Origin: Collimonas silvisoli
Lineage (GTDB): Bacteria > Pseudomonadota > Gammaproteobacteria > Burkholderiales > Burkholderiaceae_D
NCBI RefSeq assembly: GCF_018305005.1
Contig: NZ_JAGQEG010000009.1
Span: forward strand, 1 to 64,000
Reading direction: 5' to 3'
Length of the DNA stretch: 64,000 nucleotides
Made by a program: the position numbers and the translations under genes. Shown here one piece after another: positions 1 through 64,000 of this stretch (positions are counted from its first letter, which is position 1; each line of letters starts with the position of its first letter). The notes under the pieces are model-generated. The model searched no databases. It saw only the letters and a program-made list of their open reading frames with translations, and had not been told where the DNA came from.

Positions 1-7
1 CAAACCA

Positions 8-994
8 TTGACTGGCATCACCACTTTACGCCGCGCCATCGCCATCCTGTGCTGCCTGGCAGTATTCGCAGCATTGGCGCTGGCGCTCGCGGTTTCTTGT
101 GGCAGCAGTGGCTGCGGGCTGGCGGCCGATCAAATCTATTTGTCTTTGCGTTTGCCGCGTGCGCTGACGGCGTTCGTGGTTGGCGGTTTGCTGGCTCTGG
201 CCGGGGCGTTGATGCAGGTCTTGCTGCGCAATCCCCTGGCCGATCCTTATGTGCTGGGTTTGTCAGGCGGTTCCGCCGCTGGCGCTTTATCGGCCTTGCT
301 GGTGGCTAGTCACTTTGGAAGCATGGGTGACGTTGCTGCGGCGTTGGGCGCGGCGCTGGGGGCGGGGCTGGCGGTCGCGTTGCTGTTCGGCCTGGCGCGC
401 CAGGCTTTGCGCCGTCTGCCCGATGTCGGCCAGCATAGCGGCCATCGCTTGATTCTGACCGGCGTGATGATCGCAGCCGGTTTTGGTGCGATCGTGACCC
501 TGGTGCTGACGCTGGCGCCCGACGGCCAATTGCGCGGCATGCTGTTCTGGCTGATGGGCGATCTGGAAGACGGGCGTTTGTTGATGCCGGCGGCAGTGCT
601 GCTGGTGTTGATTTTGGGTTGGAGCGGATTGAATGCGCGGCAGCTGAATCTGCTGGCGCGTGGCGAGGGTTTTGCGCAACTGCTGGGAGTGCCGGTATTG
701 CGCTTGCGTTTGCTGACTCTATGTGCGGCTTCGTTGGCGACTGCAGCAGCTGTCACCGTGGCTGGCACGATCGGTTTTATCGGCCTGGTGGTGCCGCATG
801 CGATCCGTCTGCTGGTCGGCAACGATCAGCGCATCCTGTTGCCTGCCAGCGTGCTGACCGGCGGCGCTACGCTGGCGCTGGCGGACCTGGCGGCGCGTAC
901 CGCAGTCGCGCCGACGCAATTGCCGGTAGGGGTGATCACCGCCCTGGTCGGGGTGCCGGTATTCCTGTGGCTGCTCTCGCGCAGCAAGGCATGA
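8..994 (+). CDS. btuC: FecCD-family ABC transporter permease (vitamin B12 type)
   Basis: Inner-membrane permease of a BtuCD-like importer that moves cobalamin (or possibly an iron chelate) from a periplasmic binding protein into the cytoplasm. The 328-residue protein is almost entirely hydrophobic and has the usual FecCD length and about ten membrane spans. Family-typical stretches include LRLPRALTAF near residue 50, NPLADPYVLG near 75, and GFIGLVVPH near 255. The first start in the window is a TTG at position 8, so the true start may lie upstream and the gene may be slightly truncated by the window edge. It is followed after 10 bases by the ATPase gene and faces a convergent substrate-binding protein gene, which together make a full import set. 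Cobalamin as substrate is inferred from the binding protein and from general similarity. A siderophore or heme substrate cannot be excluded. Confidence 0.85.
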   Translation: MTGITTLRRAIAILCCLAVFAALALALAVSCGSSGCGLAADQIYLSLRLPRALTAFVVGGLLALAGALMQVLLRNPLADPYVLGLSGGSAAGALSALLVASHFGSMGDVAAALGAALGAGLAVALLFGLARQALRRLPDVGQHSGHRLILTGVMIAAGFGAIVTLVLTLAPDGQLRGMLFWLMGDLEDGRLLMPAAVLLVLILGWSGLNARQLNLLARGEGFAQLLGVPVLRLRLLTLCAASLATAAAVTVAGTIGFIGLVVPHAIRLLVGNDQRILLPASVLTGGATLALADLAARTAVAPTQLPVGVITALVGVPVFLWLLSRSKA

Positions 995-1004
995 GGAGAG
1001 TGCC

Positions 1005-1784
1005 ATGAGCGAATCCACAATTCCTTTGCTGTGCACCGAACAACTGAGCGTAAGCATTGGCCATAAAGTCTTGTGCCGCGGGCTGGACTGGCAAGTTGCG
1101 CCGGGCCAGTTCTGGTGCGTGCTGGGCCGTAACGGCATCGGTAAAACCACTCTATTGCATACATTGGCCGGGCTGAAGCGGCCGGCCGGCGGCCGCGTGC
1201 TGATCCAGGGGCGCGATATACAAACCACTTCGGCGCAGCAGCTGGCGCGTCTGCGCGGCTTGCTGGCGCAGCAACAGGCCGATGCATTTTCCAGCAGCGT
1301 GCTGGCGGCGGTGGTCGCCGGCCGTCATCCCTATCAGTTCGGTTTCGGCTGGGACATGGAAGATGATCGGGCGCTGGCGATGCAGGCGCTGGAGCAGGTC
1401 AGGATGGCCGCTTTCAGCAGCCACGATGTGATGCGCTTGTCAGGCGGCGAGCGGCAACGGGTGGGTTTGGCAACCTTGTTGACGCAAGACCCGCTGTTGT
1501 TCATGCTGGACGAGCCGACCGCGCATCAGGACGCCGCGGCGCAAATCGTGGTGATGGAATTGTTGCGCCGCCTGTCGCCGCAAAAAGCGGTGATCGCCGC
1601 TTGTCACGACATCAATCTGGTGGCGCGTTACGCCAGCCATGTGCTGTTGCTGGGAGATGGCCGGGCATGGCAAGGCGGTAGCGACAGCGTGTTGCAGCCG
1701 GAAATCTTGCAGGCCGCATTTGCTTGTTCGTTTGAAGTGGTGGAAAACGGCTCGCGGCGTTTGTTTATGCCGGTTGCGTCTTAA
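1005..1784 (+). CDS. btuD: ABC transporter ATP-binding protein (vitamin B12 type)
   Basis: Cytoplasmic ATPase that powers the permease encoded just upstream. The 259-residue protein shows Walker A GRNGIGKTT near residue 45, the ABC signature LSGGERQR near 145, Walker B LLFMLDEPT near 165, and a switch histidine in AACHDINLV near 200. GAGAG lies before the ATG as a ribosome-binding site. The 10-base gap from the permease indicates one transcript. Its stop codon overlaps the stop codon of the convergent binding-protein gene around the palindromic TTAA at 1781-1784. No terminator separates the two convergent genes. Confidence 0.87.
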   Translation: MSESTIPLLCTEQLSVSIGHKVLCRGLDWQVAPGQFWCVLGRNGIGKTTLLHTLAGLKRPAGGRVLIQGRDIQTTSAQQLARLRGLLAQQQADAFSSSVLAAVVAGRHPYQFGFGWDMEDDRALAMQALEQVRMAAFSSHDVMRLSGGERQRVGLATLLTQDPLLFMLDEPTAHQDAAAQIVVMELLRRLSPQKAVIAACHDINLVARYASHVLLLGDGRAWQGGSDSVLQPEILQAAFACSFEVVENGSRRLFMPVAS

Positions 1785-2701
1785 GGTTTGCGCCGGCTGC
1801 GCGCCAGATCCAGTTTCTGGCATAACTCGGCAGCGCCATCCAGTATGCGCGGCCCGGGGCGGCTCATCCAGTTCGGGGTTAAGGCAAACAGATTATTGGC
1901 GGCTACCGCGGCGAGTTGGGGAAAGCGCCGCCAGCCGGTGTTGGATGCAGCGCCGCCATCGGCGGCAAAAATCACTTCCGGATTGGCTTGCAACACCGCT
2001 TCGGTGCTGACCGTCGGCGCCAGTTGCGGCAGTTTGCCGAATACATTTTCACCGCCGCATAAAGTAATCACGCTCGACACCATATGGCTGTCGTTCAGCG
2101 TCATCAACGGTTTTTGCCAGATCTGATAGAACACCCGCACCGTGGGGCGTTGTCGATAAGTTGCGTCAAGTTGCGCCAGGCGAGTCTTGAAAGAGGCGGC
2201 CGCCGCAGCGCCACTCTGTTCGGTGCCGGCCAGTTGCGACAACCGTAGCAACGACGAGGCGATGGTTTCCAGCTGGCGCGGTTCGCTTTCGAATACAGGA
2301 ATGCCTATAGCGCGCAGCCTGGCGATCTGGCTGGCTACATTGCCGCTGCCCCAGGCCACCACCAGATCCGGTTTGAGAGCGACAATCCGTTCGATATCCA
2401 GCGCACTGCTGCTGCCCATCGACGGTATTTGTCTGGCGGACGGCGGGTAGTCGCTATAGTCGCTGACACCGATTACATAAGGACCGGCGCCAGCGGCAAA
2501 CAGCAGTTCGGTAGCGTGTGGCGCCAGGCTGACGATGCGATGCGCGGGGCGGGGCAGTACGACCGCATGTTGCGCATCATCTTGCACGGTGATGACTTGA
2601 GCGTTGATCGCAGCGGCGAGCGACAGCGTCAGGGCCGCTGCGGCGGCTCTGGCCACTATCAGCCAGATGCGTAGTTGCCTGTTGCGGATCAGCCGCTGCA
2701 C
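1781..2701 (-). CDS. btuF: Periplasmic cobalamin/metal-chelate binding protein
   Basis: Substrate-binding component for the BtuCD-like transporter. The 306-residue protein begins with a basic, hydrophobic signal segment ending near AAINAQ. It then has the helical-backbone metal-receptor fold signature, with PHATELLFAAGAG near residue 60 and a GSSSALDIERIVALKPDLVV-type stretch near 95-115 typical of BtuF/FhuD-like proteins. The gene is convergent with btuD and lies 14 bases downstream of panC on the same strand, so it may be read from the panC transcript. B12 specificity is inferred. A siderophore receptor of the same fold is the main alternative. Confidence 0.78.
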   Translation of the reverse strand: MQRLIRNRQLRIWLIVARAAAAALTLSLAAAINAQVITVQDDAQHAVVLPRPAHRIVSLAPHATELLFAAGAGPYVIGVSDYSDYPPSARQIPSMGSSSALDIERIVALKPDLVVAWGSGNVASQIARLRAIGIPVFESEPRQLETIASSLLRLSQLAGTEQSGAAAAASFKTRLAQLDATYRQRPTVRVFYQIWQKPLMTLNDSHMVSSVITLCGGENVFGKLPQLAPTVSTEAVLQANPEVIFAADGGAASNTGWRRFPQLAAVAANNLFALTPNWMSRPGPRILDGAAELCQKLDLARSRRKP

Positions 2702-2715
2702 GGTCGGAGCCAGCT

Positions 2716-3573
<858 letters not shown>

Positions 3574-3626
3574 TTATTTTTATATCGGGATGCGGCGTTT
3601 CGCTGATGCAGAAACAAAGCTGACGA

Positions 3627-4490
3627 TCATGCCGGCGCGTAAGTCGGCGAGTAGGCCAGCCGCACGTAGATCGGCGCGAACGGCTCGGCCTGGGTGATTT
3701 CAATCAGGGTTTCCTTGGCCAGCTCCAGCATCGCGATGAAATTCACCACCAGCACCGGCACACCGCGAGCCGGATCGAACAATTCGGCGAACTCGACAAA
3801 GCGCGACGATTGCAGACGCCGCAAAATCCCGGTCATGTGCTCGCGAACCGACAGCTCTTCGCGGCTGATGGTGTGGTGCGCGGTCAGCCTGGCGCGCTTG
3901 ATGACGTCGGCCCAGGCCGCCTGCAGATCGTCCAGGTTGACTTCCGGCCAGCGCGTGACAATGCTTTGTTCGATGTAGATCTGGGTGCGGACATAATCGC
4001 GCCCAAGCTGCGGCAGGGCGTCGATCTCGCGCGCCGCCAGTTTCATCTGCTCGTATTCCAGCAGGCGCCGCACCAGTTCCGCGCGCGGATCTTCAGCTTC
4101 TTCGCTATCGGTTTTGCGGACCGGCAGCAGCATGCGCGATTTGATCTCGATCAGCATCGCCGCCATCAGCAGATATTCCGCCGCCAGCTCCAGATTGGTG
4201 ATGCGGATCTGGTCGACGTATTCCAGATATTGCAAGGTGACTTGCGCCATCGGAATGTCGAGGATATTGAAATTCTGTTTGCGGATCAGGTACAGCAACA
4301 GATCGAGCGGGCCTTCGAATGCTTCCAGGAAGACTTCCAGCGCATCCGGCGGAATGTAGAGATCGGTCGGCATGCGGAACAGCGGCTCGCCGTACAGGCG
4401 CGCAAAAGCCACGCCGTCGATCACATTCGGTGTCGAATCGGGTTGGCCCTCCAGCGTCAGTTCAACGGCATCCGACAAATTCTGGCTCAT
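3627..4490 (-). CDS. scpA: Segregation and condensation protein A
   Basis: Kleisin subunit that bridges SMC heads and works with ScpB in chromosome condensation and segregation. The 287-residue protein shows the ScpA N-terminal signature FEGPLDLLLYLIRKQ near residue 58 and the segment LLMAAMLIEIKSRMLLP near 106-122. Its C-terminal winged-helix region lies near 220-275. A roughly 50-residue N-terminal extension precedes the conserved core, as in other Burkholderiales. The scpB partner is far away at 41.76 kb. DUF3460 lies just upstream on the same strand and panC just downstream. Confidence 0.93.
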   Translation of the reverse strand: MSQNLSDAVELTLEGQPDSTPNVIDGVAFARLYGEPLFRMPTDLYIPPDALEVFLEAFEGPLDLLLYLIRKQNFNILDIPMAQVTLQYLEYVDQIRITNLELAAEYLLMAAMLIEIKSRMLLPVRKTDSEEAEDPRAELVRRLLEYEQMKLAAREIDALPQLGRDYVRTQIYIEQSIVTRWPEVNLDDLQAAWADVIKRARLTAHHTISREELSVREHMTGILRRLQSSRFVEFAELFDPARGVPVLVVNFIAMLELAKETLIEITQAEPFAPIYVRLAYSPTYAPA

Positions 4491-4511
4491 CTGATCGATC
4501 CGCGGAGGAAC

Positions 4512-4721
4512 TTAGTGGTTGTTCTGGTACACGTAGGGTTGTTGCTGAACGCGCGATTCCTGGGTGCGCAACTGGCTGTCCAGGTCGATCGGCGTTTTAT
4601 CCCACAGCAGGGCGCGGCCGGCGAGTTGCTGCTCTTCCAGTTTTGGATTGTTTTGCTTGAGTTCTTCAACGAACTTTGTGATGTCCGATTGGTAGCCAGT
4701 GATTTGCTTGGAGAATTTCAT
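4512..4721 (-). CDS. DUF3460 family small protein
   Basis: Small 69-residue hydrophilic protein of unknown function. It resembles the DUF3460 family that lies next to scpA in many Burkholderiales: a predicted alpha-helical N-terminal half (ITGYQSDITKFVEELK), a conserved GRALLWDK stretch near residue 36, and a Gln/Tyr-rich tail. The 21-base gap to scpA and shared strand suggest co-transcription. No signal peptide or catalytic motif is visible, and I do not assign a function. Confidence 0.7.
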   Translation of the reverse strand: MKFSKQITGYQSDITKFVEELKQNNPKLEEQQLAGRALLWDKTPIDLDSQLRTQESRVQQQPYVYQNNH

Positions 4722-4861
4722 GGTTGCTTTGATAATCCGATGGGAATAGGCGCTATTTTATGCTATTTCCCGGCCGCCCGACCGCTTTGTCGTTGGCCCC
4801 GATGTCCATCAGACAATTGAGGGGCGATATACTTGGACCATCGTCAGACAAAGGAAATGGC

Positions 4862-5380
4862 ATGAAACCATGGGTACGCAGCATTTTGATATTGATTGCC
4901 CCGCTGATAACCTCGCTTTTTATCGCGGCTTGTGATCAGAACGGCAATTTCACACAGGAGCCTGGATTGGAAAAACTTAGCCGCGGGGTGTCGTCGGAAG
5001 CCGATGTGCGCAACGCCATGGGCCAGCCGGATACGGTCTGGGAAGCGGAAAGCGGCGAGCGTTCGCTGGAATATCCGAAAGGGCCGGCCGGTGCGCGTAC
5101 CTGGATTTTCTATATCGGCAAGGATGGCAAGCTGAGCGATTACAAGCAAGTCCTGACCGAAGAGAATTTCGCCAGGATCAAAGTCGGCATGAATAAGGAA
5201 GAGGTGCGCAGGATGCTGGGCAGGCCGGGCAGCGTGATGCAGTTTGCACGCAAGAACGAAGAAGTGTGGGATTGGCGCTACGTTCCCAGTGACGCCAGCC
5301 AGGCTTTCTTCAATGTGCACATGGATATCGCCAGCGGACTGGTGACCGGCACTTCAAGATCGGATATTGGCGGGCACTAA
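4862..5380 (+). CDS. BamE/SmpA-OmlA-like outer membrane lipoprotein
   Basis: Likely lipoprotein of 172 residues. I start it at 4862 rather than an upstream ATG because AAGGAAATGGC gives a plausible ribosome-binding site and the product then begins with a classic lipoprotein signal: a basic start, a hydrophobic run and the lipobox FIAAC (Cys near residue 20). The mature part carries two copies of a SmpA/OmlA-type repeat: RGVSSEADVRNAMGQPD near 40 and IKVGMNKEEVRRMLGRPG near 105. BamE itself is usually a single-domain protein of about 110 residues. This is therefore a paralogue, and a role in outer membrane assembly is only inferred. Confidence 0.72.
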   Translation: MKPWVRSILILIAPLITSLFIAACDQNGNFTQEPGLEKLSRGVSSEADVRNAMGQPDTVWEAESGERSLEYPKGPAGARTWIFYIGKDGKLSDYKQVLTEENFARIKVGMNKEEVRRMLGRPGSVMQFARKNEEVWDWRYVPSDASQAFFNVHMDIASGLVTGTSRSDIGGH

Positions 5381-5382
5381 CA

Positions 5383-5862
5383 CTAGCGTTTCAACCAGCG
5401 CCGCATCACTATCGGCGGCTCTTCCAGCGGATTGGCGCGGGTGTATTCAAGTTCCGGCGCCAGTTCGAATTCAAACACAGCATACAAGTCGACCACCCTG
5501 GTCTGATCGGCGCGTACTGCCAACCGCAATTCGTTGACGTCGGCGCTGCGGGCGCGATGGATTACCGCTTCCATCAAATGCTGCGACAGACCTTGGCCGC
5601 GATACGCCGGCAACACACCCATGCGCAGAATTTCCCAGACCTCGGTTTCGGTGTCTGACGGCAGCCAGCGCACCGAACCGATAGGCTGCTCATCCAGCGA
5701 CAACACGAAGCCGCCGCCGCGTTGCAGATCCTGCAGCACCCGTTCTGTGTTTTCGCGATGACCGCTGGAGCTGGCGGCGACCCGCTCGGCCCAGCAGGCG
5801 CGCGTCAGGTCGGCGATCAGTACGGCATCGCCGGCGCTGGCTTCGCGGACTTGCAGACTCAT
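5383..5862 (-). CDS. GNAT family N-acetyltransferase
   Basis: The 159-residue protein fits one GNAT domain, which transfers acetyl from acetyl-CoA to an amine. The acetyl-CoA binding loop reads GVLPAYRGQGLSQHLM near residues 88-103, matching the R/Q-x-x-G-x-G/A motif. The acceptor is unknown. The start lies 11 bases downstream of the metG stop on the same strand, so it is probably the second gene of a metG transcript. The convergent lipoprotein gene ends only 2 bases away. Confidence 0.8.
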   Translation of the reverse strand: MSLQVREASAGDAVLIADLTRACWAERVAASSSGHRENTERVLQDLQRGGGFVLSLDEQPIGSVRWLPSDTETEVWEILRMGVLPAYRGQGLSQHLMEAVIHRARSADVNELRLAVRADQTRVVDLYAVFEFELAPELEYTRANPLEEPPIVMRRWLKR

Positions 5863-5873
5863 CCTGTGCAGCC

Positions 5874-7982
5874 TTAGCTGACGCGCATGCCGGGTTCAGC
5901 GCCTGGCCACGGGTTGAGTACGTAGATGCCAGGATTGGTCTTGCCGTCGGCGGCCGAGGCGGCCAGGACCATGCCTTCCGAGATGCCAAATTTCATCTTG
6001 CGCGGCGCCAGGTTGGCTACCATCACCGTCAGCTTGCCGATCAACTCTTCCGGCTGGTAGGAAGATTTGATGCCGGAAAACACATTGCGCAAGCGGCCTT
6101 CGCCGACATCCAGGGTCAGCCGCAATAGTTTGTCGGAACCGTCGACATGCTCGCAATTGACGATTTTGGCGATACGCAAATCGACCTTTACGAAATCGTC
6201 GATCTTGATTTCGGCGGCCAGCGGTTCGATGGCGCCGGCGCTGCGGTCTTCTGCGTTTGCAACTTCGGTCGCCGCTGTCGTCGTCACTGTTGCTGCCGGT
6301 GCGTCGAACAAGGCATCCAGCATCTTCGGCTCGACCCGCGTCATCAGATGCGAGTAGGCGTTGATGCGATGACCGTCGGCCAGCGGCCGGGCGACGTCGG
6401 CCCATACCAGCGGCTGGATCTGCAGGAAACTTTCGACTTGGGCTACCAGCGCCGGCAACACCGGTTTCAGATAGATGGTCAAGATCCGGAACGCTTCCAG
6501 CAAGCGGCTGCAGACTTCATGCAGAGCCGCTTCCTTGCCTGGATCCTTGGCCAGTTCCCACGGCTTGTTGGCGTCGACATAAGCGTTGATGACATCGGCC
6601 TGTTCCATCACCGCACGCAACGCCTTGCCGTATTCGCGGCCGTCGTACAGCGCCTGGATATCACCGGCAACCGCACGCAGCTTGGCCAGGAACGGATCGC
6701 TCTCGGTGGCCCAGGCGGTGCTGAGCTTGCCGTCGAATTTCTTGGCGATGAAACCGGCGGCGCGGCTGGCGATGTTGATGTACTTGCCGATCAAGTCGGA
6801 GTTGACGCGGGCGACAAAATCTTCCGGATTGAAATCGATATCTTCTACCTTGGCGCTCAGCTTGGCCGCGATGTAATAGCGCATCCATTCCGGATTCATG
6901 CCGAGTTCCAGGTAGCGCAGCGGCGAAATGCCGGTGCCGCGCGATTTCGACATTTTTTCGCCGGAGACGGTCAGGAAGCCATGCACGAACACATTATTCG
7001 GCACCTTTTGACCGGAGAAATGCAGCATGGCCGGCCAGAACAGGGTGTGGAAATAAGTGATGTCCTTGCCGATGAAGTGATATTGCTCGGTCTTCGGATC
7101 GGCCATGAAGGCGTCGTAGTCGCGCCCGATTTTGCCGAAATAGTTTTTCAGCGAAGCCAGGTAGCCGACCGGGGCGTCCAGCCAGACATAGAAGTATTTG
7201 CCCGGCTCATCGGGAATCTCGATGCCGAAATAAGGCGCATCGCGGCTGATATCCCAATCGCCCATGCCGCCGTCGCTTTCCAGCCATTCCTTGGCCTTGT
7301 TGGCGACTTCCGATTGCAGCCGCGGCTTGCCGTCGGCATTGCCCAAGGCCCAGCCGCGCAGGAATTCCACGCATTGCGGATCGGACAGCTTGAAGAAAAA
7401 GTGTTCCGACGATTTCATCACCGGCGTCGCGCCGGTCAGCGTCGAGTAGGGATTTTTCAGGTCGGTAGGCGCATATACCGAGCTGCAGACTTCGCAGGAA
7501 TCGCCGTACTGGTCCTTGGCGCCGCATTTCGGGCATTCGCCCTTGATGTAGCGGTCCGGCAGGAACATGTTCTTGACCGGGTCGAAGAATTGCTCGACGG
7601 TCCTGGTCGAAATGAAGCCGGCCGCTTTCAGCTTGCGATAGATATCGCGCGACAGCTCGTGGTTTTCCGGGCCGTCGGTCGAATGCCAGTTATCGAAGGC
7701 GATATGAAAGCCGTCCAGGTATTGCTTGCGGCCGGCGGCGATCTGCGCCACGAATTCCTGTGGCGTGATGCCGGCTTTTTCGGCGGCGATCATGATCGGC
7801 GCGCCGTGGGCGTCGTCGGCGCCGACGAAATTGACTTCATGGCCCTGCATTCGCTGGAACCGCACCCAGATGTCGGCCTGGATATATTCCATGATGTGGC
7901 CGATGTGAAACGCTGCGTTGGCGTAGGGCAGGGCGGTAGTGACGAATAATTGGCGGGGAGTTGAAGTCAAAGTGATGCTCAT
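5874..7982 (-). CDS. metG: Methionyl-tRNA synthetase
   Basis: Charges tRNA-Met and initiator tRNA with methionine. The 702-residue protein is the long dimeric form. The HIGH motif lies in [11 protein letters not shown] near residue 23. The zinc-binding knuckle has [17 protein letters not shown] near 145-165, KMSKS is in GEKMSKSRG near 340, and a C-terminal tRNA-binding EMAP-like domain starts near 600 ([14 protein letters not shown]). It is transcribed divergently from the apbC/mrp gene across a 246-base spacer, an arrangement common in proteobacteria. A GNAT gene follows closely downstream. Confidence 0.97.
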
Positions 7983-8228
7983 TTGGCAATGGTTAGCGCT
8001 GCTGGTTGGAATAAAAGAATGATTTTAGCAGTGCCGGGGCTGTCCTTGCTCTAATCCTTGCTCCAGCCCCGTTTTAGTCCGCAGCGATAGATGTATATAA
8101 GAGTCGCAATCAAGAGGCAGGTAAGAGGCAAGTTGAAATCCGTCTGTATCGCAGCATCAGCGAAAAGACGACGATTTGGTTTAGACTTGGCGCATCTTAT
8201 TAATTAAAGACATGCATAGAGGAAAAGA

Positions 8229-9317
8229 ATGAGCGTCACGATTGAAGCGGTCAAGGCAGCGTTGTCCAGTGTGATTGACCCGAATACCGGCAAGGATCTG
8301 ATCAGCGGCAAGTCGGCCAGGAATATCCGGCTGGAGGGCGCCGACGTGCTGTTCGATGTCGAGCTGGATTATCCGGCCAAGAGCCAGTTTGCGCTGATCG
8401 GGGACGCCGCAGCCGCCGCTGTCGGCGCGCTGGACGGGATCGGCAAGGTCAGCCCCCATGTCTATTCGAAAATACAGTCGCACGCGGTGCAGCGCGGCAT
8501 CAAGCTGATGTCCAACATCAAGAACATCATTGCGGTAGCGTCCGGCAAGGGCGGCGTCGGCAAATCGACTACCGCGGTCAACCTGGCGCTGGCGCTGGCG
8601 GCGGAAGGCGCCCAGGTCGGGATTCTCGACGCCGATATCTACGGCCCTTCGCAGCCGATGATGATGGGCATCAGCGGCCGTCCGGAAACCAAGGATGGCA
8701 AGACCATGGAGCCGCTGGAAAATCACGGCCTGCAAGTGTCCAGCATCGGCTTCATGGTCGATCCGGACGAGCCTATGGTGTGGCGCGGCCCGATCGTCAC
8801 CCAGGCCCTGCAGCAGTTGCTGGACCAGACCAACTGGCGCGATCTCGATTACCTGATCGTCGACATGCCGCCGGGCACCGGCGATATTCAATTGACCTTG
8901 TCGCAAAAAGTGCCGGTGACCGGCGCCGTCATCGTGACTACGCCGCAGGACATTGCCTTGCTGGATGCGCGCAAGGGTTTGAAAATGTTCGAGAAGGTCG
9001 GCATTCCGATTCTTGGCGTGGTCGAAAACATGAGCACCCATATCTGCTCCAATTGCGGCCACGCCGAAGCCATCTTCGGCGAGGGCGGCGGCGCCAGGAT
9101 GTGCGGCGAGTATGGGGTTGAATTCCTGGGCGCCCTGCCGCTGACCATGTCGATCCGCCAGCAAACCGATTCCGGCACGCCGACGGTGGTGGCTGAACCT
9201 GATGGCCCGGTGGCGCATATCTATAAAGAGATTGCGCGCAAAGTGGCCATCAAAGTGGCGGAAAAAGCCAAGGATATGAGCAGCAAATTTCCTGCGATTG
9301 TGATCAAGAACGACTAA
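8229..9317 (+). CDS. apbC: Iron-sulfur cluster carrier ATPase (Mrp/ApbC)
   Basis: P-loop ATPase that binds and transfers [4Fe-4S] clusters to target apoproteins. The 362-residue protein has an N-terminal MIP18-like domain (about 1-90), the deviant Walker A GKGGVGKST near residue 105, a Walker B-like LIVDMPPGTGD near 213, and the cluster-binding CSNC near 273. AGAGGAAAAG precedes the ATG at 8229. It is divergent from metG. Confidence 0.94.
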   Translation: MSVTIEAVKAALSSVIDPNTGKDLISGKSARNIRLEGADVLFDVELDYPAKSQFALIGDAAAAAVGALDGIGKVSPHVYSKIQSHAVQRGIKLMSNIKNIIAVASGKGGVGKSTTAVNLALALAAEGAQVGILDADIYGPSQPMMMGISGRPETKDGKTMEPLENHGLQVSSIGFMVDPDEPMVWRGPIVTQALQQLLDQTNWRDLDYLIVDMPPGTGDIQLTLSQKVPVTGAVIVTTPQDIALLDARKGLKMFEKVGIPILGVVENMSTHICSNCGHAEAIFGEGGGARMCGEYGVEFLGALPLTMSIRQQTDSGTPTVVAEPDGPVAHIYKEIARKVAIKVAEKAKDMSSKFPAIVIKND

Positions 9318-9352
9318 GGCGGAAAATTCGGCGGAAACGTCAGCGGAAACGC

Positions 9353-9724
9353 CTATCCGCGGTGAAGCATCCGCGGTTCTTGAGGCGCGCTGCAAACTGC
9401 GTGATGTATCGCCAGCCAGATTGTCGGCTGCGTCGCATCGGTCCACTCTATGCGGTGGCGGCAATGTGAAGGGATATGGAGCCAGGCGCCGGGCTGCATG
9501 ACATGTTCATCGGTCCTGCCTTCCAGCGTCAATCCGGCTTTGCCGCTGAGCAGCAGTACCCATTCTTCCTGCGGATTGTCGTACCAGAAGCCGGGCGGAC
9601 TGGCCTGGCCATTGGAAATGATGCGTTCGATTTTCAGGCCGGCGTGTTCATGCAGAAGCTCGAACACTTCTGCCGAACCCTCAGGCGGCAGCTTGCTCAG
9701 TAAATTGCCGTAGGCAGCGTACAT
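9353..9724 (-). CDS. Cupin domain protein
   Basis: Small 123-residue single-domain cupin. The start at 9724 is chosen over an upstream ATG because AAGGAAACCACC directly precedes it and the longer version adds a low-complexity, Cys/His-rich leader. Conserved cupin pieces are a glycine-rich turn around PPGFWYDNPQEEWVLLLSGKAGL (split near residues 45-67) and HIPSHCRHRIEW near 88, where the histidines would bind a metal. Function and substrate are unknown. Confidence 0.7.
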   Translation of the reverse strand: MYAAYGNLLSKLPPEGSAEVFELLHEHAGLKIERIISNGQASPPGFWYDNPQEEWVLLLSGKAGLTLEGRTDEHVMQPGAWLHIPSHCRHRIEWTDATQPTIWLAIHHAVCSAPQEPRMLHRG

Positions 9725-9831
9725 GGTGGTTTCCTTATGGCAGCGATGCTGCTGCAATGTATTATTGCACTCAGTACATTGCACGGGCTTGCTTAAGAAT
9801 TATCTATTTCCCACATAAAAAGGACAAGACG

Positions 9832-10239
9832 ATGAAGCCACGAATTTTTTCTGTGCTGTTTTCCGCAACCTTGCTAAGCGCCGGCCTGTTGCCGCAGATG
9901 GCGCATGCGGCCTCAGTGTCGTTCATCGAGCCGGCGGACGGCGCGGTGGTGAGCAGCCCGTTTGCCGTCAAGTTTGGCGTCAGCGGCATGGAAGTCAGGC
10001 CTGCTGGCGATATGACGCCGGGCGTCGGTCACCATCATCTGTTTATCAATGAAGACAGCATGGCTGCCGGACAGTTGATCCCGATGGACGACAAGCATTT
10101 GCATTTTGGTAAGGCGCAGACCGAAACCAGTGTGACGCTGCCGCCAGGCCAATATAAATTGACCATGCAATTTGCCGACGGCTCCCATCACTCTTATGGC
10201 CCCGAGCTGAGTAAAACCATCAACGTCACGGTCAAATAG
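9832..10239 (+). CDS. DUF4399 periplasmic protein
   Basis: Exported 135-residue protein of unknown role, similar to the DUF4399 family. The start at 9832 follows AAGGACAAGACG and gives a Sec signal peptide: MKPRIFSVLF, a hydrophobic core, then cleavage after AHAA near residue 25. The mature part is rich in His/Asp, with GVGHHHLFIN near 65 and MDDKHLHFGKAQTE near 85, which suggests metal binding. It resembles a small beta-sandwich domain. The next gene, gltX, begins 110 bases downstream beyond a terminator-like hairpin. Confidence 0.72.
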   Translation: MKPRIFSVLFSATLLSAGLLPQMAHAASVSFIEPADGAVVSSPFAVKFGVSGMEVRPAGDMTPGVGHHHLFINEDSMAAGQLIPMDDKHLHFGKAQTETSVTLPPGQYKLTMQFADGSHHSYGPELSKTINVTVK

Positions 10240-10313
10240 GCGAGCGCCTGAGCCAATACCCGCCAGCGGTTCCATCCGCAGGTGCAACGCGGTAAAATGG
10301 GGTTTTCCTTGAT

Positions 10314-10344
10314 AACGGCTTTGGCAATCCAAGGCCGTTTTTAT
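10314..10344 (+). terminator. Terminator-like hairpin just upstream of gltX
   Basis: AACGGCTTTGG (10314-10324) pairs with CCAAGGCCGTT (10329-10339) around a CAAT loop. This makes an 11-bp stem with one G-T pair, followed by a T-rich run. It can end the DUF4399 transcript. It also lies only about 10 bases before the gltX start codon, inside what would be its leader if the possible promoter at TTCCAT(17)TAAAAT (about 10270-10298) is real. Confidence 0.6.
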
Positions 10345-10349
10345 TTACC

Positions 10350-11792
10350 ATGACTGCCAGCACTCCAGCATCGACCTCAGTATCCACTTCAGCCTCCAAA
10401 CCGGTGCGTACCCGCTTCGCACCTAGTCCGACCGGTTATCTGCACCTGGGCGGCGCCCGTACCGCACTGTTTTCCTGGGCGTATGCACGTCATTTCGGCG
10501 GCACTTTCGTGCTGCGGATTGAAGATACCGATCTGGAACGTTCGACACCCGAGGCAGTGCAAGCCATCGTCGACGGCATGCAGTGGCTGGGTTTGCAGCA
10601 CGACGAAGGCCCGTTTTACCAAATGCGGCGCATGGACCGCTATCGGGAAGTGATCGCGCAAATGCTGAAACAGGGCACGGCCTATTATTGCTACTCGTCG
10701 CCGGCAGAAGTCGAAGCGATGCGCGAGCGCATGCGCGCCGCCGGCGAAAAGCCGCGCTACGACGGTACCTGGCGCCCGGAACCAGGCAAGATTTTGCCGC
10801 CGGTGCCGGCCGATCGCACGCCGGTAGTGCGCTTCAAGAATCCGCTCGATGGCGAGGTCAGCTGGGACGACGTGGTCAAGGGCAATATCACCATCTCGAA
10901 TCGGGAAATGGACGATCTGGTGATCGCCCGCCCGGACGGTACGCCGACCTACAATTTCTGCGTGGTGGTGGACGATTGGGATATGCAGATTACCCATGTC
11001 ATCCGCGGCGACGATCATGTCAACAACACGCCGCGTCAGATCAATATCTTGAAGGCGCTGGGCGCGGATCTGCCGCTGTACGGCCACGTGCCGATGATCC
11101 TGGGCGCGGATGGCGAAAAATTGTCGAAGCGTCACGGCGCGGTGAGTGTGATGGATTATCCGGCGCAGGGTTATCTGCCGGAAGCGATGCTGAACTATCT
11201 GGCGCGCCTGGGCTGGAGCCATGGCGACGAAGAGATTTTCAGCATGGAGCAGTTTTGCACATGGTTCGATCTCGATCATCTGTCGAAATCGCCGGCGCAA
11301 TTCAATCCGGAAAAATTGGCGTGGATTAACAATCACTACATCAAGCTGGCCGACAATGAGCGTCTGGCGGCCATGGTCAAGCCTTTGATGGAGCAGGACG
11401 GCGCTGATTTCAGCAATGCCCCCGCATTGTCAAAAGTGATCGGCCTGTTGAAAGAGCGCGCCAATACCGTCAATGAAATCGCGGCGGCGGCCATGCTGTT
11501 CTATCGCCAGCCGGCGCCGGATGCCGCTTTGCTGGTACAACACTTTACCGATGCGATCAAACCGGCACTGGCCGATTTCGCGCAGCGTTGTGCAACGGTC
11601 GAGTGGAGCAAGGAAAGCCTGTCGCCGATGATCAAGGAAGTGCTGGCCGCGCACAAGCTGAAGATGCCGCAGATCGCGATGCCATTGCGTCTGATGTTGA
11701 CTGGGCAATTGCAGACGCCGGCGATTGACGCAGTGCTCGAATTGCTGAGTCGCGAGACAGTGATCGGACGTTTGCAACCGTATTTAGTGTAG
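10350..11792 (+). CDS. gltX: Glutamyl-tRNA synthetase
   Basis: Charges tRNA-Glu with glutamate. The 480-residue protein is a class I synthetase. It has the HIGH-equivalent in [16 protein letters not shown] near residue 25, WCWKD-type catalytic core segments such as [16 protein letters not shown] near 215, and the KMSKS-equivalent [11 protein letters not shown] near 255. The first 17 residues are a Ser/Thr-rich extension not seen in most homologues. No clear Shine-Dalgarno precedes the ATG at 10350, so the exact start is uncertain. Two tRNA-Glu genes lie shortly downstream. Confidence 0.96.
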
Positions 11793-12025
11793 TGCTTCGC
11801 AGGCATTGAAATTTCATAAACGGCGCCTTTTCGCGGCAGGCGTCGTTGCAAATCCTCGCGATAGTCCCGCTATCACTCTGGTTTGCGCCTAGCCTGACAC
11901 GAAAATCCACCATTTCTGAAATTCCACTGCCTACGAAACACTCCACTTGTGTAATTCTGCAATAAATCTGCAAATCGGGATTTACAAGCTCTAAATAAGC
12001 TTGCTATAATCTCGCTTCTGCAAAC
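11793..12025. other. gltX-tRNA intergenic spacer with a tRNA promoter
   Basis: No convincing gene is present. A sigma70-like promoter ends the spacer: TTTACA at 11981-11986, an 18-base spacer, and TATAAT at 12005-12010, placed 15 bases before the tRNA-Ala gene. Confidence 0.6.
11981..12010 (+). promoter_or_regulatory. Sigma70-type promoter for tRNA-Ala
   Basis: The -35 element TTTACA (11981) and the perfect -10 element TATAAT (12005) are 18 bases apart and immediately precede the tRNA. It probably also serves the following tRNA-Glu gene. Confidence 0.75.
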
Positions 12026-12101
<76 letters not shown>

Positions 12102-12153
12102 GCACACAGTAGTAAAAGTAGTAAGGCAGCAAACGTAGTACGGACAGATTAAT

Positions 12154-12229
12154 GTCCCCATCGTCTAGAGGCCTAGGACATCACCCTTTCACGGTGAGTA
12201 CGGGGGTTCGAATCCCCCTGGGGACGCCA
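12154..12229 (+). tRNA. tRNA-Glu (anticodon TTC), first copy
   Basis: A 76-base tRNA with encoded CCA. The acceptor stem GTCCCCA pairs with TGGGGAC, the anticodon loop CCTTTCA carries TTC, and the T loop is GTTCGAA. The second copy at 12383 is identical, and the 14 bases upstream (CGGACAGATTA) are shared too, showing a recent tandem duplication with a 229-base offset. Confidence 0.97.
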
Positions 12230-12310
12230 GAATTATCTTGGTATCGACAGGCAAGCGATCAGAAAGTCGATCGCAGATTTTCGGTATCAGGCGTATTCGA
12301 TACAATCAAT

Positions 12311-12335
12311 AAGGCCGCCCAATGCGGCCTTTATT
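12311..12335 (+). terminator. Terminator after first tRNA-Glu
   Basis: AAGGCCGC (12311-12318) pairs with GCGGCCTT (12324-12331) and is followed by TATTGTTT. It separates the two tRNA-Glu copies. Confidence 0.7.
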
Positions 12336-12382
12336 GTTTCTGTCAGTAGTATGAGCAAGGTCAGCAATACGGACAGATTACT

Positions 12383-12458
12383 GTCCCCATCGTCTAGAGG
12401 CCTAGGACATCACCCTTTCACGGTGAGTACGGGGGTTCGAATCCCCCTGGGGACGCCA
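12383..12458 (+). tRNA. tRNA-Glu (anticodon TTC), second copy
   Basis: Identical to the copy at 12154 over its full 76 bases, with the same short upstream block. It is followed within 6 bases by a strong terminator, and its 3' end plus that terminator are duplicated again at 12585. Confidence 0.97.
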
Positions 12459-12636
12459 GAATAAAAAAGCTCGCGCAAGCGGGCTTTTTTGTTTTGGCGG
12501 CCACAAGTAAGCCGCCTGCGCGGCTTACGCGGGGGATGAGAAGGGAATCGCTTGCAAGCGATTCCGCGGCCTGCGGCATGTAGGCGAATCCCCCTGGGGA
12601 CGCCAGAATAAAAAAGCTCGCGCAAGCGGGCTTTTT
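12438..12636 (+). repeat. 52-bp direct repeat of tRNA-Glu 3' end plus terminator flanking a palindromic insert
   Basis: Bases 12438-12489 and 12585-12636 are the same over 52 bp. They cover the last 21 bases of tRNA-Glu and the full terminator hairpin. The 95 bases between hold two strong inverted repeats: GTAAGCCGC/GCGGCTTAC (12507-12528) and a perfect 22-bp palindrome at 12544-12565 (GGAATCGCTTG and its complement). The layout resembles a target duplication or att-like remnant around a REP-like element. The second repeat copy is not a tRNA gene. Confidence 0.85.
12464..12494 (+). terminator. Intrinsic terminator after second tRNA-Glu
   Basis: AAAAAGCTCGC pairs with GCGGGCTTTTTT around a short GCAA loop, with one G-T pair. 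The T-run is on the plus strand. The duplicated copy at 12611-12641 lies before the convergent TolC gene and may act in both directions. Confidence 0.85.
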
Positions 12637-12655
12637 GTTTTTGTATTCCGCACCA

Positions 12656-14104
12656 TTAAATCTCATCCATCCGCAACCGTCCCAGGCTCGCCGCCAGTCT
12701 TAGTCTTGCAGTTTGCCAATTGCTCAGCGCAAGAATGCGCTGCTGCTGTGCAGAAGCCAGGTCGCTTTGCGCTTTCAGCAGTTCCAGGATAGTGCCGACC
12801 CCCGCCTTATAACGTCCTTGCGCCACATCGAAAGACTGTCTGGCGCTGTGCAGCAGGATGTCGGTGGTGTTGAGATTTTCCGCTTCGGTGCGCAGCGCCT
12901 GCGCGCTTTTCCATACTTCCAGCATCACCTGCTGTTCGACATCGGCCAGATCGGCTTGCTTCGCCTCGGCCTGGGCCTGCGCGCCGCGTACCTTGTATGT
13001 GCGGCTGAAACCGTCGAACAGGGGAATAGTGATCTGCACCCCGATGCTGCGGCTGCTGATGGACTGTCTGGACGAGACCTGGTTGATCGGCGTGTCGTTG
13101 CGGTCGCCGCTGGCAAACAGCGACAGCGTCGGCCGTCCTTCGGCGCGGGCGGCGTCGACTTGCGCTTGCGCCGATTTCCATTGCGCTTGCGCGGCCAGGA
13201 TCTTCGGGTGGATGCGCACTGCGTCGGCGATCAGATCGTCGACCGCCTGCTGCAACAACGGCGCATCGTTGGCTTGCTGGCTCAGGTCGGCCAGGGTCAG
13301 CGGCGTGTTCGGCCGCCAGCCCATGGCGATGGCGAGGCTGCCGAGCGCGCTCTGCAGATCGCCGGCCGCTTGCGCCCGTTTCAGGCTCTCTTGGGCGTAG
13401 GAGGTCTGGGCTTGCAATTTATCGGCCAGGGTGCCGGCGCCGGCTTGGTATTTGGCTGCGCTGGCCTTGAAACTGCGTTCGGCCGCTTGTTCGGCATCCA
13501 TGGTCGCCGTCAGCATGGCTTGCGCCGCCTGGGCCTGGTAGAAACCTTGCACGGTATTGAGAAACACCGTTTGCAGCGTATCGTCCTGGGTGGCGTTGGC
13601 GGCGTTGAGCAATTGCCGCGCACTTTCCAGGTTGGCGGCGCGCAGGCCGAAATCGTACAGCACCCAGCTCAAGCTCAGATTGGCGGTGCTGCTGTCGGTC
13701 TTGAGCGACGAATCGGCTTGCGGAAAGTCGGGATAGGTGGTGCGGCTATGGCCTTTGCTTCTGCTGCCGCTGGCGTTCAGACTGGGCAAATAGGCGGCGC
13801 GGCTGACACCCACCGCCGCGGCCTGCACCTTGACATTGGCCCAGGCCTGGCGCGTCTGCGGATTGCGGCATAGTGCGCGCTCGACGGCGTCGAGCAGGGT
13901 CAGCGGGCTAGGTAACTGCGCGCTGAAGCCACAGCTGGTGCTGCCGGCGACGGCGGCGCTTGCCGGCGTGCCGGAAATCTCATTCGCGGTGCGCAGAGGA
14001 TCGGCCCAGATGGCGTCCGCATGGCTCGGCGCAGAGACCATCAACGTCAGCGCCAGCATTGACCCTAGCGCTGGATGCAAGGCGCGTTTTACCGAAACTG
14101 TCAT
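12656..14104 (-). CDS. TolC-family outer membrane channel of the peptide exporter
   Basis: Outer membrane efflux/secretion duct that completes a type I secretion machine. The 482-residue protein has a signal peptide (LALTLMVSAPSHADA, cleavage near residue 31). Two TolC/OEP repeats follow, with long helical stretches rich in Ala, Gln and Leu. Typical motifs are LSWVLYDFGLR near 150, LPSLNASGSRS near 105, and IPLFDGFSRTYKVRGAQAQ near 360-380. The start overlaps the stop of the ABC exporter by 4 bases (ATGA), so translation is coupled. It is the last gene of the locus that starts with the double-glycine peptide at 17773. Confidence 0.88.
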   Translation of the reverse strand: MTVSVKRALHPALGSMLALTLMVSAPSHADAIWADPLRTANEISGTPASAAVAGSTSCGFSAQLPSPLTLLDAVERALCRNPQTRQAWANVKVQAAAVGVSRAAYLPSLNASGSRSKGHSRTTYPDFPQADSSLKTDSSTANLSLSWVLYDFGLRAANLESARQLLNAANATQDDTLQTVFLNTVQGFYQAQAAQAMLTATMDAEQAAERSFKASAAKYQAGAGTLADKLQAQTSYAQESLKRAQAAGDLQSALGSLAIAMGWRPNTPLTLADLSQQANDAPLLQQAVDDLIADAVRIHPKILAAQAQWKSAQAQVDAARAEGRPTLSLFASGDRNDTPINQVSSRQSISSRSIGVQITIPLFDGFSRTYKVRGAQAQAEAKQADLADVEQQVMLEVWKSAQALRTEAENLNTTDILLHSARQSFDVAQGRYKAGVGTILELLKAQSDLASAQQQRILALSNWQTARLRLAASLGRLRMDEI

Positions 14105-16251
14105 GCCGTTGTTGCTTCTCTCTGCGCATCGGCATCCTGCGCCGGCAACAACCGATCATCGATCACCTTGCCGCCCGCCAGGACGATGGCGCGCTCGGCG
14201 CTGTTGATGGTCTCGGGGCGATGGGCGACGATCACACGGGTGATGTTGATGGATTGGATGGCGGCATTGACCAGGTGCTCGCGTTCGATGTCGAGATGGC
14301 TGGTGGCTTCATCGAGAAACAGAATGGTCGGTTTCTTGTAGAGTGCACGGGCCAGCAGCACCCGTTGCTTCTGGCCGCCCGAGAGGATGGTGCCCATGTC
14401 GCCGACCAGCGTGTTGTAGCCCATCGGCATGCGCGTAATATCCTGATGGATCGCCGCCAGCCGGGCGCATTCGGCGATCCAGGCGTGATCGGCCTGCGGA
14501 TCGAAGAAACTGATGTTGTCGGCCAGCGAGCCGGCGAACAGCACATCGTCCTGCAGCACGGTGCCGACCATCCGGCGCAGGGTATCGAGACCGACCTGGC
14601 TGACGCTCTGGCCGCCGATCAGCACTTCGCCTTCCGTTGGCGGCAAGATCCCCAGCAGGATATTGATCAGCGTGGTCTTGCCGCAGCCGGACGGGCCGAC
14701 GATGGCCACCGATGCGCCGGCGGCGATCTGGAAGGAGACATCGTCCAGCACATACGGCTCCTGCTCGGCGTAGCGGAAGCGCAAGCCGCGCACTTCCAGC
14801 GACGGCGTCAGCGCCGCATCGCGTTCATCCAGATTGCGGCCATGCGTGGTTTCCGGCGGCTGCAGCACGATATCGGCCAGCCGTTCGCCTTGCAATTGCA
14901 GCATCTTGAGTTCGACGAACTTGTCGATCAGGGAGCTGACGCGGCTGTCGAACTGCCCCTTGTAGGCATTGAAGGCCATCAAGACGCCGACCGTGAAATT
15001 GCCGTCCATGACCATCCTGGCGCCGAGCCAGATGACCAGGATATTTTCCAGGCCGAACAGCAAGCCGTTGAGCGCTTTGTAGAGCAGGCCCAGTTTCTGG
15101 GTGCGCAGATCGGCATTGATCTGGTCCACCAGCAAGCTCAGCCAGCTGGCGCGGCGCTCATCCTGGCGCTGGAACAGCTTGATGGTCTTGACGCCGCGGA
15201 TGGTTTCCAGGAAATGGGATTGCTGCTTGGCGGCGTGGATGATCTGCTCTTCGGTGGCGTGCCGCAAGGGCGCAAACCAGGCCCAGCGTCCCAGCCCGTA
15301 CAACAGCATGGCGCCGATGGCGATCCAGGCCAGCAGCGGGCTGTAGATGCACATCAATGCCAGCGTGACGATGGTCATCACGCCATCCAGGATCGCTTCC
15401 AGGAACGAGGTCGTCAGCGTGTGCTGGATGGTGCCGACCGAGCCGAAACGCGAGACCACGTCGCCCAGATGGCGCTTCTCAAAGTAGGCCACCGGCAGCC
15501 GTAGCAAGTGCGTAAAAACATTGGCCTGCCATTGCACATTCAAGGTCGTGCTCATATACATCAGGACCCAGCTGCGGACGATGTCCACCGCCTGTTGCAT
15601 CAGCATCAGCAGGCCGAAGCCCAGGGCCAGCGTGGTCAGCAAGTCGCGGCTGGCGGAGACCAGCACATTGTCGATCACCCATTGCAGGAAGAACGGGCTG
15701 ACCACCGCAAACACTTCCAGCGCCAGCGACAGCAGCAGGATCTGGCTGAAGGAGCGGTACAAGCCGGTGACGCGGCCCAGCAAGCCGCGCAGGCGCACCG
15801 TCTGTTTTTCTTCCGCTTTCTTGAAGCCGGGATGCGGCCACAGTTCGAGCGCCACGCCGGTGAAGGCTTTGGCGATTTCCTCCAGGGGCAGCTGGCGGAT
15901 GCCGAAGGCCGGATCGTGGATCGTCACCGAACGCGTGCCGACTTCCTGCAGCACCACGAAGTGATTCAGATTCCAGTGCAGGATGCAGGGCAGCTTGAGC
16001 TGCGCCAGATCCTCCAGATCGAGTTTCAGCGGACGCGTCGCCAGTTCCAGTTGATCGGCAATCGCGATCAGGTCGCGCAGGGTGGAACCCTTGAGCGAGA
16101 CCGGGAAGCGGCGTCGCAGCGTCGCCAGGTCGGTGCGGTAGCCGTAGTAGCCGGCCACCATGCCCAGGCAGGCGAGGCCGCATTCGGTGGCTTCGGTTTG
16201 CAGCATCAGCGGCAGGGTCGGCTGCAAGCCGAAGGAGAGTCGATTGCGCAT
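14101..16251 (-). CDS. C39-peptidase ABC exporter (bacteriocin/microcin type)
   Basis: Inner-membrane exporter that cuts a double-glycine leader from a precursor peptide and pumps the mature peptide out. I start it at 16251 (716 residues), 2 bases after the fusion-protein stop, rather than at 16296 inside that gene. The N-terminal C39 peptidase has the full catalytic set: Gln18 and Cys24 in LQTEATECGLACLG, His97 in NLNHFVVL and Asp113 in IHDPAFG. It should therefore be an active processing enzyme and not an inactive HlyB-like domain. A six-span membrane region (about 160-440) and an ATPase follow, with Walker A GPSGCGKTT near 515, LSGGQKQR and ILFLDEATSHLD near 630. It is flanked by HlyD- and TolC-type partners. 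Confidence 0.92.
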   Translation of the reverse strand: MRNRLSFGLQPTLPLMLQTEATECGLACLGMVAGYYGYRTDLATLRRRFPVSLKGSTLRDLIAIADQLELATRPLKLDLEDLAQLKLPCILHWNLNHFVVLQEVGTRSVTIHDPAFGIRQLPLEEIAKAFTGVALELWPHPGFKKAEEKQTVRLRGLLGRVTGLYRSFSQILLLSLALEVFAVVSPFFLQWVIDNVLVSASRDLLTTLALGFGLLMLMQQAVDIVRSWVLMYMSTTLNVQWQANVFTHLLRLPVAYFEKRHLGDVVSRFGSVGTIQHTLTTSFLEAILDGVMTIVTLALMCIYSPLLAWIAIGAMLLYGLGRWAWFAPLRHATEEQIIHAAKQQSHFLETIRGVKTIKLFQRQDERRASWLSLLVDQINADLRTQKLGLLYKALNGLLFGLENILVIWLGARMVMDGNFTVGVLMAFNAYKGQFDSRVSSLIDKFVELKMLQLQGERLADIVLQPPETTHGRNLDERDAALTPSLEVRGLRFRYAEQEPYVLDDVSFQIAAGASVAIVGPSGCGKTTLINILLGILPPTEGEVLIGGQSVSQVGLDTLRRMVGTVLQDDVLFAGSLADNISFFDPQADHAWIAECARLAAIHQDITRMPMGYNTLVGDMGTILSGGQKQRVLLARALYKKPTILFLDEATSHLDIEREHLVNAAIQSINITRVIVAHRPETINSAERAIVLAGGKVIDDRLLPAQDADAQREATTA

Positions 16252-16253
16252 GG

Positions 16254-17510
16254 TCAGAGCTTGCCGGTCAGGCTGTAGAGGGGGTCCAGCACCCATTCGT
16301 AGAGATGGAGTTTTTCTTGCTGGACATCGGCTTCCAGCAGCATGCCGGCTTGCAGCGCCTGCGGCTTGCCGTAGGCGGTGACTTGCTGCGACGCCAGCAG
16401 GACGTTGATGCGATACATCGGTTCGCTGTTGCTGCCGCCGGCCGGCGCGCCGATGGTGTTCAATTCATTGTTGGGCAGGGCGGTCTTTGCCACCGATTCC
16501 ACCACGCCCTTGTGGTGGCCGAATTTCTGGTAGGGATAGGCTTGATAGCGGATCAGCACCTGGTCGCCGGGGCGGATAAAGCCGATCGCCCGGCTCGGCG
16601 CATACAGTTCGGCGCGCAAGGCGGCGCCGGCCGGCACGATGCTGACCAGCGGCCGGTTGCCGTCGACCGCCTGGCCGGCGTCGGCAATCACCGCAGTGGC
16701 GACGCCGGCTTCCGGGGCGGTGATGACGATGCGGCGCTTGGCTTCGCTTTCGGTCAGTTCCTGGCCGGTGCTGGAAAGGCTGCGGTCAATCTGCGCCAGC
16801 TGGTTCTGCTGCTTCAAGGACAGCCCGCTCAGCTCGCTCCGCTGCGCCGACAAGTCGCGGCCGACGCTGATGTGGTCGCGCTCCAGGCTTTGCTGGCGGT
16901 TCTTCTGATCGAGCAGGTCTTCCTGCTTTTGCTGGAATTGTTCTTTGGAGATGTAGTCCTGCTGCAGCAAGCCTTGATAACGCTGCAGGGTTTCCTGGGC
17001 CAGCTTGACGCGGTCCTGCTGGCCGGCAATCTGCTTATCCAGCTTGGCCAGTTCATTGCCGAGGCCGGCAATTTTATTGTGCAGGCCGCTGCGTTCTTCC
17101 TGTTGCAACAAGCGGGTCTTTTGCATTTCGTCGCGCAGGCTGGCCTGGCGTTGCTCGACCTGGCCGCTGATGGCCGCCTGGATAGCCCCTAAAGTGCTGC
17201 TCTGGCGTTCGCTGGACAATACATACAACTCCTCTCCAGCTTGCACCGGCTGGCCTTCCTTCACATGCTGCTCGACGACGACGCCGGCTTGCGGCGCATA
17301 GACCTTGATCAGGCCGGTATCGGGCAGCAGCTGGCCGCTGACGGTGCTGTGCTTGGTGTAGCTGCCCCAGGCCAGGAAGGCGCAGACGATCGCCGCCAGC
17401 GCCACGGCGAAGGTGGTCAGGAAGGTGAATGTAATCGGGCGGATCAGGATGATGTCGCCTAGCCATTTGGTTTGCTGCGCGGCGAGCGCTTGATCGCGGA
17501 ATAAACTCAT
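16254..17510 (-). CDS. HlyD/CvaA-type membrane fusion protein
   Basis: Periplasmic adaptor linking the ABC exporter to the outer membrane channel. I start it at 17510 (MSLFRDQAL, 418 residues), removing nine upstream residues with no support. One membrane span near residues 22-45 (FLTTFAVALAAIVCAFLAW) is followed by a biotinyl-lipoyl-like segment (VYAPQAGVVVEQHVKEGQPV, near 62-81), a long coiled coil (about 100-240) and the HlyD C-terminal domain with APSRAIGFIRPGDQVLIRYQ-type sequence near 300. A terminator hairpin lies just upstream, between it and the precursor peptide. A broken paralogue of its first 50 codons survives at 19.4-19.6 kb. Confidence 0.9.
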   Translation of the reverse strand: MSLFRDQALAAQQTKWLGDIILIRPITFTFLTTFAVALAAIVCAFLAWGSYTKHSTVSGQLLPDTGLIKVYAPQAGVVVEQHVKEGQPVQAGEELYVLSSERQSSTLGAIQAAISGQVEQRQASLRDEMQKTRLLQQEERSGLHNKIAGLGNELAKLDKQIAGQQDRVKLAQETLQRYQGLLQQDYISKEQFQQKQEDLLDQKNRQQSLERDHISVGRDLSAQRSELSGLSLKQQNQLAQIDRSLSSTGQELTESEAKRRIVITAPEAGVATAVIADAGQAVDGNRPLVSIVPAGAALRAELYAPSRAIGFIRPGDQVLIRYQAYPYQKFGHHKGVVESVAKTALPNNELNTIGAPAGGSNSEPMYRINVLLASQQVTAYGKPQALQAGMLLEADVQQEKLHLYEWVLDPLYSLTGKL

Positions 17511-17523
17511 GTTTCTTTGCAAT

Positions 17524-17554
17524 AAAAAACACGGCATATTCGTGCCGTGTTTTG
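17524..17554 (-). terminator. Intrinsic terminator between precursor peptide and exporter genes
   Basis: On the minus strand AAAACACGGCA (plus 17543-17553) pairs with TGCCGTGTTTT (plus 17526-17536) around a 6-base loop, followed by a T-rich stretch. It lies 14-45 bases upstream of the HlyD start, so most transcripts from the peptide gene would stop here and a fraction would read into the exporter genes. Confidence 0.8.
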
Positions 17555-17584
17555 AAAATTTACCCTTAGGAAATTTTGGGTGAC

Positions 17585-17773
17585 TTAGCCGGGCATTGGC
17601 CCAGGTGGAGTTGGCTTAGGTGGGGTTGGCTTAGGTGGGGTTGGCACAGATGGGGTTGGTGACCTCGTATAACTGTTGGAATAACGGGTAAAACAGCACC
17701 ATCGGAGCAGGCAACAAAAAAAGCCGCCGCTTACTTCCTCAGTTTCCTTCGTAGACAACTGTCTAATAGCCAT
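17585..17773 (-). CDS. Double-glycine leader peptide, Cys- and Pro-rich (microcin/bacteriocin-like precursor)
   Basis: A 62-residue precursor. AAAGGAG sits 5 bases before the ATG. The leader MAIRQLSTKETEEVSGG matches the C39-recognised pattern (Leu, Glu and Val at the usual spacing before Gly-Gly), predicting cleavage after residue 17. The 45-residue core starts with a hydrophobic cluster holding two Cys pairs (FFCCLLRWCCF). It continues with a basic, Ser/Tyr stretch and ends with a proline-rich tail of PTPPK repeats encoded by a 15-bp tandem repeat. It lies directly upstream of the exporter set, which is its likely export route. Function (antibacterial peptide, signal or other) is inferred. 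No immunity gene is obvious beside it. Confidence 0.75.
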   Translation of the reverse strand: MAIRQLSTKETEEVSGGFFCCLLRWCCFTRYSNSYTRSPTPSVPTPPKPTPPKPTPPGPMPG

Positions 17774-18050
17774 GCTTACTCCTTTAGATTAAAAAATGCC
17801 ACTAGTGGCGATGTCGCAATCCCATGGTGAGATTGAATGTGCAACAACATGGATTTATGATTTTTACATCTAAGTGTAAAAAAGGCAATTAATAAAAAAA
17901 TAACAATTACCTAAATGAAATATTGAAATTCATCCCGGGGATGGCTGAGGGCATTGCAATTTGCCAGCGCGCATAAAAACCAAAAGGCCGCATGAGCGGC
18001 CTTTTGGTTTTTGTACATAGTCGACGCATTTTTATTGCGCTTGGTGATTG
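17774..18050. other. AT-rich spacer upstream of precursor peptide
   Basis: No gene is seen. The AT-rich part (17860-17920) is likely to hold the promoter of the peptide gene, but I could not fix -35 and -10 boxes. A bidirectional terminator occupies 17975-18013. Confidence 0.4.
17975..18013. terminator. Strong bidirectional terminator
   Basis: AAAACCAAAAGGCCGC pairs perfectly with GCGGCCTTTTGGTTTT around an ATGA loop. A and T tracts on both sides let it work on either strand. It closes the minus-strand gene at 18051 and isolates the peptide-export locus. Confidence 0.85.
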
Positions 18051-18353
18051 TTATCTACGCCCCGTCATCTCACGCGCAGCTTGCATGTCGCGCTCAAAAT
18101 TTGCGCGGGCTTCCTTGCGGCAGTCGGCTGCTTCATGGCCGCGTATCGCGTGGCAATCCTTCATGGCTTGCGCATAGGCGTTGGTGTTTTCCTTCTTCAT
18201 GGTTTGGAAACGCGCTTGCGATGTCTTGTCTTCGGTGTGCCAGCGTGGGGGGTCTTTGAGTTCTACGTTTTCTTCGGCTGCACTGGCATGCAGCGCAAAA
18301 GCATTGGCGGCGATAAAGAGTGATAGCCATAGCGGTTTAAGTTTTATGTTCAT
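18051..18353 (-). CDS. Small periplasmic protein of unknown function
   Basis: A 100-residue exported protein. AAGGAGG precedes the ATG. A Sec signal peptide (LSLFIAANAFALHASA) is cleaved near residue 25. The mature part is charged and helical, with two Cys in DCHAIRGHEAADCRKEAR (near 68-85) that could form a disulfide. Similar Cys-containing charged small proteins are common and uncharacterised in Burkholderiales. No link to the peptide locus is evident beyond position. Confidence 0.65.
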   Translation of the reverse strand: MNIKLKPLWLSLFIAANAFALHASAAEENVELKDPPRWHTEDKTSQARFQTMKKENTNAYAQAMKDCHAIRGHEAADCRKEARANFERDMQAAREMTGRR

Positions 18354-18489
18354 GATGCCTCCTTGTTTTTTTGCATCCGGCGAGATGCCGGATGCAAAAC
18401 GGATTGCTCAAGTGCATAACTTCGCCTGGTCTGAACAGCAGCAAGATCGGCGCGGCCGCCAGGGTTCATCAGATAATCGCGCCGCGTTA

Positions 18490-19011
18490 TCAGTAGCGCG
18501 AAATCTGACCGTTATCGACGCGTACCCGATCGCCAACCCGCAGATCGCCTGGATTGCTGACGCTGATGGTTTGGTAGGCGTTGTTATTCATGCGCACGCG
18601 GATGTTGTAGGAGGTGGCACCGGGGCTGTTGCGTGCCTCAAGCTGATTGCCAACCGCCGCACCGCCGACCGCGCCGGCAATAGTGGCCAGGGTATTGCCC
18701 GTGCCGTGACCGATCTGATGGCCGACTACGCCGCCCAGTACGCCGCCGACGATCGCACCGCCTATGCCTTGGCTAGGTGTGTTGACCACATCGATGGCGT
18801 CAACCACGCCGTAGTTGCTGCTATTGTTTTGTTGGTAACCTTGCTGGTAACTAGGGTAAGTTTGCGGAGGTGGATTGCTATAACCTTGGTTGTTATAGCC
18901 CTGGTTGCCATAGCCTTGTCCGCCATACGGCGCTGCGCAGCCGCCGAGCAGCAGCGTGCCGCCGATGATTGCAGCCAGCATGGCTTGTTGAGATGTTTTG
19001 CGGATTGTCAT
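18490..19011 (-). CDS. Glycine-zipper 2TM lipoprotein
   Basis: A 173-residue outer-membrane-type lipoprotein. The start at 19011 gives a lipobox LLGGC (Cys near residue 22), while the longer reading adds an unsupported leader. After the Cys comes a Tyr/Gly/Asn/Gln-rich low-complexity stretch with GYGNQGYNNQGY repeats. A glycine-zipper segment near 85-130 (GGAIVGGVLGGVVGHQ, then AGAVGGAAVG) and a C-terminal beta domain with RVRVDNGQISRY follow. Related proteins affect envelope integrity. The specific role is unknown. Confidence 0.75.
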   Translation of the reverse strand: MTIRKTSQQAMLAAIIGGTLLLGGCAAPYGGQGYGNQGYNNQGYSNPPPQTYPSYQQGYQQNNSSNYGVVDAIDVVNTPSQGIGGAIVGGVLGGVVGHQIGHGTGNTLATIAGAVGGAAVGNQLEARNSPGATSYNIRVRMNNNAYQTISVSNPGDLRVGDRVRVDNGQISRY

Positions 19012-19163
19012 AGCAGCCTCATGGTGTCGGTTGGTGTATTTAGTGTAGTACTTCACGGTTATTACATATATGCGATTCACCCCACTAAAACGATCTGGAT
19101 TCCTGCCCGGTTGACCGGCCCGCCATGAGCAAGGCGAGATTGTTACGAAACTTACACTTCAGC

Positions 19164-19582
19164 AATCAGTCCTGTTTGCCGGCATGAATTGTCAGCCCTT
19201 GCTCCAGTAATCCGGCTGCGCATAAATCGATTTCAAGCGATCGATAAAGAAGCGGACCTTGGCCGGCAAATGGCGTTGCTGCGGATAGACTGCCATGATG
19301 TCGTAATGCGGCAGCGCAAATTCGTCCAGCACCGTCAGCAGTTCACCGTCATTGCAATCCAGATTGCCGGCTTGCTGGAAATACCAGCCGTGCTGCTGGC
19401 CGCTGACGGTGCTGTGGTTGGTGTAGCTGCCCCAGGCCAGAAAGGCGCAGATGATCGTCGCCAGCGCCAGCGCCACCGCGAATGTGATTAGGAAGGTGAA
19501 GGAAAGCGGGCGGATCAGGACAATGTCGCCAAGCCATTTTACCCGTTGCGAGATCAGTGCTTGTTCGCGAAATAACCCTCAT
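19164..19582 (-). pseudogene. Chimeric remnant: HlyD-like 5' end fused to a duplicated LysR 3' end
   Basis: From 19582 down to about 19395 the sequence is a diverged copy of the first roughly 55 codons of the HlyD gene at 17510, including WLGDIVLIRP and AFLAWGSYTNHSTVSGQ. It carries one extra G near the start that breaks the ATG frame. At a shared GCTGCTGGCCGC micro-homology it switches to the last part of the LysR gene at 20725. That part lacks 27 bases and 84 bases relative to the intact gene, both in frame, then matches it perfectly to the stop except for a 2-base difference beyond the coding end. It is a decayed exporter component, not a working gene. Confidence 0.85.
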
Positions 19583-19730
19583 ATTATTTTTTTAGTTAGG
19601 AACTTGCCATGCCAGGAGGACGGGATCTCTATTTGCGTGCAGTACCAAATTTCACGAAAAGCTGGGGGGCTTTGAGGGGACTGAAAAACTAGTGTCCGGG
19701 TTTTAGATTTACCAGGACACTTTATGCCTA
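19583..19730. other. Spacer between hidden peptide gene and HlyD remnant
   Basis: No gene is seen. GTGTCC at about 19692 and GGACAC at about 19715 form a 6-bp inverted repeat 17 bases apart and may be a small termination or insertion-end remnant. Confidence 0.3.
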
Positions 19731-19877
19731 CTACAAAAGGTACTTTGAATAGCACATTCCAGAGTAGTCATCGTAAAGTTCTGGTCTTCTGTCAATCACG
19801 TTCCAAGACATTCGCCCCCCTTCCCATTTCATGGCCCCGCTCACCAAGGCAATTTCTTTTTCTGACAAGACTTGCAT
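19731..19877 (-). CDS. Hidden 48-aa leader peptide of the double-glycine type (microcin-like precursor)
   Basis: A reading frame of 48 codons plus TAG, too short for routine gene calling. AGGAGAAGG lies 4-5 bases before the ATG at 19877, an excellent ribosome-binding site. The first 15 residues MQVLSEKEIALVSGA match the C39 leader pattern closely (Leu-Ser-x-x-Glu-Ile-x-x-Val-Ser-Gly-Ala) and closely resemble the leader of the peptide at 17773. The predicted 33-residue core begins MKWEGGRMSWNVIDRR, continues with an acidic/Tyr patch (ELYDDYSG) and has one Cys near the end. It lies 48 bases downstream of an unknown exported-protein gene and upstream of the broken HlyD copy. It may now depend on the intact exporter at 14.1-17.5 kb. 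Confidence 0.72.
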   Translation of the reverse strand: MQVLSEKEIALVSGAMKWEGGRMSWNVIDRRPELYDDYSGMCYSKYLL

Positions 19878-19925
19878 TTTTCCTTCTCCTGAAAAAAATC
19901 TCATTTTTATACCTCTTAGAAAGAA

Positions 19926-20417
19926 TTAACATCCGAATTGATCGATAGATTCAATTATTTTAGAAACATCCTCCTTTCTCATGATGTCTGCCTTCATCGT
20001 AGTAACTTTTCCGTCTGAGGCCTTCATTTGCTTCTTTACCTCTTTAAACTTCGCGCTATTTAATTGTTTGAATGCGCAAGCTGAGTACAATTTTGCTGCT
20101 GTCGTGCTATCACCTTTGTCATAAATTCTCCAAAAGCGCGCCTCAGCATTATCTGAGCTCAATATTTTTTTATAGGCCGATTCACCTGTAGAAATATGGC
20201 CAACGAATCCAATATTACCCAATGCAAACATCTCGGTTTTTGCTAATGTCGTGTCATCGCTAGTTGATACGTCCGTTACAGTCTGCTCTGCAGCTTGTCC
20301 AGTGCAAAAGAAAGACGGCAAAATAGAAAGAGCCGAGAAAAGAAAAAACGATATTATTTTTTTTAAAGATAGATGCGCTGTTGCAACTTGGCATGGACTT
20401 TGAAAAATTATTTGCAT
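19926..20417 (-). CDS. Unknown exported protein beside the hidden leader peptide
   Basis: Reading frame open from 20552. I prefer the ATG at 20417 (163 residues), but a start further in is also possible. A hydrophobic segment (IISFFLFSALSILPSFFCTG) ending in QAA looks like a signal peptide or membrane anchor. The mature part is about 115 residues, Lys- and Ser-rich, with ALGNIGFVGHISTGESAY and two Cys. Base composition is much lower in GC than neighbours, which suggests transfer. The hidden peptide gene starts 48 bases beyond its stop on the same strand, so an immunity or accessory role is possible but unproven. Confidence 0.55.
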   Translation of the reverse strand: MQIIFQSPCQVATAHLSLKKIISFFLFSALSILPSFFCTGQAAEQTVTDVSTSDDTTLAKTEMFALGNIGFVGHISTGESAYKKILSSDNAEARFWRIYDKGDSTTAAKLYSACAFKQLNSAKFKEVKKQMKASDGKVTTMKADIMRKEDVSKIIESIDQFGC

Positions 20418-20610
20418 AAGTTTCACTCGCAGAGAATTTATATTGATATTTTTGTTTTTGAGAAAATAAATATCTTTTGTTTTTTTATAATGTATTGCTT
20501 CGTAAGGCTCCATCCACCAATGTCGCCAGAGCTTCTTGAATGTTGCAAACATTGTATTATTTGAGTAGTTCTTGCAAGCTCAACTACGACAATTTCTTAA
20601 CTTTAAGAAA

Positions 20611-20685
20611 ATGCTGACTTATCCGCTGGCTGGCGGTGAGCTTTCCAGCATCGATCTCAATTTCGCGTATCAGCTGTCGTTCTGA
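20611..20685 (+). pseudogene. Possible C-terminal fragment of an outer membrane beta-barrel protein
   Basis: A short plus-strand reading ends in SSIDLNFAYQLSF and a stop. Alternating hydrophobic residues and a terminal Phe are the hallmark of the last beta-strand recognised by the BAM complex. Nothing upstream extends it into a full barrel, so it is at most a remnant. It sits at the edge of the duplicated LysR block. Confidence 0.3.
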
Positions 20686-20694
20686 GCGTCCCCG

Positions 20695-20880
20695 AATCAG
20701 TCCTGTTTGCCGGCATGAATTGTCTCAGCCCTTGCTCCAGTAATCCGGCTGCGCATAAATCGATTTCAAGCGATCGATAAAGAAGCGGACCTTGGCCGGC
20801 AAATGGCGTTGCTGCGGATAGACTGCCATGATGTCGTAATGCGGCAGCGCAAATTCGTCCAGCACCGTCAGCAGTTCACC
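20695..20880 (-). repeat. Parent copy of the duplicated LysR 3' block
   Basis: Bases 20695-20880 match 19164-19347 without substitution, apart from a TC insertion just outside the stop codon. This is the last stretch of the LysR gene plus 30 bases beyond it, and the perfect identity shows a recent duplication. Confidence 0.9.
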
Positions 20881-21633
20881 CGAGGCCAGCTGCGATTCGA
20901 TTTCCCAGGTCGAGCGCCAGCCCAGACCCAGGCCCTCGCTGACCCAGCGGTGCAGCAATTCGCCGTCATTGCAATCCAGATTGCCGGCGGTCTTGATGAT
21001 CACCGGCTTGCCGCCTTGCTGGAAATACCAGCCGCGCTGCTGGCCGCCTTGCAAATTAAAGGAAAGGCAATTGTGGCTGGCGATATCTTCCAGCGTCTTG
21101 GGGATGCCGTGGCGATGAAAATATTCCGGCGTGCCGCACACCACGCGGCGGTTGCCGGCCAGTTTGACCGCGACGAAATTCGGATCGATGGCGCCGCCGA
21201 TACGGATGCTGATGTCGTAGCCTTCACGCACCAGGTCGACCACGCGGTCGGTCAGGTTGAATGAGATCTGTACTTCCGGATTGCTGGCGATGAAAGCCGG
21301 CGCATGCGGCGCCACATGCTTGCGGCCGAATGCGGCTGGCGCCGATACCACCAAGTGGCCGGTGGCCTTGTGCCGGCCTTCCGAGATAATCTTCTCGGCG
21401 ATATCGAGCTCGCTCAGCAGCTTGCGGCAATGATCGAGGAATACCGTGCCTTGTTCGGTCAATGTCAGATGACGGGTGGTGCGGTGCATCAGCTTGGTGC
21501 CCAGCCGTTTCTCCAGCGCATCTATGCGTCGTCCCAGCATCACGGGGGTGATGTTCTGCTCCAGCGCCGCGCTTGCCAGGCTGCCTTTCTCCACCACGCT
21601 GACGAAGGCTTCAATCTGTTTGAGCTTGTCCAT
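20725..21633 (-). CDS. LysR-family regulator, divergent from gcl
   Basis: A 302-residue LysR-type regulator. The winged-helix DNA-binding domain occupies residues 1-60 (DKLKQIEAFVSVVEKGSLASAA), followed by an effector domain with the CrgA/TrpI-like pattern (HLVVSAPAAFGRKHVAP near 92). It is divergent from the glyoxylate operon across 253 bases that contain a 25-bp operator-like palindrome, so it probably controls gcl-hyi-glxR-ttuD-pyk in response to glyoxylate or a purine breakdown product. The effector is inferred. Its 3' end was recently copied to 19.2 kb. Confidence 0.88.
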   Translation of the reverse strand: MDKLKQIEAFVSVVEKGSLASAALEQNITPVMLGRRIDALEKRLGTKLMHRTTRHLTLTEQGTVFLDHCRKLLSELDIAEKIISEGRHKATGHLVVSAPAAFGRKHVAPHAPAFIASNPEVQISFNLTDRVVDLVREGYDISIRIGGAIDPNFVAVKLAGNRRVVCGTPEYFHRHGIPKTLEDIASHNCLSFNLQGGQQRGWYFQQGGKPVIIKTAGNLDCNDGELLHRWVSEGLGLGWRSTWEIESQLASGELLTVLDEFALPHYDIMAVYPQQRHLPAKVRFFIDRLKSIYAQPDYWSKG

Positions 21634-21705
21634 GTCTTCTCCTGCTTAGCTATTCATCCTACGTATTTTTACTAGTATTCCATACTTGGTGTATCGAATA
21701 AAGCG

Positions 21706-21730
21706 ATTGTTTGTTGTCTTATCAAACAAT
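21706..21730. promoter_or_regulatory. LysR-type operator palindrome between lysR and gcl
   Basis: ATTGTTTG (21706-21713) and CAAACAAT (21723-21730) form a perfect 8-bp inverted repeat with a 9-base AT-rich spacer and contain the T-N11-A LysR box. It lies 76 bases from the regulator start and 157 bases from the gcl start. Confidence 0.65.
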
Positions 21731-21886
21731 ATGTTTGGTTATAGCATGTGCTTCATCCACTCGGCAGTCTTCAGACCATTTCCCATCCCTAGCGCGTGAT
21801 ACGGAAAATGAGACCAGGCGAGGGCGGGCCGCTGGCAGTGGCAATGACTCATTGGCAATAATTTTATTCAGTAATCCGGAGGCAAC

Positions 21887-23662
21887 ATGGCAAAGATGAA
21901 GGCAGTGGACGCAGTAATGCACGTATTGGCGAAAGAAGGCTGTTCACAAGCCTTTGGCGTGCCGGGCGCGGCAATCAATCCGTTTTACTCTGCGATGAAA
22001 CGGCATGGCGGGATCCAGCACACGCTGGCGCGCCACGTTGAAGGCGCCTCCCACATGGCGGAGGGTTACACCCGCGCCAATCCGGGCAATATCGGCATCT
22101 GTATCGGCACTTCCGGCCCGGCCGGCACCGACATGATCACCGGCCTGTATTCGGCGCAGGCCGATTCGATTCCAATCCTGTGCATTACCGGCCAGGCGCC
22201 GCGTGCTCGTTTGTACAAGGAAGATTTCCAGGCGGTCGATATCGAAGCTATCGCCAAGCCGGTCACCAAATGGGCAGTCACGGTACGCGAGCCGGCCTTG
22301 CTGCCGCGTGTGTTCCAGCAAGCGTTCCACATCATGCGCTCGGGCCGTCCAGGCCCGGTGTTGATCGACATGCCGTTCGACGTGCAAATGGCTGAAATCG
22401 AATTCGATCCGGATACCTACGAGCCATTGTCGGTGTATAAGCCGAAGGCGTCGCGGGCGCAGATCGAAAAAGCCCTGACTATGTTGAACGAAGCAGAGCG
22501 CCCATTGCTGACGATCGGCGGCGGTGTGATCAATGCTGACGCAGCAGACCTGGCGGTCGAGTTTGCCGAATTGACCGGCGTGCCGGTGATTCCGACCCTG
22601 ATGGCCTGGGGCGCGATCCCTGACGATCATCCGCAAATGGCGGGCATGGTCGGTTTGCAAACCAGCCATCGCTACGGCAACGCCACCATGCTGGCGTCCG
22701 ACTTCGTGCTCGGCATCGGCAATCGCTGGGCTAACCGTCATACCGGTTCGGTCGAAGTGTTTACCAAAGGCCGCAAGTTTGTCCACGTCGATATCGAACC
22801 GACCCAGATCGGCCGCGTGTTCGGTCCGGACTACGGCATCGTCTCGGACGCCAAGGCTGCACTGACCTTGTTCGTCGAAGTTGCGAAAGAATTGAAAGCC
22901 GCCGGCAAATTGCCTGACCGTTCGGCCTGGTTGGGCGAGTGCCAGGAGCGCAAGCGCACCATGCAGCGCCGCACCCATTTCGACAACGTGCCGGTCAAGC
23001 CGCAGCGCGTGTACGAAGAAATGAACCGCGCTTTCGGCCGCGATACCTGCTACGTCAGCACCATCGGCTTGTCGCAGATCGCTGCCGCACAATTCCTGCA
23101 CGTGTATCACGCTCGGCACTGGATCAACTGCGGCCAGGCCGGCCCCTTGGGTTGGACTATTCCGGCGGCGCTGGGTGTTTGCGTCGCCGATCCGAAGCGT
23201 GAGGTGGTAGCGATTTCCGGCGATTACGACTTCCAGTTCATGATCGAAGAATTAGCGGTAGGCGCCCAGTTCAACCTGCCTTATCTGCACGTCGTGGTGA
23301 ATAATTCCTACCTCGGCCTGATCCGCCAGGCGCAACGCGGCTTCGAGATGGACTACTGCGTGCAACTAGCGTTTGAGAACGTCAACGCGCCGGAACTCAA
23401 CGGCTACGGTGTTGATCACGTCGCCGTGGTTGAAGGCCTGGGTTGCAAGGCGATCCGCGTGACCGATCCGAACGGCATCCAGGATGCATTCGCAGAAGCC
23501 AAGCGCTTGATGAAGGAATTCCGCGTGCCGGTAGTGGTGGAAATCATCCTGGAACGTGTCACCAACGTTTCCATGGGTACCGAGATCGACAACATCAACG
23601 AGTTCGAAGAACTGGCGACCAGCCGCAGCCATGCGCCGACTGCCGTGTCCTTGCTGGACTGA
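21887..23662 (+). CDS. gcl: Glyoxylate carboligase (tartronate-semialdehyde synthase)
   Basis: Thiamine-diphosphate enzyme that joins two glyoxylates to tartronate semialdehyde with loss of CO2. The 591-residue length is typical. The N-terminal pyrimidine-binding domain reads [16 protein letters not shown], with the usual active-site Glu replaced by Val as in all Gcl proteins. The C-terminal ThDP motif is [19 protein letters not shown] near residue 445. GGAGGCAAC precedes the ATG. It is the first gene of a glyoxylate-to-pyruvate run. Confidence 0.97.
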
Positions 23663-23680
23663 TTTTTCAGGAGAGACGAT

Positions 23681-24460
23681 ATGACAAAACTAGCCGCCAA
23701 CCTGACCATGCTGTTCACCGAGCTGCCCTTCCTGGAGCGCTTCGATGCGGCAGCCAAGGCCGGGTTCAAGGGAGTCGAATTCCTGTTCCCGTATGCGTTC
23801 CGCGCCGAGCAGATCGCCGACAAGCTGGCCACCAACGGCCTGGAACTGGTCTTGCATAATCTGCTTGCGGGCAACTGGGAAGCCGGCGAACGCGGTATCG
23901 CTTGCCATCCGGACCGCGTCAGCGAATTCCAGCAAGGCGTCGACGACGCGATCCGTTATGCCAAAGTGCTCGGCGTCAAACAGCTGAACTGCCTGGTCGG
24001 CATCGTTCCTAACGGTGTCAGCACCGAACTGGCGCGCGCCACCGTGATCAGCAATCTGAAATTTGCTGCGGACAAGTTGCAGGCGGAGGAAATCCGTTTG
24101 CTGATCGAACCGATCAATAGTTTCGACATCCCCGGTTTCTTCCTGACCGGCACGCATCAGGCGCTGGATTTGATCAAGGCCACCGGTTCCAGCAATCTGT
24201 TCGTGCAATACGACATCTATCACATGCAGCGGATGGAAGGCGAACTGGCCAACACCATCAAAGCCAATCTGCCGCAGATCAAGCATGTGCAGCTGGCGGA
24301 CAATCCGGGCCGTTTCGAACCCGGCACCGGCGAAATCAATTATCGCTATCTGTTCAAGTTCCTCGATGAATGCGGCTACGACGGCTGGATAGGCTGCGAA
24401 TACAAGCCGAAGGCTGGCACCGTCGATGGCTTGGGCTGGCGCGCTGCGCACGGCGTCTGA
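23681..24460 (+). CDS. hyi: Hydroxypyruvate isomerase
   Basis: Interconverts tartronate semialdehyde and hydroxypyruvate. The 259-residue TIM-barrel protein has the Hyi pattern: LTMLFTELPFLERF at the start, LLIEPINSFDIPGFFL near 142 (catalytic Glu), QYDIYHMQRMEG near 180 and a second Glu in GWIGCEYKP near 240. It starts 18 bases after gcl with AGGAGAGACG as ribosome-binding site. Confidence 0.95.
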   Translation: MTKLAANLTMLFTELPFLERFDAAAKAGFKGVEFLFPYAFRAEQIADKLATNGLELVLHNLLAGNWEAGERGIACHPDRVSEFQQGVDDAIRYAKVLGVKQLNCLVGIVPNGVSTELARATVISNLKFAADKLQAEEIRLLIEPINSFDIPGFFLTGTHQALDLIKATGSSNLFVQYDIYHMQRMEGELANTIKANLPQIKHVQLADNPGRFEPGTGEINYRYLFKFLDECGYDGWIGCEYKPKAGTVDGLGWRAAHGV

Positions 24461-24496
24461 CAGATGTAAGTATTTTTAAAATTACGGAGAAATATC

Positions 24497-25384
24497 ATGG
24501 CAAAAGTTGGCTTTATCGGACTCGGCATCATGGGCGCGCCCATGGCGGAAAACCTGCAGCGCGGCGGCCACAAGCTGTATCTGCATGACCAGAAGAATCC
24601 ACCGGCAGCGCTGATCGACGGCGGTGCAACCGTGTGTACTTCCGGCGCCGAAGTCGCCAAGCGCGCCGACATCATCATCGTCATGGTGCCGGATACGCCG
24701 CACGTGGAAGCCGTTTTGTTCGCCGAAAAGGGCGTGGCCGAAGGCCTGTCCGCCGGCAAGGTCGTGATCGACATGAGTTCGATCTCGCCTATCGCGACCA
24801 AGGGTTTCGCCAAGAAGATCAATGCACTGGGTTGTGAATACCTGGATGCGCCGGTGTCCGGCGGCGAAGTCGGCGCCAAGGCGGCGTCGCTGACCATCAT
24901 GGTCGGCGGCTCGGAAGGCGCCTTCAACGACGCCAAGCCATTGTTCGAACTGATGGGCAAGAACATCACCCTGGTCGGCGGCAATGGCGACGGTCAAACC
25001 ACCAAAGTGGCAAACCAGATCATCGTTGCGCTGAACATCCAGGCGGTGGCTGAAGCCTTGCTGTTTGCGTCCAAGGCCGGCGCCGATCCGGCCCGTGTAC
25101 GGCAAGCGCTGATGGGCGGTTTCGCCGCATCGCGGATTCTGGAAGTGCATGGCGAACGCATGGTAAAGCGCACTTTCAATCCAGGCTTCCGCATCGAGCT
25201 GCATCAGAAGGATTTGAACCTTGCCTTGCAAGGTGCCAAGGCGCTCGGCGTCTCGCTGCCGAACACTGCAGTAGCGCAAGAACTGATGAATTCCTGCGCC
25301 GCCAACGGCTTGAGCGGCCTCGATCATTCGGCGCTGTGCCGGGCGATTGAAATCATGTCTAACCATGAAATCGCCAAGGCGTAA
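24497..25384 (+). CDS. glxR: Tartronate semialdehyde reductase (2-hydroxy-3-oxopropionate reductase)
   Basis: Reduces tartronate semialdehyde to glycerate with NAD(P)H. The 295-residue beta-hydroxyacid dehydrogenase has the Rossmann motif GFIGLGIMGAPMAENL at residues 5-20, the substrate loop DAPVSGGEVGA near 117-127 and the catalytic Lys in GDGQTTKVANQ near 170. It is the third gene of the gcl operon. An inverted repeat, GCGGGCCGG/CCGGCCCGC at 25407-25437, follows. Confidence 0.95.
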   Translation: MAKVGFIGLGIMGAPMAENLQRGGHKLYLHDQKNPPAALIDGGATVCTSGAEVAKRADIIIVMVPDTPHVEAVLFAEKGVAEGLSAGKVVIDMSSISPIATKGFAKKINALGCEYLDAPVSGGEVGAKAASLTIMVGGSEGAFNDAKPLFELMGKNITLVGGNGDGQTTKVANQIIVALNIQAVAEALLFASKAGADPARVRQALMGGFAASRILEVHGERMVKRTFNPGFRIELHQKDLNLALQGAKALGVSLPNTAVAQELMNSCAANGLSGLDHSALCRAIEIMSNHEIAKA

Positions 25385-25406
25385 AATATCGTCTTGAACC
25401 GGTCAG

Positions 25407-25437
25407 GCGGGCCGGCAAGCAGCCATCTCCGGCCCGC
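25407..25437 (+). other. GC-rich hairpin between glxR and ttuD
   Basis: A perfect 9-bp inverted repeat (GCGGGCCGG and CCGGCCCGC) with a 13-base loop. No T-run follows, so it is more likely a stabilising or processing hairpin in the operon than a terminator. Confidence 0.5.
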
Positions 25438-25560
25438 GATATCTGTTATTGTCTTACACGAATAAATGCAGCCGATTCAAGCTGCTGCGGCAGCGCCATA
25501 AAAAGAGCAAGACAGAATAATTTTCGAGACACTTCGCTTCATTGATCAAGGTATAACAGC

Positions 25561-26856
25561 ATGACTACCGTGAACAGCAATTCAAGCCTCACACCCCGCC
25601 AGCTTCTCCTCGATATGTACCGGGCCGCGGTCGACGCCGTCAGCGCCGCCAAATGCCTGCCCGAATATCTGGCCAAGATCCCGGCGCCGTCAGGCAAGGG
25701 GCGGACCTTGGTGATCGGCGCCGGCAAAGGCGCGGCAGCGATGGCCAAGGCAGTGGAAGAGCACTGGCAGGGCGATATCTCAGGGTTGGTGGTGACACGT
25801 TACGCCCACGGCGCAGACTGCAAACGGATCGAAGTGGTAGAAGCCTCGCATCCGGTGCCGGATGAAGCCGGGCGCAAGGCAGCGGCGCGCATGCTGGAAC
25901 TGGTCCAGGGTTTGACTGCCGACGACCTGGTGCTGTGCCTGATTTCCGGCGGCGGCTCGGCTTTGCTGGCGTTGCCGGCCGACGGCATCACACTCGAACA
26001 GAAACAGGCAATCAACAAAGCCCTGCTGAAAAGCGGCGCCAATATTTTTGAAATGAACTGCGTGCGCAAGCACCTGTCCGCCATCAAGGGCGGCCGGCTG
26101 GCGCTGGCTTGCGCCCCGGCGCGGGTAGTGACGCTGATGATTTCCGATATCCCGGGCGACGATCCCGGCATCATCGCCAGCGGCCCGACCTTACCCGATC
26201 CGACTACCTGCGCCGACGCTTTGGCAGTGCTGCGCAAATACGATATCGAAACGCCAGAGGCGATCCGCAAGCATCTCGAATCCGGCGCCGGCGAAACCGC
26301 CAAGCCCGGCGATCCGCGCCTGGAGCGCAATCAGCATTACGTGATCGCCACCGCGCAAGACGCCTTGGAAGCAGCAGCGGCGACGGTTGCCGCTGCCGGC
26401 TTGACGCCTTATATCCTGTCCGATGAAATGGAAGGCGAGGCACGCGATATCGGCTTGGCGCATGCTGCGCTGGCAAGGCAGATTGCGCGGCGCGGCCAGC
26501 CGTTCAGTAAGCCGTGCGTCGTCATTTCCGGTGGCGAAACCACGGTCACCGTGCGCGGCAACGGTCGCGGCGGCCGCAATGCCGAATTTTTGCTAAGCCT
26601 GGCGACGGCGCTGGACGGTTTTCCCGATATTTACGCGATTGCCTGCGACACCGACGGCATCGACGGTTCCGAAGACAACGCCGGCGCCATCTACCAGCCG
26701 GACTCGATGCGCAAGGCCGCGGAGCTGGGGCTGCGGCCACGCGCCATGCTCGACAATAACGACGGCTACGGCTTTTTCAGTGCGCTGGGCGACCTCGTCG
26801 TCAGCGGGCCGACGCGCACCAATGTCAACGATTTCCGCGCCATCCTGATTCTCTGA
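25561..26856 (+). CDS. ttuD: Glycerate 2-kinase (MOFRL family)
   Basis: Phosphorylates glycerate to 2-phosphoglycerate for entry to lower glycolysis. The 431-residue protein has the N-terminal DUF4147 fold with VIGAGKGAAAMAKAVEE near residue 50 and CLISGGGSALLALP near 127. The C-terminal MOFRL domain includes SGGETTVTVRGNGRGGRN near 322-340 and ACDTDGIDGSEDNAGA near 362-377. Position after gcl-hyi-glxR and before pyk fits a complete glyoxylate route. Homologues are also called glycerate kinase or hydroxypyruvate reductase. Confidence 0.9.
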   Translation: MTTVNSNSSLTPRQLLLDMYRAAVDAVSAAKCLPEYLAKIPAPSGKGRTLVIGAGKGAAAMAKAVEEHWQGDISGLVVTRYAHGADCKRIEVVEASHPVPDEAGRKAAARMLELVQGLTADDLVLCLISGGGSALLALPADGITLEQKQAINKALLKSGANIFEMNCVRKHLSAIKGGRLALACAPARVVTLMISDIPGDDPGIIASGPTLPDPTTCADALAVLRKYDIETPEAIRKHLESGAGETAKPGDPRLERNQHYVIATAQDALEAAAATVAAAGLTPYILSDEMEGEARDIGLAHAALARQIARRGQPFSKPCVVISGGETTVTVRGNGRGGRNAEFLLSLATALDGFPDIYAIACDTDGIDGSEDNAGAIYQPDSMRKAAELGLRPRAMLDNNDGYGFFSALGDLVVSGPTRTNVNDFRAILIL

Positions 26857-26897
26857 TACAGCAGCACTCCGCAGCACTCTCTTTCCATAATAAAAAG

Positions 26898-26930
26898 ACC
26901 GCGTCGGCCGCACATCCAGGCCGGCGCGGT
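26898..26930. other. Hairpin in the ttuD-pyk spacer
   Basis: ACCGCGTCGGCC pairs with GGCCGGCGCGGT with one G-T pair and a 9-base loop. The A-run lies on the upstream side, so it would act as an intrinsic terminator only for minus-strand transcription coming out of pyk. On the plus strand it is a stable leader hairpin for pyk. Confidence 0.45.
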
Positions 26931-26979
26931 GAGCGCCTTATCGCCTTGCAACTAGCCGATCATCCAAAGAAAGCACATC

Positions 26980-28401
26980 ATGCGCCGTCAACGTAAAGCA
27001 AAAATCGTCGCCACGCTCGGTCCCGCCAGCGCGGAGCAGAACACCATCCTGGCGTTGTTTGAAGCCGGCGCCGACGTTTTCCGTTTCAACTTCAGCCACG
27101 GCAGCCACGCCGATCACCAGCAACGCTATGACATCGTGCGCGCAGTGGAAAAAGCCGTCGGCCGCCCGATTGCGATCCTGGCTGACTTGCAGGGGCCTAA
27201 GCTGCGGATCGGCACTTTCGCCGACGGCAAGATAATGTTGCAAGCCGGCCAGGAATTCACGCTTGACCGCGATGCCACGCCGGGCAATAACCAGCGCGTC
27301 TGCCTGCCGCATGCGGAATTGTTCGAAGTGATCGCCGGCGGCCAGTCTTTGCTGCTGGATGACGGCAAGGTAAGGCTGGAAGTATTGGCGTGCGATGGTC
27401 AATCCATCCGCACCCGCGTGGTCAACAGCGGTTCGTTGTCGGACCGTAAAGGCGTCAATGTGCCGGATGCGGTATTGCCGATTCCAGCCTTGACTGAAAA
27501 GGACAAGCGCGATTTGAAATTCGCCCTGGAGCTGGGCGTCGACTGGATTGCGCTGTCTTTTGTGCAGCGGCCGGAGGATGTGCTGGAAGCGCGCGCCTTG
27601 ATCGGCGATCGCGCCAGCATCTTGTCGAAACTGGAAAAGCCGGCGGCGCTGGAACAGCTGGATGCGATTGTCCAGGTGTCCGACGCCATCATGGTGGCGC
27701 GTGGCGATCTCGGCGTGGAGTTGCCGCCGGAACGCGTGCCTGGCGTGCAAAAGCGTATCCTGCGCATCTGCCGCCAGCACGGCAAGCCGATCGTGATTGC
27801 GACCCAGATGCTGGAATCGATGATCACCTCGCCGGTGCCGACCCGGGCTGAAGCCTCCGACGTCGCCAGCGCCATCTACGACGGCGCCGATGCTGTGATG
27901 CTGTCGGCCGAATCGGCCAGCGGCGCGTATCCGGTTCCGGCAGTGGCGATGATGGAGCGCATCATCACCGAAGTCGAGCGCGACCCCTTGTACCAGAACC
28001 TGCTGGACGCGCAACACGAGTCGCCATTGCCGACGCGTGGCGACGCCATCTGCTCAGCCCTGCGCGATGTCACTCGCATCGTCGGCGCCAAGGCCACCGT
28101 GACCTATACCAGTTCCGGCCACACCAGTTTGCGCGCAGCGCGCGAGCGGCCGATGGCGCCGATTCTCAGCATCACGCCCAAGCTGGCGACGGCGCGCCGG
28201 CTGGCGCTGGTGTGGGGCGTGCATTCGACCATCAGCGATCAGGTGCACAACGAAAGCGAGATGGTGGCCGCGGCCTGCCAGACTGCTTTCAAGGAAGGTT
28301 TTGCCAAGGTCGGCGACCAGATCGCCATCACCGCCGGCGTGCCGTTCGGCCAGCCGGGCAGCACCAATTTGCTGCGCCTGGCTGAAATCTGGCCGCAGTA
28401 A
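26980..28401 (+). CDS. pyk: Pyruvate kinase
   Basis: Turns phosphoenolpyruvate into pyruvate with ATP formation. The 473-residue protein begins RRQRKAKIVATLGPAS and shows the family hallmarks RFNFSHGS near 35, LADLQGPKLRIG near 65, ILSKLEKPAAL near 210 (active-site Lys), MVARGDLGVELPPE near 235 and IATQMLESMI near 270. It closes the glyoxylate cluster and probably serves as an isozyme for growth on purines or glyoxylate. Confidence 0.95.
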   Translation: MRRQRKAKIVATLGPASAEQNTILALFEAGADVFRFNFSHGSHADHQQRYDIVRAVEKAVGRPIAILADLQGPKLRIGTFADGKIMLQAGQEFTLDRDATPGNNQRVCLPHAELFEVIAGGQSLLLDDGKVRLEVLACDGQSIRTRVVNSGSLSDRKGVNVPDAVLPIPALTEKDKRDLKFALELGVDWIALSFVQRPEDVLEARALIGDRASILSKLEKPAALEQLDAIVQVSDAIMVARGDLGVELPPERVPGVQKRILRICRQHGKPIVIATQMLESMITSPVPTRAEASDVASAIYDGADAVMLSAESASGAYPVPAVAMMERIITEVERDPLYQNLLDAQHESPLPTRGDAICSALRDVTRIVGAKATVTYTSSGHTSLRAARERPMAPILSITPKLATARRLALVWGVHSTISDQVHNESEMVAAACQTAFKEGFAKVGDQIAITAGVPFGQPGSTNLLRLAEIWPQ

Positions 28402-28460
28402 CGCAATCCGCGTTTGCGGACAAGGCCTGATCGGCTCCCGATAAACCGTTCCGCAAAAGA

Positions 28461-28497
28461 AAAATGGCCGCTTGCTTGCTGCAGGCGGCCATTTTTT
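28461..28497. terminator. Terminator after pyk
   Basis: AAAATGGCCGC (28461-28471) pairs with GCGGCCATTTT (28485-28495) and is followed by more T. The A-run on the other side lets it also stop the convergent deaminase transcript. Confidence 0.85.
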
Positions 28498-28516
28498 GTG
28501 TTGCCGGGAATGCGTG

Positions 28517-29878
28517 TCAGCGCGCAGCTTCAGCCAGCGACAGCGCCAGCTTATTGTGACGCTCAAGCACGTTGCCGAGATCGACCGTGGTGAATTGGCC
28601 GTTGCGCACCACGATGCGGCCGTTGATGACGCTGTAGGTAACATCCGACGGCGTGCAGAATACCAGCGCCGCCACCGGATCGTGCCAACCGCCGGCGAAC
28701 TTGACCTGGTTCAGGTCGAACAGCACCAGATCGGCCGACATGCCTGGCTTCAAGGCGCCGATGTCGTCGCGATTGAGTACCTTGGCGCCGCCCAGCGTTG
28801 CCAGTTCCAGCGCCTGTCGCGCGGTCATGGCGTCCGGTCCGAAGCCGACCCGTTGCAGCAACATTGCTTGCCTGACTTCGCCCAGCATGTGGGCGCCGTC
28901 GTTGGATGCCGAACCGTCGACGCCGATACCCACCGCGACCCCGGCGTCGACCATTTTCCGGATCGGTGCGATGCCGGAGGCCAGCCGCATGTTGGAGCAA
29001 GGGCAGTGGGCGATGCCGGTGCCGGTACGCGCGAACATGGTGATGCCTTCATCGTCGAGCTGGACGCAGTGAGCGTGCCAGACGTCGTGGCCGACCCAGC
29101 CGCAATCTTCCGCGTACTCGGCCGGCGTCATGTTGAATTTCTCGCGGCTGTAGGCGATGTCGTTGATATTTTCCGCCAGATGCGTATGCAGCGAGACGCC
29201 GTGATGACGCGCCAGGCTGGCCGACTCGCGCATCAGGTCGCGCGATACCGAAAACGGCGAGCAGGGCGCGACCACGATGCGTTGCATCGCATGGCGGCCG
29301 CTGTCGTGATAGGTTTCGATCAGGCGTTGCGTATCTTGCAGGATCGCCTTTTCATCTTCCACCACGCGATCCGGCGGCAAACCGCCTTTCGACTGGCCGA
29401 CGCTCATGGAGCCGCGCGCCGCGTGGAAACGCATGCCGATCTGCTGCGCCGCTTCGATACTGTCGTCGAGCTTGCAGCCGTTCGGATAAATGTACAAATG
29501 GTCGCTGCTGGTGGTGCAGCCGGACATGATCAGTTCCGCCATCGCGGTCAAGGTCGAGACTTGGATCATCTCCGGCGTCAGGTTGGCCCAGATCGGATAC
29601 AGATTGGTCAGCCAGTTGAACAGCTCGCCGTTTTGCGCTGCCGGAATCACACGCGTCAGGCTTTGATACATATGGTGATGGGTGTTCACCAGGCCTGGAA
29701 TCACCACATGATTGCTGGCGTCGATCACCTCGTCGGCAGTTTGCGGCAGATCGGCGCTATTGCCGACCTGTTCGATTACATTGTCGCGGATGAAGACCGC
29801 ACCGCCGGCAATTTCGCGGCGCGTGTCATCCATGGTGAGCACGACACGCGCATTTTTTATTAATAAAGTTTTAGACAT
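28517..29878 (-). CDS. 8-oxoguanine deaminase (amidohydrolase)
   Basis: Probable 8-oxoguanine deaminase, producing urate, of the cyclic-amidine deaminase group in the amidohydrolase superfamily. The 453-residue protein has the metal-binding NTHHHMYQSLTR near residue 62, CTTSSDHLYIYP near 120, SLHTHLAENIND near 228, HAHCVQLDDEG near 265 and the aspartate in GIGVDGSASNDGAH near 318. Location directly before uric-acid catabolism genes fits a role in feeding urate to the pathway. Related hydroxy-s-triazine or guanine deaminases are the alternatives. Confidence 0.82.
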   Translation of the reverse strand: MSKTLLIKNARVVLTMDDTRREIAGGAVFIRDNVIEQVGNSADLPQTADEVIDASNHVVIPGLVNTHHHMYQSLTRVIPAAQNGELFNWLTNLYPIWANLTPEMIQVSTLTAMAELIMSGCTTSSDHLYIYPNGCKLDDSIEAAQQIGMRFHAARGSMSVGQSKGGLPPDRVVEDEKAILQDTQRLIETYHDSGRHAMQRIVVAPCSPFSVSRDLMRESASLARHHGVSLHTHLAENINDIAYSREKFNMTPAEYAEDCGWVGHDVWHAHCVQLDDEGITMFARTGTGIAHCPCSNMRLASGIAPIRKMVDAGVAVGIGVDGSASNDGAHMLGEVRQAMLLQRVGFGPDAMTARQALELATLGGAKVLNRDDIGALKPGMSADLVLFDLNQVKFAGGWHDPVAALVFCTPSDVTYSVINGRIVVRNGQFTTVDLGNVLERHNKLALSLAEAAR

Positions 29879-29902
29879 TGCGTTAAATCCAAAGACGCTG
29901 GT

Positions 29903-31663
29903 TCAAGGCTTTGGTGTAAAGCGGCGTAGGAAATCCAGCAAGATTTGCGCCGATACTTCGGCATCGTCCGCAGTCATTGTTTCCAATGGGTTGTGGCTGA
30001 TACCGCCGTTGCCGCAACGCGTAAACAGCATCGCGACAGCAGTTATTTTGGCGATGGTCATGGCGTCATGGCCAGCGCCGGAAGCGAGTCTGAACGGCTT
30101 TACGCCGGCCCGTTCGGTGGCGGCGGATAGTTGCTCCATCAGCCACGAGGCACACGGCGCGGCTGGCGCCGATACCATTTTCTCGACATTGGCTTCGACG
30201 CAACGGCGGTCGCACACCGCCTCGATATGGCGCAGCACATCGGCTACCGCGGCGTCGCGAATAGTGTCGTCGGCGGCGCGGATATCCAGCGAGAATACGC
30301 AGGCTCCGGGGATCACATTGGTTGAACCGTTCGGCACTTGCAGCTGGCCGACGGTGCCGACCAGCGATGCATGCTGGTCCTGGGCGCAGCGTTGTTCCAC
30401 ATACAGCAAGATTTCAGCGGCGGCGGTGGCGGCGTCCTTGCGCATCGACATCGGCGTGGTGCCGGAGTGGCTGGCAACGCCTTTTAGCTGCACCATATAG
30501 CGGCAGCTGCCGGCAATCGAGGTGACGATGCCGACCGGCAGATCGTGCTGCAGCAGCACCGGGCCTTGCTCGATGTGCACTTCGACGTAGCCCAGCAAAT
30601 CCGCCGGATTGCGGGCGATGGCAGGAATCGTCGCCGGATCGTGTCCGGCTTGCAGCAAGGCGTCGCGCATGCTGACGCCGTCGCGGTCGAGATTGTTCAA
30701 CAACTCCAGGTTGAACTGGCCGATGATCGCATTGCTGCCGAGGAAAGTGCTCTTGAAACGTACCCCTTCTTCCTCGGAAAAGCCGACGATTTCGAAATGG
30801 AAGGGCAGTTTTTCGCCACGCTCATGCAAGTGCTTGACGATGGCGATCGGCAGCAGGATGCCTTCGCGGCCATCGTATTTGCCGCCGTTGCGCACGGTGT
30901 CGTAATGGGAGCCGGTCATCAATGTCTTGGCCGCCGGATTGTCGGACAGGTAGCGGCCGACCACGTTGCCGACCGCATCGATCTCGGCCTGCATGCCGGC
31001 TTCGCGCATCCAGCCGGCGATCTGTGCCGCGGTGCGCCGATGCGCATCGGTCATGTAGGCACAGGTGAGGCCGCCGTCGTCATCGCTCCAGGCGCCGATC
31101 TGTTCGGCCCATTGCATGATGGTTTTACCCAGATGCGGCGTATAGCCGAGCAGGTCGTTAGTCCGCATTTCTGCGATGCGGCCGATCTGGCGCAGGGCTT
31201 CTCCCAGTTCGTCGTCGAACTGGTTCTTCAGGCGTCGGCTGAAAGTGGCGATGATGGCCTGGCGCGACAGGCCCTGGCCATCGGCGCCCTTGACCGCAAG
31301 AATGAAGGGGAAGCCGAATTTCCGGTTGTAATCGGCGTTCAGCTTTTGCAGCGTGGCGAATTCTTCAGGGCTGCAATTGTTGAGACCGGCCTTGGCTTGT
31401 TCGCCGGTCGATTCGACAGTCAACTCGCCGGAAATGGCTGCCTTGCCGGCCAACTCCGGGTGGGCGCGGATCAGACCGAGTTGCTCGTCCCTGGTCGCAG
31501 AGCTGACGACCGCCTGCATGGCCAGTTTCAGCGCCGTGATGTTGGCAAACGGCCGTTGCGCGGCGGCTCGTTCCGGGATCCATGGCGAATGCTCGTAAAT
31601 GCCATGCAGCGTTGCAACGAAGGCGGTTACATCGCCGTTATTCAGTTGTTCTAGTGTTGTCAT
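29903..31663 (-). CDS. Fused OHCU decarboxylase - allantoate amidohydrolase
   Basis: A 586-residue natural fusion. Residues 1-165 are OHCU decarboxylase (UraD) with EHSPWIPERAAA near 27 and LIRAHPELAGKAA near 64. This domain makes S-allantoin from the product of 5-hydroxyisourate hydrolase. Residues about 175-585 are an M20-type Zn amidohydrolase of the allantoate amidohydrolase/ureidoglycolase/hydantoinase group, with MTGSHYDTVRNGGKYDG near 250-266, EEEGVRF near 300, YVEVHIEQGPVL near 358 and SGAGHDAM near 535. The two steps are separated in the pathway by allantoinase, which is encoded at 39.9 kb. Separate genes are the usual arrangement. Confidence 0.88.
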   Translation of the reverse strand: MTTLEQLNNGDVTAFVATLHGIYEHSPWIPERAAAQRPFANITALKLAMQAVVSSATRDEQLGLIRAHPELAGKAAISGELTVESTGEQAKAGLNNCSPEEFATLQKLNADYNRKFGFPFILAVKGADGQGLSRQAIIATFSRRLKNQFDDELGEALRQIGRIAEMRTNDLLGYTPHLGKTIMQWAEQIGAWSDDDGGLTCAYMTDAHRRTAAQIAGWMREAGMQAEIDAVGNVVGRYLSDNPAAKTLMTGSHYDTVRNGGKYDGREGILLPIAIVKHLHERGEKLPFHFEIVGFSEEEGVRFKSTFLGSNAIIGQFNLELLNNLDRDGVSMRDALLQAGHDPATIPAIARNPADLLGYVEVHIEQGPVLLQHDLPVGIVTSIAGSCRYMVQLKGVASHSGTTPMSMRKDAATAAAEILLYVEQRCAQDQHASLVGTVGQLQVPNGSTNVIPGACVFSLDIRAADDTIRDAAVADVLRHIEAVCDRRCVEANVEKMVSAPAAPCASWLMEQLSAATERAGVKPFRLASGAGHDAMTIAKITAVAMLFTRCGNGGISHNPLETMTADDAEVSAQILLDFLRRFTPKP

Positions 31664-31765
31664 TTGTATCGTCGGCGGGTCCGACCCGCTTCATCCTCAG
31701 TTAAATCGCTTCTATTTCCAAATACGGGTTGGACCCAGGTTCTTTAATTTACTTCAAAAACAGTT

Positions 31766-33163
31766 TTAGTGATCAGAGCTTTGTGCAGCCGCCAAGGCAT
31801 GCGAACGGCTGTCTTCGCTGGAACCTTTGCCGTTGAAAAACAGATTCAACAGGACCGCCATGCTGGACGCCAGCAAAATGCCGCTGTGCAGGATGGTCGA
31901 CAGAAAAACCGGCATCTTGTCGAAAAAACTCGGCGCCACGATAGGAATCATGCCGGCGCCGAAGCTGACGGCGACGATGAACAGATTATGGCGGTTGTGC
32001 TGGAAATCGACATTCGACAAGATCTTGATGCCGGTTGCCGCCACCATGCCGAACATGACGATGCCGGCGCCGCCCAGCACGAATTGCGGAATCGAGGCCG
32101 CCACGTGCGCCATTTTGGGGAACAGGCCGAATAGCATCAGGATGACGCCGGCGGCAGCGCAGACGTAACGGCTGCGCACGCCGGTGACGCCGACCAGGCC
32201 GACGTTCTGCGAGAACGAGGTGTAGGGGAAGGTATTGAAGACGCCGCCGATCACGCTACCCAGGCCGTCGACGCGCAAACCGCGCGCCAGGGTCTTGTCA
32301 TCGACTTTTTTGCCGACGATTTCACCCAGGGCAATGAACATCCCGGTCGATTCGATCATGGTCACGATCATCACCAGGCACATGCTGATAATCGAGCCCA
32401 GGTCGAATTTCGGCCAGCCGTAGTGGAACGGGCGGATAAAGGAAAACCATTCGGCATCGCCCAGGCCGTAGAAACTGATTTTTCCCATCGCCATGGCAAT
32501 CACGAAACCAATGATCATGCCGCTCAGCACCGAGATATTGGCGATAAAACCTTTGACGTATTTGGTGATCAGCAGAATCGACACCAGCACCACCAGCGCG
32601 ATGCCGAGGCTGGTCGGCGAACCGTAGTCCGGATTAGGAATTTTTTTGAAGACACCGTCGACCAGGGTGCCGATCACCGGTTGGCCGCCGGCCGCCCAGT
32701 TGATGCCGACCCCCATCAGTGAAATACCGATGACGCTGATCACCGTGCCGGTCACGACCGGCGGGAAGAAACGCATCAGGCGGCTCATGTAAGGGGCTGC
32801 AAAGACACAGAAGATACCGGCCACAATCACTGCGCCGTAGATATGGACGATAGTGAGTTGCGGGTTGCCGGCCATCGCCACCATCGGACCGACGGCGGCA
32901 AAGGTAACGCCCATCATTACCGGCATCTTGATGCCGAATTTCCAGATGCCCAGGCTTTGGATCAAGGTCACCAGGCCGCAGCAAAACAAGTCGGCGCTGA
33001 TCAGAAATGCAATGTCGCTTTTTGCCAGGTTGAGGGCGCCGCCGATGATCAGCGGCACAGCTATTGCGCCGGCATACATCACCAGCACGTGCTGCATGCC
33101 GAGTGCAGTGAGTTTGCCTACAGGGAGTTTTTCATCTACCGGATCTGTGCTGCTGGTGTTCAT
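31766..33163 (-). CDS. Purine (urate/xanthine) permease, NCS2 family
   Basis: Inner-membrane proton symporter of 465 residues with about 14 membrane spans. The NCS2 signature is visible in SQNVGLVGVTGVRSR near residue 305, with the preceding key segment ESTGMFIALGEIVG near 265. It begins GMQHVLVMYAGAIAVPLIIGG, typical of urate/xanthine transporters. It lies within the urate breakdown cluster, so urate or xanthine is the likely cargo. Uracil transporters of the same family are less likely here. Confidence 0.88.
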   Translation of the reverse strand: MNTSSTDPVDEKLPVGKLTALGMQHVLVMYAGAIAVPLIIGGALNLAKSDIAFLISADLFCCGLVTLIQSLGIWKFGIKMPVMMGVTFAAVGPMVAMAGNPQLTIVHIYGAVIVAGIFCVFAAPYMSRLMRFFPPVVTGTVISVIGISLMGVGINWAAGGQPVIGTLVDGVFKKIPNPDYGSPTSLGIALVVLVSILLITKYVKGFIANISVLSGMIIGFVIAMAMGKISFYGLGDAEWFSFIRPFHYGWPKFDLGSIISMCLVMIVTMIESTGMFIALGEIVGKKVDDKTLARGLRVDGLGSVIGGVFNTFPYTSFSQNVGLVGVTGVRSRYVCAAAGVILMLFGLFPKMAHVAASIPQFVLGGAGIVMFGMVAATGIKILSNVDFQHNRHNLFIVAVSFGAGMIPIVAPSFFDKMPVFLSTILHSGILLASSMAVLLNLFFNGKGSSEDSRSHALAAAQSSDH

Positions 33164-33424
33164 CGTGTGTCTCCTAGGTACTAGTTATGATTTTAGTGCT
33201 TGCAGCGACATCAACCCGGCGTTTCTTCGGTGTTTCTTAATTCCTGCCCAGCCGGAATGATGCGCAACAGCCTCACAAATCACCTGCAATACGGACAGGG
33301 CTTGTGCTGTCCGATACTACTTTGCCCGGCGCTTCACGATATATATGCTGACTGATAGTTGATTTATGTATTTGGATATATGACAGGCGGCGCTTAATTT
33401 AAAGTAATAACGTTGTTTTTATGA

Positions 33425-34363
33425 TTATTTTGCAAGCATCGATTTTGCTGCTATGCCGATCTGCTCGCGCAGCCATTTGTGCTCGGTGGCCTGATGCACG
33501 CGTTCATGCCATAGCTGGTAAAAGCGCATGGGCGGGAACTTGATCGGCAAGGTGAAACTTTTCAGCGCCAGGGTCTTTTCGTAAAAACGGGCGAACTGGC
33601 GGCCGGTGGTCAGCACCAGGTCGGTTTGCGCCACCATATAGGGCAGCATGCCGAAGTAGGCGGATTCAACCACCACGTTGCGGTTCAGGTTCTGGCTGTC
33701 GAGAAAGGAATCGATGATGCCGTGATAGCCGGGCAGAACCTGCCATGGCGCCACGTGCGGCAGCGACAGATAATCTTCCACCGTCATCTGGTCCGGCCCG
33801 GTACGTTTGGCGTAGGCGCTGTCGGCCCGCATCAGGCAGACGATAGGATCGTCGAACAGTTTCGACAAATGCAGATGCGGCGGCGGCTCGTCCCAGTTGG
33901 CGATGACCAAGTCCAGATCGCCGTCGGACAGCAGCCGGACATAGTCGGTTTCCGGTCCCAGCGCATGGATCACGATGCGGCTCTTCGGCGATTCGCGGCG
34001 CAAGCGCGCCACCACTTCCAGGAAGAACGGCGTATTCATGTAATCTGGTGCAGCGATATGAAAGGTGCGTGCTTCGGCTTGGGGCACGAAGGCGGTTTTT
34101 TGTACAAACAGCCGTTCGGTTTCTTCCAGGATCCGCTTGGCCGGTTTCAACAGGCTTTCGCCGTGCTGGGTCGGCACCATGCCACGTGCGCCGCGCACCA
34201 GCAGGGGGTCGCCGGTCAGTTCGCGCAGCTTGCGCAGCGAGGCCGAGATCGACGGTTGCGGCTGGTTGAGTTTGAGGGCTACGCGCGATACGTTCTTTTC
34301 GCATAGCAACAGATACAGGATACGTATCAGATGGATATCCAGGTGGTCCGGCAGCTTGGCCAT
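33425..34363 (-). CDS. LysR-family regulator of the urate cluster
   Basis: A 312-residue LysR regulator. The DNA-binding domain (LIRILYLLLCEKNVSRVALKL, residues 12-32, then LNQPQPSISASLRKLRE) is of the NodD/PcpR-like type. It lies between the minus-strand purine permease and the plus-strand puuD, with 405 bases of non-coding DNA before puuD. That spacer contains two inverted repeats, so control of puuD and/or the permease by a purine intermediate is likely but inferred. Confidence 0.85.
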   Translation of the reverse strand: MAKLPDHLDIHLIRILYLLLCEKNVSRVALKLNQPQPSISASLRKLRELTGDPLLVRGARGMVPTQHGESLLKPAKRILEETERLFVQKTAFVPQAEARTFHIAAPDYMNTPFFLEVVARLRRESPKSRIVIHALGPETDYVRLLSDGDLDLVIANWDEPPPHLHLSKLFDDPIVCLMRADSAYAKRTGPDQMTVEDYLSLPHVAPWQVLPGYHGIIDSFLDSQNLNRNVVVESAYFGMLPYMVAQTDLVLTTGRQFARFYEKTLALKSFTLPIKFPPMRFYQLWHERVHQATEHKWLREQIGIAAKSMLAK

Positions 34364-34768
34364 ATTGTCTCCGACTATTATTTATAGGTATGATGAAGTT
34401 CATTTTGTTATATGGATATGGGTATGTCAAATATATCTGGATATCCATGTTTTAGAACCTCAATACGTATATCTTGCGTGAATCTGGAGGCGTTTGTGTA
34501 CTTGAGCGCAGGAAGAGGAAAATGAAGGATGGGCAGGCAAGTATCTTGCTTTATCCGATCATGTTGGTCGTAGCGGAGCTGATATAAAACAAGGTTTAAA
34601 AACAGGGTTTATAAAAAGTTCGCGGCCGTATTCGGGGAATCATTTCGATTTTTATTTGGAGCGAGAACAAGGCGAAGCAACGCTGTTATCGTTTCAAATA
34701 AGAATCGAAAAACCCCTATCGTTTGCAGAGCCCGCGGTGGCAAACGAGTGACAATCGTTGGGGAAGAC
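34364..34768. other. Regulatory spacer between lysR and puuD
   Basis: No gene is seen in 405 bases. It holds ATGGATAT (34412-34419) facing ATATCCAT (34441-34448), an 8-bp palindrome near the regulator start, and a longer near-perfect inverted repeat at 34643-34710 close to puuD. Confidence 0.55.
34643..34710 (+). promoter_or_regulatory. 16-bp inverted repeat upstream of puuD
   Basis: TTTCGATTTTTATTTG (34643-34658) and CAAATAAGAATCGAAA (34695-34710) are complementary at 15 of 16 positions with a 36-base loop. It ends 58 bases before the puuD start. It could be a pair of operators or a leader hairpin. Confidence 0.55.
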
Positions 34769-36034
34769 ATGGATGCATTATTAGTTTCGTATGGGGTCGA
34801 ATGGCTCAATTTGCTGGTCCGCTGGTTGCATCTGATCACGGGCATTGCCTGGATCGGCGCATCCTTCTATTTCGTCTGGCTGGATAATTCGATCCGGCCG
34901 CCGAAGCCGGGTTCAGATCTGGCTAAGCGCGGCGTTTCCGGAGAACTGTGGGCGGTGCATGGCGGCGGCTTCTACAATCCGCAAAAATATCTGGTGGCTC
35001 CGGCTGAACTGCCGGAAGAACTGCATTGGTTCAAATGGGAAGCTTACGCCACCTGGCTGACGGGTTTTGCGATGTTGTTCATCGTTTATTATTTCAACGC
35101 TTCGGCGATGATGATCAACAAGGATGTAGCCGATCTGAATACCTGGCAAGCGATCGGCGTCGGCCTCGGCACGCTGGTGGTGGGCTGGACCGTCTACGAC
35201 GTGCTGTGCCGTTCGCCGCTGGGAAAACGCGAAGGCTTGCTCGGCATCGTCATGTATCTGTTCATCGTTGCTGCAGCCTATGTGCTGACGCATCTGCTGA
35301 GCGGCCGCGCTGCCTATATCCATGTCGGCGCCATGATCGGCACCATGATGGTGGGTAATGTGCTGATGGTGATCATCCCGGGGCAACGCAAGCTGGTGGA
35401 AGCGATGCGCGTCGGTAAATCGCCGGATCCTATCTACGGCAAGAAGGCCAAGCAGCGCAGCGTGCATAACAACTACTTCACCTTGCCGGTGCTGTTCATC
35501 ATGATCAGCAACCACTACGGCATGACGTATAACCATCCGTACAGCTGGCTGGTCCTGGCCGCGATTATTGCCGCCGGCGCGTTGATCCGCCACTTCTTCA
35601 ATCTGCGTCACGCCGGCCGTGTTTCGCTCGGCTATCCGATTGCCGGCGTTGCCTTGCTAATGGCAGTGGCGATTGCGATTGCGCCGCGTCCAATCCAGCC
35701 GGTTGCGCCAGTTACGCCAGTTGCCAAGGCTGACTCAGCAGCAGGTACGACAGCTGCTGCTACAGCAGCCGCGCCGGCTGCGGATATTGCGCATATCCAG
35801 GAAATCATCAGCCAGCGTTGCGCCAGCTGCCACTCGGCGCAGCCGACCCAGCCGGGATTTGCCACGGCGCCGGCCGGCATGATACTGCAGACATCCGACC
35901 AGATCCGTCAGCACGCCGACAAGATCTATCAGCAGGCGGTGCAACTGAAGGCGATGCCGCTGGCGAACATGACCCACATCACTGATGAAGAGCGGGCTCT
36001 GATCGGCACTTGGTACGCTGCTGGCGCCAAGTAA
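34769..36034 (+). CDS. puuD: Membrane urate oxidase with cytochrome c domain
   Basis: Oxidises urate to 5-hydroxyisourate and passes electrons to the respiratory chain instead of oxygen. I use the ATG at 34769 (421 residues), preceded by GGGGAAG, rather than the upstream GTG. The N-terminal membrane domain has about eight spans and the PuuD pattern WLHLITGIAWIGASFYFVWLD (split near residues 20-40), FTLPVLFIMISNHYG near 235 and HNNYF. An Ala/Pro linker leads to a C-terminal cytochrome c domain with heme site CASCH near residue 351 and an axial Met in KAMPLANMTH near 395. Confidence 0.93.
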   Translation: MDALLVSYGVEWLNLLVRWLHLITGIAWIGASFYFVWLDNSIRPPKPGSDLAKRGVSGELWAVHGGGFYNPQKYLVAPAELPEELHWFKWEAYATWLTGFAMLFIVYYFNASAMMINKDVADLNTWQAIGVGLGTLVVGWTVYDVLCRSPLGKREGLLGIVMYLFIVAAAYVLTHLLSGRAAYIHVGAMIGTMMVGNVLMVIIPGQRKLVEAMRVGKSPDPIYGKKAKQRSVHNNYFTLPVLFIMISNHYGMTYNHPYSWLVLAAIIAAGALIRHFFNLRHAGRVSLGYPIAGVALLMAVAIAIAPRPIQPVAPVTPVAKADSAAGTTAAATAAAPAADIAHIQEIISQRCASCHSAQPTQPGFATAPAGMILQTSDQIRQHADKIYQQAVQLKAMPLANMTHITDEERALIGTWYAAGAK

Positions 36035-36149
36035 GTCCGGCGCAGCAGATCTCTCTCATCATCCTCAAAGCCGGAAGCTGATTGAGCCGTGTTGCCACGC
36101 TCAATCGGTTTCTGCGCTTGCCATCAATTAAGAAATATTTGGAGTTCTC

Positions 36150-37778
36150 ATGTCCCAAACCATCACCGTCGACGGTTTCAACCTGACCGCGCAGCAAGTA
36201 GTCGACGTCGCCCGCGCCCCGCATCTGCCGGTGGCCCTGGCCGATTCTTCACGCGCCGCCTTGAAGGAAAGCCGCGACTATATCGAGTCCACCTGGATGC
36301 ACGACGAAGCGCCGATGATGTACAGCTTCAACACCGGCGTCGGCCTGTTGAAAGACACTCGCATCAAGGTCGAGCACATCGAGCTGTTCCAGACCCAGCT
36401 GATCAAGGCCCATTGCGCCGGCATCGGCGAACCGTTCTCGGAAGAAGTCAGCCGCGCCACCATGCTGTTGCGCGCCAACGCCTTCGCCAGCAATTATTCG
36501 GCGCCGCGGGTGGAAGTGGTGGATCGTCTGCTGGCCTTCCTGAATGCCGGCATCCATCCGATCATGCCGCAAAAGGGGTCGGTCGGTGCTTCCGGCGACT
36601 TGGCGCCGCTGTCTTATCTGGCCGCTGCGATTGCCGGTTTCGACGAAGCCGAAGTGATGTATCAGGGCCAGCGCATGAGCGCGCCGCAAGCGATTGCCAA
36701 GGCGGGTGTCGGCCCGGTCAAGTTCGATCTGAAGGCCAAGGATGCCTCGGCGCTGATCAACGGCTGTACCGCTTCGCTGGCGGTAGCGGTGCTGGTGGCG
36801 CATGATGCGCGCAATCTGCTGAGCGATGCTTGTCTGTCGCTGGGCCTGACGCTGGAGGCGATGCGCGCCGAAATGGCGGCTTTCGATCATCGCATCCAGC
36901 AAGCGCGTCCGCATGCCGGCCAGATCAAGACGGCCGCCATCATCCGTAAGCTGCTGTCGGGCTCGACCCGCACCACGCATGCAGCGCGCGCCGTGCAATT
37001 TCCGGAAGAAACCCGCCGCACCGATATTCCCTACACCGCCCGCATCCAGGATGTGTACTCGCTGCGCTGCTCGCCGCAAGTCTACGGCCCGGTGTTCGAT
37101 GCGCTCGACTATATCGACAACATCGTCGACAAGGAAATCAACTCGGCCACCGACAATCCGCTGATTTTCGACAAGGAAGGCGGCGGCTTTGAAATCATTT
37201 CCGGCGGTAATTTCCACGGCCAGTACCTGGCGCAAGCGATGGATCTGCTGGCGATGGCGATCACCGATCTGGGCAGCATCTGCGAACGCCGCGTGGCGCG
37301 TCTGATCGATCCGACCTTGTCCTGGGGCTTGCCGCGCAACCTGATGAGCGGCGTGCGCGGCGTCAATACCGGCTATCCGGTGGTGCAATGCTCGCTGAGT
37401 TCGCTGGTGATGGAAAACCGCACCCTGTGCATGCCGGGCAGCGTCGACAGCATTCCGGCCAAGGGCAACAGCGAAGACCACGTCTCGAATTCGACCTGGT
37501 GTGCGCGCAAGGCGGCGACGGTGGTGGCGAATACGCAATACATCATCGGCGTGGAGATGCTGCTGGCGGCGCAGGCCTTGACCATGACTGAAGATCTGCT
37601 GCCGGGTTTTGTGTTGGGCCAGGGTACGCAGGCGGCGTATCAGGAAATCCGCCGTCAGATTCCGGCTTGCCTGGAAGGCGATCGCTGGTTCCACAACGAT
37701 ATCGCGGTGGCGCAATCGTTTGTGGTCAGCGGTTCGGTGCGTGATGCGGTGATCAATAAGATCGGTGAATTTGCCTGA
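36150..37778 (+). CDS. Histidine/aromatic amino acid ammonia-lyase-like protein
   Basis: A 542-residue member of the HAL/PAL/TAL lyase family, which removes ammonia from histidine or an aromatic amino acid with the self-made MIO cofactor. The MIO triad Ala147-Ser148-Gly149 lies in SVGASGDLAPLS. Other core pieces are NGCTASLAV near 207, QDVYSLRCSPQ near 300 and SATDNPLIF near 333. The usual YGxNTGFG loop reads YSFNTGVG, and the substrate-selectivity Ser-His is Ala-His (LIKAHCAG), so the substrate is uncertain. It follows puuD by 115 bases and has no hut genes near it, so hutH is not assigned. Confidence 0.75.
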   Translation: MSQTITVDGFNLTAQQVVDVARAPHLPVALADSSRAALKESRDYIESTWMHDEAPMMYSFNTGVGLLKDTRIKVEHIELFQTQLIKAHCAGIGEPFSEEVSRATMLLRANAFASNYSAPRVEVVDRLLAFLNAGIHPIMPQKGSVGASGDLAPLSYLAAAIAGFDEAEVMYQGQRMSAPQAIAKAGVGPVKFDLKAKDASALINGCTASLAVAVLVAHDARNLLSDACLSLGLTLEAMRAEMAAFDHRIQQARPHAGQIKTAAIIRKLLSGSTRTTHAARAVQFPEETRRTDIPYTARIQDVYSLRCSPQVYGPVFDALDYIDNIVDKEINSATDNPLIFDKEGGGFEIISGGNFHGQYLAQAMDLLAMAITDLGSICERRVARLIDPTLSWGLPRNLMSGVRGVNTGYPVVQCSLSSLVMENRTLCMPGSVDSIPAKGNSEDHVSNSTWCARKAATVVANTQYIIGVEMLLAAQALTMTEDLLPGFVLGQGTQAAYQEIRRQIPACLEGDRWFHNDIAVAQSFVVSGSVRDAVINKIGEFA

Positions 37779-37795
37779 TTCAAGCATCCGGAAGT

Positions 37796-37830
37796 AAAAA
37801 AGGAGCCACAAATTGCGGCTCCTTTTTTTA
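37796..37830. terminator. Terminator after the ammonia-lyase gene
   Basis: AAAAAAGGAGCC pairs with GGCTCCTTTTTT around a 9-base loop, with runs on both sides. It serves both the lyase and the convergent tautomerase gene. Confidence 0.88.
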
Positions 37831-37850
37831 TGCGGCAGCGCTTTACAAAC

Positions 37851-38033
37851 TCAGTCTGACCACAGCTTGCCGGCGGTAGCCCAGTCTTCGCGTTTGACTT
37901 CCTGAATGATGATATCCACCGATTCCGGTCCGCATTCCAATGTCTTGCAGGTGACTTCGGTGATGGCTTTGACGAAAGCGCGCTTTTGCTCGACGCTGCG
38001 GCCTTCAAACAGTTGTACGTTAAAAGTCGGCAT
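37851..38033 (-). CDS. 4-oxalocrotonate tautomerase family protein
   Basis: A 60-residue subunit starting MPTFNVQLFEGRS at 38033. The catalytic Pro is residue 2 of the gene product and becomes the N-terminus after Met removal. A CGPESVDIIIQEV stretch near 38-50 fits small tautomerases. The longer upstream reading is rejected because Pro must be at the N-terminus. It lies 20 bases downstream of the class II aldolase gene, so they are co-transcribed. Its substrate is unknown. Confidence 0.85.
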   Translation of the reverse strand: MPTFNVQLFEGRSVEQKRAFVKAITEVTCKTLECGPESVDIIIQEVKREDWATAGKLWSD

Positions 38034-38053
38034 GAAAGTCCTTTCGGGGGGGA

Positions 38054-38815
38054 TCAGTGCTGGTAGCCGGGATCGATGGCATCCAGTTTGCGCAGCAGGG
38101 CAGGCCATTCCAGCACACCCTCCGGACTGCCGTCGCCCAGTAGCTGGTCGCGGGTTTTACGGCAGATTGCCTGCGACGGCAAAGTCAGCCGGCCGCCGCC
38201 GGAGTTGAGCTTGAGTTGTATCTCGCAAGCTTTGTCCAGGGTATCCATCAACACGTAGGCTTCGGCGACGGTGCGGCCGCAGATCAGGCTGCCATGATTA
38301 CGCAACAGCATGGCGGGCAGTTGCCCGAGTTTTTCGACCATGCGGTTTTGCTCGTTGACGCTGAGAGCCAACCCCTCATAGTCATGGTAGGCAATCTGTT
38401 CATAGAAACGCAGCGCGTGCTGCGAAATCGGCAGCAAGCCGTCAGCTTGAATGCCGATCGCCACGGCATGGGTATTGTGCAAGTGCATGACGCACACCGC
38501 GTCCGCTCTTGCCGCATGGATCGCGCCATGGATGGCAAAACCGCTGACGTTCACTTGATAAGGAGAATCGCCGACGATACGTCCCTGGCCATCGATCTTG
38601 ACCAGGTTGGATGCGCAGACTTCATCGAAACGATAGCCAAACGGGTTCAGTAGAAAATGCCCTGGCTCATCGGGTACCGAGGCGGAGATGTGGGTGTATA
38701 TCAGGTCATCCCAGTGCTTCAAGGCACACAAGCGATAGCAGGCCGCCAGATCCTGGCGGACCTGCCATTCGGCCTGGCTGATTGCGGCCGGGCGGCCGCT
38801 AGAGGATAAGCTCAT
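38054..38815 (-). CDS. Class II aldolase/adducin family protein
   Basis: A 253-residue zinc-dependent aldolase-like protein. The metal-binding HLHNTH lies near residue 103, a third ligand is likely in LLRNHGSLICG near 165, and AYVLMDTLDKACEIQ near 180 is typical of the fuculose-phosphate aldolase/adducin fold. It belongs to the non-phosphorylated-substrate branch, whose members often have unknown reactions. It shares a transcript with the tautomerase at 37851. Its link to purine breakdown is positional only. Confidence 0.8.
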   Translation of the reverse strand: MSLSSSGRPAAISQAEWQVRQDLAACYRLCALKHWDDLIYTHISASVPDEPGHFLLNPFGYRFDEVCASNLVKIDGQGRIVGDSPYQVNVSGFAIHGAIHAARADAVCVMHLHNTHAVAIGIQADGLLPISQHALRFYEQIAYHDYEGLALSVNEQNRMVEKLGQLPAMLLRNHGSLICGRTVAEAYVLMDTLDKACEIQLKLNSGGGRLTLPSQAICRKTRDQLLGDGSPEGVLEWPALLRKLDAIDPGYQH

Positions 38816-38923
38816 GATGTCTGCGTCAAAGCTGCGGTTGCAAATATCGGATGATACAGGAGCGTGTCGGCGGTGCGCTCCTGTATTGCAGCGTTTGTTT
38901 CGCAGTATTTGCTGCTGCTTAGC

Positions 38924-39808
38924 CTAGAAGTGGTATTCGGCGCGGATCATCGGCGTCTTGGCCAGGGAACCTGGGACATTATGCGGATTGCCGAACTTGT
39001 TTCTCCAGTATTGATATTCCAGGCCGACTTTGAAAGTGTTTTTACCCATGCCCAGCTGCGTGCCGAGGTCGTACATGACCTGTCCGTCGAAATTGACTTC
39101 CGGCGAAGTGGGGCCGCCGAATTCATTTTTGCCCTTGGCGCCGATCCAGTTCACATAACCCTCGAATGAAAAAGCGGAAGAGGCGATCGGGATGCCCCAT
39201 GCCATGTTCAGCATCGGATGCGTATCGTAGCGATAGCGGCTGCTGACGCCTATCGGCTCATTGCTTTCAAATAGTGCAAACAGACTGATGTTGAGGAAGC
39301 CCGGTACGTCCATCATCAGCGTCGGGCCTACTACCAGCATGCGTTTTTTCGATGCGTAGCTTTTGTCGTTCTTTGTGTTCCAGTCGAAACCGCCAGTGAA
39401 GCCGAAGCCTCGGATGGGGCCGTATTTAAAATCCTTTCCCGCGATCTTGCCGATGTCGAGCGTGTGGCGATAGACGACATACGCTTCTTGCGCATCATCG
39501 TCCTTGTGATCGGACATCAGCAGGTCGACGTTCAGGTAGTTGCTGCCGTACTTGTAACCGCTGGCATGGGTGAAATTGATGATGTTTTTGGTGAGGTCCT
39601 GATTGTTGTACGGCTCGGCGAACTTGGTGCCATAGCGGTAGCCGATGGAATTGTCGCTCCAGTCGGCAGCCTTTGCCGGTTGCATGGCAGTCAGCGCAGA
39701 CAGCGCAAGCAGGCTGCCAGACATGCCTGCGACTATTGCCTTTTTACGAATGTGGTTTGCGGTTGCGGCCGCGGATGATTTGCGGGAAGTCTGGCGGGTT
39801 TGCTGCAT
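38924..39808 (-). CDS. Tsx/OmpK-like outer membrane nucleoside channel
   Basis: A 294-residue outer membrane beta-barrel. An N-terminal basic stretch precedes the signal (LLALSALTAMQPAKA), so the true start may be the Met near residue 29. The mature part begins ADWSDNSIGYRYGTKFAEPYNNQ, the Tsx/OmpK pattern, and ends in Phe (IRAEYHF), as required for barrel insertion. It resembles the nucleoside-specific channel family. Location in the purine cluster supports uptake of nucleosides or purines. Confidence 0.75.
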   Translation of the reverse strand: MQQTRQTSRKSSAAATANHIRKKAIVAGMSGSLLALSALTAMQPAKAADWSDNSIGYRYGTKFAEPYNNQDLTKNIINFTHASGYKYGSNYLNVDLLMSDHKDDDAQEAYVVYRHTLDIGKIAGKDFKYGPIRGFGFTGGFDWNTKNDKSYASKKRMLVVGPTLMMDVPGFLNISLFALFESNEPIGVSSRYRYDTHPMLNMAWGIPIASSAFSFEGYVNWIGAKGKNEFGGPTSPEVNFDGQVMYDLGTQLGMGKNTFKVGLEYQYWRNKFGNPHNVPGSLAKTPMIRAEYHF

Positions 39809-39897
39809 GGTGTCGTCTCCGTTTTATGCGTAATTCCATCTTTTTTATATGATGGATGGTGAATCCGTGGAACCGCCACGGCGGTAAAAAAAACGTT

Positions 39898-40857
39898 TTA
39901 TGCCGGGAATGGATGCGTGGCGCGCCAGTGATCGGCGATATCGATGCGGCGGGTTATCCACACTTGGCCGTGGCTCTGCACATAATCCAGGAAGCGGGCC
40001 AGTGCGGCAGCCCGTCCGGGACGGCCGACCAGGCGGCAATGCAAGCCGATCGACAACATTTTCGGTTGGTTCAGGCCATGCGGATCGCCTTCGCGATACA
40101 GCACATCGAAAGCGTCTTTCAGGTAATCGAAGAATTGGGTGCCTGAATTGAAGCCTTGCATGGCGGCGAAGCGCATGTCGTTGGTATCCAGCGTGTAAGG
40201 CACGATCAGCTGTGGCTTGACCAGTGTCTCGCCATTGCTGCCGCTGACTTTGACCTGTTCCCAGAACGGCAGGTCATCGCCGTAATGGTCGGCGTCGTAG
40301 CTGAAGCCGCCATGCTCCAGCACCAGCCTGCGCGTATTCGGCGAATCGCGGCCGGTATACCAGCCGAGCGGGGCGCTGCCGGTCAGTTGTTTGATGATGG
40401 CGACGGCTTCGGCGATATGCGCCCGTTCGGTGGCTTCGTCGATATTCTGGTAGCTGATCCAGCGCAAGCCGTGGCAGGCGATTTCGTGTCCAAGTTCTTG
40501 AAAAGCAGCGGTCGCTTCCGGGTTGCGTTGTAGCGCTCGCGCAACGCCGAACACGGTCAGAGGCAGGCGGCGCTCTTCAAACATGCGCAGCAAACGCCAG
40601 ACGCCGGCACGCGAACCGTATTCGTACAATGACTCCATGCTCATGTGCCGCGCAGGAAAGCTCTGGGCGCCGATGATCTCGGACAAGAAGGTTTCCGAGC
40701 CGGCGTCGCCGTCCAGCACGCAGTTTTCGCTGCCTTCTTCATAATTGAGGACGAACTGCAGGGCAATCCGGGCCCGGTTCGGCCATTGCGGGTGCGGCGG
40801 AGTGCGGCCGTAGCCGGTCAGGTCGCGTGGATAGTTGGGATCGGTATTGATTGTCAT
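39898..40857 (-). CDS. puuE: Allantoinase, polysaccharide-deacetylase type
   Basis: Hydrolyses allantoin to allantoate. The 319-residue protein is the metal-independent PuuE type. It begins NYPRDLTGYGRTPPHPQWP, has NYEEGSENCVLDGD near residue 40, and retains the NodB fold (GHEIACHGLRW near 127, then TGRDSPNTRRLV near 168). It connects UraD (fused gene at 29903) to the allantoate amidohydrolase domain. It is divergent from the 5-hydroxyisourate hydrolase gene. Confidence 0.93.
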   Translation of the reverse strand: MTINTDPNYPRDLTGYGRTPPHPQWPNRARIALQFVLNYEEGSENCVLDGDAGSETFLSEIIGAQSFPARHMSMESLYEYGSRAGVWRLLRMFEERRLPLTVFGVARALQRNPEATAAFQELGHEIACHGLRWISYQNIDEATERAHIAEAVAIIKQLTGSAPLGWYTGRDSPNTRRLVLEHGGFSYDADHYGDDLPFWEQVKVSGSNGETLVKPQLIVPYTLDTNDMRFAAMQGFNSGTQFFDYLKDAFDVLYREGDPHGLNQPKMLSIGLHCRLVGRPGRAAALARFLDYVQSHGQVWITRRIDIADHWRATHPFPA

Positions 40858-40914
40858 TGCTTGGCCTGGAGAGTTGGTTTGGTTTTTTGGATTATGTGCG
40901 CTGCAGCCATGATT

Positions 40915-40936
40915 AATATATGCCGGATAGTATATT
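40915..40936. promoter_or_regulatory. Palindrome between puuE and the HIU hydrolase gene
   Basis: AATATA (40915) and TATATT (40931) are separated by 10 bases in the 146-base divergent spacer. It is a candidate site for one of the LysR regulators. The short arms make this weak. Confidence 0.35.
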
Positions 40937-41003
40937 GAGCTAGACCCTGCGGTATATCATTTGATCGATACTGGTTTTCAACTAATCGATATAGGGAAAT
41001 GTC

Positions 41004-41357
41004 ATGGGAAAGTTAAGTACGCATGTTCTGGATATCACCCAGGGTAAGCCGGGTGTTGATGTCAAAATTGCACTGTACGCAATCAGCGCCACTGGCCGCA
41101 AGCTGTTAAAGAACGCAACGACCAATCAGGATGGCCGGGTTGACGTGCCTTTGCTGCAGGGCGAAGAAATGCAGGTTGGACAATATGAGCTGGTGTTTTC
41201 GGCCGGCGACTATTTCGCTGCGCAAGGAATTGATCTGCCAAGTCCGCGTTTTGTTGATCGCGTCACGCTGGCTTTCGGCATTGCCCATGCCGATCAAAAC
41301 TATCACGTGCCGCTGGTGGTGTCGCCCTGGTCCTACTCGACCTATCGCGGCAGTTAA
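41004..41357 (+). CDS. uraH: 5-hydroxyisourate hydrolase
   Basis: Hydrolyses 5-hydroxyisourate to OHCU, the second step of urate breakdown. The 117-residue transthyretin-like protein has the N-terminal LSTHVLDITQGKPG (catalytic His near residue 6), a middle Arg, and the signature C-terminal YRGS. It pairs with the PuuD product and the UraD domain of the fused protein. Confidence 0.96.
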   Translation: MGKLSTHVLDITQGKPGVDVKIALYAISATGRKLLKNATTNQDGRVDVPLLQGEEMQVGQYELVFSAGDYFAAQGIDLPSPRFVDRVTLAFGIAHADQNYHVPLVVSPWSYSTYRGS

Positions 41358-41759
41358 GCAACTTTCTTGCCAGTGGGCGGCATGCGCGGTTCCGGCAGCC
41401 GGCTGGCGTCGACGATAGCGGATCGGCAAACTCTCTCCTTTGCCGGCTATCGTCAAATAACCACATCCGCAAGATCGATACGCCTTCCCATCCTGTTTGT
41501 GCTAAACTATATCTCAACATTTTTTGATCGGTAGCAGGATCGGCTCCAGTAGTTGTAGCGCCGGTCAGATTAAAATTGAAGAACAAGCGGCACAGCGTCA
41601 CCCGTCTTATTCAAGCCTTATTGTCCCCGCCCTCATTAATCCTCCTCTAACGGGCGCTGGACAGCAGTATCAACAGCTTTCTCTTTGACCAGGCCCAGCC
41701 TGCCGTTGAACATAAGCTCTGCGAAATTTTTAATAAAATTTAAATAAACTACGTCGTAC
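41358..41759. other. Spacer between uraH and scpB
   Basis: A 402-base spacer with no supported gene. The last 50 bases before scpB are AT-rich (TTTTTAATAAAATTTAAATAAAC) and probably carry its promoter, but no clear -35/-10 pair can be fixed. Confidence 0.5.
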
Positions 41760-42725
41760 ATGAATATTATTGAGGCCAAGAAAGTCCTCGAAACTGCATT
41801 GCTCTGTGCTCACGAGCCGTTGTCGCTTAACGACTTGAAAAAGCTGTATGCGGTGGGTGGTGAAGACGACGGCGAAATCAATGCAGATACGATCAAGTCT
41901 ATGCTGGAGGAGTTGCGTAGCGACTGGGCCGACAAGGGTATTGAGGTAGTTGCCCTGTCGACCGGATGGCGCTTCCAAAGCCGTCCCGAGATGAAGATTT
42001 ATCTGGAACGCCTGAATCCGGAAAAACCGCCGAAATACTCGCGTGCAACGATGGAAACGTTGGCAATTATTGCTTACCGTCAACCGGTGACCCGTGGCGA
42101 CATCGAGGAAATTCGTGGCGTAACAGTCAATTCGCAAACCGTAAAAATGCTTGAAGAGCGCGGCTGGATCGAGGCCATCGGGCATCGCGACGTGCCAGGA
42201 CGCCCGGCATTGTTTGCCACCACCAAGCAGTTTCTGGATGATCTCGGCCTGACATCGCTGGATCAACTGCCGCCGCTGCAGCAAGTTGCTAGAAACGACA
42301 TGCAGGAAGGCAATTTGCTTGAATTGCAGGCATTGGAAGCGGATCTGGAGGCAAGTATCGAAGCCAGGGCGGTATTGGAAGCTGCCGCGGTGCAGGAAGC
42401 GCACGCAGTGATCGTCGAGCAGCAATCGGAGCCGCTTGGTCAAAACGAGCAAGATCACGTTGAGCCGGATCACATTGAGCGGGATCACGTCGCCGTCGAT
42501 GTGGAACAGATAGCAGAAGCAGAGCCAGTTGCAGAAGATGCACTTGATCATGCATCAGAAATTACGAAGGAAAATGCGATGGAAGCGAATGAGGAAGTAG
42601 TTGCTCATTCGCAAGTAGAGCCAGTTGCATCGAATGAAACCCACACCAACGACCACGCGTCCGAATCGGATGATGAAGCTACGCCAGGTCGGCATAACCA
42701 ACACCTGAATAATGAACCCACCTAG
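41760..42725 (+). CDS. scpB: Segregation and condensation protein B
   Basis: Partner of ScpA in the SMC condensin. Of 321 residues the first about 190 form the winged-helix pair, with [18 protein letters not shown] near 12-29, [21 protein letters not shown] (split near 90-110) and [15 protein letters not shown] near 122. Residues 200-321 are an acidic tail rich in Glu, His and Asp with [12 protein letters not shown] repeats, unlike short ScpB proteins. Its 3' end overlaps rluB by 14 bases. Confidence 0.93.
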
Positions 42726-44718
42726 TTCCAATGATGCACCGGTCGTCGACCTGACCGCCACAACTGAACCGAAGCCAGCTAAAAAGCCTAGAGCGCGCAA
42801 GGTTGCGACGGTCGCGGCTGATGCGCCTGCCGTGGCAGATACTCATGCAACGGAAGCTGCTGCTGAACCAGTCAAACCTGTCCGTCGCGCGCCGCGCAAG
42901 AAAGTAGTTGCTGCGGCCGATGAAAATGCTACTGCTGCGGAAGTCGTCAATGTCGCCGCAGAAGCGGTGGCGCCGGCCAAGCCCAAGGCTGGGCCAAGAA
43001 AGAAGATTCAGGCAGCGGTTGAGCCGATTGTTCCTGCTGTCGTCGAGTTTGTTGCAGACGTGGCGCCGGCAGCGGCGGCCCCAGTTGTGAATATTGCGAA
43101 CCAGGATAATGTGAATCAAGAAGCGCCGGCCAGAGAGCGGCCGGCCAAACGCGGCGTACGCGGTCCGCGTGCATTACGCAGCAATCGCGCCGCGCAACGC
43201 GCGCAAGAGTCGTCGGCTGCGGCCGGCTCCGCTGCTGAAGCGAGTAACGCCATGGTTGCAGCAGCAGGTCTGCCAGCCGCGGCGCAAGATGCTGAGAATC
43301 AGGCTGGCGCCATTGCCGCAGGCGAACAGCGCCAGCCGCGCGGCGATCGTAATAATGGCAACAATAGTAACAATCGCAACGGCGAGCGCAATTCGCGCGA
43401 TCGCCAGCAAAAAGGCAAGAAGCCGCAAACGCAGAATGGCAAGCCGGCGCAGCGCGGCGGCAAACCGGGTTCGCGTGCCGGTGACGCCGATGAAGTGTTC
43501 TCGTTCGTCACCTCCGAATCGTTCGACGCCCTGGTCACGGCGGAAGATGCCGGCGGTCGGCAGGCGCAAAAAAATGTGCGGCGCGATCTCACTGCTGAAG
43601 ACGATGCACCAAAATTGCACAAGGTGTTGGCGGATGTCGGCCTCGGTTCGCGCCGCGATATGGAAGAGCTGATTATCGCCGGCCGGGTTTCGGTCAACGG
43701 CGAGCCGGCCCACATCGGCCAGCGTATCTTGCCAACCGATCAAGTTCGCATTAACGGCAAGCTGCTGCAACGTAAAGTCAGCAAGCGTCCGCCACGCGTA
43801 TTGGTTTATCACAAGCCTGCCGGCGAAATCGTCAGCCACAATGACCCGGACGGTCGGCCATCGGTGTTTGACCGTTTGCCGAATATGAAGGCGGCCAAAT
43901 GGCTGGCGGTCGGGCGTCTCGATTTCAACACCGAAGGCTTGTTGTTGTTTACCACCTCCGGCGACCTGGCTAACCGCCTGATGCATCCGCGCTACGGCAT
44001 CGACCGCGAGTACGCAGTGCGTACCTTGGGCGAGCTGGAGCAGGGCATGCGCCAGAAATTGCTGGCCGGCGTCGAGCTGGAAGACGGCGTTGCGCAATTC
44101 TCTAAAATTGCCGACGGCGGCGGCGAAGGTATCAATAAGTGGTATCGCGTTACCATCGGCGAAGGCCGTAATCGTGAAGTGCGCCGTATGTTCGAAGCCA
44201 TCGGCCTGACCGTATCGCGCCTGATTCGTACCCGTTACGGCGCCATGACGCTGCCGCGCGGTTTGAAGCGCGGTCGTTGGGAAGAGCTGGATGAAAATGC
44301 CGTGCGCGACATGATGGCGGCGCATGGCCTGGAAAAACCTGTTGGCCAGAACGCCGGCGGCGGTAAAGGGCAGGGGCGTCCTGAATTCAACAAGGATCGC
44401 CAGCCGAACGGCAACCGCGCCACCAGTTTCCCGCAGGGGCCAGGCGTTTATCGTGATCCTGGATTCGGCCAGTCGCGCGGCAATCAAGGGCGTGGCGGCC
44501 AAGGCCGGCCGCAAGGCGGAGGCAATGCTCCGGCGCGTAGCCGCCAACCCGATCCTTTGCAAACGGCGCTGGGTTTTCCTGATGCTGGACAGCAACGGCG
44601 AAATGGCGGCGGCAACGGCTTCGCCCGTCCGGCACGGCCCAACAAGTCGGCGGCTGGTGGTCAACATGGCGGCCAGCACGGCGGGCAGGGAATGCCGCGC
44701 CGTCGTCCGCGCGGCTAA
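42712..44718 (+). CDS. rluB: 23S rRNA pseudouridine synthase RluB-like
   Basis: Makes pseudouridine 2605 in 23S rRNA. The 668-residue protein is more than twice the size of E. coli RluB. Residues 1-295 are a low-complexity Ala/Pro/Lys then Asn/Arg-rich extension. An S4 domain follows near 298-345 ([15 protein letters not shown]), then the catalytic domain with [13 protein letters not shown] near 400 (Asp nucleophile). A Gly/Gln/Arg-rich tail spans about 545-668. The ATG lies inside the scpB end, so translation is coupled. The long disordered tails are typical of this family in Burkholderiales, but the function is unknown. Confidence 0.9.
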
Positions 44719-44873
44719 ATAGATGTTAACCATGGCGCCGTAGGGTGCTATGGATCGCGGCATGGCAGCAACCGCCGCGAATAGATGTGGATGTATAGCC
44801 TGGAGAGTGTTGCAATATTGATCAATTCGCGGTCGCGGGACAGTGAATTGTCAGGAAATGCAAATTTCCTGCA

Positions 44874-44902
44874 TTGCGATACATAGCCTAATCGTTTATA
44901 AT
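44874..44902 (+). promoter_or_regulatory. Sigma70 promoter for rimP-nusA-infB
   Basis: TTGCGA (44874) and perfect TATAAT (44897) with a 17-base spacer. No other good promoter lies between it and rimP, so it is the likely start of the operon, giving a leader of about 220 bases. Confidence 0.75.
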
Positions 44903-44957
44903 TTACAAGTTAACAGAAGTCATTAATCGGATTTAACTTCGACGGATTTAATTTCGA

Positions 44958-44992
44958 GAATTAAATTGAACAAAATAAATTCAATTTAATTC
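44958..44992 (+). other. Perfect 13-bp AT-rich hairpin in the rimP leader
   Basis: GAATTAAATTGAA (44958-44970) and TTCAATTTAATTC (44980-44992) are exact complements around a 9-base loop. It lies between the promoter and the leader terminator. Confidence 0.7.
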
Positions 44993-45038
44993 GCAGCCGA
45001 TCTCGTGGAAACTGCTTGAAATGACAAACGATAAGAAG

Positions 45039-45063
45039 ATGGGCAGATGCCCATTTTTTTTTT
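45039..45063 (+). terminator. Intrinsic terminator in the rimP leader (possible attenuator)
   Basis: ATGGGC and GCCCAT close an AGAT loop and run straight into about ten T residues. It sits 70 bases upstream of rimP and downstream of its promoter. Confidence 0.75.
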
Positions 45064-45133
45064 GCTTTTCGTTTTCAACCGGTTTTAAATTGCGAGATGC
45101 GTGGGACGTGCAGATATTTATTGGGGAGTTGCT

Positions 45134-47175
<2,042 letters not shown>

Positions 47176-47234
47176 TCCAGTGATCCGAGAGGTTCCGATA
47201 TCGTCTGCCGCGCCACATAGAAAAAGAGGACTGA

Positions 47235-50093
47235 ATGGCGAGTAACAATGTAGCCCAATTTGCCACCGAGCTGAAAATGCCAGCGGATCTGCTGCTGACA
47301 CAACTGCAATCGGCTGGCGTCCAGAAAAATTCGACTGACGACGCCTTGTCGAAAGAAGACAAGGATCGCCTGCTGGAACACCTGCGCCGTTCGCACGGCG
47401 CGGTTCCTGATAGCGAAAAGAAGAAAATCACGCTGACTCGCAAGGAAACCACCGAGATCAAGCAGGCTGACGCCACCGGCAAGTCGCGCACGATCCAGGT
47501 TGAGGTGCGCAAGAAGCGTACTTTCGTCAAGCGTGACGAGCCTGTTGCCGAAACACCGGCAGCAGCGGTTGCGCCTGCCGCACCGGTCATCGACGAAGCC
47601 GAACAGGCACGCCGGATTGAAGAAGCACGTCGTCAAGCCGAATTGATCGCTCGCCAGGAAGCCGAATTGATCGAGAAGCAAGAGCGCCTGGCCAAGCTGG
47701 AAGCTGAGAAAGAAGCGCAAGCCAAGGCTGCGCAAAAAGCTGAGAGCGACGCTAAGAAAGCTGAAAGCGAAGCTAAAAAAGCCGCTGCTGAAGCGACGGC
47801 GCGGGTTACTACTGATTCGGCTGCTGATTCTGCCGTCAAGAAGCAGGAAGATCCTGCCGCTGAAGAAAAGAAGCGCCTGGCGAATGAAGAAGCCAAGCAA
47901 AAAATTGCGCAAGCCGCCAAGGAAGCCGCTGAAAAATCTGCGGCTACCGAACGTGCACGCAAGGCCGTGCAAGATGAAGTTGCGCAGATCAAGGCGATGA
48001 TGAATGCGCCGCGCAGGGTTATCAAGGCGCCTGAACCGGTAGCACCTGCAGCAGCAGCGCCGGCCAAGACGGCCGAAGGCACTTTGCACAAGCCAGCGGA
48101 TAAAAAACCGGGCGAGAAGAAAGACGACAAAAAAGTGGTGGTCGACAAGAAGTCGATCAAGTCCGCCAACGTCTCTTCCACCTGGCAAGACGATGCGGCC
48201 AAGAAGCGCGGCCTCGGCATCAAGACCCGTGGCAATACCGGCGGCGGCCGCGATGGCTGGCGTGGCGGTCCGAAGGGCCGTCGCAGTTCGCACAATGACG
48301 ATCACGAAAGTAATTTCCAGGTGCCGACAGAAGCGGTGGTCAAGGACGTTTATGTTCCGGAAACCATTACTGTCGCCGAGCTGGCGCACAAGATGTCGGT
48401 CAAGGCTTCCGAAGTCATCAAGCATTTGATGAAACTGGGCCAGATGGTCACCATCAACCAGGTGCTGGATCAGGAAACTTCGATGATTCTGGTCGAAGAA
48501 ATGGGCCATACCGCACATGCTGCCAAACTCGACGATCCGGAAGCGTTGCTGGTCGACGGCGAAGCGCATACCGATGCTGAATTGCTGCCGCGTGCACCGG
48601 TGGTCACGGTCATGGGCCACGTTGACCATGGCAAGACCTCGTTGCTGGATTACATCCGCCGCGCCAAAGTGGCTTCCGGCGAAGCCGGCGGCATTACCCA
48701 GCACATCGGTGCATATCACGTGGAAACCCCGCGCGGCATGATCACCTTCCTCGACACCCCGGGCCATGAAGCGTTTACCGCGATGCGTGCCCGTGGCGCC
48801 AAGGCGACCGATATCGTGATTCTGGTGGTCGCTGCCGACGACGGCGTGATGCCGCAAACCAAGGAAGCGATTGCCCATGCGAAAGCAGCCGGCGTACCGC
48901 TGGTGGTGGCGATCAACAAGATCGACAAACCGGGCAGCAACCTGGATCGCGTCAAGCAGGAACTGATCGCTGAACAAGTCGTGCCGGAAGAGTATGGCGG
49001 TGAATCGCCATTCGTACCGGTATCGGCCAAGACTGGCGAAGGCATCGATAACTTGCTGGAACAGGTTCTGTTGCAAGCCGAAGTGCTGGAACTGACCGCA
49101 GCGGTTGCATCGCCGGCCCGTGGCCTGGTGGTGGAAGCCAAGCTCGACAAGGGCCGTGGTCCGGTGGCAACGATTCTGGTGCAATCCGGCACCTTGAAGC
49201 GCGGCGACGTGGTGTTGGCCGGTTCGGCTTATGGCCGTGTGCGTGCAATGCTGGATGAAAACGGCAAGGCGATTACCGAAGCCGGTCCATCGATTCCGGT
49301 CGAAATCCAGGGCCTGACGGAAGTGCCGGTTGCCGGTGAAGAAGTCATGGTCATGGCCGACGAGCGCAAGGCGCGTGAAATCGGTCAGTTCCGTCAAGGT
49401 AAATACCGTGACGTCAAGCTGGCCAAGCAGCAAGCCGCGAAGCTGGAAAACATGTTCGACCAGATGGCCGAAGGCGAGGTCAAGAACCTGCCGATGATCA
49501 TCAAGACCGATGTCCAGGGTTCGCAAGAAGCGCTGGTTCAATCGCTGCAGAAGCTGTCGACCAGCGAAGTCCGGGTACAAGTGGTGCACGCCGGCGTCGG
49601 CGGCATCAGCGAGAACGACGTCAACCTGGCGGTAGCCTCGAAAGCGGTCATTATCGGCTTCAACACCCGCGCCGATGCATCGGCGCGCAAGCTGGCGGAA
49701 GCCCACGGCGTCGATATCCGTTACTACAACATCATTTATGATGCGGTGGATGAGGTCAAGGCGGCGATGTCCGGCATGTTGTCACCAGAGAAGCGCGAAC
49801 AGGCCCTGGGCCTGGTCGAGATTCGCCAGGTGCTGCTGGTCAGCAAAGTCGGCGCGATTGCCGGTTGCTACGTGCTCGAAGGCTTGGTCAAGCGTGGCGC
49901 TTCGGTCCGCCTGCTGCGCGACAACGTGGTCTTGTGGACTGGCGAGCTGGATTCGCTGAAACGCTTCAAGGATGACGTCAAGGAAGTCAGATCCGGTTTC
50001 GAATGCGGTCTGACCCTGAAGAACTTCAACGATATCAAAGAAGGCGATCACCTCGAAATCTTTGAAGTCGAAGAAGTCGCACGGACTCTGTAA
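47235..50093 (+). CDS. infB: Translation initiation factor IF-2
   Basis: GTPase that places initiator tRNA on the ribosome. The 952-residue protein has the N-terminal IF2N domain, a long Ala/Lys/Glu-rich coiled region (about 100-330) and the G domain with [14 protein letters not shown] near residue 458, [15 protein letters not shown] near 505 and NKIDKPGSN near 560. Beta-barrel and IF2-C domains follow. RBS AAGAGGA precedes the ATG. A hairpin follows at 50145. Confidence 0.97.
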
Positions 50094-50144
50094 TCGCTCA
50101 AGTGCATGAACTTTGGTTTGTGCCGAGTTGGTCGATAAAGCAGG

Positions 50145-50173
50145 AAAATCGGGCCTAACAGCCCGATTTTCGT
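50145..50173 (+). terminator. Hairpin terminator after infB
   Basis: AAAATCGGGC and GCCCGATTTT pair perfectly around a 6-base loop, followed by CGTTT. It may reduce read-through to rbfA. Confidence 0.65.
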
Positions 50174-50254
50174 TTGGTAATATCATGCAGTGCTGGTCAG
50201 TTGTTGGTAGTTCATTTGTGAAAGATATAGCGTGGAAACGCGCTGAATAAAAGT

Positions 50255-50644
50255 ATGGCTAAACATAGTAAATCCATCCCCGGTCGCGGTTTGCGGGTGG
50301 CAGACCAGATCCAGAAGGACTTGTCCGAGATCATCGTCTTCGAGCTGAAAGACCCGCGGGTCGGCATGATTACGATTACCGAAGTGCAAGTCACGCCGGA
50401 TTACGCCCATGCCAAGGTGTTTTTCACGATGCTTAACGACGACCCGGAAGCGATTGCGAATACCGTCAAGGGCCTGACCCAGGCTGCCGGTTTCCTGCGC
50501 AATCAACTGGGACGGCGTTTGACCATCCACACCTTGCCAGCCTTGCATTTCATCCATGACAACTCCACCGCGCGCGGCGTCGAGATGTCGCGCCTGATCG
50601 ATCTGGCGAATGCGACACGTTCCAAAGACGACGATCAGGATTAA
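50255..50644 (+). CDS. rbfA: Ribosome-binding factor A
   Basis: Cold-shock-linked factor for 16S rRNA 5' end maturation in 30S assembly. The 129-residue protein has the single KH-like domain with [16 protein letters not shown] near residue 11, [23 protein letters not shown] (split near 32-54) and a conserved [18 protein letters not shown] near 87-104. It lies between infB and truB as usual. Confidence 0.95.
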
Positions 50645-50735
50645 ACAAGTTTAATCAACCGTCATTGTTATGAATTCGATGCGGCTTGCTGGTGACGGCA
50701 AGCCGTTTCCGCTTTTCCCTTTTTGTCTCGCTACC

Positions 50736-51704
50736 ATGGCATCACGCCCTCCCAAAAGAATCCGTATTCCGCTCAATGGCGTTTTGCTGCTGGACAAACC
50801 TGTCGGCTTCTCCAGCAATGACGCATTGATCAAGGCAAAAGGCTTGCTGAACGCGCAAAAGGCAGGTCACACCGGCACCCTCGATCCGTTCGCTACCGGC
50901 GTGCTGCCGTTGTGCTTCGGCGAAGCCACCAAGTTCGCCCAGGATCTGCTGGATGCCGACAAGACCTATGAGACCTTGATCCATCTGGGAGTGAGCACTA
51001 CCACCGGCGATACCGAAGGCGAGATACTGGAGCGCAAAGAGGTTAATCTCAGCCGCGCGCAGATCGATGCCGTGCTGGCGCAGTTCCGCGGCCCGATCCA
51101 GCAGGTGCCGCCCATGTATTCCGCACTCAAGCGCGACGGCAAGCCGCTGTACGAATATGCCCGCGCCGGCATCACCCTGGAACGCGCAGCACGCGATGTG
51201 ACTATCCATGCGCTGGAATTCCTGGATTATCAGGCGCCGTTTTTACGCTTGCGGGTAGCTTGCAGCAAAGGCACTTACATTCGGGTGTTAGGCGAGGACA
51301 TCGGCGCGGCGCTAGGCTGCGGTGCGCATTTGCAGGAATTGCGACGGATTCAGGTCGGTCATCTGACCTTGGCCGGCTGCGTCACGCTGGAGCAGTTGAC
51401 GGCGACCGAGGAGGGCGCACGGGCCGCTCTGCTGGCGCCGGTAGACAGCTTGCTATCCTCTTTCCCCGAAGTGTTGTTATCTGAACCATTGGCGATGCGT
51501 TTTTTGCAAGGCCAACGGCTGACGCTGGCGAAAGAAGGCGTATTGCTGCCGGAACATGCCGGACGGGTGCGGGTCTATCGGCAAGGGCAGGAGCCGGATG
51601 CAAGCGGCGCGCCATCTTGCCGCCAGCTGCTGGGCACCGCGCAACTGCACGAATACGGGGTGCTGGCGCCGGAACGTCTGATTGCCACAGCGCAACCCGC
51701 ATAA
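50736..51704 (+). CDS. truB: tRNA pseudouridine-55 synthase
   Basis: Makes pseudouridine 55 in the T loop of all elongator tRNAs. I favour the ATG at 50736 (322 residues), because homology begins soon after, at PLNGVLLLDKPVGFSSNDAL. The ATG at 50670 adds 22 non-conserved residues and neither start has a strong ribosome-binding site. The catalytic Asp is in GHTGTLDPFATGVLPLCFGEATK (near 45-52). PUA-like C-terminal residues follow. Confidence 0.93.
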   Translation: MASRPPKRIRIPLNGVLLLDKPVGFSSNDALIKAKGLLNAQKAGHTGTLDPFATGVLPLCFGEATKFAQDLLDADKTYETLIHLGVSTTTGDTEGEILERKEVNLSRAQIDAVLAQFRGPIQQVPPMYSALKRDGKPLYEYARAGITLERAARDVTIHALEFLDYQAPFLRLRVACSKGTYIRVLGEDIGAALGCGAHLQELRRIQVGHLTLAGCVTLEQLTATEEGARAALLAPVDSLLSSFPEVLLSEPLAMRFLQGQRLTLAKEGVLLPEHAGRVRVYRQGQEPDASGAPSCRQLLGTAQLHEYGVLAPERLIATAQPA

Positions 51705-51791
51705 AATCCGATTTAAAGCCTATTTGCAGGCTGGTTGAGGCAGCAACTCTTTGAAATTACAAGGCTTTTCATAAAGTAGTGCAGCGCATCA

Positions 51792-51800
51792 TGCTATAAT
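51792..51800 (+). promoter_or_regulatory. Extended -10 promoter for typA
   Basis: TGCTATAAT is a perfect extended -10 element with no good -35 upstream. It lies 75 bases before the typA start. Confidence 0.6.
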
Positions 51801-51875
51801 GCGCGGCCTCCCAAATTCCGCTACATCTGCCGTACTTCTGTGCAGTGCCTTAGCGAGCATTTTTACAAACTGACC

Positions 51876-53711
51876 ATGTCAAACACACCTCGCGCCATTC
51901 GCAACATTGCCATCATTGCCCACGTTGACCACGGCAAGACCACACTGGTTGACCAATTACTGCGTCAATCCGGCACTTTCCGTGACAACCAGCACGTCGA
52001 TGCACGCGTGATGGATTCGAACGATATTGAAAAAGAACGCGGCATCACGATTCTGTCGAAGAACTGCGCAGTCGAATACAAGGGTACGCACATCAACATC
52101 GTTGATACCCCAGGCCATGCCGACTTCGGTGGTGAAGTCGAGCGCGTATTGTCGATGGTCGATAGTGTTTTGCTGTTGGTCGATGCGCAAGAAGGCCCGA
52201 TGCCGCAAACGCGTTTCGTGACGCGTAAGGCACTGGCGCTGGGCTTGAAGCCTATCGTTGTCGTCAACAAGATCGACCGCGAAAATGCCGATCCGCAAAA
52301 GGCTGTGAACGCGACTTTTGAATTGTTCGACAAACTCGGCGCAACCGATGAGCAACTGGATTTCCCGATCATCTATGCATCGGGCTTCAAAGGTTACGCA
52401 GGCTTGGAAGATACCGTCCGCGACGGCAACATGGAGCCGTTGTTTGACGCCATCCTGAAGCACGTTCCCGCGCGTGAAGATGATCCTAACGGCCCGCTGC
52501 AACTGCAGATCACGTCGTTGGAATATTCTTCCTACGTCGGCAAGATCGGCGTTGGCCGTATCCTGCGCGGCCGTATCAAAGCCTTGCAAGACGTGGTCTG
52601 GATGAACGGTCCGGACGACAAGCCGACCAAGGCCCGCATCAACCAGGTGCTGACTTTCCGCGGCCTGGACCGCGTGCTGACAGACGAAGCGCTGGCTGGC
52701 GACATCGTGCTGATCAACGGTATCGAGGAAATCAGTATCGGCTCCACCATCTGTGCGCCGGACTCGCCGGAAGGCTTGCCGATGCTGAAGGTCGATGAGC
52801 CGACCCTGACCATGAACTTCATGGTCAACAATTCGCCGCTGGCTGGCCGCGAAGGCAAGTTCGTCACCACCCGTCAGATCAAGGACCGCCTGGACCGCGA
52901 ACTGAAAGCCAACATGGCGTTGCGCGTGGTGCAGGCCGAGAACGACGATTCGACCTACGAAGTGTCGGGCCGCGGTGAATTGCACCTGACCATCCTGATC
53001 GAAAACATGCGTCGCGAAGGCTACGAGCTGGCCGTTTCGCGTCCACGCGTGGTGTTCAAGATGGTGGATGGCGTGCGCCACGAGCCGTACGAAAACCTGA
53101 CTGTCGACGTCGAAGAAGCCAACCAGGGCGGCGTCATGGAAGAATTGGGGCGTCGTCGCGGCGATCTGCAAAACATGGAACCGGACGGCAAGGGACGCGT
53201 GCGTCTCGAATACCGCATTCCAGCGCGCGGCCTGATCGGCTTCCAGGGCGAATTCATGACACTGACCCGTGGTACCGGCTTGATGAGCCACGTGTTCGAT
53301 GAATATGCACCGGTCGACGCCTCCAAGGGTGAACTGGGCGGCCGTCGCAACGGCGTGCTGATCTCGCAAGACGACGGCGCAGCAGTTGCCTACGCTATCT
53401 GGAAACTGCAAGATCGCGGCCGTATGTTCGTCAGCCACAATGACCCGGTCTACGAAGGCATGATCATCGGCATCCACTCGCGTGACAACGATCTGGTGGT
53501 CAACCCGATCAAGGGCAAGCAATTGACCAACGTCCGTTCCTCGGGTACCGACGAAGCGGTGCGCCTGGTGCCGCCAATCGAAATGTCGCTGGAATATGCG
53601 GTTGAATTCATCGACGACGACGAACTGGTGGAAGTCACACCGAAGAGCATTCGTCTGCGCAAGCGTTACCTGAAGGAACACGAGCGTAAAAAGGCATCGC
53701 GCGACGCGTAA
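51876..53711 (+). CDS. typA: Translational GTPase TypA/BipA
   Basis: Ribosome-associated GTPase linked to 50S assembly and stress and cold response. I start it at 51876 (611 residues), giving [23 protein letters not shown]. The upstream start adds an unconserved leader. The G motifs are [29 protein letters not shown] and [11 protein letters not shown]-like domains III and V and the BipA-specific C-terminus end in [17 protein letters not shown] strong terminator follows. Confidence 0.96.
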
Positions 53712-53747
53712 GCTGTCTGGTGAACCGGGGCGTTTGCTGCGGACACT

Positions 53748-53799
53748 AAAAACCCGTCGATTTGTGAGGCAGGCAAGCTCACGGATCGACGGGTTTTTT
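53748..53799 (+). terminator. Terminator after typA
   Basis: AAAAACCCGTCGAT (53748-53761) pairs with ATCGACGGGTTTTT (53785-53798), enclosing a smaller GTGAG/CTCAC stem. A run of six T follows the outer stem. Confidence 0.88.
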
Positions 53800-53800
53800 A

Positions 53801-53832
53801 TTTTCCGGCGCGGCTCCGGAGCCGCCGGAAAA
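53801..53832. other. Second hairpin between typA and the aminotransferase gene
   Basis: TTTTCCGG and CCGGAAAA enclose a GC-rich core (GCGGCTCC/GGAGCCGC) with a one-base bulge. It forms a very stable stem without a T-run, just beyond the minus-strand aminotransferase stop, and may protect or end that transcript. Confidence 0.55.
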
Positions 53833-53836
53833 CTCT

Positions 53837-55189
53837 TTAAGCGACAGCCGAACTGCTGCCAGCCGAGGCATGCTGGGCCTTCAACACGTCGCCGATTGCC
53901 GCAAACAGTTGATCGATCTGCGGCTGCTCGATAATCAGCGGCGGCGACAGCGCGATGATGTCGCCGGTGGTGCGGATCAGCACGCCTTTGTCCCAGAAAC
54001 ATTTCAAGAAAACGTCGAAGGCGCGCGCCCCAGGTTTGCCGGCAATCGTCTCCAGTTCAATTCCGCACACCAGCCCTAGATTGCGTACGTCTTTGACATA
54101 CGGCAAGCCCTTCAGGCTGTGCGCCGCCTGTTCGAAATACGGCGCCATGCCGGCCGCCCGGTCGAACAGGTTTTCACTCTTGTAGACATCGATTGTCGCT
54201 ACCGCTGCCGCAGCCGCCAGAGGATGGCCGGTGTAGGTATAACCGTGGAAAAATTCGATGGCGTCTTCGCCGGCGGCGCTCATGAAGGCGTCATGGATAT
54301 CCTGCCGCACAATCACCGCACCCATCGGCACCGTGGCGTTGGTCAAGCCTTTGGCGCAACAGATCATGTCTGGCATCACGCCGAAATAATCCGCAGCGAA
54401 GGAGGCGCCGAGGCGGCCGAAGCCGGTGATCACCTCATCGAAAATCAGCAAGATGCCGTACTTGTCGCAGATAGCGCGCAGCTTTTGCAGATAACCCTTG
54501 GGCGGCAGGATCACACCGGTCGAGCCCTGGATCGGTTCGACGATCAACGCCGCTACGGTCGCCGGATCATGCAGCGCCAGCAAGCGTTGCTCGAACTCGT
54601 CGGCGATCTCCGCGCCATGTTGCGGCAAGCCGTGTGAAAACGCATTGCGCGCGATATCCAGCGGATGGCGCAGATGATCGACACCGGCTAACGTCGGCCC
54701 GAAATGTTTACGATTGCCGGCGATGCCGCCCACTGCAATGCCACCGAAGCCGACCCAGTGATAACCGCGCTCGCGGCCGATCAGGCGAGTGCGCAAGCCA
54801 TCGCCACGCACGCGGTGATACGCCAGTGCGATCTTCAACGCGGTATCGACCGATTCTGAGCCGTCGTTGCAAAAGAACACCCGGTTCAAACCTTCCGGCG
54901 TAATCGACGCCAATGCGCTGGCGGCTTCGAACGCCAATGGATGGCCCATCTGGAACACTGGCGCGAAGTCCATCTTTGCAGCTTGCTGCTGAATCGCTTC
55001 GACGATCTTCGGATGGCAGTGACCGGCATTGCTGCACCACAGACCGGCGGTGCCGTCGAGTATCTGGCGGCCGTCATCCGTCGTGTAATACATGCCGGAA
55101 GCAGAGACCAGCAAACGCGGCTTGCTCTTGAACTGGCGATTGGCGGTAAACGGCATCCAGAAATGATCGGTATTCAGAACGGTCGACAT
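53837..55189 (-). CDS. Class III aminotransferase (omega-amino acid/beta-alanine-pyruvate type)
   Basis: PLP enzyme that moves an omega-amino group to pyruvate. I start it at 55189 (MSTVLNTDHFWMPFTANRQF, 450 residues). The long upstream reading frame lacks homology. PLP features are FCNDGSESVDTALKIA near residue 110, the Asp in LLIFDEVITGFGR near 250 and the Lys in CCAKGLTNATVPMGA near 284. The early FWMPFTANR motif is typical of beta-alanine/pyruvate transaminases. The exact donor is not determined. Confidence 0.88.
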   Translation of the reverse strand: MSTVLNTDHFWMPFTANRQFKSKPRLLVSASGMYYTTDDGRQILDGTAGLWCSNAGHCHPKIVEAIQQQAAKMDFAPVFQMGHPLAFEAASALASITPEGLNRVFFCNDGSESVDTALKIALAYHRVRGDGLRTRLIGRERGYHWVGFGGIAVGGIAGNRKHFGPTLAGVDHLRHPLDIARNAFSHGLPQHGAEIADEFEQRLLALHDPATVAALIVEPIQGSTGVILPPKGYLQKLRAICDKYGILLIFDEVITGFGRLGASFAADYFGVMPDMICCAKGLTNATVPMGAVIVRQDIHDAFMSAAGEDAIEFFHGYTYTGHPLAAAAAVATIDVYKSENLFDRAAGMAPYFEQAAHSLKGLPYVKDVRNLGLVCGIELETIAGKPGARAFDVFLKCFWDKGVLIRTTGDIIALSPPLIIEQPQIDQLFAAIGDVLKAQHASAGSSSAVA

Positions 55190-55276
55190 GGCGTCTCCTT
55201 GGCGGTGGTTGGCGGATTTCAGGCTCCTGTTGATGATGGTAGTACGTTTGTCGCGGTTCTGGTAGAGCCACTTCAT

Positions 55277-55516
55277 ATGGAACAGAGCGGCAAAGTGGCG
55301 GGGTCGGATGACGCGCTGGATCAGGTTGCAGCAGCGCACGACGCCAATCCTGCGCAAGTAGCGCTGGCGTGGCTGATCGCACGTCCCAGCATCGCCGCAC
55401 CGATCGCCAACGCCACTACATTGGCGCAGCTGGATGACCTGATCGCCGCCACCAGATTGAAACTGGAGCCGGCAGCGATTGCCCAACTCGACCGGGCCAG
55501 CGATCCGGTTAGCTAA
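55277..55516 (+). pseudogene. Aldo/keto reductase C-terminal fragment
   Basis: The last 79 codons read MEQSGKVAGSDDALDQVAAAH, NPAQVALAWLIARPSIAAPIANATT and LDDLIAATRLKLEP in sequence. This is a clear match to the C-terminal helix and NADPH-binding end of aldo/keto reductases (family length about 320). No N-terminal part is present: upstream bases belong to the aminotransferase. It is a truncated remnant. Confidence 0.8.
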
Positions 55517-55649
55517 GTTTAAGTAGCGTCGTAACATCCCCTGGTCCTGTCAAGGTTGACAGGACGCCGTGCAAAATCCCCGTGCTAGCATAAATTTCAC
55601 CCGCGCCCACAAGGCGCGGGTCAATTTAACTCTACAAGAGGAGGAACCC

Positions 55650-56747
55650 ATGCACAGTTTCCGAAAATGGCTGGCAGGGCTCGCATGTGTGGCGGCAATC
55701 GTTGTCAGCGGCCCGGTGTACGCAGCGCGTGCCGATATCGTGGTGACTTTGCAAGAGGCCAGTGCAAAAGGGGAGGCGGGCGCCGGCAAGGTGCTGTACA
55801 CCATCACCAACACCAGCGCCGCACCTTTGCACATACTGAATTGGGAGACGCCGTTGAATGGCGTCAGCGGCGATTTGTTCAGTGTTGCATTGGGCGGTCA
55901 GCCGGTGCGTTATGTCGGCCGGCTGGTGAAACGCAAGCCAGCCACGGACAAGGATTACTTCACGCTGAAGCCGAACGAAAGCCGTGCGATTGAGGTCGAT
56001 CTCAGCGCCTATTACGAGATGTATCGCGGCGGCCAATACGTCGTCAAGTACAAGCGCAGCGCCGACACACTGGTGCGCGAAGCCGGCAACGCGATCACCG
56101 CCAAGGCCAGCGGTATTGCCGCGCCCGCCATCACACTTGAGACCAACGCGATTCCGCTATCGGTTGACGGCGGCCCGCCGCCACCGTCGTCCAAGCAGGT
56201 TTCTTCCGATCTGCTGGGCTCGATCAACGCTGCTGCATCCACCAGTTTCGCCAGTTGCAGCAACAGCCAGAAAACCGCGCTGACGACGGCCCGTACCGAC
56301 GCCGCCACGATCGCCAATAACGCCAAGAGCTATCTGAACGCCAACAGGGCCGGCAGCCGATACACCTGGTGGTTCGGCGCTGTCGCCAGCGGCCGTTATG
56401 CGACCGCCGCCAGCCACTACGCCAACATCAGCAGCGCGCTGGGCGGCCAGCCGTATACATTCGACTGCAGCTGCACCGAATCCGGTACTTACGCCTATGT
56501 TTATCCGGATCAGCCGTACACCGTCTACCTGTGCGGCGCCTACTGGCAAGCACCGGCCAACGGCACCGATTCCAAGGCCGGGACGCTGGTGCACGAAACC
56601 AGCCATTTCACAGTAGTGGCCGGCACCGGCGATCATGTATATGGCCAGAGCGGCGCGCACAGCCTGGCTGGCAGCGATCCGGCGTCGGCAATCGACAATG
56701 CCGACAATCACGAATACTTCGCTGAAAATACCCCGGCACGTCAGTAG
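55650..56747 (+). CDS. Secreted M35 (deuterolysin/aspzincin) metallopeptidase
   Basis: Exported zinc peptidase, likely cutting near Lys as in peptidyl-Lys metallopeptidases. The start at 55650 follows AAGAGGAGG, and a signal peptide ends near residue 26 (GPVYAA). The first half (about 30-170) is an M35-type N-terminal beta domain. The catalytic domain has HETSH at about 315-319 (two His ligands and Glu) and the aspzincin motif GTGDHVYG near 325-332, whose Asp is the third ligand. It ends DNADNHEYFAENTPARQ, the conserved tail. Related proteins are common in secreting Oxalobacteraceae. The flanking fragments suggest an unstable accessory region. Confidence 0.9.
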   Translation: MHSFRKWLAGLACVAAIVVSGPVYAARADIVVTLQEASAKGEAGAGKVLYTITNTSAAPLHILNWETPLNGVSGDLFSVALGGQPVRYVGRLVKRKPATDKDYFTLKPNESRAIEVDLSAYYEMYRGGQYVVKYKRSADTLVREAGNAITAKASGIAAPAITLETNAIPLSVDGGPPPPSSKQVSSDLLGSINAAASTSFASCSNSQKTALTTARTDAATIANNAKSYLNANRAGSRYTWWFGAVASGRYATAASHYANISSALGGQPYTFDCSCTESGTYAYVYPDQPYTVYLCGAYWQAPANGTDSKAGTLVHETSHFTVVAGTGDHVYGQSGAHSLAGSDPASAIDNADNHEYFAENTPARQ

Positions 56748-56749
56748 TC

Positions 56750-56960
56750 AGAACGATAAGCTGACCAGACATGCGGATGCCATATCGCGCATCCTGGTCG
56801 GCCAAATCGATCAGAGCCGCTTTGGTTGCCGCATAGTTGGTTTGTCCGAAATTGCCGGCCACCCCGCTGATAGACGACAGGCAAACGATGCGGGCGTCAT
56901 CGCGCAAGATTGGCGTTCAGCACGCCGTGATACGCGAGCGACGCCGGTGCAGCAATCATG
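56750..56960 (-). pseudogene. Short-chain dehydrogenase (FabG-like) fragment
   Basis: On the minus strand a piece reads DDARIVCLSSISGVAGNFGQ then TNYAATKAALIDLA, which matches the catalytic Ser-Tyr-Lys region of 3-oxoacyl-ACP reductase-like enzymes. It breaks off immediately into unrelated sequence at the M35 gene end and has no N-terminal Rossmann part. It is a remnant of a larger gene. Confidence 0.75.
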
Positions 56961-57119
56961 GCCGGATACGGCCTTTAAAACGCAGCCCCCCCACGCCTGC
57001 CGGCTCCGTTAAATGCACTGCTTTTAACGCAGTTCGCAAAACCGCCAAGCCTCCAAGCTGCGCGGGGTTCGCGGGGAAATCGCTTGCAACGGGTTGACGC
57101 AAAATAACGCATTTTTGGA

Positions 57120-57155
57120 CTGAATCCCTGCGACTGGATCAAGGCAGGGATTCAG
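57120..57155. repeat. 12-bp perfect inverted repeat
   Basis: CTGAATCCCTGC and GCAGGGATTCAG are exact complements around a 12-base loop. There is no T-run, so it is not a standard terminator. It could be a recombination or element end near the AT-rich transition. Confidence 0.55.
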
Positions 57156-57386
57156 ATCATTTGTTCGATAGCATCAACTTTTTCTATGTAATACGTAGAT
57201 CACAATTGATCTTGAGGGTAGCGGTCAAAAAATAACAATATCAAAGTGGATATCGCGGATAGAAAATTGGTTATCGGATTTATATATCCGGTTCTCTAAA
57301 TACTCACCAAATGATATTTCATGAGACTTAGCGGCCAATTTTGAGCGAACAAATTTTGGCCAAAACTGAAAATACTGACAAATTTT

Positions 57387-57398
57387 GTTAGCGCTAAC
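57387..57398. promoter_or_regulatory. LacI-family operator-like palindrome
   Basis: GTTAGCGCTAAC is a perfect 12-bp palindrome with the central CG and TA-rich flanks typical of LacI-family sugar regulators. It lies just upstream of the promoter of the alginate-lyase-like gene. Confidence 0.6.
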
Positions 57399-57412
57399 GC
57401 CAATTGCTATCT

Positions 57413-57441
57413 TTGAATTAGCTACTCGTTATTGGTACAGT
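57413..57441 (+). promoter_or_regulatory. Likely promoter of the alginate-lyase-like gene
   Basis: TTGAAT (57413) and TACAGT (57436) with a 17-base spacer. It gives a leader of about 185 bases to the GTG start at 57634. Confidence 0.5.
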
Positions 57442-57633
57442 ATTTGCAAAGGAAGATCACACGATTGAGTGTCGTGTCGAAAAATATTTCGACGTCATTG
57501 CAATCAAAACCGAAGGTCCGGTTTGTCGTGCCTGACAGAAAACGAGCCGCGAAACTACAACAGATTACATATCGCGGCCAGATAGACATTCAATTTCCAA
57601 TGTGATTTCCAAGATATATTAAAAGGTCAGAGT

Positions 57634-59976
57634 GTGAATAAACCAGAGATCGATGACAGCGACAAATTTCCACTAGTACCTCTTGACACAAGCGATACCA
57701 TCGACGATGAATGGCATCCCAATGGTATGACGCGTCGCAATTTCATATCCAGTCTTGGCGTTTTGTTCCTGGCTGGCTGCGGAGGTGGGGGAAGCGGCGA
57801 TACGGCATCCGCAAGCACCAGCGTTGGTTCACCTGCCGCGGCTGTCACTCCGGCGCTGACGTCAACACCTACGTCGATACCGATTTCAACGTCGACTCCA
57901 ACCCCAACCCCAACACCGCCAGAAACGACTCCACCAGAAACGACTCCACCGCCCGCAAGCACCGCATTTGTTCATCCGGGCCTGCTGCACACGCAAGCCG
58001 ACTTTGACCGCATGAGCCAGAAGGTCGCTGCGAATGCTTCGCCGTGGATCGATGGCTGGAACGTATTGATTAAGAACAGTCATGCGAGCTTGTCATATAC
58101 GCCGAATCCGCAGGCGGTGGTTTATCGGGGCAGCGATGGCGTGCATGCGCAGAATTTCGGTACGCTGTATAACGACGTGGCTGCCGCCTATGCCTGTGCG
58201 CTGCGCTGGAAAATATCCGGCAACAGCGCCTATGCAGATAAAGCGGTGCAGATCATGAACGCGTGGTCGTCGAAGCTGACCGGCATCGGCGGCAGCATCG
58301 ATGGCTTCCTGGCGTCCGGTATCCAGGGCTATCAGTTCGCCAATGCCGGCGAGATCATGCGTACCTATCCGGGCTGGGCGGCAGCGGACTTTGCCAGTTT
58401 CCAGAACATGATGCGCAATATCTTCTATACGCAGAACGACCATGGGCTCAATGTCAGCCTGGCGCCCATTACGGTCTATTCCAACTGGCAGTTGTGCTGC
58501 ATAGCGTCGATGCTGGCGATTGGCGTGCTCTGTGACGATAAGGCCATATTCAACGAGGCGATCGATTATTTCAAGACCGGCGCTGGCAATGGTGCTGTTG
58601 CGCAAACCATCTATTACATCCATCCCGGCTACCTGGGACAGACGCAGGAATCCGGCCGCGATCAGGGACATAACACGCTCAGCATTTCGTTGCTGACCAC
58701 TATTTGCGAGATGGCCTGGAATCAAGGCGTCGATCTGTATGGCTACGATAACAACCGGGTCCTGGCCGGCGCCGAATATGTCGCCAAGGGCAACCTGATC
58801 CAGTTCGGGACGACCTACTATACGGTGCCGTTTGCAACTTATCAGAACTCCAGCGTGACGGATACTGTATTCGCCACTGATGCCCGAGGCAACGTGCGGC
58901 CAGAATGGGCGCTGATTTATAACCACTACGTCAATCGCAAGGGACTTGCCGCACCTTATTCCCAGAAATTTGCGGCATTGATCCAGCCGGAAGGCGGCGG
59001 CGGCAATTACGGGCCGAATAGCGGCGGCTACGATCAACTGGGCTACGGCACGCTGACCTGCACACGCGATGCGATTGCCAGCGGCGCGGCGCCGAGCGGC
59101 CTCACGGCGATTGCCAGTGCGAGCGCCGCCCAGGTAATCCTGTCGTGGTGGGGCAGCGCATATGCGACCAGCTACAATGTCATGCGTAGCACGAATACCG
59201 GCGGACCTTATGCAACCATCGCAACCGGCATCAACGATCTACTGACGTATACCGACAGCGGTGTTGCCGCCGGCACTTATTACTATGTCGTCACTGCCGT
59301 CACGCCGTCCGGGGTTAGTGCAGCCTCGAACGAGGTGGCCGCGATTACGGCCGTGCAACTGCTGACCTATTTGGCGTTCGACGACGGCAGCGGCACCACG
59401 GCTGCCGATTCAAGCCGCCAGGGACATATCGGGACTCTGGTCGGTGGCGCTACCTGGGCGAGCGGCAAGAAAGGTGGAGCGGTGTCGCTGAACGGCAGCA
59501 ATGGCTACGTCAGCCTGCCAGCCGACATTGTGGCCGATGTTTCGGATATCACGATCGCGGCCTGGGTCTATTGGAATGCATCGAGCAACTGGGCGCGCGT
59601 GTTCGATTTTGGCACCGGCACCAACCACTACATGATGTTGACGGCACGTAGCGGCAGCGGGTTCGCACGTTTTGCAATGACGGTCAACGGCGGTACCGGC
59701 GAGCAAGGAATCGACAGCAGCGCGGCACTGCCGACAGGGCAATGGGTGCATGTCGCTGTCACTCTTTCAGGAAGTGTAGGAATTTTGTATGTGAATGGCA
59801 TCGCAGTTGGCACCAATACCGCGATGGTACTCTCACCGTTCCGATTGGGCAGCACCGGCCAGAATTGGATCGGGCGCTCTCAGTATGCCAGTGACCCATA
59901 CTTCAACGGTCTGGTGGACGAATTCCGTATCTATCGCGGAGCTTTGAACGCAGCGCAGATCGCTGCTTTGATGTGA
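57634..59976 (+). CDS. Alginate-lyase-like secreted lipoprotein with FN3 and LamG domains
   Basis: A 780-residue exported polysaccharide-active protein. It has a GTG start at 57634. A twin-arginine-like motif TRRNFISSLG (near residue 34) precedes a hydrophobic run and a lipobox LAGCGGGG, so it is likely a lipoprotein. A Thr/Pro linker with PETTPP repeats follows (about 75-108). Residues about 110-440 form an alginate_lyase (PL5-like all-alpha) domain, with YRGSDGVHAQNFGTLYNDVAAAYACAL-type start (split near 147-170), NAWSSKLTGIGGS near 215 and ESGRDQGHNTLS near 345, the last holding a likely catalytic Arg/His pair. An FN3 domain spans about 485-575 and a LamG/concanavalin-like domain about 575-780. 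The polymer target is unproven. Confidence 0.8.
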   Translation: MNKPEIDDSDKFPLVPLDTSDTIDDEWHPNGMTRRNFISSLGVLFLAGCGGGGSGDTASASTSVGSPAAAVTPALTSTPTSIPISTSTPTPTPTPPETTPPETTPPPASTAFVHPGLLHTQADFDRMSQKVAANASPWIDGWNVLIKNSHASLSYTPNPQAVVYRGSDGVHAQNFGTLYNDVAAAYACALRWKISGNSAYADKAVQIMNAWSSKLTGIGGSIDGFLASGIQGYQFANAGEIMRTYPGWAAADFASFQNMMRNIFYTQNDHGLNVSLAPITVYSNWQLCCIASMLAIGVLCDDKAIFNEAIDYFKTGAGNGAVAQTIYYIHPGYLGQTQESGRDQGHNTLSISLLTTICEMAWNQGVDLYGYDNNRVLAGAEYVAKGNLIQFGTTYYTVPFATYQNSSVTDTVFATDARGNVRPEWALIYNHYVNRKGLAAPYSQKFAALIQPEGGGGNYGPNSGGYDQLGYGTLTCTRDAIASGAAPSGLTAIASASAAQVILSWWGSAYATSYNVMRSTNTGGPYATIATGINDLLTYTDSGVAAGTYYYVVTAVTPSGVSAASNEVAAITAVQLLTYLAFDDGSGTTAADSSRQGHIGTLVGGATWASGKKGGAVSLNGSNGYVSLPADIVADVSDITIAAWVYWNASSNWARVFDFGTGTNHYMMLTARSGSGFARFAMTVNGGTGEQGIDSSAALPTGQWVHVAVTLSGSVGILYVNGIAVGTNTAMVLSPFRLGSTGQNWIGRSQYASDPYFNGLVDEFRIYRGALNAAQIAALM

Positions 59977-60087
59977 GGCTCCGACTGTCGTTACGTAGTT
60001 TGCTTGTACCTGGCGACAGTCAACTACCTATTGGAATTTTTCCTGCAGAAAGTACATATGAGAAAACCGCGATGATTGTCAGAGGAT

Positions 60088-60210
60088 ATGTTTCAGATAT
60101 CAAGAATTAAAAAGATCGTCGCATGTTTGTTCGGGCTTCTGTTGTTTTCGCATACAACTGCGGTGCGTGCGGCGATTGGTTTTCCTTCAATTTCACGGAG
60201 TTTTAGATGA
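60088..60210 (+). CDS. 40-aa signal-peptide-like small ORF coupled to the next gene
   Basis: ATG at 60088 opens a frame of 40 codons: a basic start (MFQISRIKKIVA), a hydrophobic run (CLFGLLLFSHTTA), then VRAAIGF and a short tail, ending TGA. The TGA overlaps the ATG of the following lipoprotein gene (ATGA at 60207-60210), a coupling arrangement. It looks like a tiny exported peptide or a coupling leader. The weak spacing of AGAGG to its ATG lowers confidence. Confidence 0.4.
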   Translation: MFQISRIKKIVACLFGLLLFSHTTAVRAAIGFPSISRSFR

Positions 60211-61619
60211 TTAGATTTTCCCTTCGGCATGCTGCTGGACTACTGCTCGTATTCCTCCTTTTCGGTTGCGGTGGCGGATCCGATAGCACTCAAGGTGGCA
60301 GCACATCAGGCAGCACATCAGGCAGCACATCAGGCAGCACATCAGGCAGCACATCAGGCAGCACATCAGGCAGCACATCAGGCAGTACATCAGGTAGTAC
60401 ATCAGGCAGTACAACAGGTAGCACAACAGGTAGCACAACAGGTAGCACAACAGGTAGCACAACAGGTAGCACAACAGGTAGCACAACAGGTAGCACAACA
60501 GGCAGCACAACAGGCAGCACAACAGGTGGCACTTCAGGAAACACATCGGGCGGCACTTCAGGCGCCGCAGCGACTACCACTTTAGTGGCCAAGCTCGGCA
60601 AACCTTCTAGGGTGCTGGTCGGACTTGGGGCAGGAAATTCATTGGCGGATATGCAAAGCCAGAGCGTTCACCCGGATATCGTCGATACCTATCTGGTGGG
60701 TGTCGGTGCTGGCGCGTGGCCCACTTGGAACAGTCCCGATGGAGCGTACATTACTTATACTGCGCAGGCCATCCAGGCCTATGGCGCGACCCCGATGTTC
60801 ACGTTTTATCAGATGGCGCAGAACGGCGATGGCAACTTGAGCGGAATCAACGATGCGACGTTCATGAACAACTACTGGGGGCAGGCTCGGTTAATGTATC
60901 AACGCATTGCCGCGCTCAATGCACCCGTTCTGATCAATCTGGAGCCGGATTTTTGGGGCTATGTATGGGCGCAGGCGCCGGGGCATGACCCGACGCAGTT
61001 GCTCGCCGTCGTAAGCAGCCAGGCCGAATGCAGCGGGCTGCCGAATACCGCTGCCGGCATCGGCCAGTGCCTGGTGCAGATGGGCAGGAAGATCGCGCCC
61101 AATGCCTTGCTCGGATTCCCGCCCTCGTTCTGGGCTGCCACCCCGACAGCGATGGGTACCGAAATGCAGGCGGTCGGAGCACATCTGGCCGATTTCATCG
61201 TTGCCCAGACCAGCGACCGAGACGCCGGCTGTATGGAAGTCGCAGCGCCTCCGGCGGAATGTGCAGGACGGAGCGGCCCGTTCTATTGGGACGAAAACAA
61301 TATCGTCACACCGAACTTCCACCAGTCGCAGAGCGCGATCTCGGACTATCGCACCGCTTTGAGCAATGGACTCCCAATCCTGTGGTGGCAGACGCCAATG
61401 GGTGTACCGTCTGCTACGCCTGGCGGCACTAATCAGCATTATCGCGACAACCGTGTCGACTACATGCTGCGCAACACGCGGGAATACGGCGACATCCACA
61501 CCTTCGCAATCGTCTTCAGTGCAGGAGGCACCTTCCAGACCTCGATCAGCACTGACGGTGGACAATTTGCCCGCCTCCTGGGTCAGTATCTGGCGCAAGG
61601 TGGCGCCGCTCTGCGGTAG
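60207..61619 (+). CDS. Lipoprotein with GST-repeat linker and glycosidase-like domain
   Basis: A 470-residue predicted lipoprotein. The signal segment ends in the lipobox LFGCGGGS (Cys near residue 21). Next come nine GSTS and ten GSTT units made by 12-bp repeats (residues 31-106), then three degenerate units. The C-terminal part (about 125-470) looks like a TIM-barrel hydrolase, with GVGAGAWPTWNSPDG near 165, PVLINLEPDFWGYVWAQ near 240 (a candidate acidic residue) and ILWWQTPMGVPSA near 393. I do not recognise its family with confidence. It lies downstream of the alginate-lyase-like gene, so a linked role in polysaccharide use is inferred. Confidence 0.7.
   Translation: MIRFSLRHAAGLLLVFLLFGCGGGSDSTQGGSTSGSTSGSTSGSTSGSTSGSTSGSTSGSTSGSTSGSTTGSTTGSTTGSTTGSTTGSTTGSTTGSTTGSTTGSTTGGTSGNTSGGTSGAAATTTLVAKLGKPSRVLVGLGAGNSLADMQSQSVHPDIVDTYLVGVGAGAWPTWNSPDGAYITYTAQAIQAYGATPMFTFYQMAQNGDGNLSGINDATFMNNYWGQARLMYQRIAALNAPVLINLEPDFWGYVWAQAPGHDPTQLLAVVSSQAECSGLPNTAAGIGQCLVQMGRKIAPNALLGFPPSFWAATPTAMGTEMQAVGAHLADFIVAQTSDRDAGCMEVAAPPAECAGRSGPFYWDENNIVTPNFHQSQSAISDYRTALSNGLPILWWQTPMGVPSATPGGTNQHYRDNRVDYMLRNTREYGDIHTFAIVFSAGGTFQTSISTDGGQFARLLGQYLAQGGAALR
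60297..60524 (+). repeat. 12-bp minisatellite, 19 units
   Basis: Nineteen head-to-tail copies of GGCAGCACATCA and close variants (GGTAGCACAACA) encode (Gly-Ser-Thr-Ser/Thr) units, all in frame. Three more degenerate units follow (60525-60560). Copy number is likely to vary between strains by slippage, without frameshift. Confidence 0.95.
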
Positions 61620-61683
61620 TGATCGGCAATCGCGGACTGCCGCCGGCAGCGCTGCAGTCAGGCACTCGCTAATACTGAAAAGC

Positions 61684-61712
61684 AAAAAGCTCGCGTAAAT
61701 GCGGGCTTTTTT
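61684..61712 (+). terminator. Terminator after the GST-linker lipoprotein
   Basis: AAAAAGCTCGC pairs with GCGGGCTTTTT (one G-T pair), then T. The stem arms are the same as those of the tRNA-Glu terminators at 12464 and 12611. Only the loop differs. Confidence 0.85.
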
Positions 61713-61722
61713 GCCTTTCGGT

Positions 61723-62142
61723 TCAGTGGTGCGCTGCCCAGATAGGAGAGCTCAACTGCAATGGTGACACCGCCAGTCGCTCTTTTTTTGTTGGTGTGGC
61801 CGCACTACGATTTTTTATGTGATCAATAAGTCGATCTGTCGTCAAATTTGGCAACGTCACGCTTCCAAGAGTGATTTCCAACGATTTGAGGACTGCAGTC
61901 TTGTTTTTCCCAAAAGGCTTGGCTTGGCCTATCTCGTCCGTGTACCGGTCTATCAAGGTGGATAGCGTCATGTCAGATATAATGCGCTCATCCTGGTATT
62001 TGAGCGCTCGCATGTCGGCTTCTGTCTTAGTGGCCCATTCCTGAGCCCTAGCTTTGGTGTTGAACGTCTGTGTTGCGTCCGGAAATCCCTTGCGGCGAAT
62101 CTGAGCCCGCCAGCGCTTGCCTATTTTAATTATCGAGGCCAT
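61723..62142 (-). pseudogene. Truncated phage-type integrase
   Basis: A 139-residue N-terminal piece from the ATG at 62142 (MASIIKIGKRWRAQIRRKG). It has the arm-binding region and most of the core-binding SAM-like domain (TLSTLIDRYTDEIGQAKPFG near 70-90) of a tyrosine recombinase. It stops at LQLSSPIWAAHH before the catalytic domain, so R-H-R-Y residues are missing and it cannot recombine. Full-length relatives are about 330-420 residues. It lies 74 bases from, and divergent from, dusA, a known attachment target. Confidence 0.85.
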
Positions 62143-62215
62143 GTTTTTCGTAGCAATTCTGTAGCAATGAAACATGATGCACGATGATAAAACGTGAATT
62201 GTAGTGAATATTGAA

Positions 62216-63262
62216 ATGTCATCAAATCCTCTTGAAACCTGCGTGAATACAGAGAAGTCAAGTAATTACAAGGGTAGGAAAATATCTGTTGCCCCCATGA
62301 TGGACTGGACCGACCGCCATTGCCGCGTATTCCACCGTCAAATCACCCGCCACACCTGGCTCTACACCGAAATGGTGACAACCGGCGCCTTGTTGCATGG
62401 CGACGTGCCGCGCCATCTGGATTTCAGCGGCATAGAACATCCGGTCGCCTTGCAATTGGGCGGCAGCGAGCCGGCCGATCTGGCCAAGAGCGCCAAGCTG
62501 GGCCAGGAATGGGGTTACGACGAGATCAACCTGAATTGCGGTTGCCCCTCGGAGCGGGTGCAGAAGGGCGCTTTTGGCGCTTGCCTGATGGCGGAGTCGG
62601 CTCTGGTCGCCGATTGCGTCAAGGCGATGCGCGATGCCGTGACGATTGACGTTACCGTCAAGCATCGGATTGGTATCGACAAGACCGAATCCTATGAGTT
62701 TGTCCGCGATTTTGTCGGGACCGTGGCGCAAGCCGGTTGCCAGACCTTCATCGTGCATGCGCGCAATGCGATTCTGAAGGGGCTCAGCCCGAAGGAAAAC
62801 CGTGAAATCCCGCCGCTGAAGTATGAGTATGCCTACCGGCTGGCGCGTGATTTTCCGGAACTGGAAATCCTCATCAACGGCGCCATCAAGACAACTGAAG
62901 AAATCGATTTCCACCTGCAATATGTCGACGGCGTGATGCTGGGGCGCGAGGCTTATCACAATCCCTATCTGATGGCCGATTTCGACTCGCGCTATTTTGG
63001 CGACGCCGACGCAACGCCGAAAACCCGGGCCGAGGTGATCGACGCCATGCTGCCTTATATCCGCCAGCAACTGGCGCTGTATGGGCGCGATGGCAACGGC
63101 CTGCGCCTGAATAGCATTACGCGCCACATGCTGGGTTTGATGGCCGGTGTGCCGGGCGCGAAATCGTTCCGGCAAGCGCTCTCGGATTCTAAACGGCTGG
63201 CGCTGGGCGATCCCATGCTGCTGGTCGATGCGTTGTCAGGAATGCAAGCATTGGCGGCCTGA
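62216..63262 (+). CDS. dusA: tRNA-dihydrouridine(20/20a) synthase
   Basis: FMN enzyme that reduces uridine 20/20a in tRNA. I choose the ATG at 62216 (348 residues), though a GTG at 62204 is also in frame. The core begins [15 protein letters not shown] near residue 24, followed by [11 protein letters not shown] near 82 and the catalytic Cys in [19 protein letters not shown] near 104-115. The first about 23 residues and the bases before 62290 are AT-rich and differ in style from the rest. This suggests the 5' end was replaced by an integrated element next to the broken integrase. Confidence 0.92.
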
Positions 63263-63387
63263 GTTGGGCGGCATCGTTGCTGTATTGCCCGGCTAAGGCA
63301 AAAGTACCGCAAACTGGTGTCGGTAAAACATTTTCAGTCTGCTAAATCCTTTAAAATAGCCACCTCTGGTTTATGTTTGATTTATCA

Positions 63388-63407
63388 GGGCCGCTCAGCA
63401 GCGGCCC
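63388..63407. other. 8-bp perfect hairpin in the dusA-ribB spacer
   Basis: GGGCCGCT and AGCGGCCC enclose CAGC. It may be the end of the dusA transcript or part of the ribB leader. The spacer 63263-63512 shows none of the conserved FMN riboswitch blocks. Confidence 0.5.
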
Positions 63408-63512
63408 ATAGTCCATAAACCGCAACTTTCACAGCACGATTTATAGCAAATATCAGCTGGCCGCAGGCTGCTCATAAGGCGGCTTCCGGACCGGTTATCT
63501 TCAAGGCGAAAC

Positions 63513-64000
63513 ATGTCAATTGCAACTACAGAGGAAATCATTGCCGAACTCCGCGCCGGACGCATGGTGATTTTGGTGGATGAAGAAGATCGTGAAAACG
63601 AGGGCGACCTGGTGCTCGCCGCCGATTTTGTGACGCCGGAGGCGATCAATTTCATGGTGAAATATGCGCGCGGCCTGGTGTGCCTGACCTTGACCGAGGA
63701 ACGCTGCGACCAGCTCAACCTGGGCATGATGACCAGCCGTAACGGCACCGCCTACGGCACCAATTTCACGGTATCGATCGAAGCTGCCGAAGGCGTCACG
63801 ACAGGGATCTCGGCAGCTGACCGCGCCCGCACCATCCAGGTGGCGGTGGCGGCGGACGCCAAGGCCGGCGATATCGTGCAGCCGGGCCATATTTTCCCGA
63901 TCAAGGCACGCAAGGGCGGCGTGCTGATGCGCGCCGGCCATACCGAAGCCGGTTGCGACCTGACCGAAATGGCGGGTTTGACGCCGGCCGCCGTGATTTG
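63513..64000 (+). CDS. ribB: 3,4-dihydroxy-2-butanone 4-phosphate synthase (partial)
   Basis: First committed enzyme on the ribulose-5-phosphate branch of riboflavin synthesis. The visible 162 residues from the ATG at 63513 cover most of the RibB domain: [20 protein letters not shown] near residue 20-39 (catalytic acidic loop), [12 protein letters not shown] near 97-108 and [16 protein letters not shown] near 137-152. The gene runs past the window end, so whether it is a stand-alone RibB or a RibBA fusion is not visible. Confidence 0.93.

Follow-up and report, generated by a model that had tools for sequence, protein, structure and literature searches.

A probable microcin I47-type immunity and precursor gene pair beside an exporter remnant in Collimonas silvisoli

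Genes and features of the locus

The window, by which we mean the whole stretch of 64,000 nucleotides of Collimonas silvisoli DNA analyzed here, carries an intact gene of the MchS3 family and, downstream of it, a 48-residue frame that we call pepB, both lying between an intact lysR gene and a remnant of an hlyD gene (Table 1). The upstream gene matches the MchS3 family model of NCBIfam with 104 bits, or 105.4 bits in a second scan, against a curated cut-off of 100, and its stop codon lies 48 nt before the ATG of pepB on the same strand. Pfam yielded nothing above threshold for either gene.

Table 1. Features of the locus and of the resident exporter
Feature	Position	Strand	Basis or remark
TolC-type outer membrane protein, resident exporter	12656..14104	-	Pfam OEP 3.6e-57
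Intact C39 peptidase/ABC exporter	14101..16296	-	Pfam Peptidase_C39 7.1e-36, ABC_membrane, ABC_tran
Intact HlyD adaptor, resident exporter	16254..17510	-	Pfam, NCBIfam
pepA, resident double-glycine peptide	17585..17773	-	Cys- and Pro-rich, core unlike pepB
Duplicated, internally deleted lysR 3' end	19164..19403	-	joined to hlyD remnant
hlyD remnant (lost exporter adaptor)	19392..19585	-	~60 codons, frame shifted just after start codon
Hairpin, possible transcription terminator	19691..19721	-	starts 9 nt past pepB stop codon; followed by AGTTTTT
pepB, microcin I47-type precursor peptide	19731..19877	-	48 aa; ribosome-binding site, 15-residue leader, core homology to I47
pepB core	19734-19832	-	
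pepB leader	19833-19877	-	
Ribosome-binding site of pepB, AGGAGAAGG	19882..19890	-	sequence read
MchS3 family protein (microcin I47 immunity family)	19926..20552	-	NCBIfam NF041432; 208 codons from first ATG
MchS3 conserved domain	19929-20246	-	Sec-type signal peptide ahead of domain, read by eye
Intact lysR	20725..21633	-	border of inserted patch

In the available text of two papers, immunity to microcin I47 is assigned to MchS3 and the precursor to mchS2, the two normally forming one operon (PMC7472721, PMC6795089), and the function named there is that of E. coli MchS3 only. Except in the G492 group, immunity genes are described as lying upstream of toxin genes (PMC11634061, available text), and in all seven loci that we measured, the window included, the immunity gene lies 10-50 nt upstream of the precursor on the same strand. 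Relatives of MchS3 have a hydrophobic N-terminus, judged by eye to be a Sec signal, and two cysteines that are invariant in 14 of 14 aligned rows. A confident AlphaFold2 model of the mature window protein (mean pLDDT 83.3, pTM 0.78) is helical with one hairpin, and we infer that the protein would be a soluble periplasmic immunity protein, whereas the accessible part of one paper describes inner-membrane proteins with a putative transmembrane region (PMC6795089). A fold search with the model gave no match at E <= 0.001 (best Prp38-like, E 0.025, 8% identity), and the best hits of PDB sequence searches had E-values of 0.24 and 0.45. The predicted fold is nearest to that of the spliceosomal protein Prp38, with a TM-score by query of up to 0.74, but not significantly so.

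The pepB frame runs from ATG 19877 to a stop codon at 19731-19733, and its 48 residues read MQVLSEKEIALVSGAMKWEGGRMSWNVIDRRPELYDDYSGMCYSKYLL. They comprise a 15-residue leader of the double-glycine type, MQVLSEKEIALVSGA, which is a broad feature of class II microcins and here ends in SGA (GA at the cleavage site), and a predicted 33-residue core product, MKWEGGRMSWNVIDRRPELYDDYSGMCYSKYLL. The frame, the leader and the ribosome-binding site, as well as the distance of 148 bases to the HlyD remnant, all described in a first-pass annotation of this DNA, are present in the sequence; that annotation gave no strand, and every element lies on the minus strand, the plus reading of 19731-19877 having two stops. 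An alternative in-frame start at ATG 19904 would give 57 aa (nine extra residues), but the 48-residue start is favored because of the ribosome-binding site and because the leader has 15 residues in six relatives, for which the start codons were picked by the analyst and of which two (L059, L063) also have an ATG 2-3 codons earlier. The only matches to the leader motif in the window are pepA and pepB, with none in 30 simulated 64-kb controls, the motif having been written post hoc, after both peptides were seen. The leader of pepB is broadly like that of pepA, if not closely so as first proposed, and the cores of the two do differ, as had been noted.

Neither a stop nor a frameshift interrupts the 48 codons, and the leader and ribosome-binding site are intact. 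Compared with its relatives, pepB has a core shortened in the middle by a few residues, in frame, and this, with the kept leader length, suggests coding constraint after divergence. The C-terminus is CYSKYLL, where intact relatives continue, most of them with WxPGTPSSxMYPxG; the C-terminal part of full-length I47 (WxPGTPSxxMYPGG and on) is thus missing, and at 48 aa pepB is the shortest of the set, intact relatives having 67-96 aa. Read from the sequence, pepB has no serine-rich tail, and it therefore lacks a feature of class IIb microcins.

The hairpin beyond the pepB stop codon has a folding energy of -13.9 kcal/mol (z -2.9). A consensus terminator scan listed no terminator there, probably because its loop limit is 8 and the loop here is 9. 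We had also considered whether the palindrome represents the collapsed ends of an insertion element, and dropped this: its pattern has no other copy in the own genome, and a hairpin with AGTTTTT behind it is more simply explained as a putative terminator. Three promoter-like sites were found at the locus, no excess over shuffles (mean 2.3).

Likeness to microcin I47 and relatives in other genomes

A profile of five relatives, with the window excluded, ranked pepB first among the 1597 stop-to-stop frames of the window (E 2.5e-8; next 1.7), and the same profile still found the pepB core without its leader (E 7.9e-4; next 1.9). None of 5000 shuffled pepB cores scored as high, the best shuffle coming within 2.4 bits (15.2 vs 17.6), and the core-only match is a modest one. 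Homology to the I47 core, in the region that reads NVIDLRGKDMGTYIDANGTCW in E. coli, is present in pepB, and the relatives have in common a core of the form NV[ILV]DxRG...[YW]IDA...CW. In a six-row alignment (A3) from which E. coli was left out and in which two near-identical Serratia rows were included, 11 columns are invariant, eight of them in the core.

As in microcin I47 itself (mchS3/mchS2, or mciI/mciA, of the E. coli MccH47 island), the immunity gene here lies upstream and the precursor close downstream on the same strand, the leader is a 15-residue one of the double-glycine type and the core has the motif NV[ILV]DxR ... C. The window pair differs in that pepB has 48 aa and not 78 (L096), GA and not GG at the cleavage site, and neither the CWAPGTPSIIMYPGG stretch nor a Ser-rich tail; nor does the pair lie beside mchC/mchD/mchEF, and its host belongs to the Burkholderiales family that holds Herbaspirillum. 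The pair of Herbaspirillum sp. YR522 (L059), whose peptide has a leader ending in AGS and the core GRLSDNVLDIRG...MCWSPY, is similar in its gene order and in having no Ser-rich tail, but that peptide is 67-70 aa long with the full middle of the core kept; the two MchS3 proteins are 32% identical over 141 residues, and no HlyD match was found in the YR522 locus stretches examined. The Serratia, Pantoea and Erwinia peptides (L063, L066, L056/L058, L069, L070) likewise have the immunity-precursor order and the core, L066 also having a C39 exporter and an MchE-like adaptor (72% identity over 424 aa to that of E. coli) next to the pair, but the intact ones have 67-96 aa and L070 is frameshifted. 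With the class IIb siderophore microcins (H47, M, E492), the pair has in common the double-glycine leader, a predicted C39-type export and immunity pairing, but not the Ser-rich C-terminus, and the canonical Ser-rich tail is, by eye, also missing from the Serratia, Pantoea and Herbaspirillum peptides. Searches of the own genome for mchC or an HlyC-type (mchD-type) acyltransferase, run without a positive control, gave no matches.

We call the family microcin I47-type on the strength of an E. coli frame, L096:5962-6198 (MREISDHMLDFVKGGMNLNGLPSSTNVIDLRGKDMGTYIDANGTCWAPGTPSIIMYPGGSGPSYSMSSSTSSVNSGTS, 78 aa), whose place and length fit the published mchS2, given as 77 aa in the available text (PMC7472721). 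In E. coli ACN002 and MEI005, the annotation of the stretch comprises mchB, mchF, mchI and mchS3 as well as an HlyD protein and a toxin-activating acyltransferase, and in ACN002 the precursor starts 16 nt after mchS3. In both RefSeq E. coli genomes read (L096:5962-6198, L097), the I47 precursor is unannotated although the adjoining mchS3 is annotated. When 5426 E. coli genomes were searched with the S. proteamaculans peptide DNA, 163 matched (E limit 10), and the best 20 of these 163 matches all had E 8e-15; a search of E. coli with the S. bockelmannii MchS3-peptide DNA found nothing.

The possibility raised in the first-pass annotation that the peptide has no homologues with a conserved leader or core falls away, given the homologues in Herbaspirillum, Serratia, Pantoea, Erwinia and E. 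coli, while conservation among the host's nearer relatives, where it had suggested looking, is thin. MchS3 occurs in seven of 195 family genomes, namely the own genome and six others that all belong to genus g27, taken as Herbaspirillum; the immunity/precursor pair was found in one of those six, and MchS3 was found in none of 11 genus relatives (11 of 14 covered). The 48-residue peptide alone matched in six of these 11, at noise level (E 0.015-0.09) and never beside an MchS3, and in 45 of the 195 family genomes at E <= 0.1 (best besides the own copy E 0.0115), where many of the matches sit in frames near 300 aa. One such match, in genome G185, is weak (E 0.030) and notable by place, not score, lying 26 bases after the MchS3 match; this locus (L010) is the same place and peptide as YR522 L059. 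An order-level search with A3, which matched 20 of 399 genomes, was set aside as noise, the matches besides the own one having E 5.1e-4 or worse and 16 of 19 sitting in frames of >280 aa. MchS3 was found in two of 398 phylum genomes (the own genome and G327, the latter below cut-off) and in one of 369 class genomes, the own one; no MchS3 relative turned up among 27 pattern matches in viral contigs, and no precursor was found in phage records.

Scanning named genomes turned up 14 MchS3 loci, from Herbaspirillum, Serratia, Erwinia, Pantoea and Enterobacter, and plasmids gave three records. Intact peptides lie downstream of MchS3 in Herbaspirillum YR522, Serratia proteamaculans CCUG 14510, S. bockelmannii and Pantoea coffeiphila, as well as on an S. 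marcescens plasmid, and a Raoultella plasmid has the same match. In a tree of MchS3 (24 rows), the window sits on long branches with weak support, so that no donor is named. Several further loci were observed in passing. Erwinia pyrifoliae pEP36 (L094 4001-4120) and Erwinia sp. Ejp617 pJE01 (L095 1733-1852) hold unannotated, relic-looking I47-type core fragments, NVVD[FL]RGKDMVSWIDAANTCW, without a full leader and close after a short signal-peptide-like frame. The g27 loci L005-L009 and L012 have MchS3 genes without a precursor, and in L005 and L009 a 386-codon frame upstream of MchS3 resembles, by eye, the end of a TonB-dependent receptor.

Taken together, the MchS3 loci number 26: 14 from the named scan, seven from the family scan (window included), three from plasmids (two of them alike), E. 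coli ACN002 and G327, with L012 and G327 below the family cut-off and most others never scored against it. A downstream precursor is intact in eight of the 26 (window, L056, L058, L059, L063, L066, L069, L096) and broken or a remnant in five (L057, L060, L061, L068, L070), and none was found in the flanks examined of the other 13. Among the broken ones, L070 is frameshifted, L061 has lost the core soon after the leader, and L057 is a remnant with KWEGGRES and no start; judged by eye, L060 is without the peptide of its relative L063, L068 consists of a start and a few codons, and the profile lists neither of these two at E <= 1. Across the 5426 E. coli genomes, mchS3 matched in 289 (with >=80% of the gene in 162) and the precursor region in 163 (>=80% in 143), these being totals and not paired by genome. 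Some E. coli records, among them Nissle 1917 (NZ_CP058217 3073973-3074104), retain no more of mchS3 than its initial ~130 bases. The distribution over the MchS3 loci is what one would expect if the toxin goes missing more easily than the immunity gene, and the window pair may be on that path.

The surrounding patch and the exporters of the genome

The patch that holds the pair (19590-20690) has 39.5% GC against 57.6% for the window. We compared 12 stretches, comprising nine exporter loci of sister genomes, two of the own genome and one of G185; the exporter adaptor occurs in nine of the 15 genomes of the genus, counting the own genome. In the six of nine sister loci with both flanks visible, the order is lysR, glycine-zipper gene, 100-aa gene, hlyD, C39 exporter, tolC, and the remaining three have no lysR within the stretch examined. 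From lysR to the glycine-zipper gene the distance is ~100-160 nt in all six sister loci showing both and 1.6 kb in the window. The six sister loci are without the patch, which in the window is AT-rich and looks foreign by its sequence. The intact lysR is 97.7-98.3% identical to the six sister copies, and the sister-like sequence downstream of it ends at 20695, with other DNA beyond.

At the other border, the hlyD remnant is 80.9% identical in DNA to the intact hlyD, with 78% protein identity over residues 2-60. The lysR duplicate matches the last part of the intact lysR at 98.9% over 186 columns, and this degraded copy then runs into the lysR-downstream sequence of the sister species; where it meets the hlyD remnant, both genes read GCGGCCAGC. 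The first-pass proposal that the peptide had lost its own exporter is supported, in that HlyD is cut to a stub of ~60 codons fused to the duplicated lysR end. In the simplest history, a patch encoding MchS3 and the peptide together with an exporter that is a sister of the resident one would have arrived beside lysR, after which the lysR end would have been duplicated and the exporter lost by deletion, presumably through recombination at the short repeat common to hlyD and the duplicated lysR end.

A peptidase-containing exporter, itself a feature of class II microcins, is present in the genome, the resident set at 12656-17510 being intact. Contig C133 has a second intact hlyD (87%), with an exporter frame of just 154 aa behind it, and contig C20 a third set, with ABC and TolC genes intact and an hlyD that is truncated where the contig stops. 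For pepB, the genome would offer at least one C39 exporter. The resident peptide pepA has no Pfam or NCBIfam match at E <= 1. Peptides of its type, which begin MAIQQLSxKEIDQVSGGC and are then Cys- and Pro-rich, precede hlyD in eight of 11 full-length hlyD loci of the same type in the genus (window 17585-17773, L098, L101, L102, L103, L105, L106, L107), with cores that vary between species; neither of the two of these eight that were scanned was above Pfam or NCBIfam cut-offs. L100 (on C133) has, before the hlyD at 7046, a double-glycine peptide that is rich in Gly and matches Microcin V below threshold (E 0.032); a 175-aa hydrophobic frame also precedes this intact hlyD, and the exporter gene is cut after its C39 part.

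Present state of the pair and its place in the microcin I47 family

We consider it probable that the MchS3 gene and pepB are an acquired immunity/precursor pair of the microcin I47 type, and that this accounts for the locus as a whole; their identity as such a pair is very likely. The first-pass description of a second exported microcin-like peptide was right about the double-glycine-type precursor and the loss of its own exporter, and missed the MchS3 gene upstream and the I47-like core. The two genes would be co-transcribed, with the transcript ending at the hairpin. MchS3 would reach the periplasm by its Sec signal and protect the cell against I47-type microcins, and that it still gives immunity is, on its sequence, quite likely. 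The pepB precursor, if made, would be cut after SGA by a C39 exporter, the nearest being the resident one (14101-17510), and the 33 residues that leave the cell would carry no siderophore tail; that this short peptide is still exported and active we can suggest only tentatively.

The present state of the pair may be that of an orphan immunity locus, in which exporter and peptide C-terminus were lost, MchS3 was kept against the I47-type microcins of neighbors, and the 48-residue frame is decaying. To this we give slightly less than an even chance: the peptide is short, its own exporter is gone, and the 26 MchS3 loci divide into eight with an intact precursor, five with a broken one and 13 with none found in the flanks, in company with the transposase genes between mchS3 and mchS2 of E. 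coli CA58 and the truncated mciA of K. pneumoniae RYC492, as given in the available text of two papers (PMC7472721, PMC11634061). A decaying frame sits less easily with 48 codons free of stops and frameshifts, an intact ribosome-binding site and leader, and an internal shortening that is in frame. Alternatively, pepB may be a second microcin that still works and leaves by the resident exporter, by analogy with the E. coli island, where H47 and I47 are encoded next to a single exporter. The resident C39, HlyD and TolC genes are all intact, and the lost adaptor was closely related to the resident HlyD (78% over residues 2-60); in the accessible part of one study, MccH47 and MccM have common export machinery, and among microcin-positive S. 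marcescens assemblies 74% have more than one microcin and 52.6% a single peptidase transporter (PMC13101503). Against borrowing, the C-terminal part is missing and the pepA and pepB leaders are only broadly alike, and we regard it as possible but somewhat doubtful. Orphan immunity locus and working microcin are two possible present states of the same pair.

Double-glycine leaders are also used by peptide pheromones, and pepB, with a short, tail-less core unlike that of E. coli I47, might instead be a signal or inducer and not an antibacterial; it is, however, paired with an immunity-family gene as in I47, and the frames of the patch show no sensor or regulator, which makes this quite improbable. 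That pepB is a chance open frame beside an unrelated gene is hardly credible: it is short and lies in AT-rich DNA, but the profile and shuffle tests and the conserved spacing and order speak against chance. A reading as a graspetide precursor was likewise dropped for want of support, the GRASP_targ_2 match having E 0.026 and 14.6 bits, with the cut-off at 32. To return to the acquired I47-type pair, we can also imagine that tail-less pairs of this type form an unmodified branch across Burkholderiales and Enterobacterales with soluble periplasmic immunity, and that in this genome a minimal core of 33 residues still leaves the cell through the exporter of another peptide and acts on relatives, although we think this extension rather unlikely.

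In the open-licence PMC literature, we found no paper tying I47 or MchS3 to the host's family and none on Herbaspirillum with a class II microcin. By its sequence, the locus is an I47-type pair outside Enterobacterales, with another in Herbaspirillum. Since the MchS3 loci suggest that precursors are lost and immunity kept, the presence of MchS3 by itself should not be taken to mean that a microcin is made. In the literature examined, microcin I47 and its known relatives belong to Enterobacteriaceae; the pair described here and that of Herbaspirillum would extend the family across two orders, and the relatives, with their tail-less and shortened cores, provide natural variants for locating the part of I47 that is responsible for killing.
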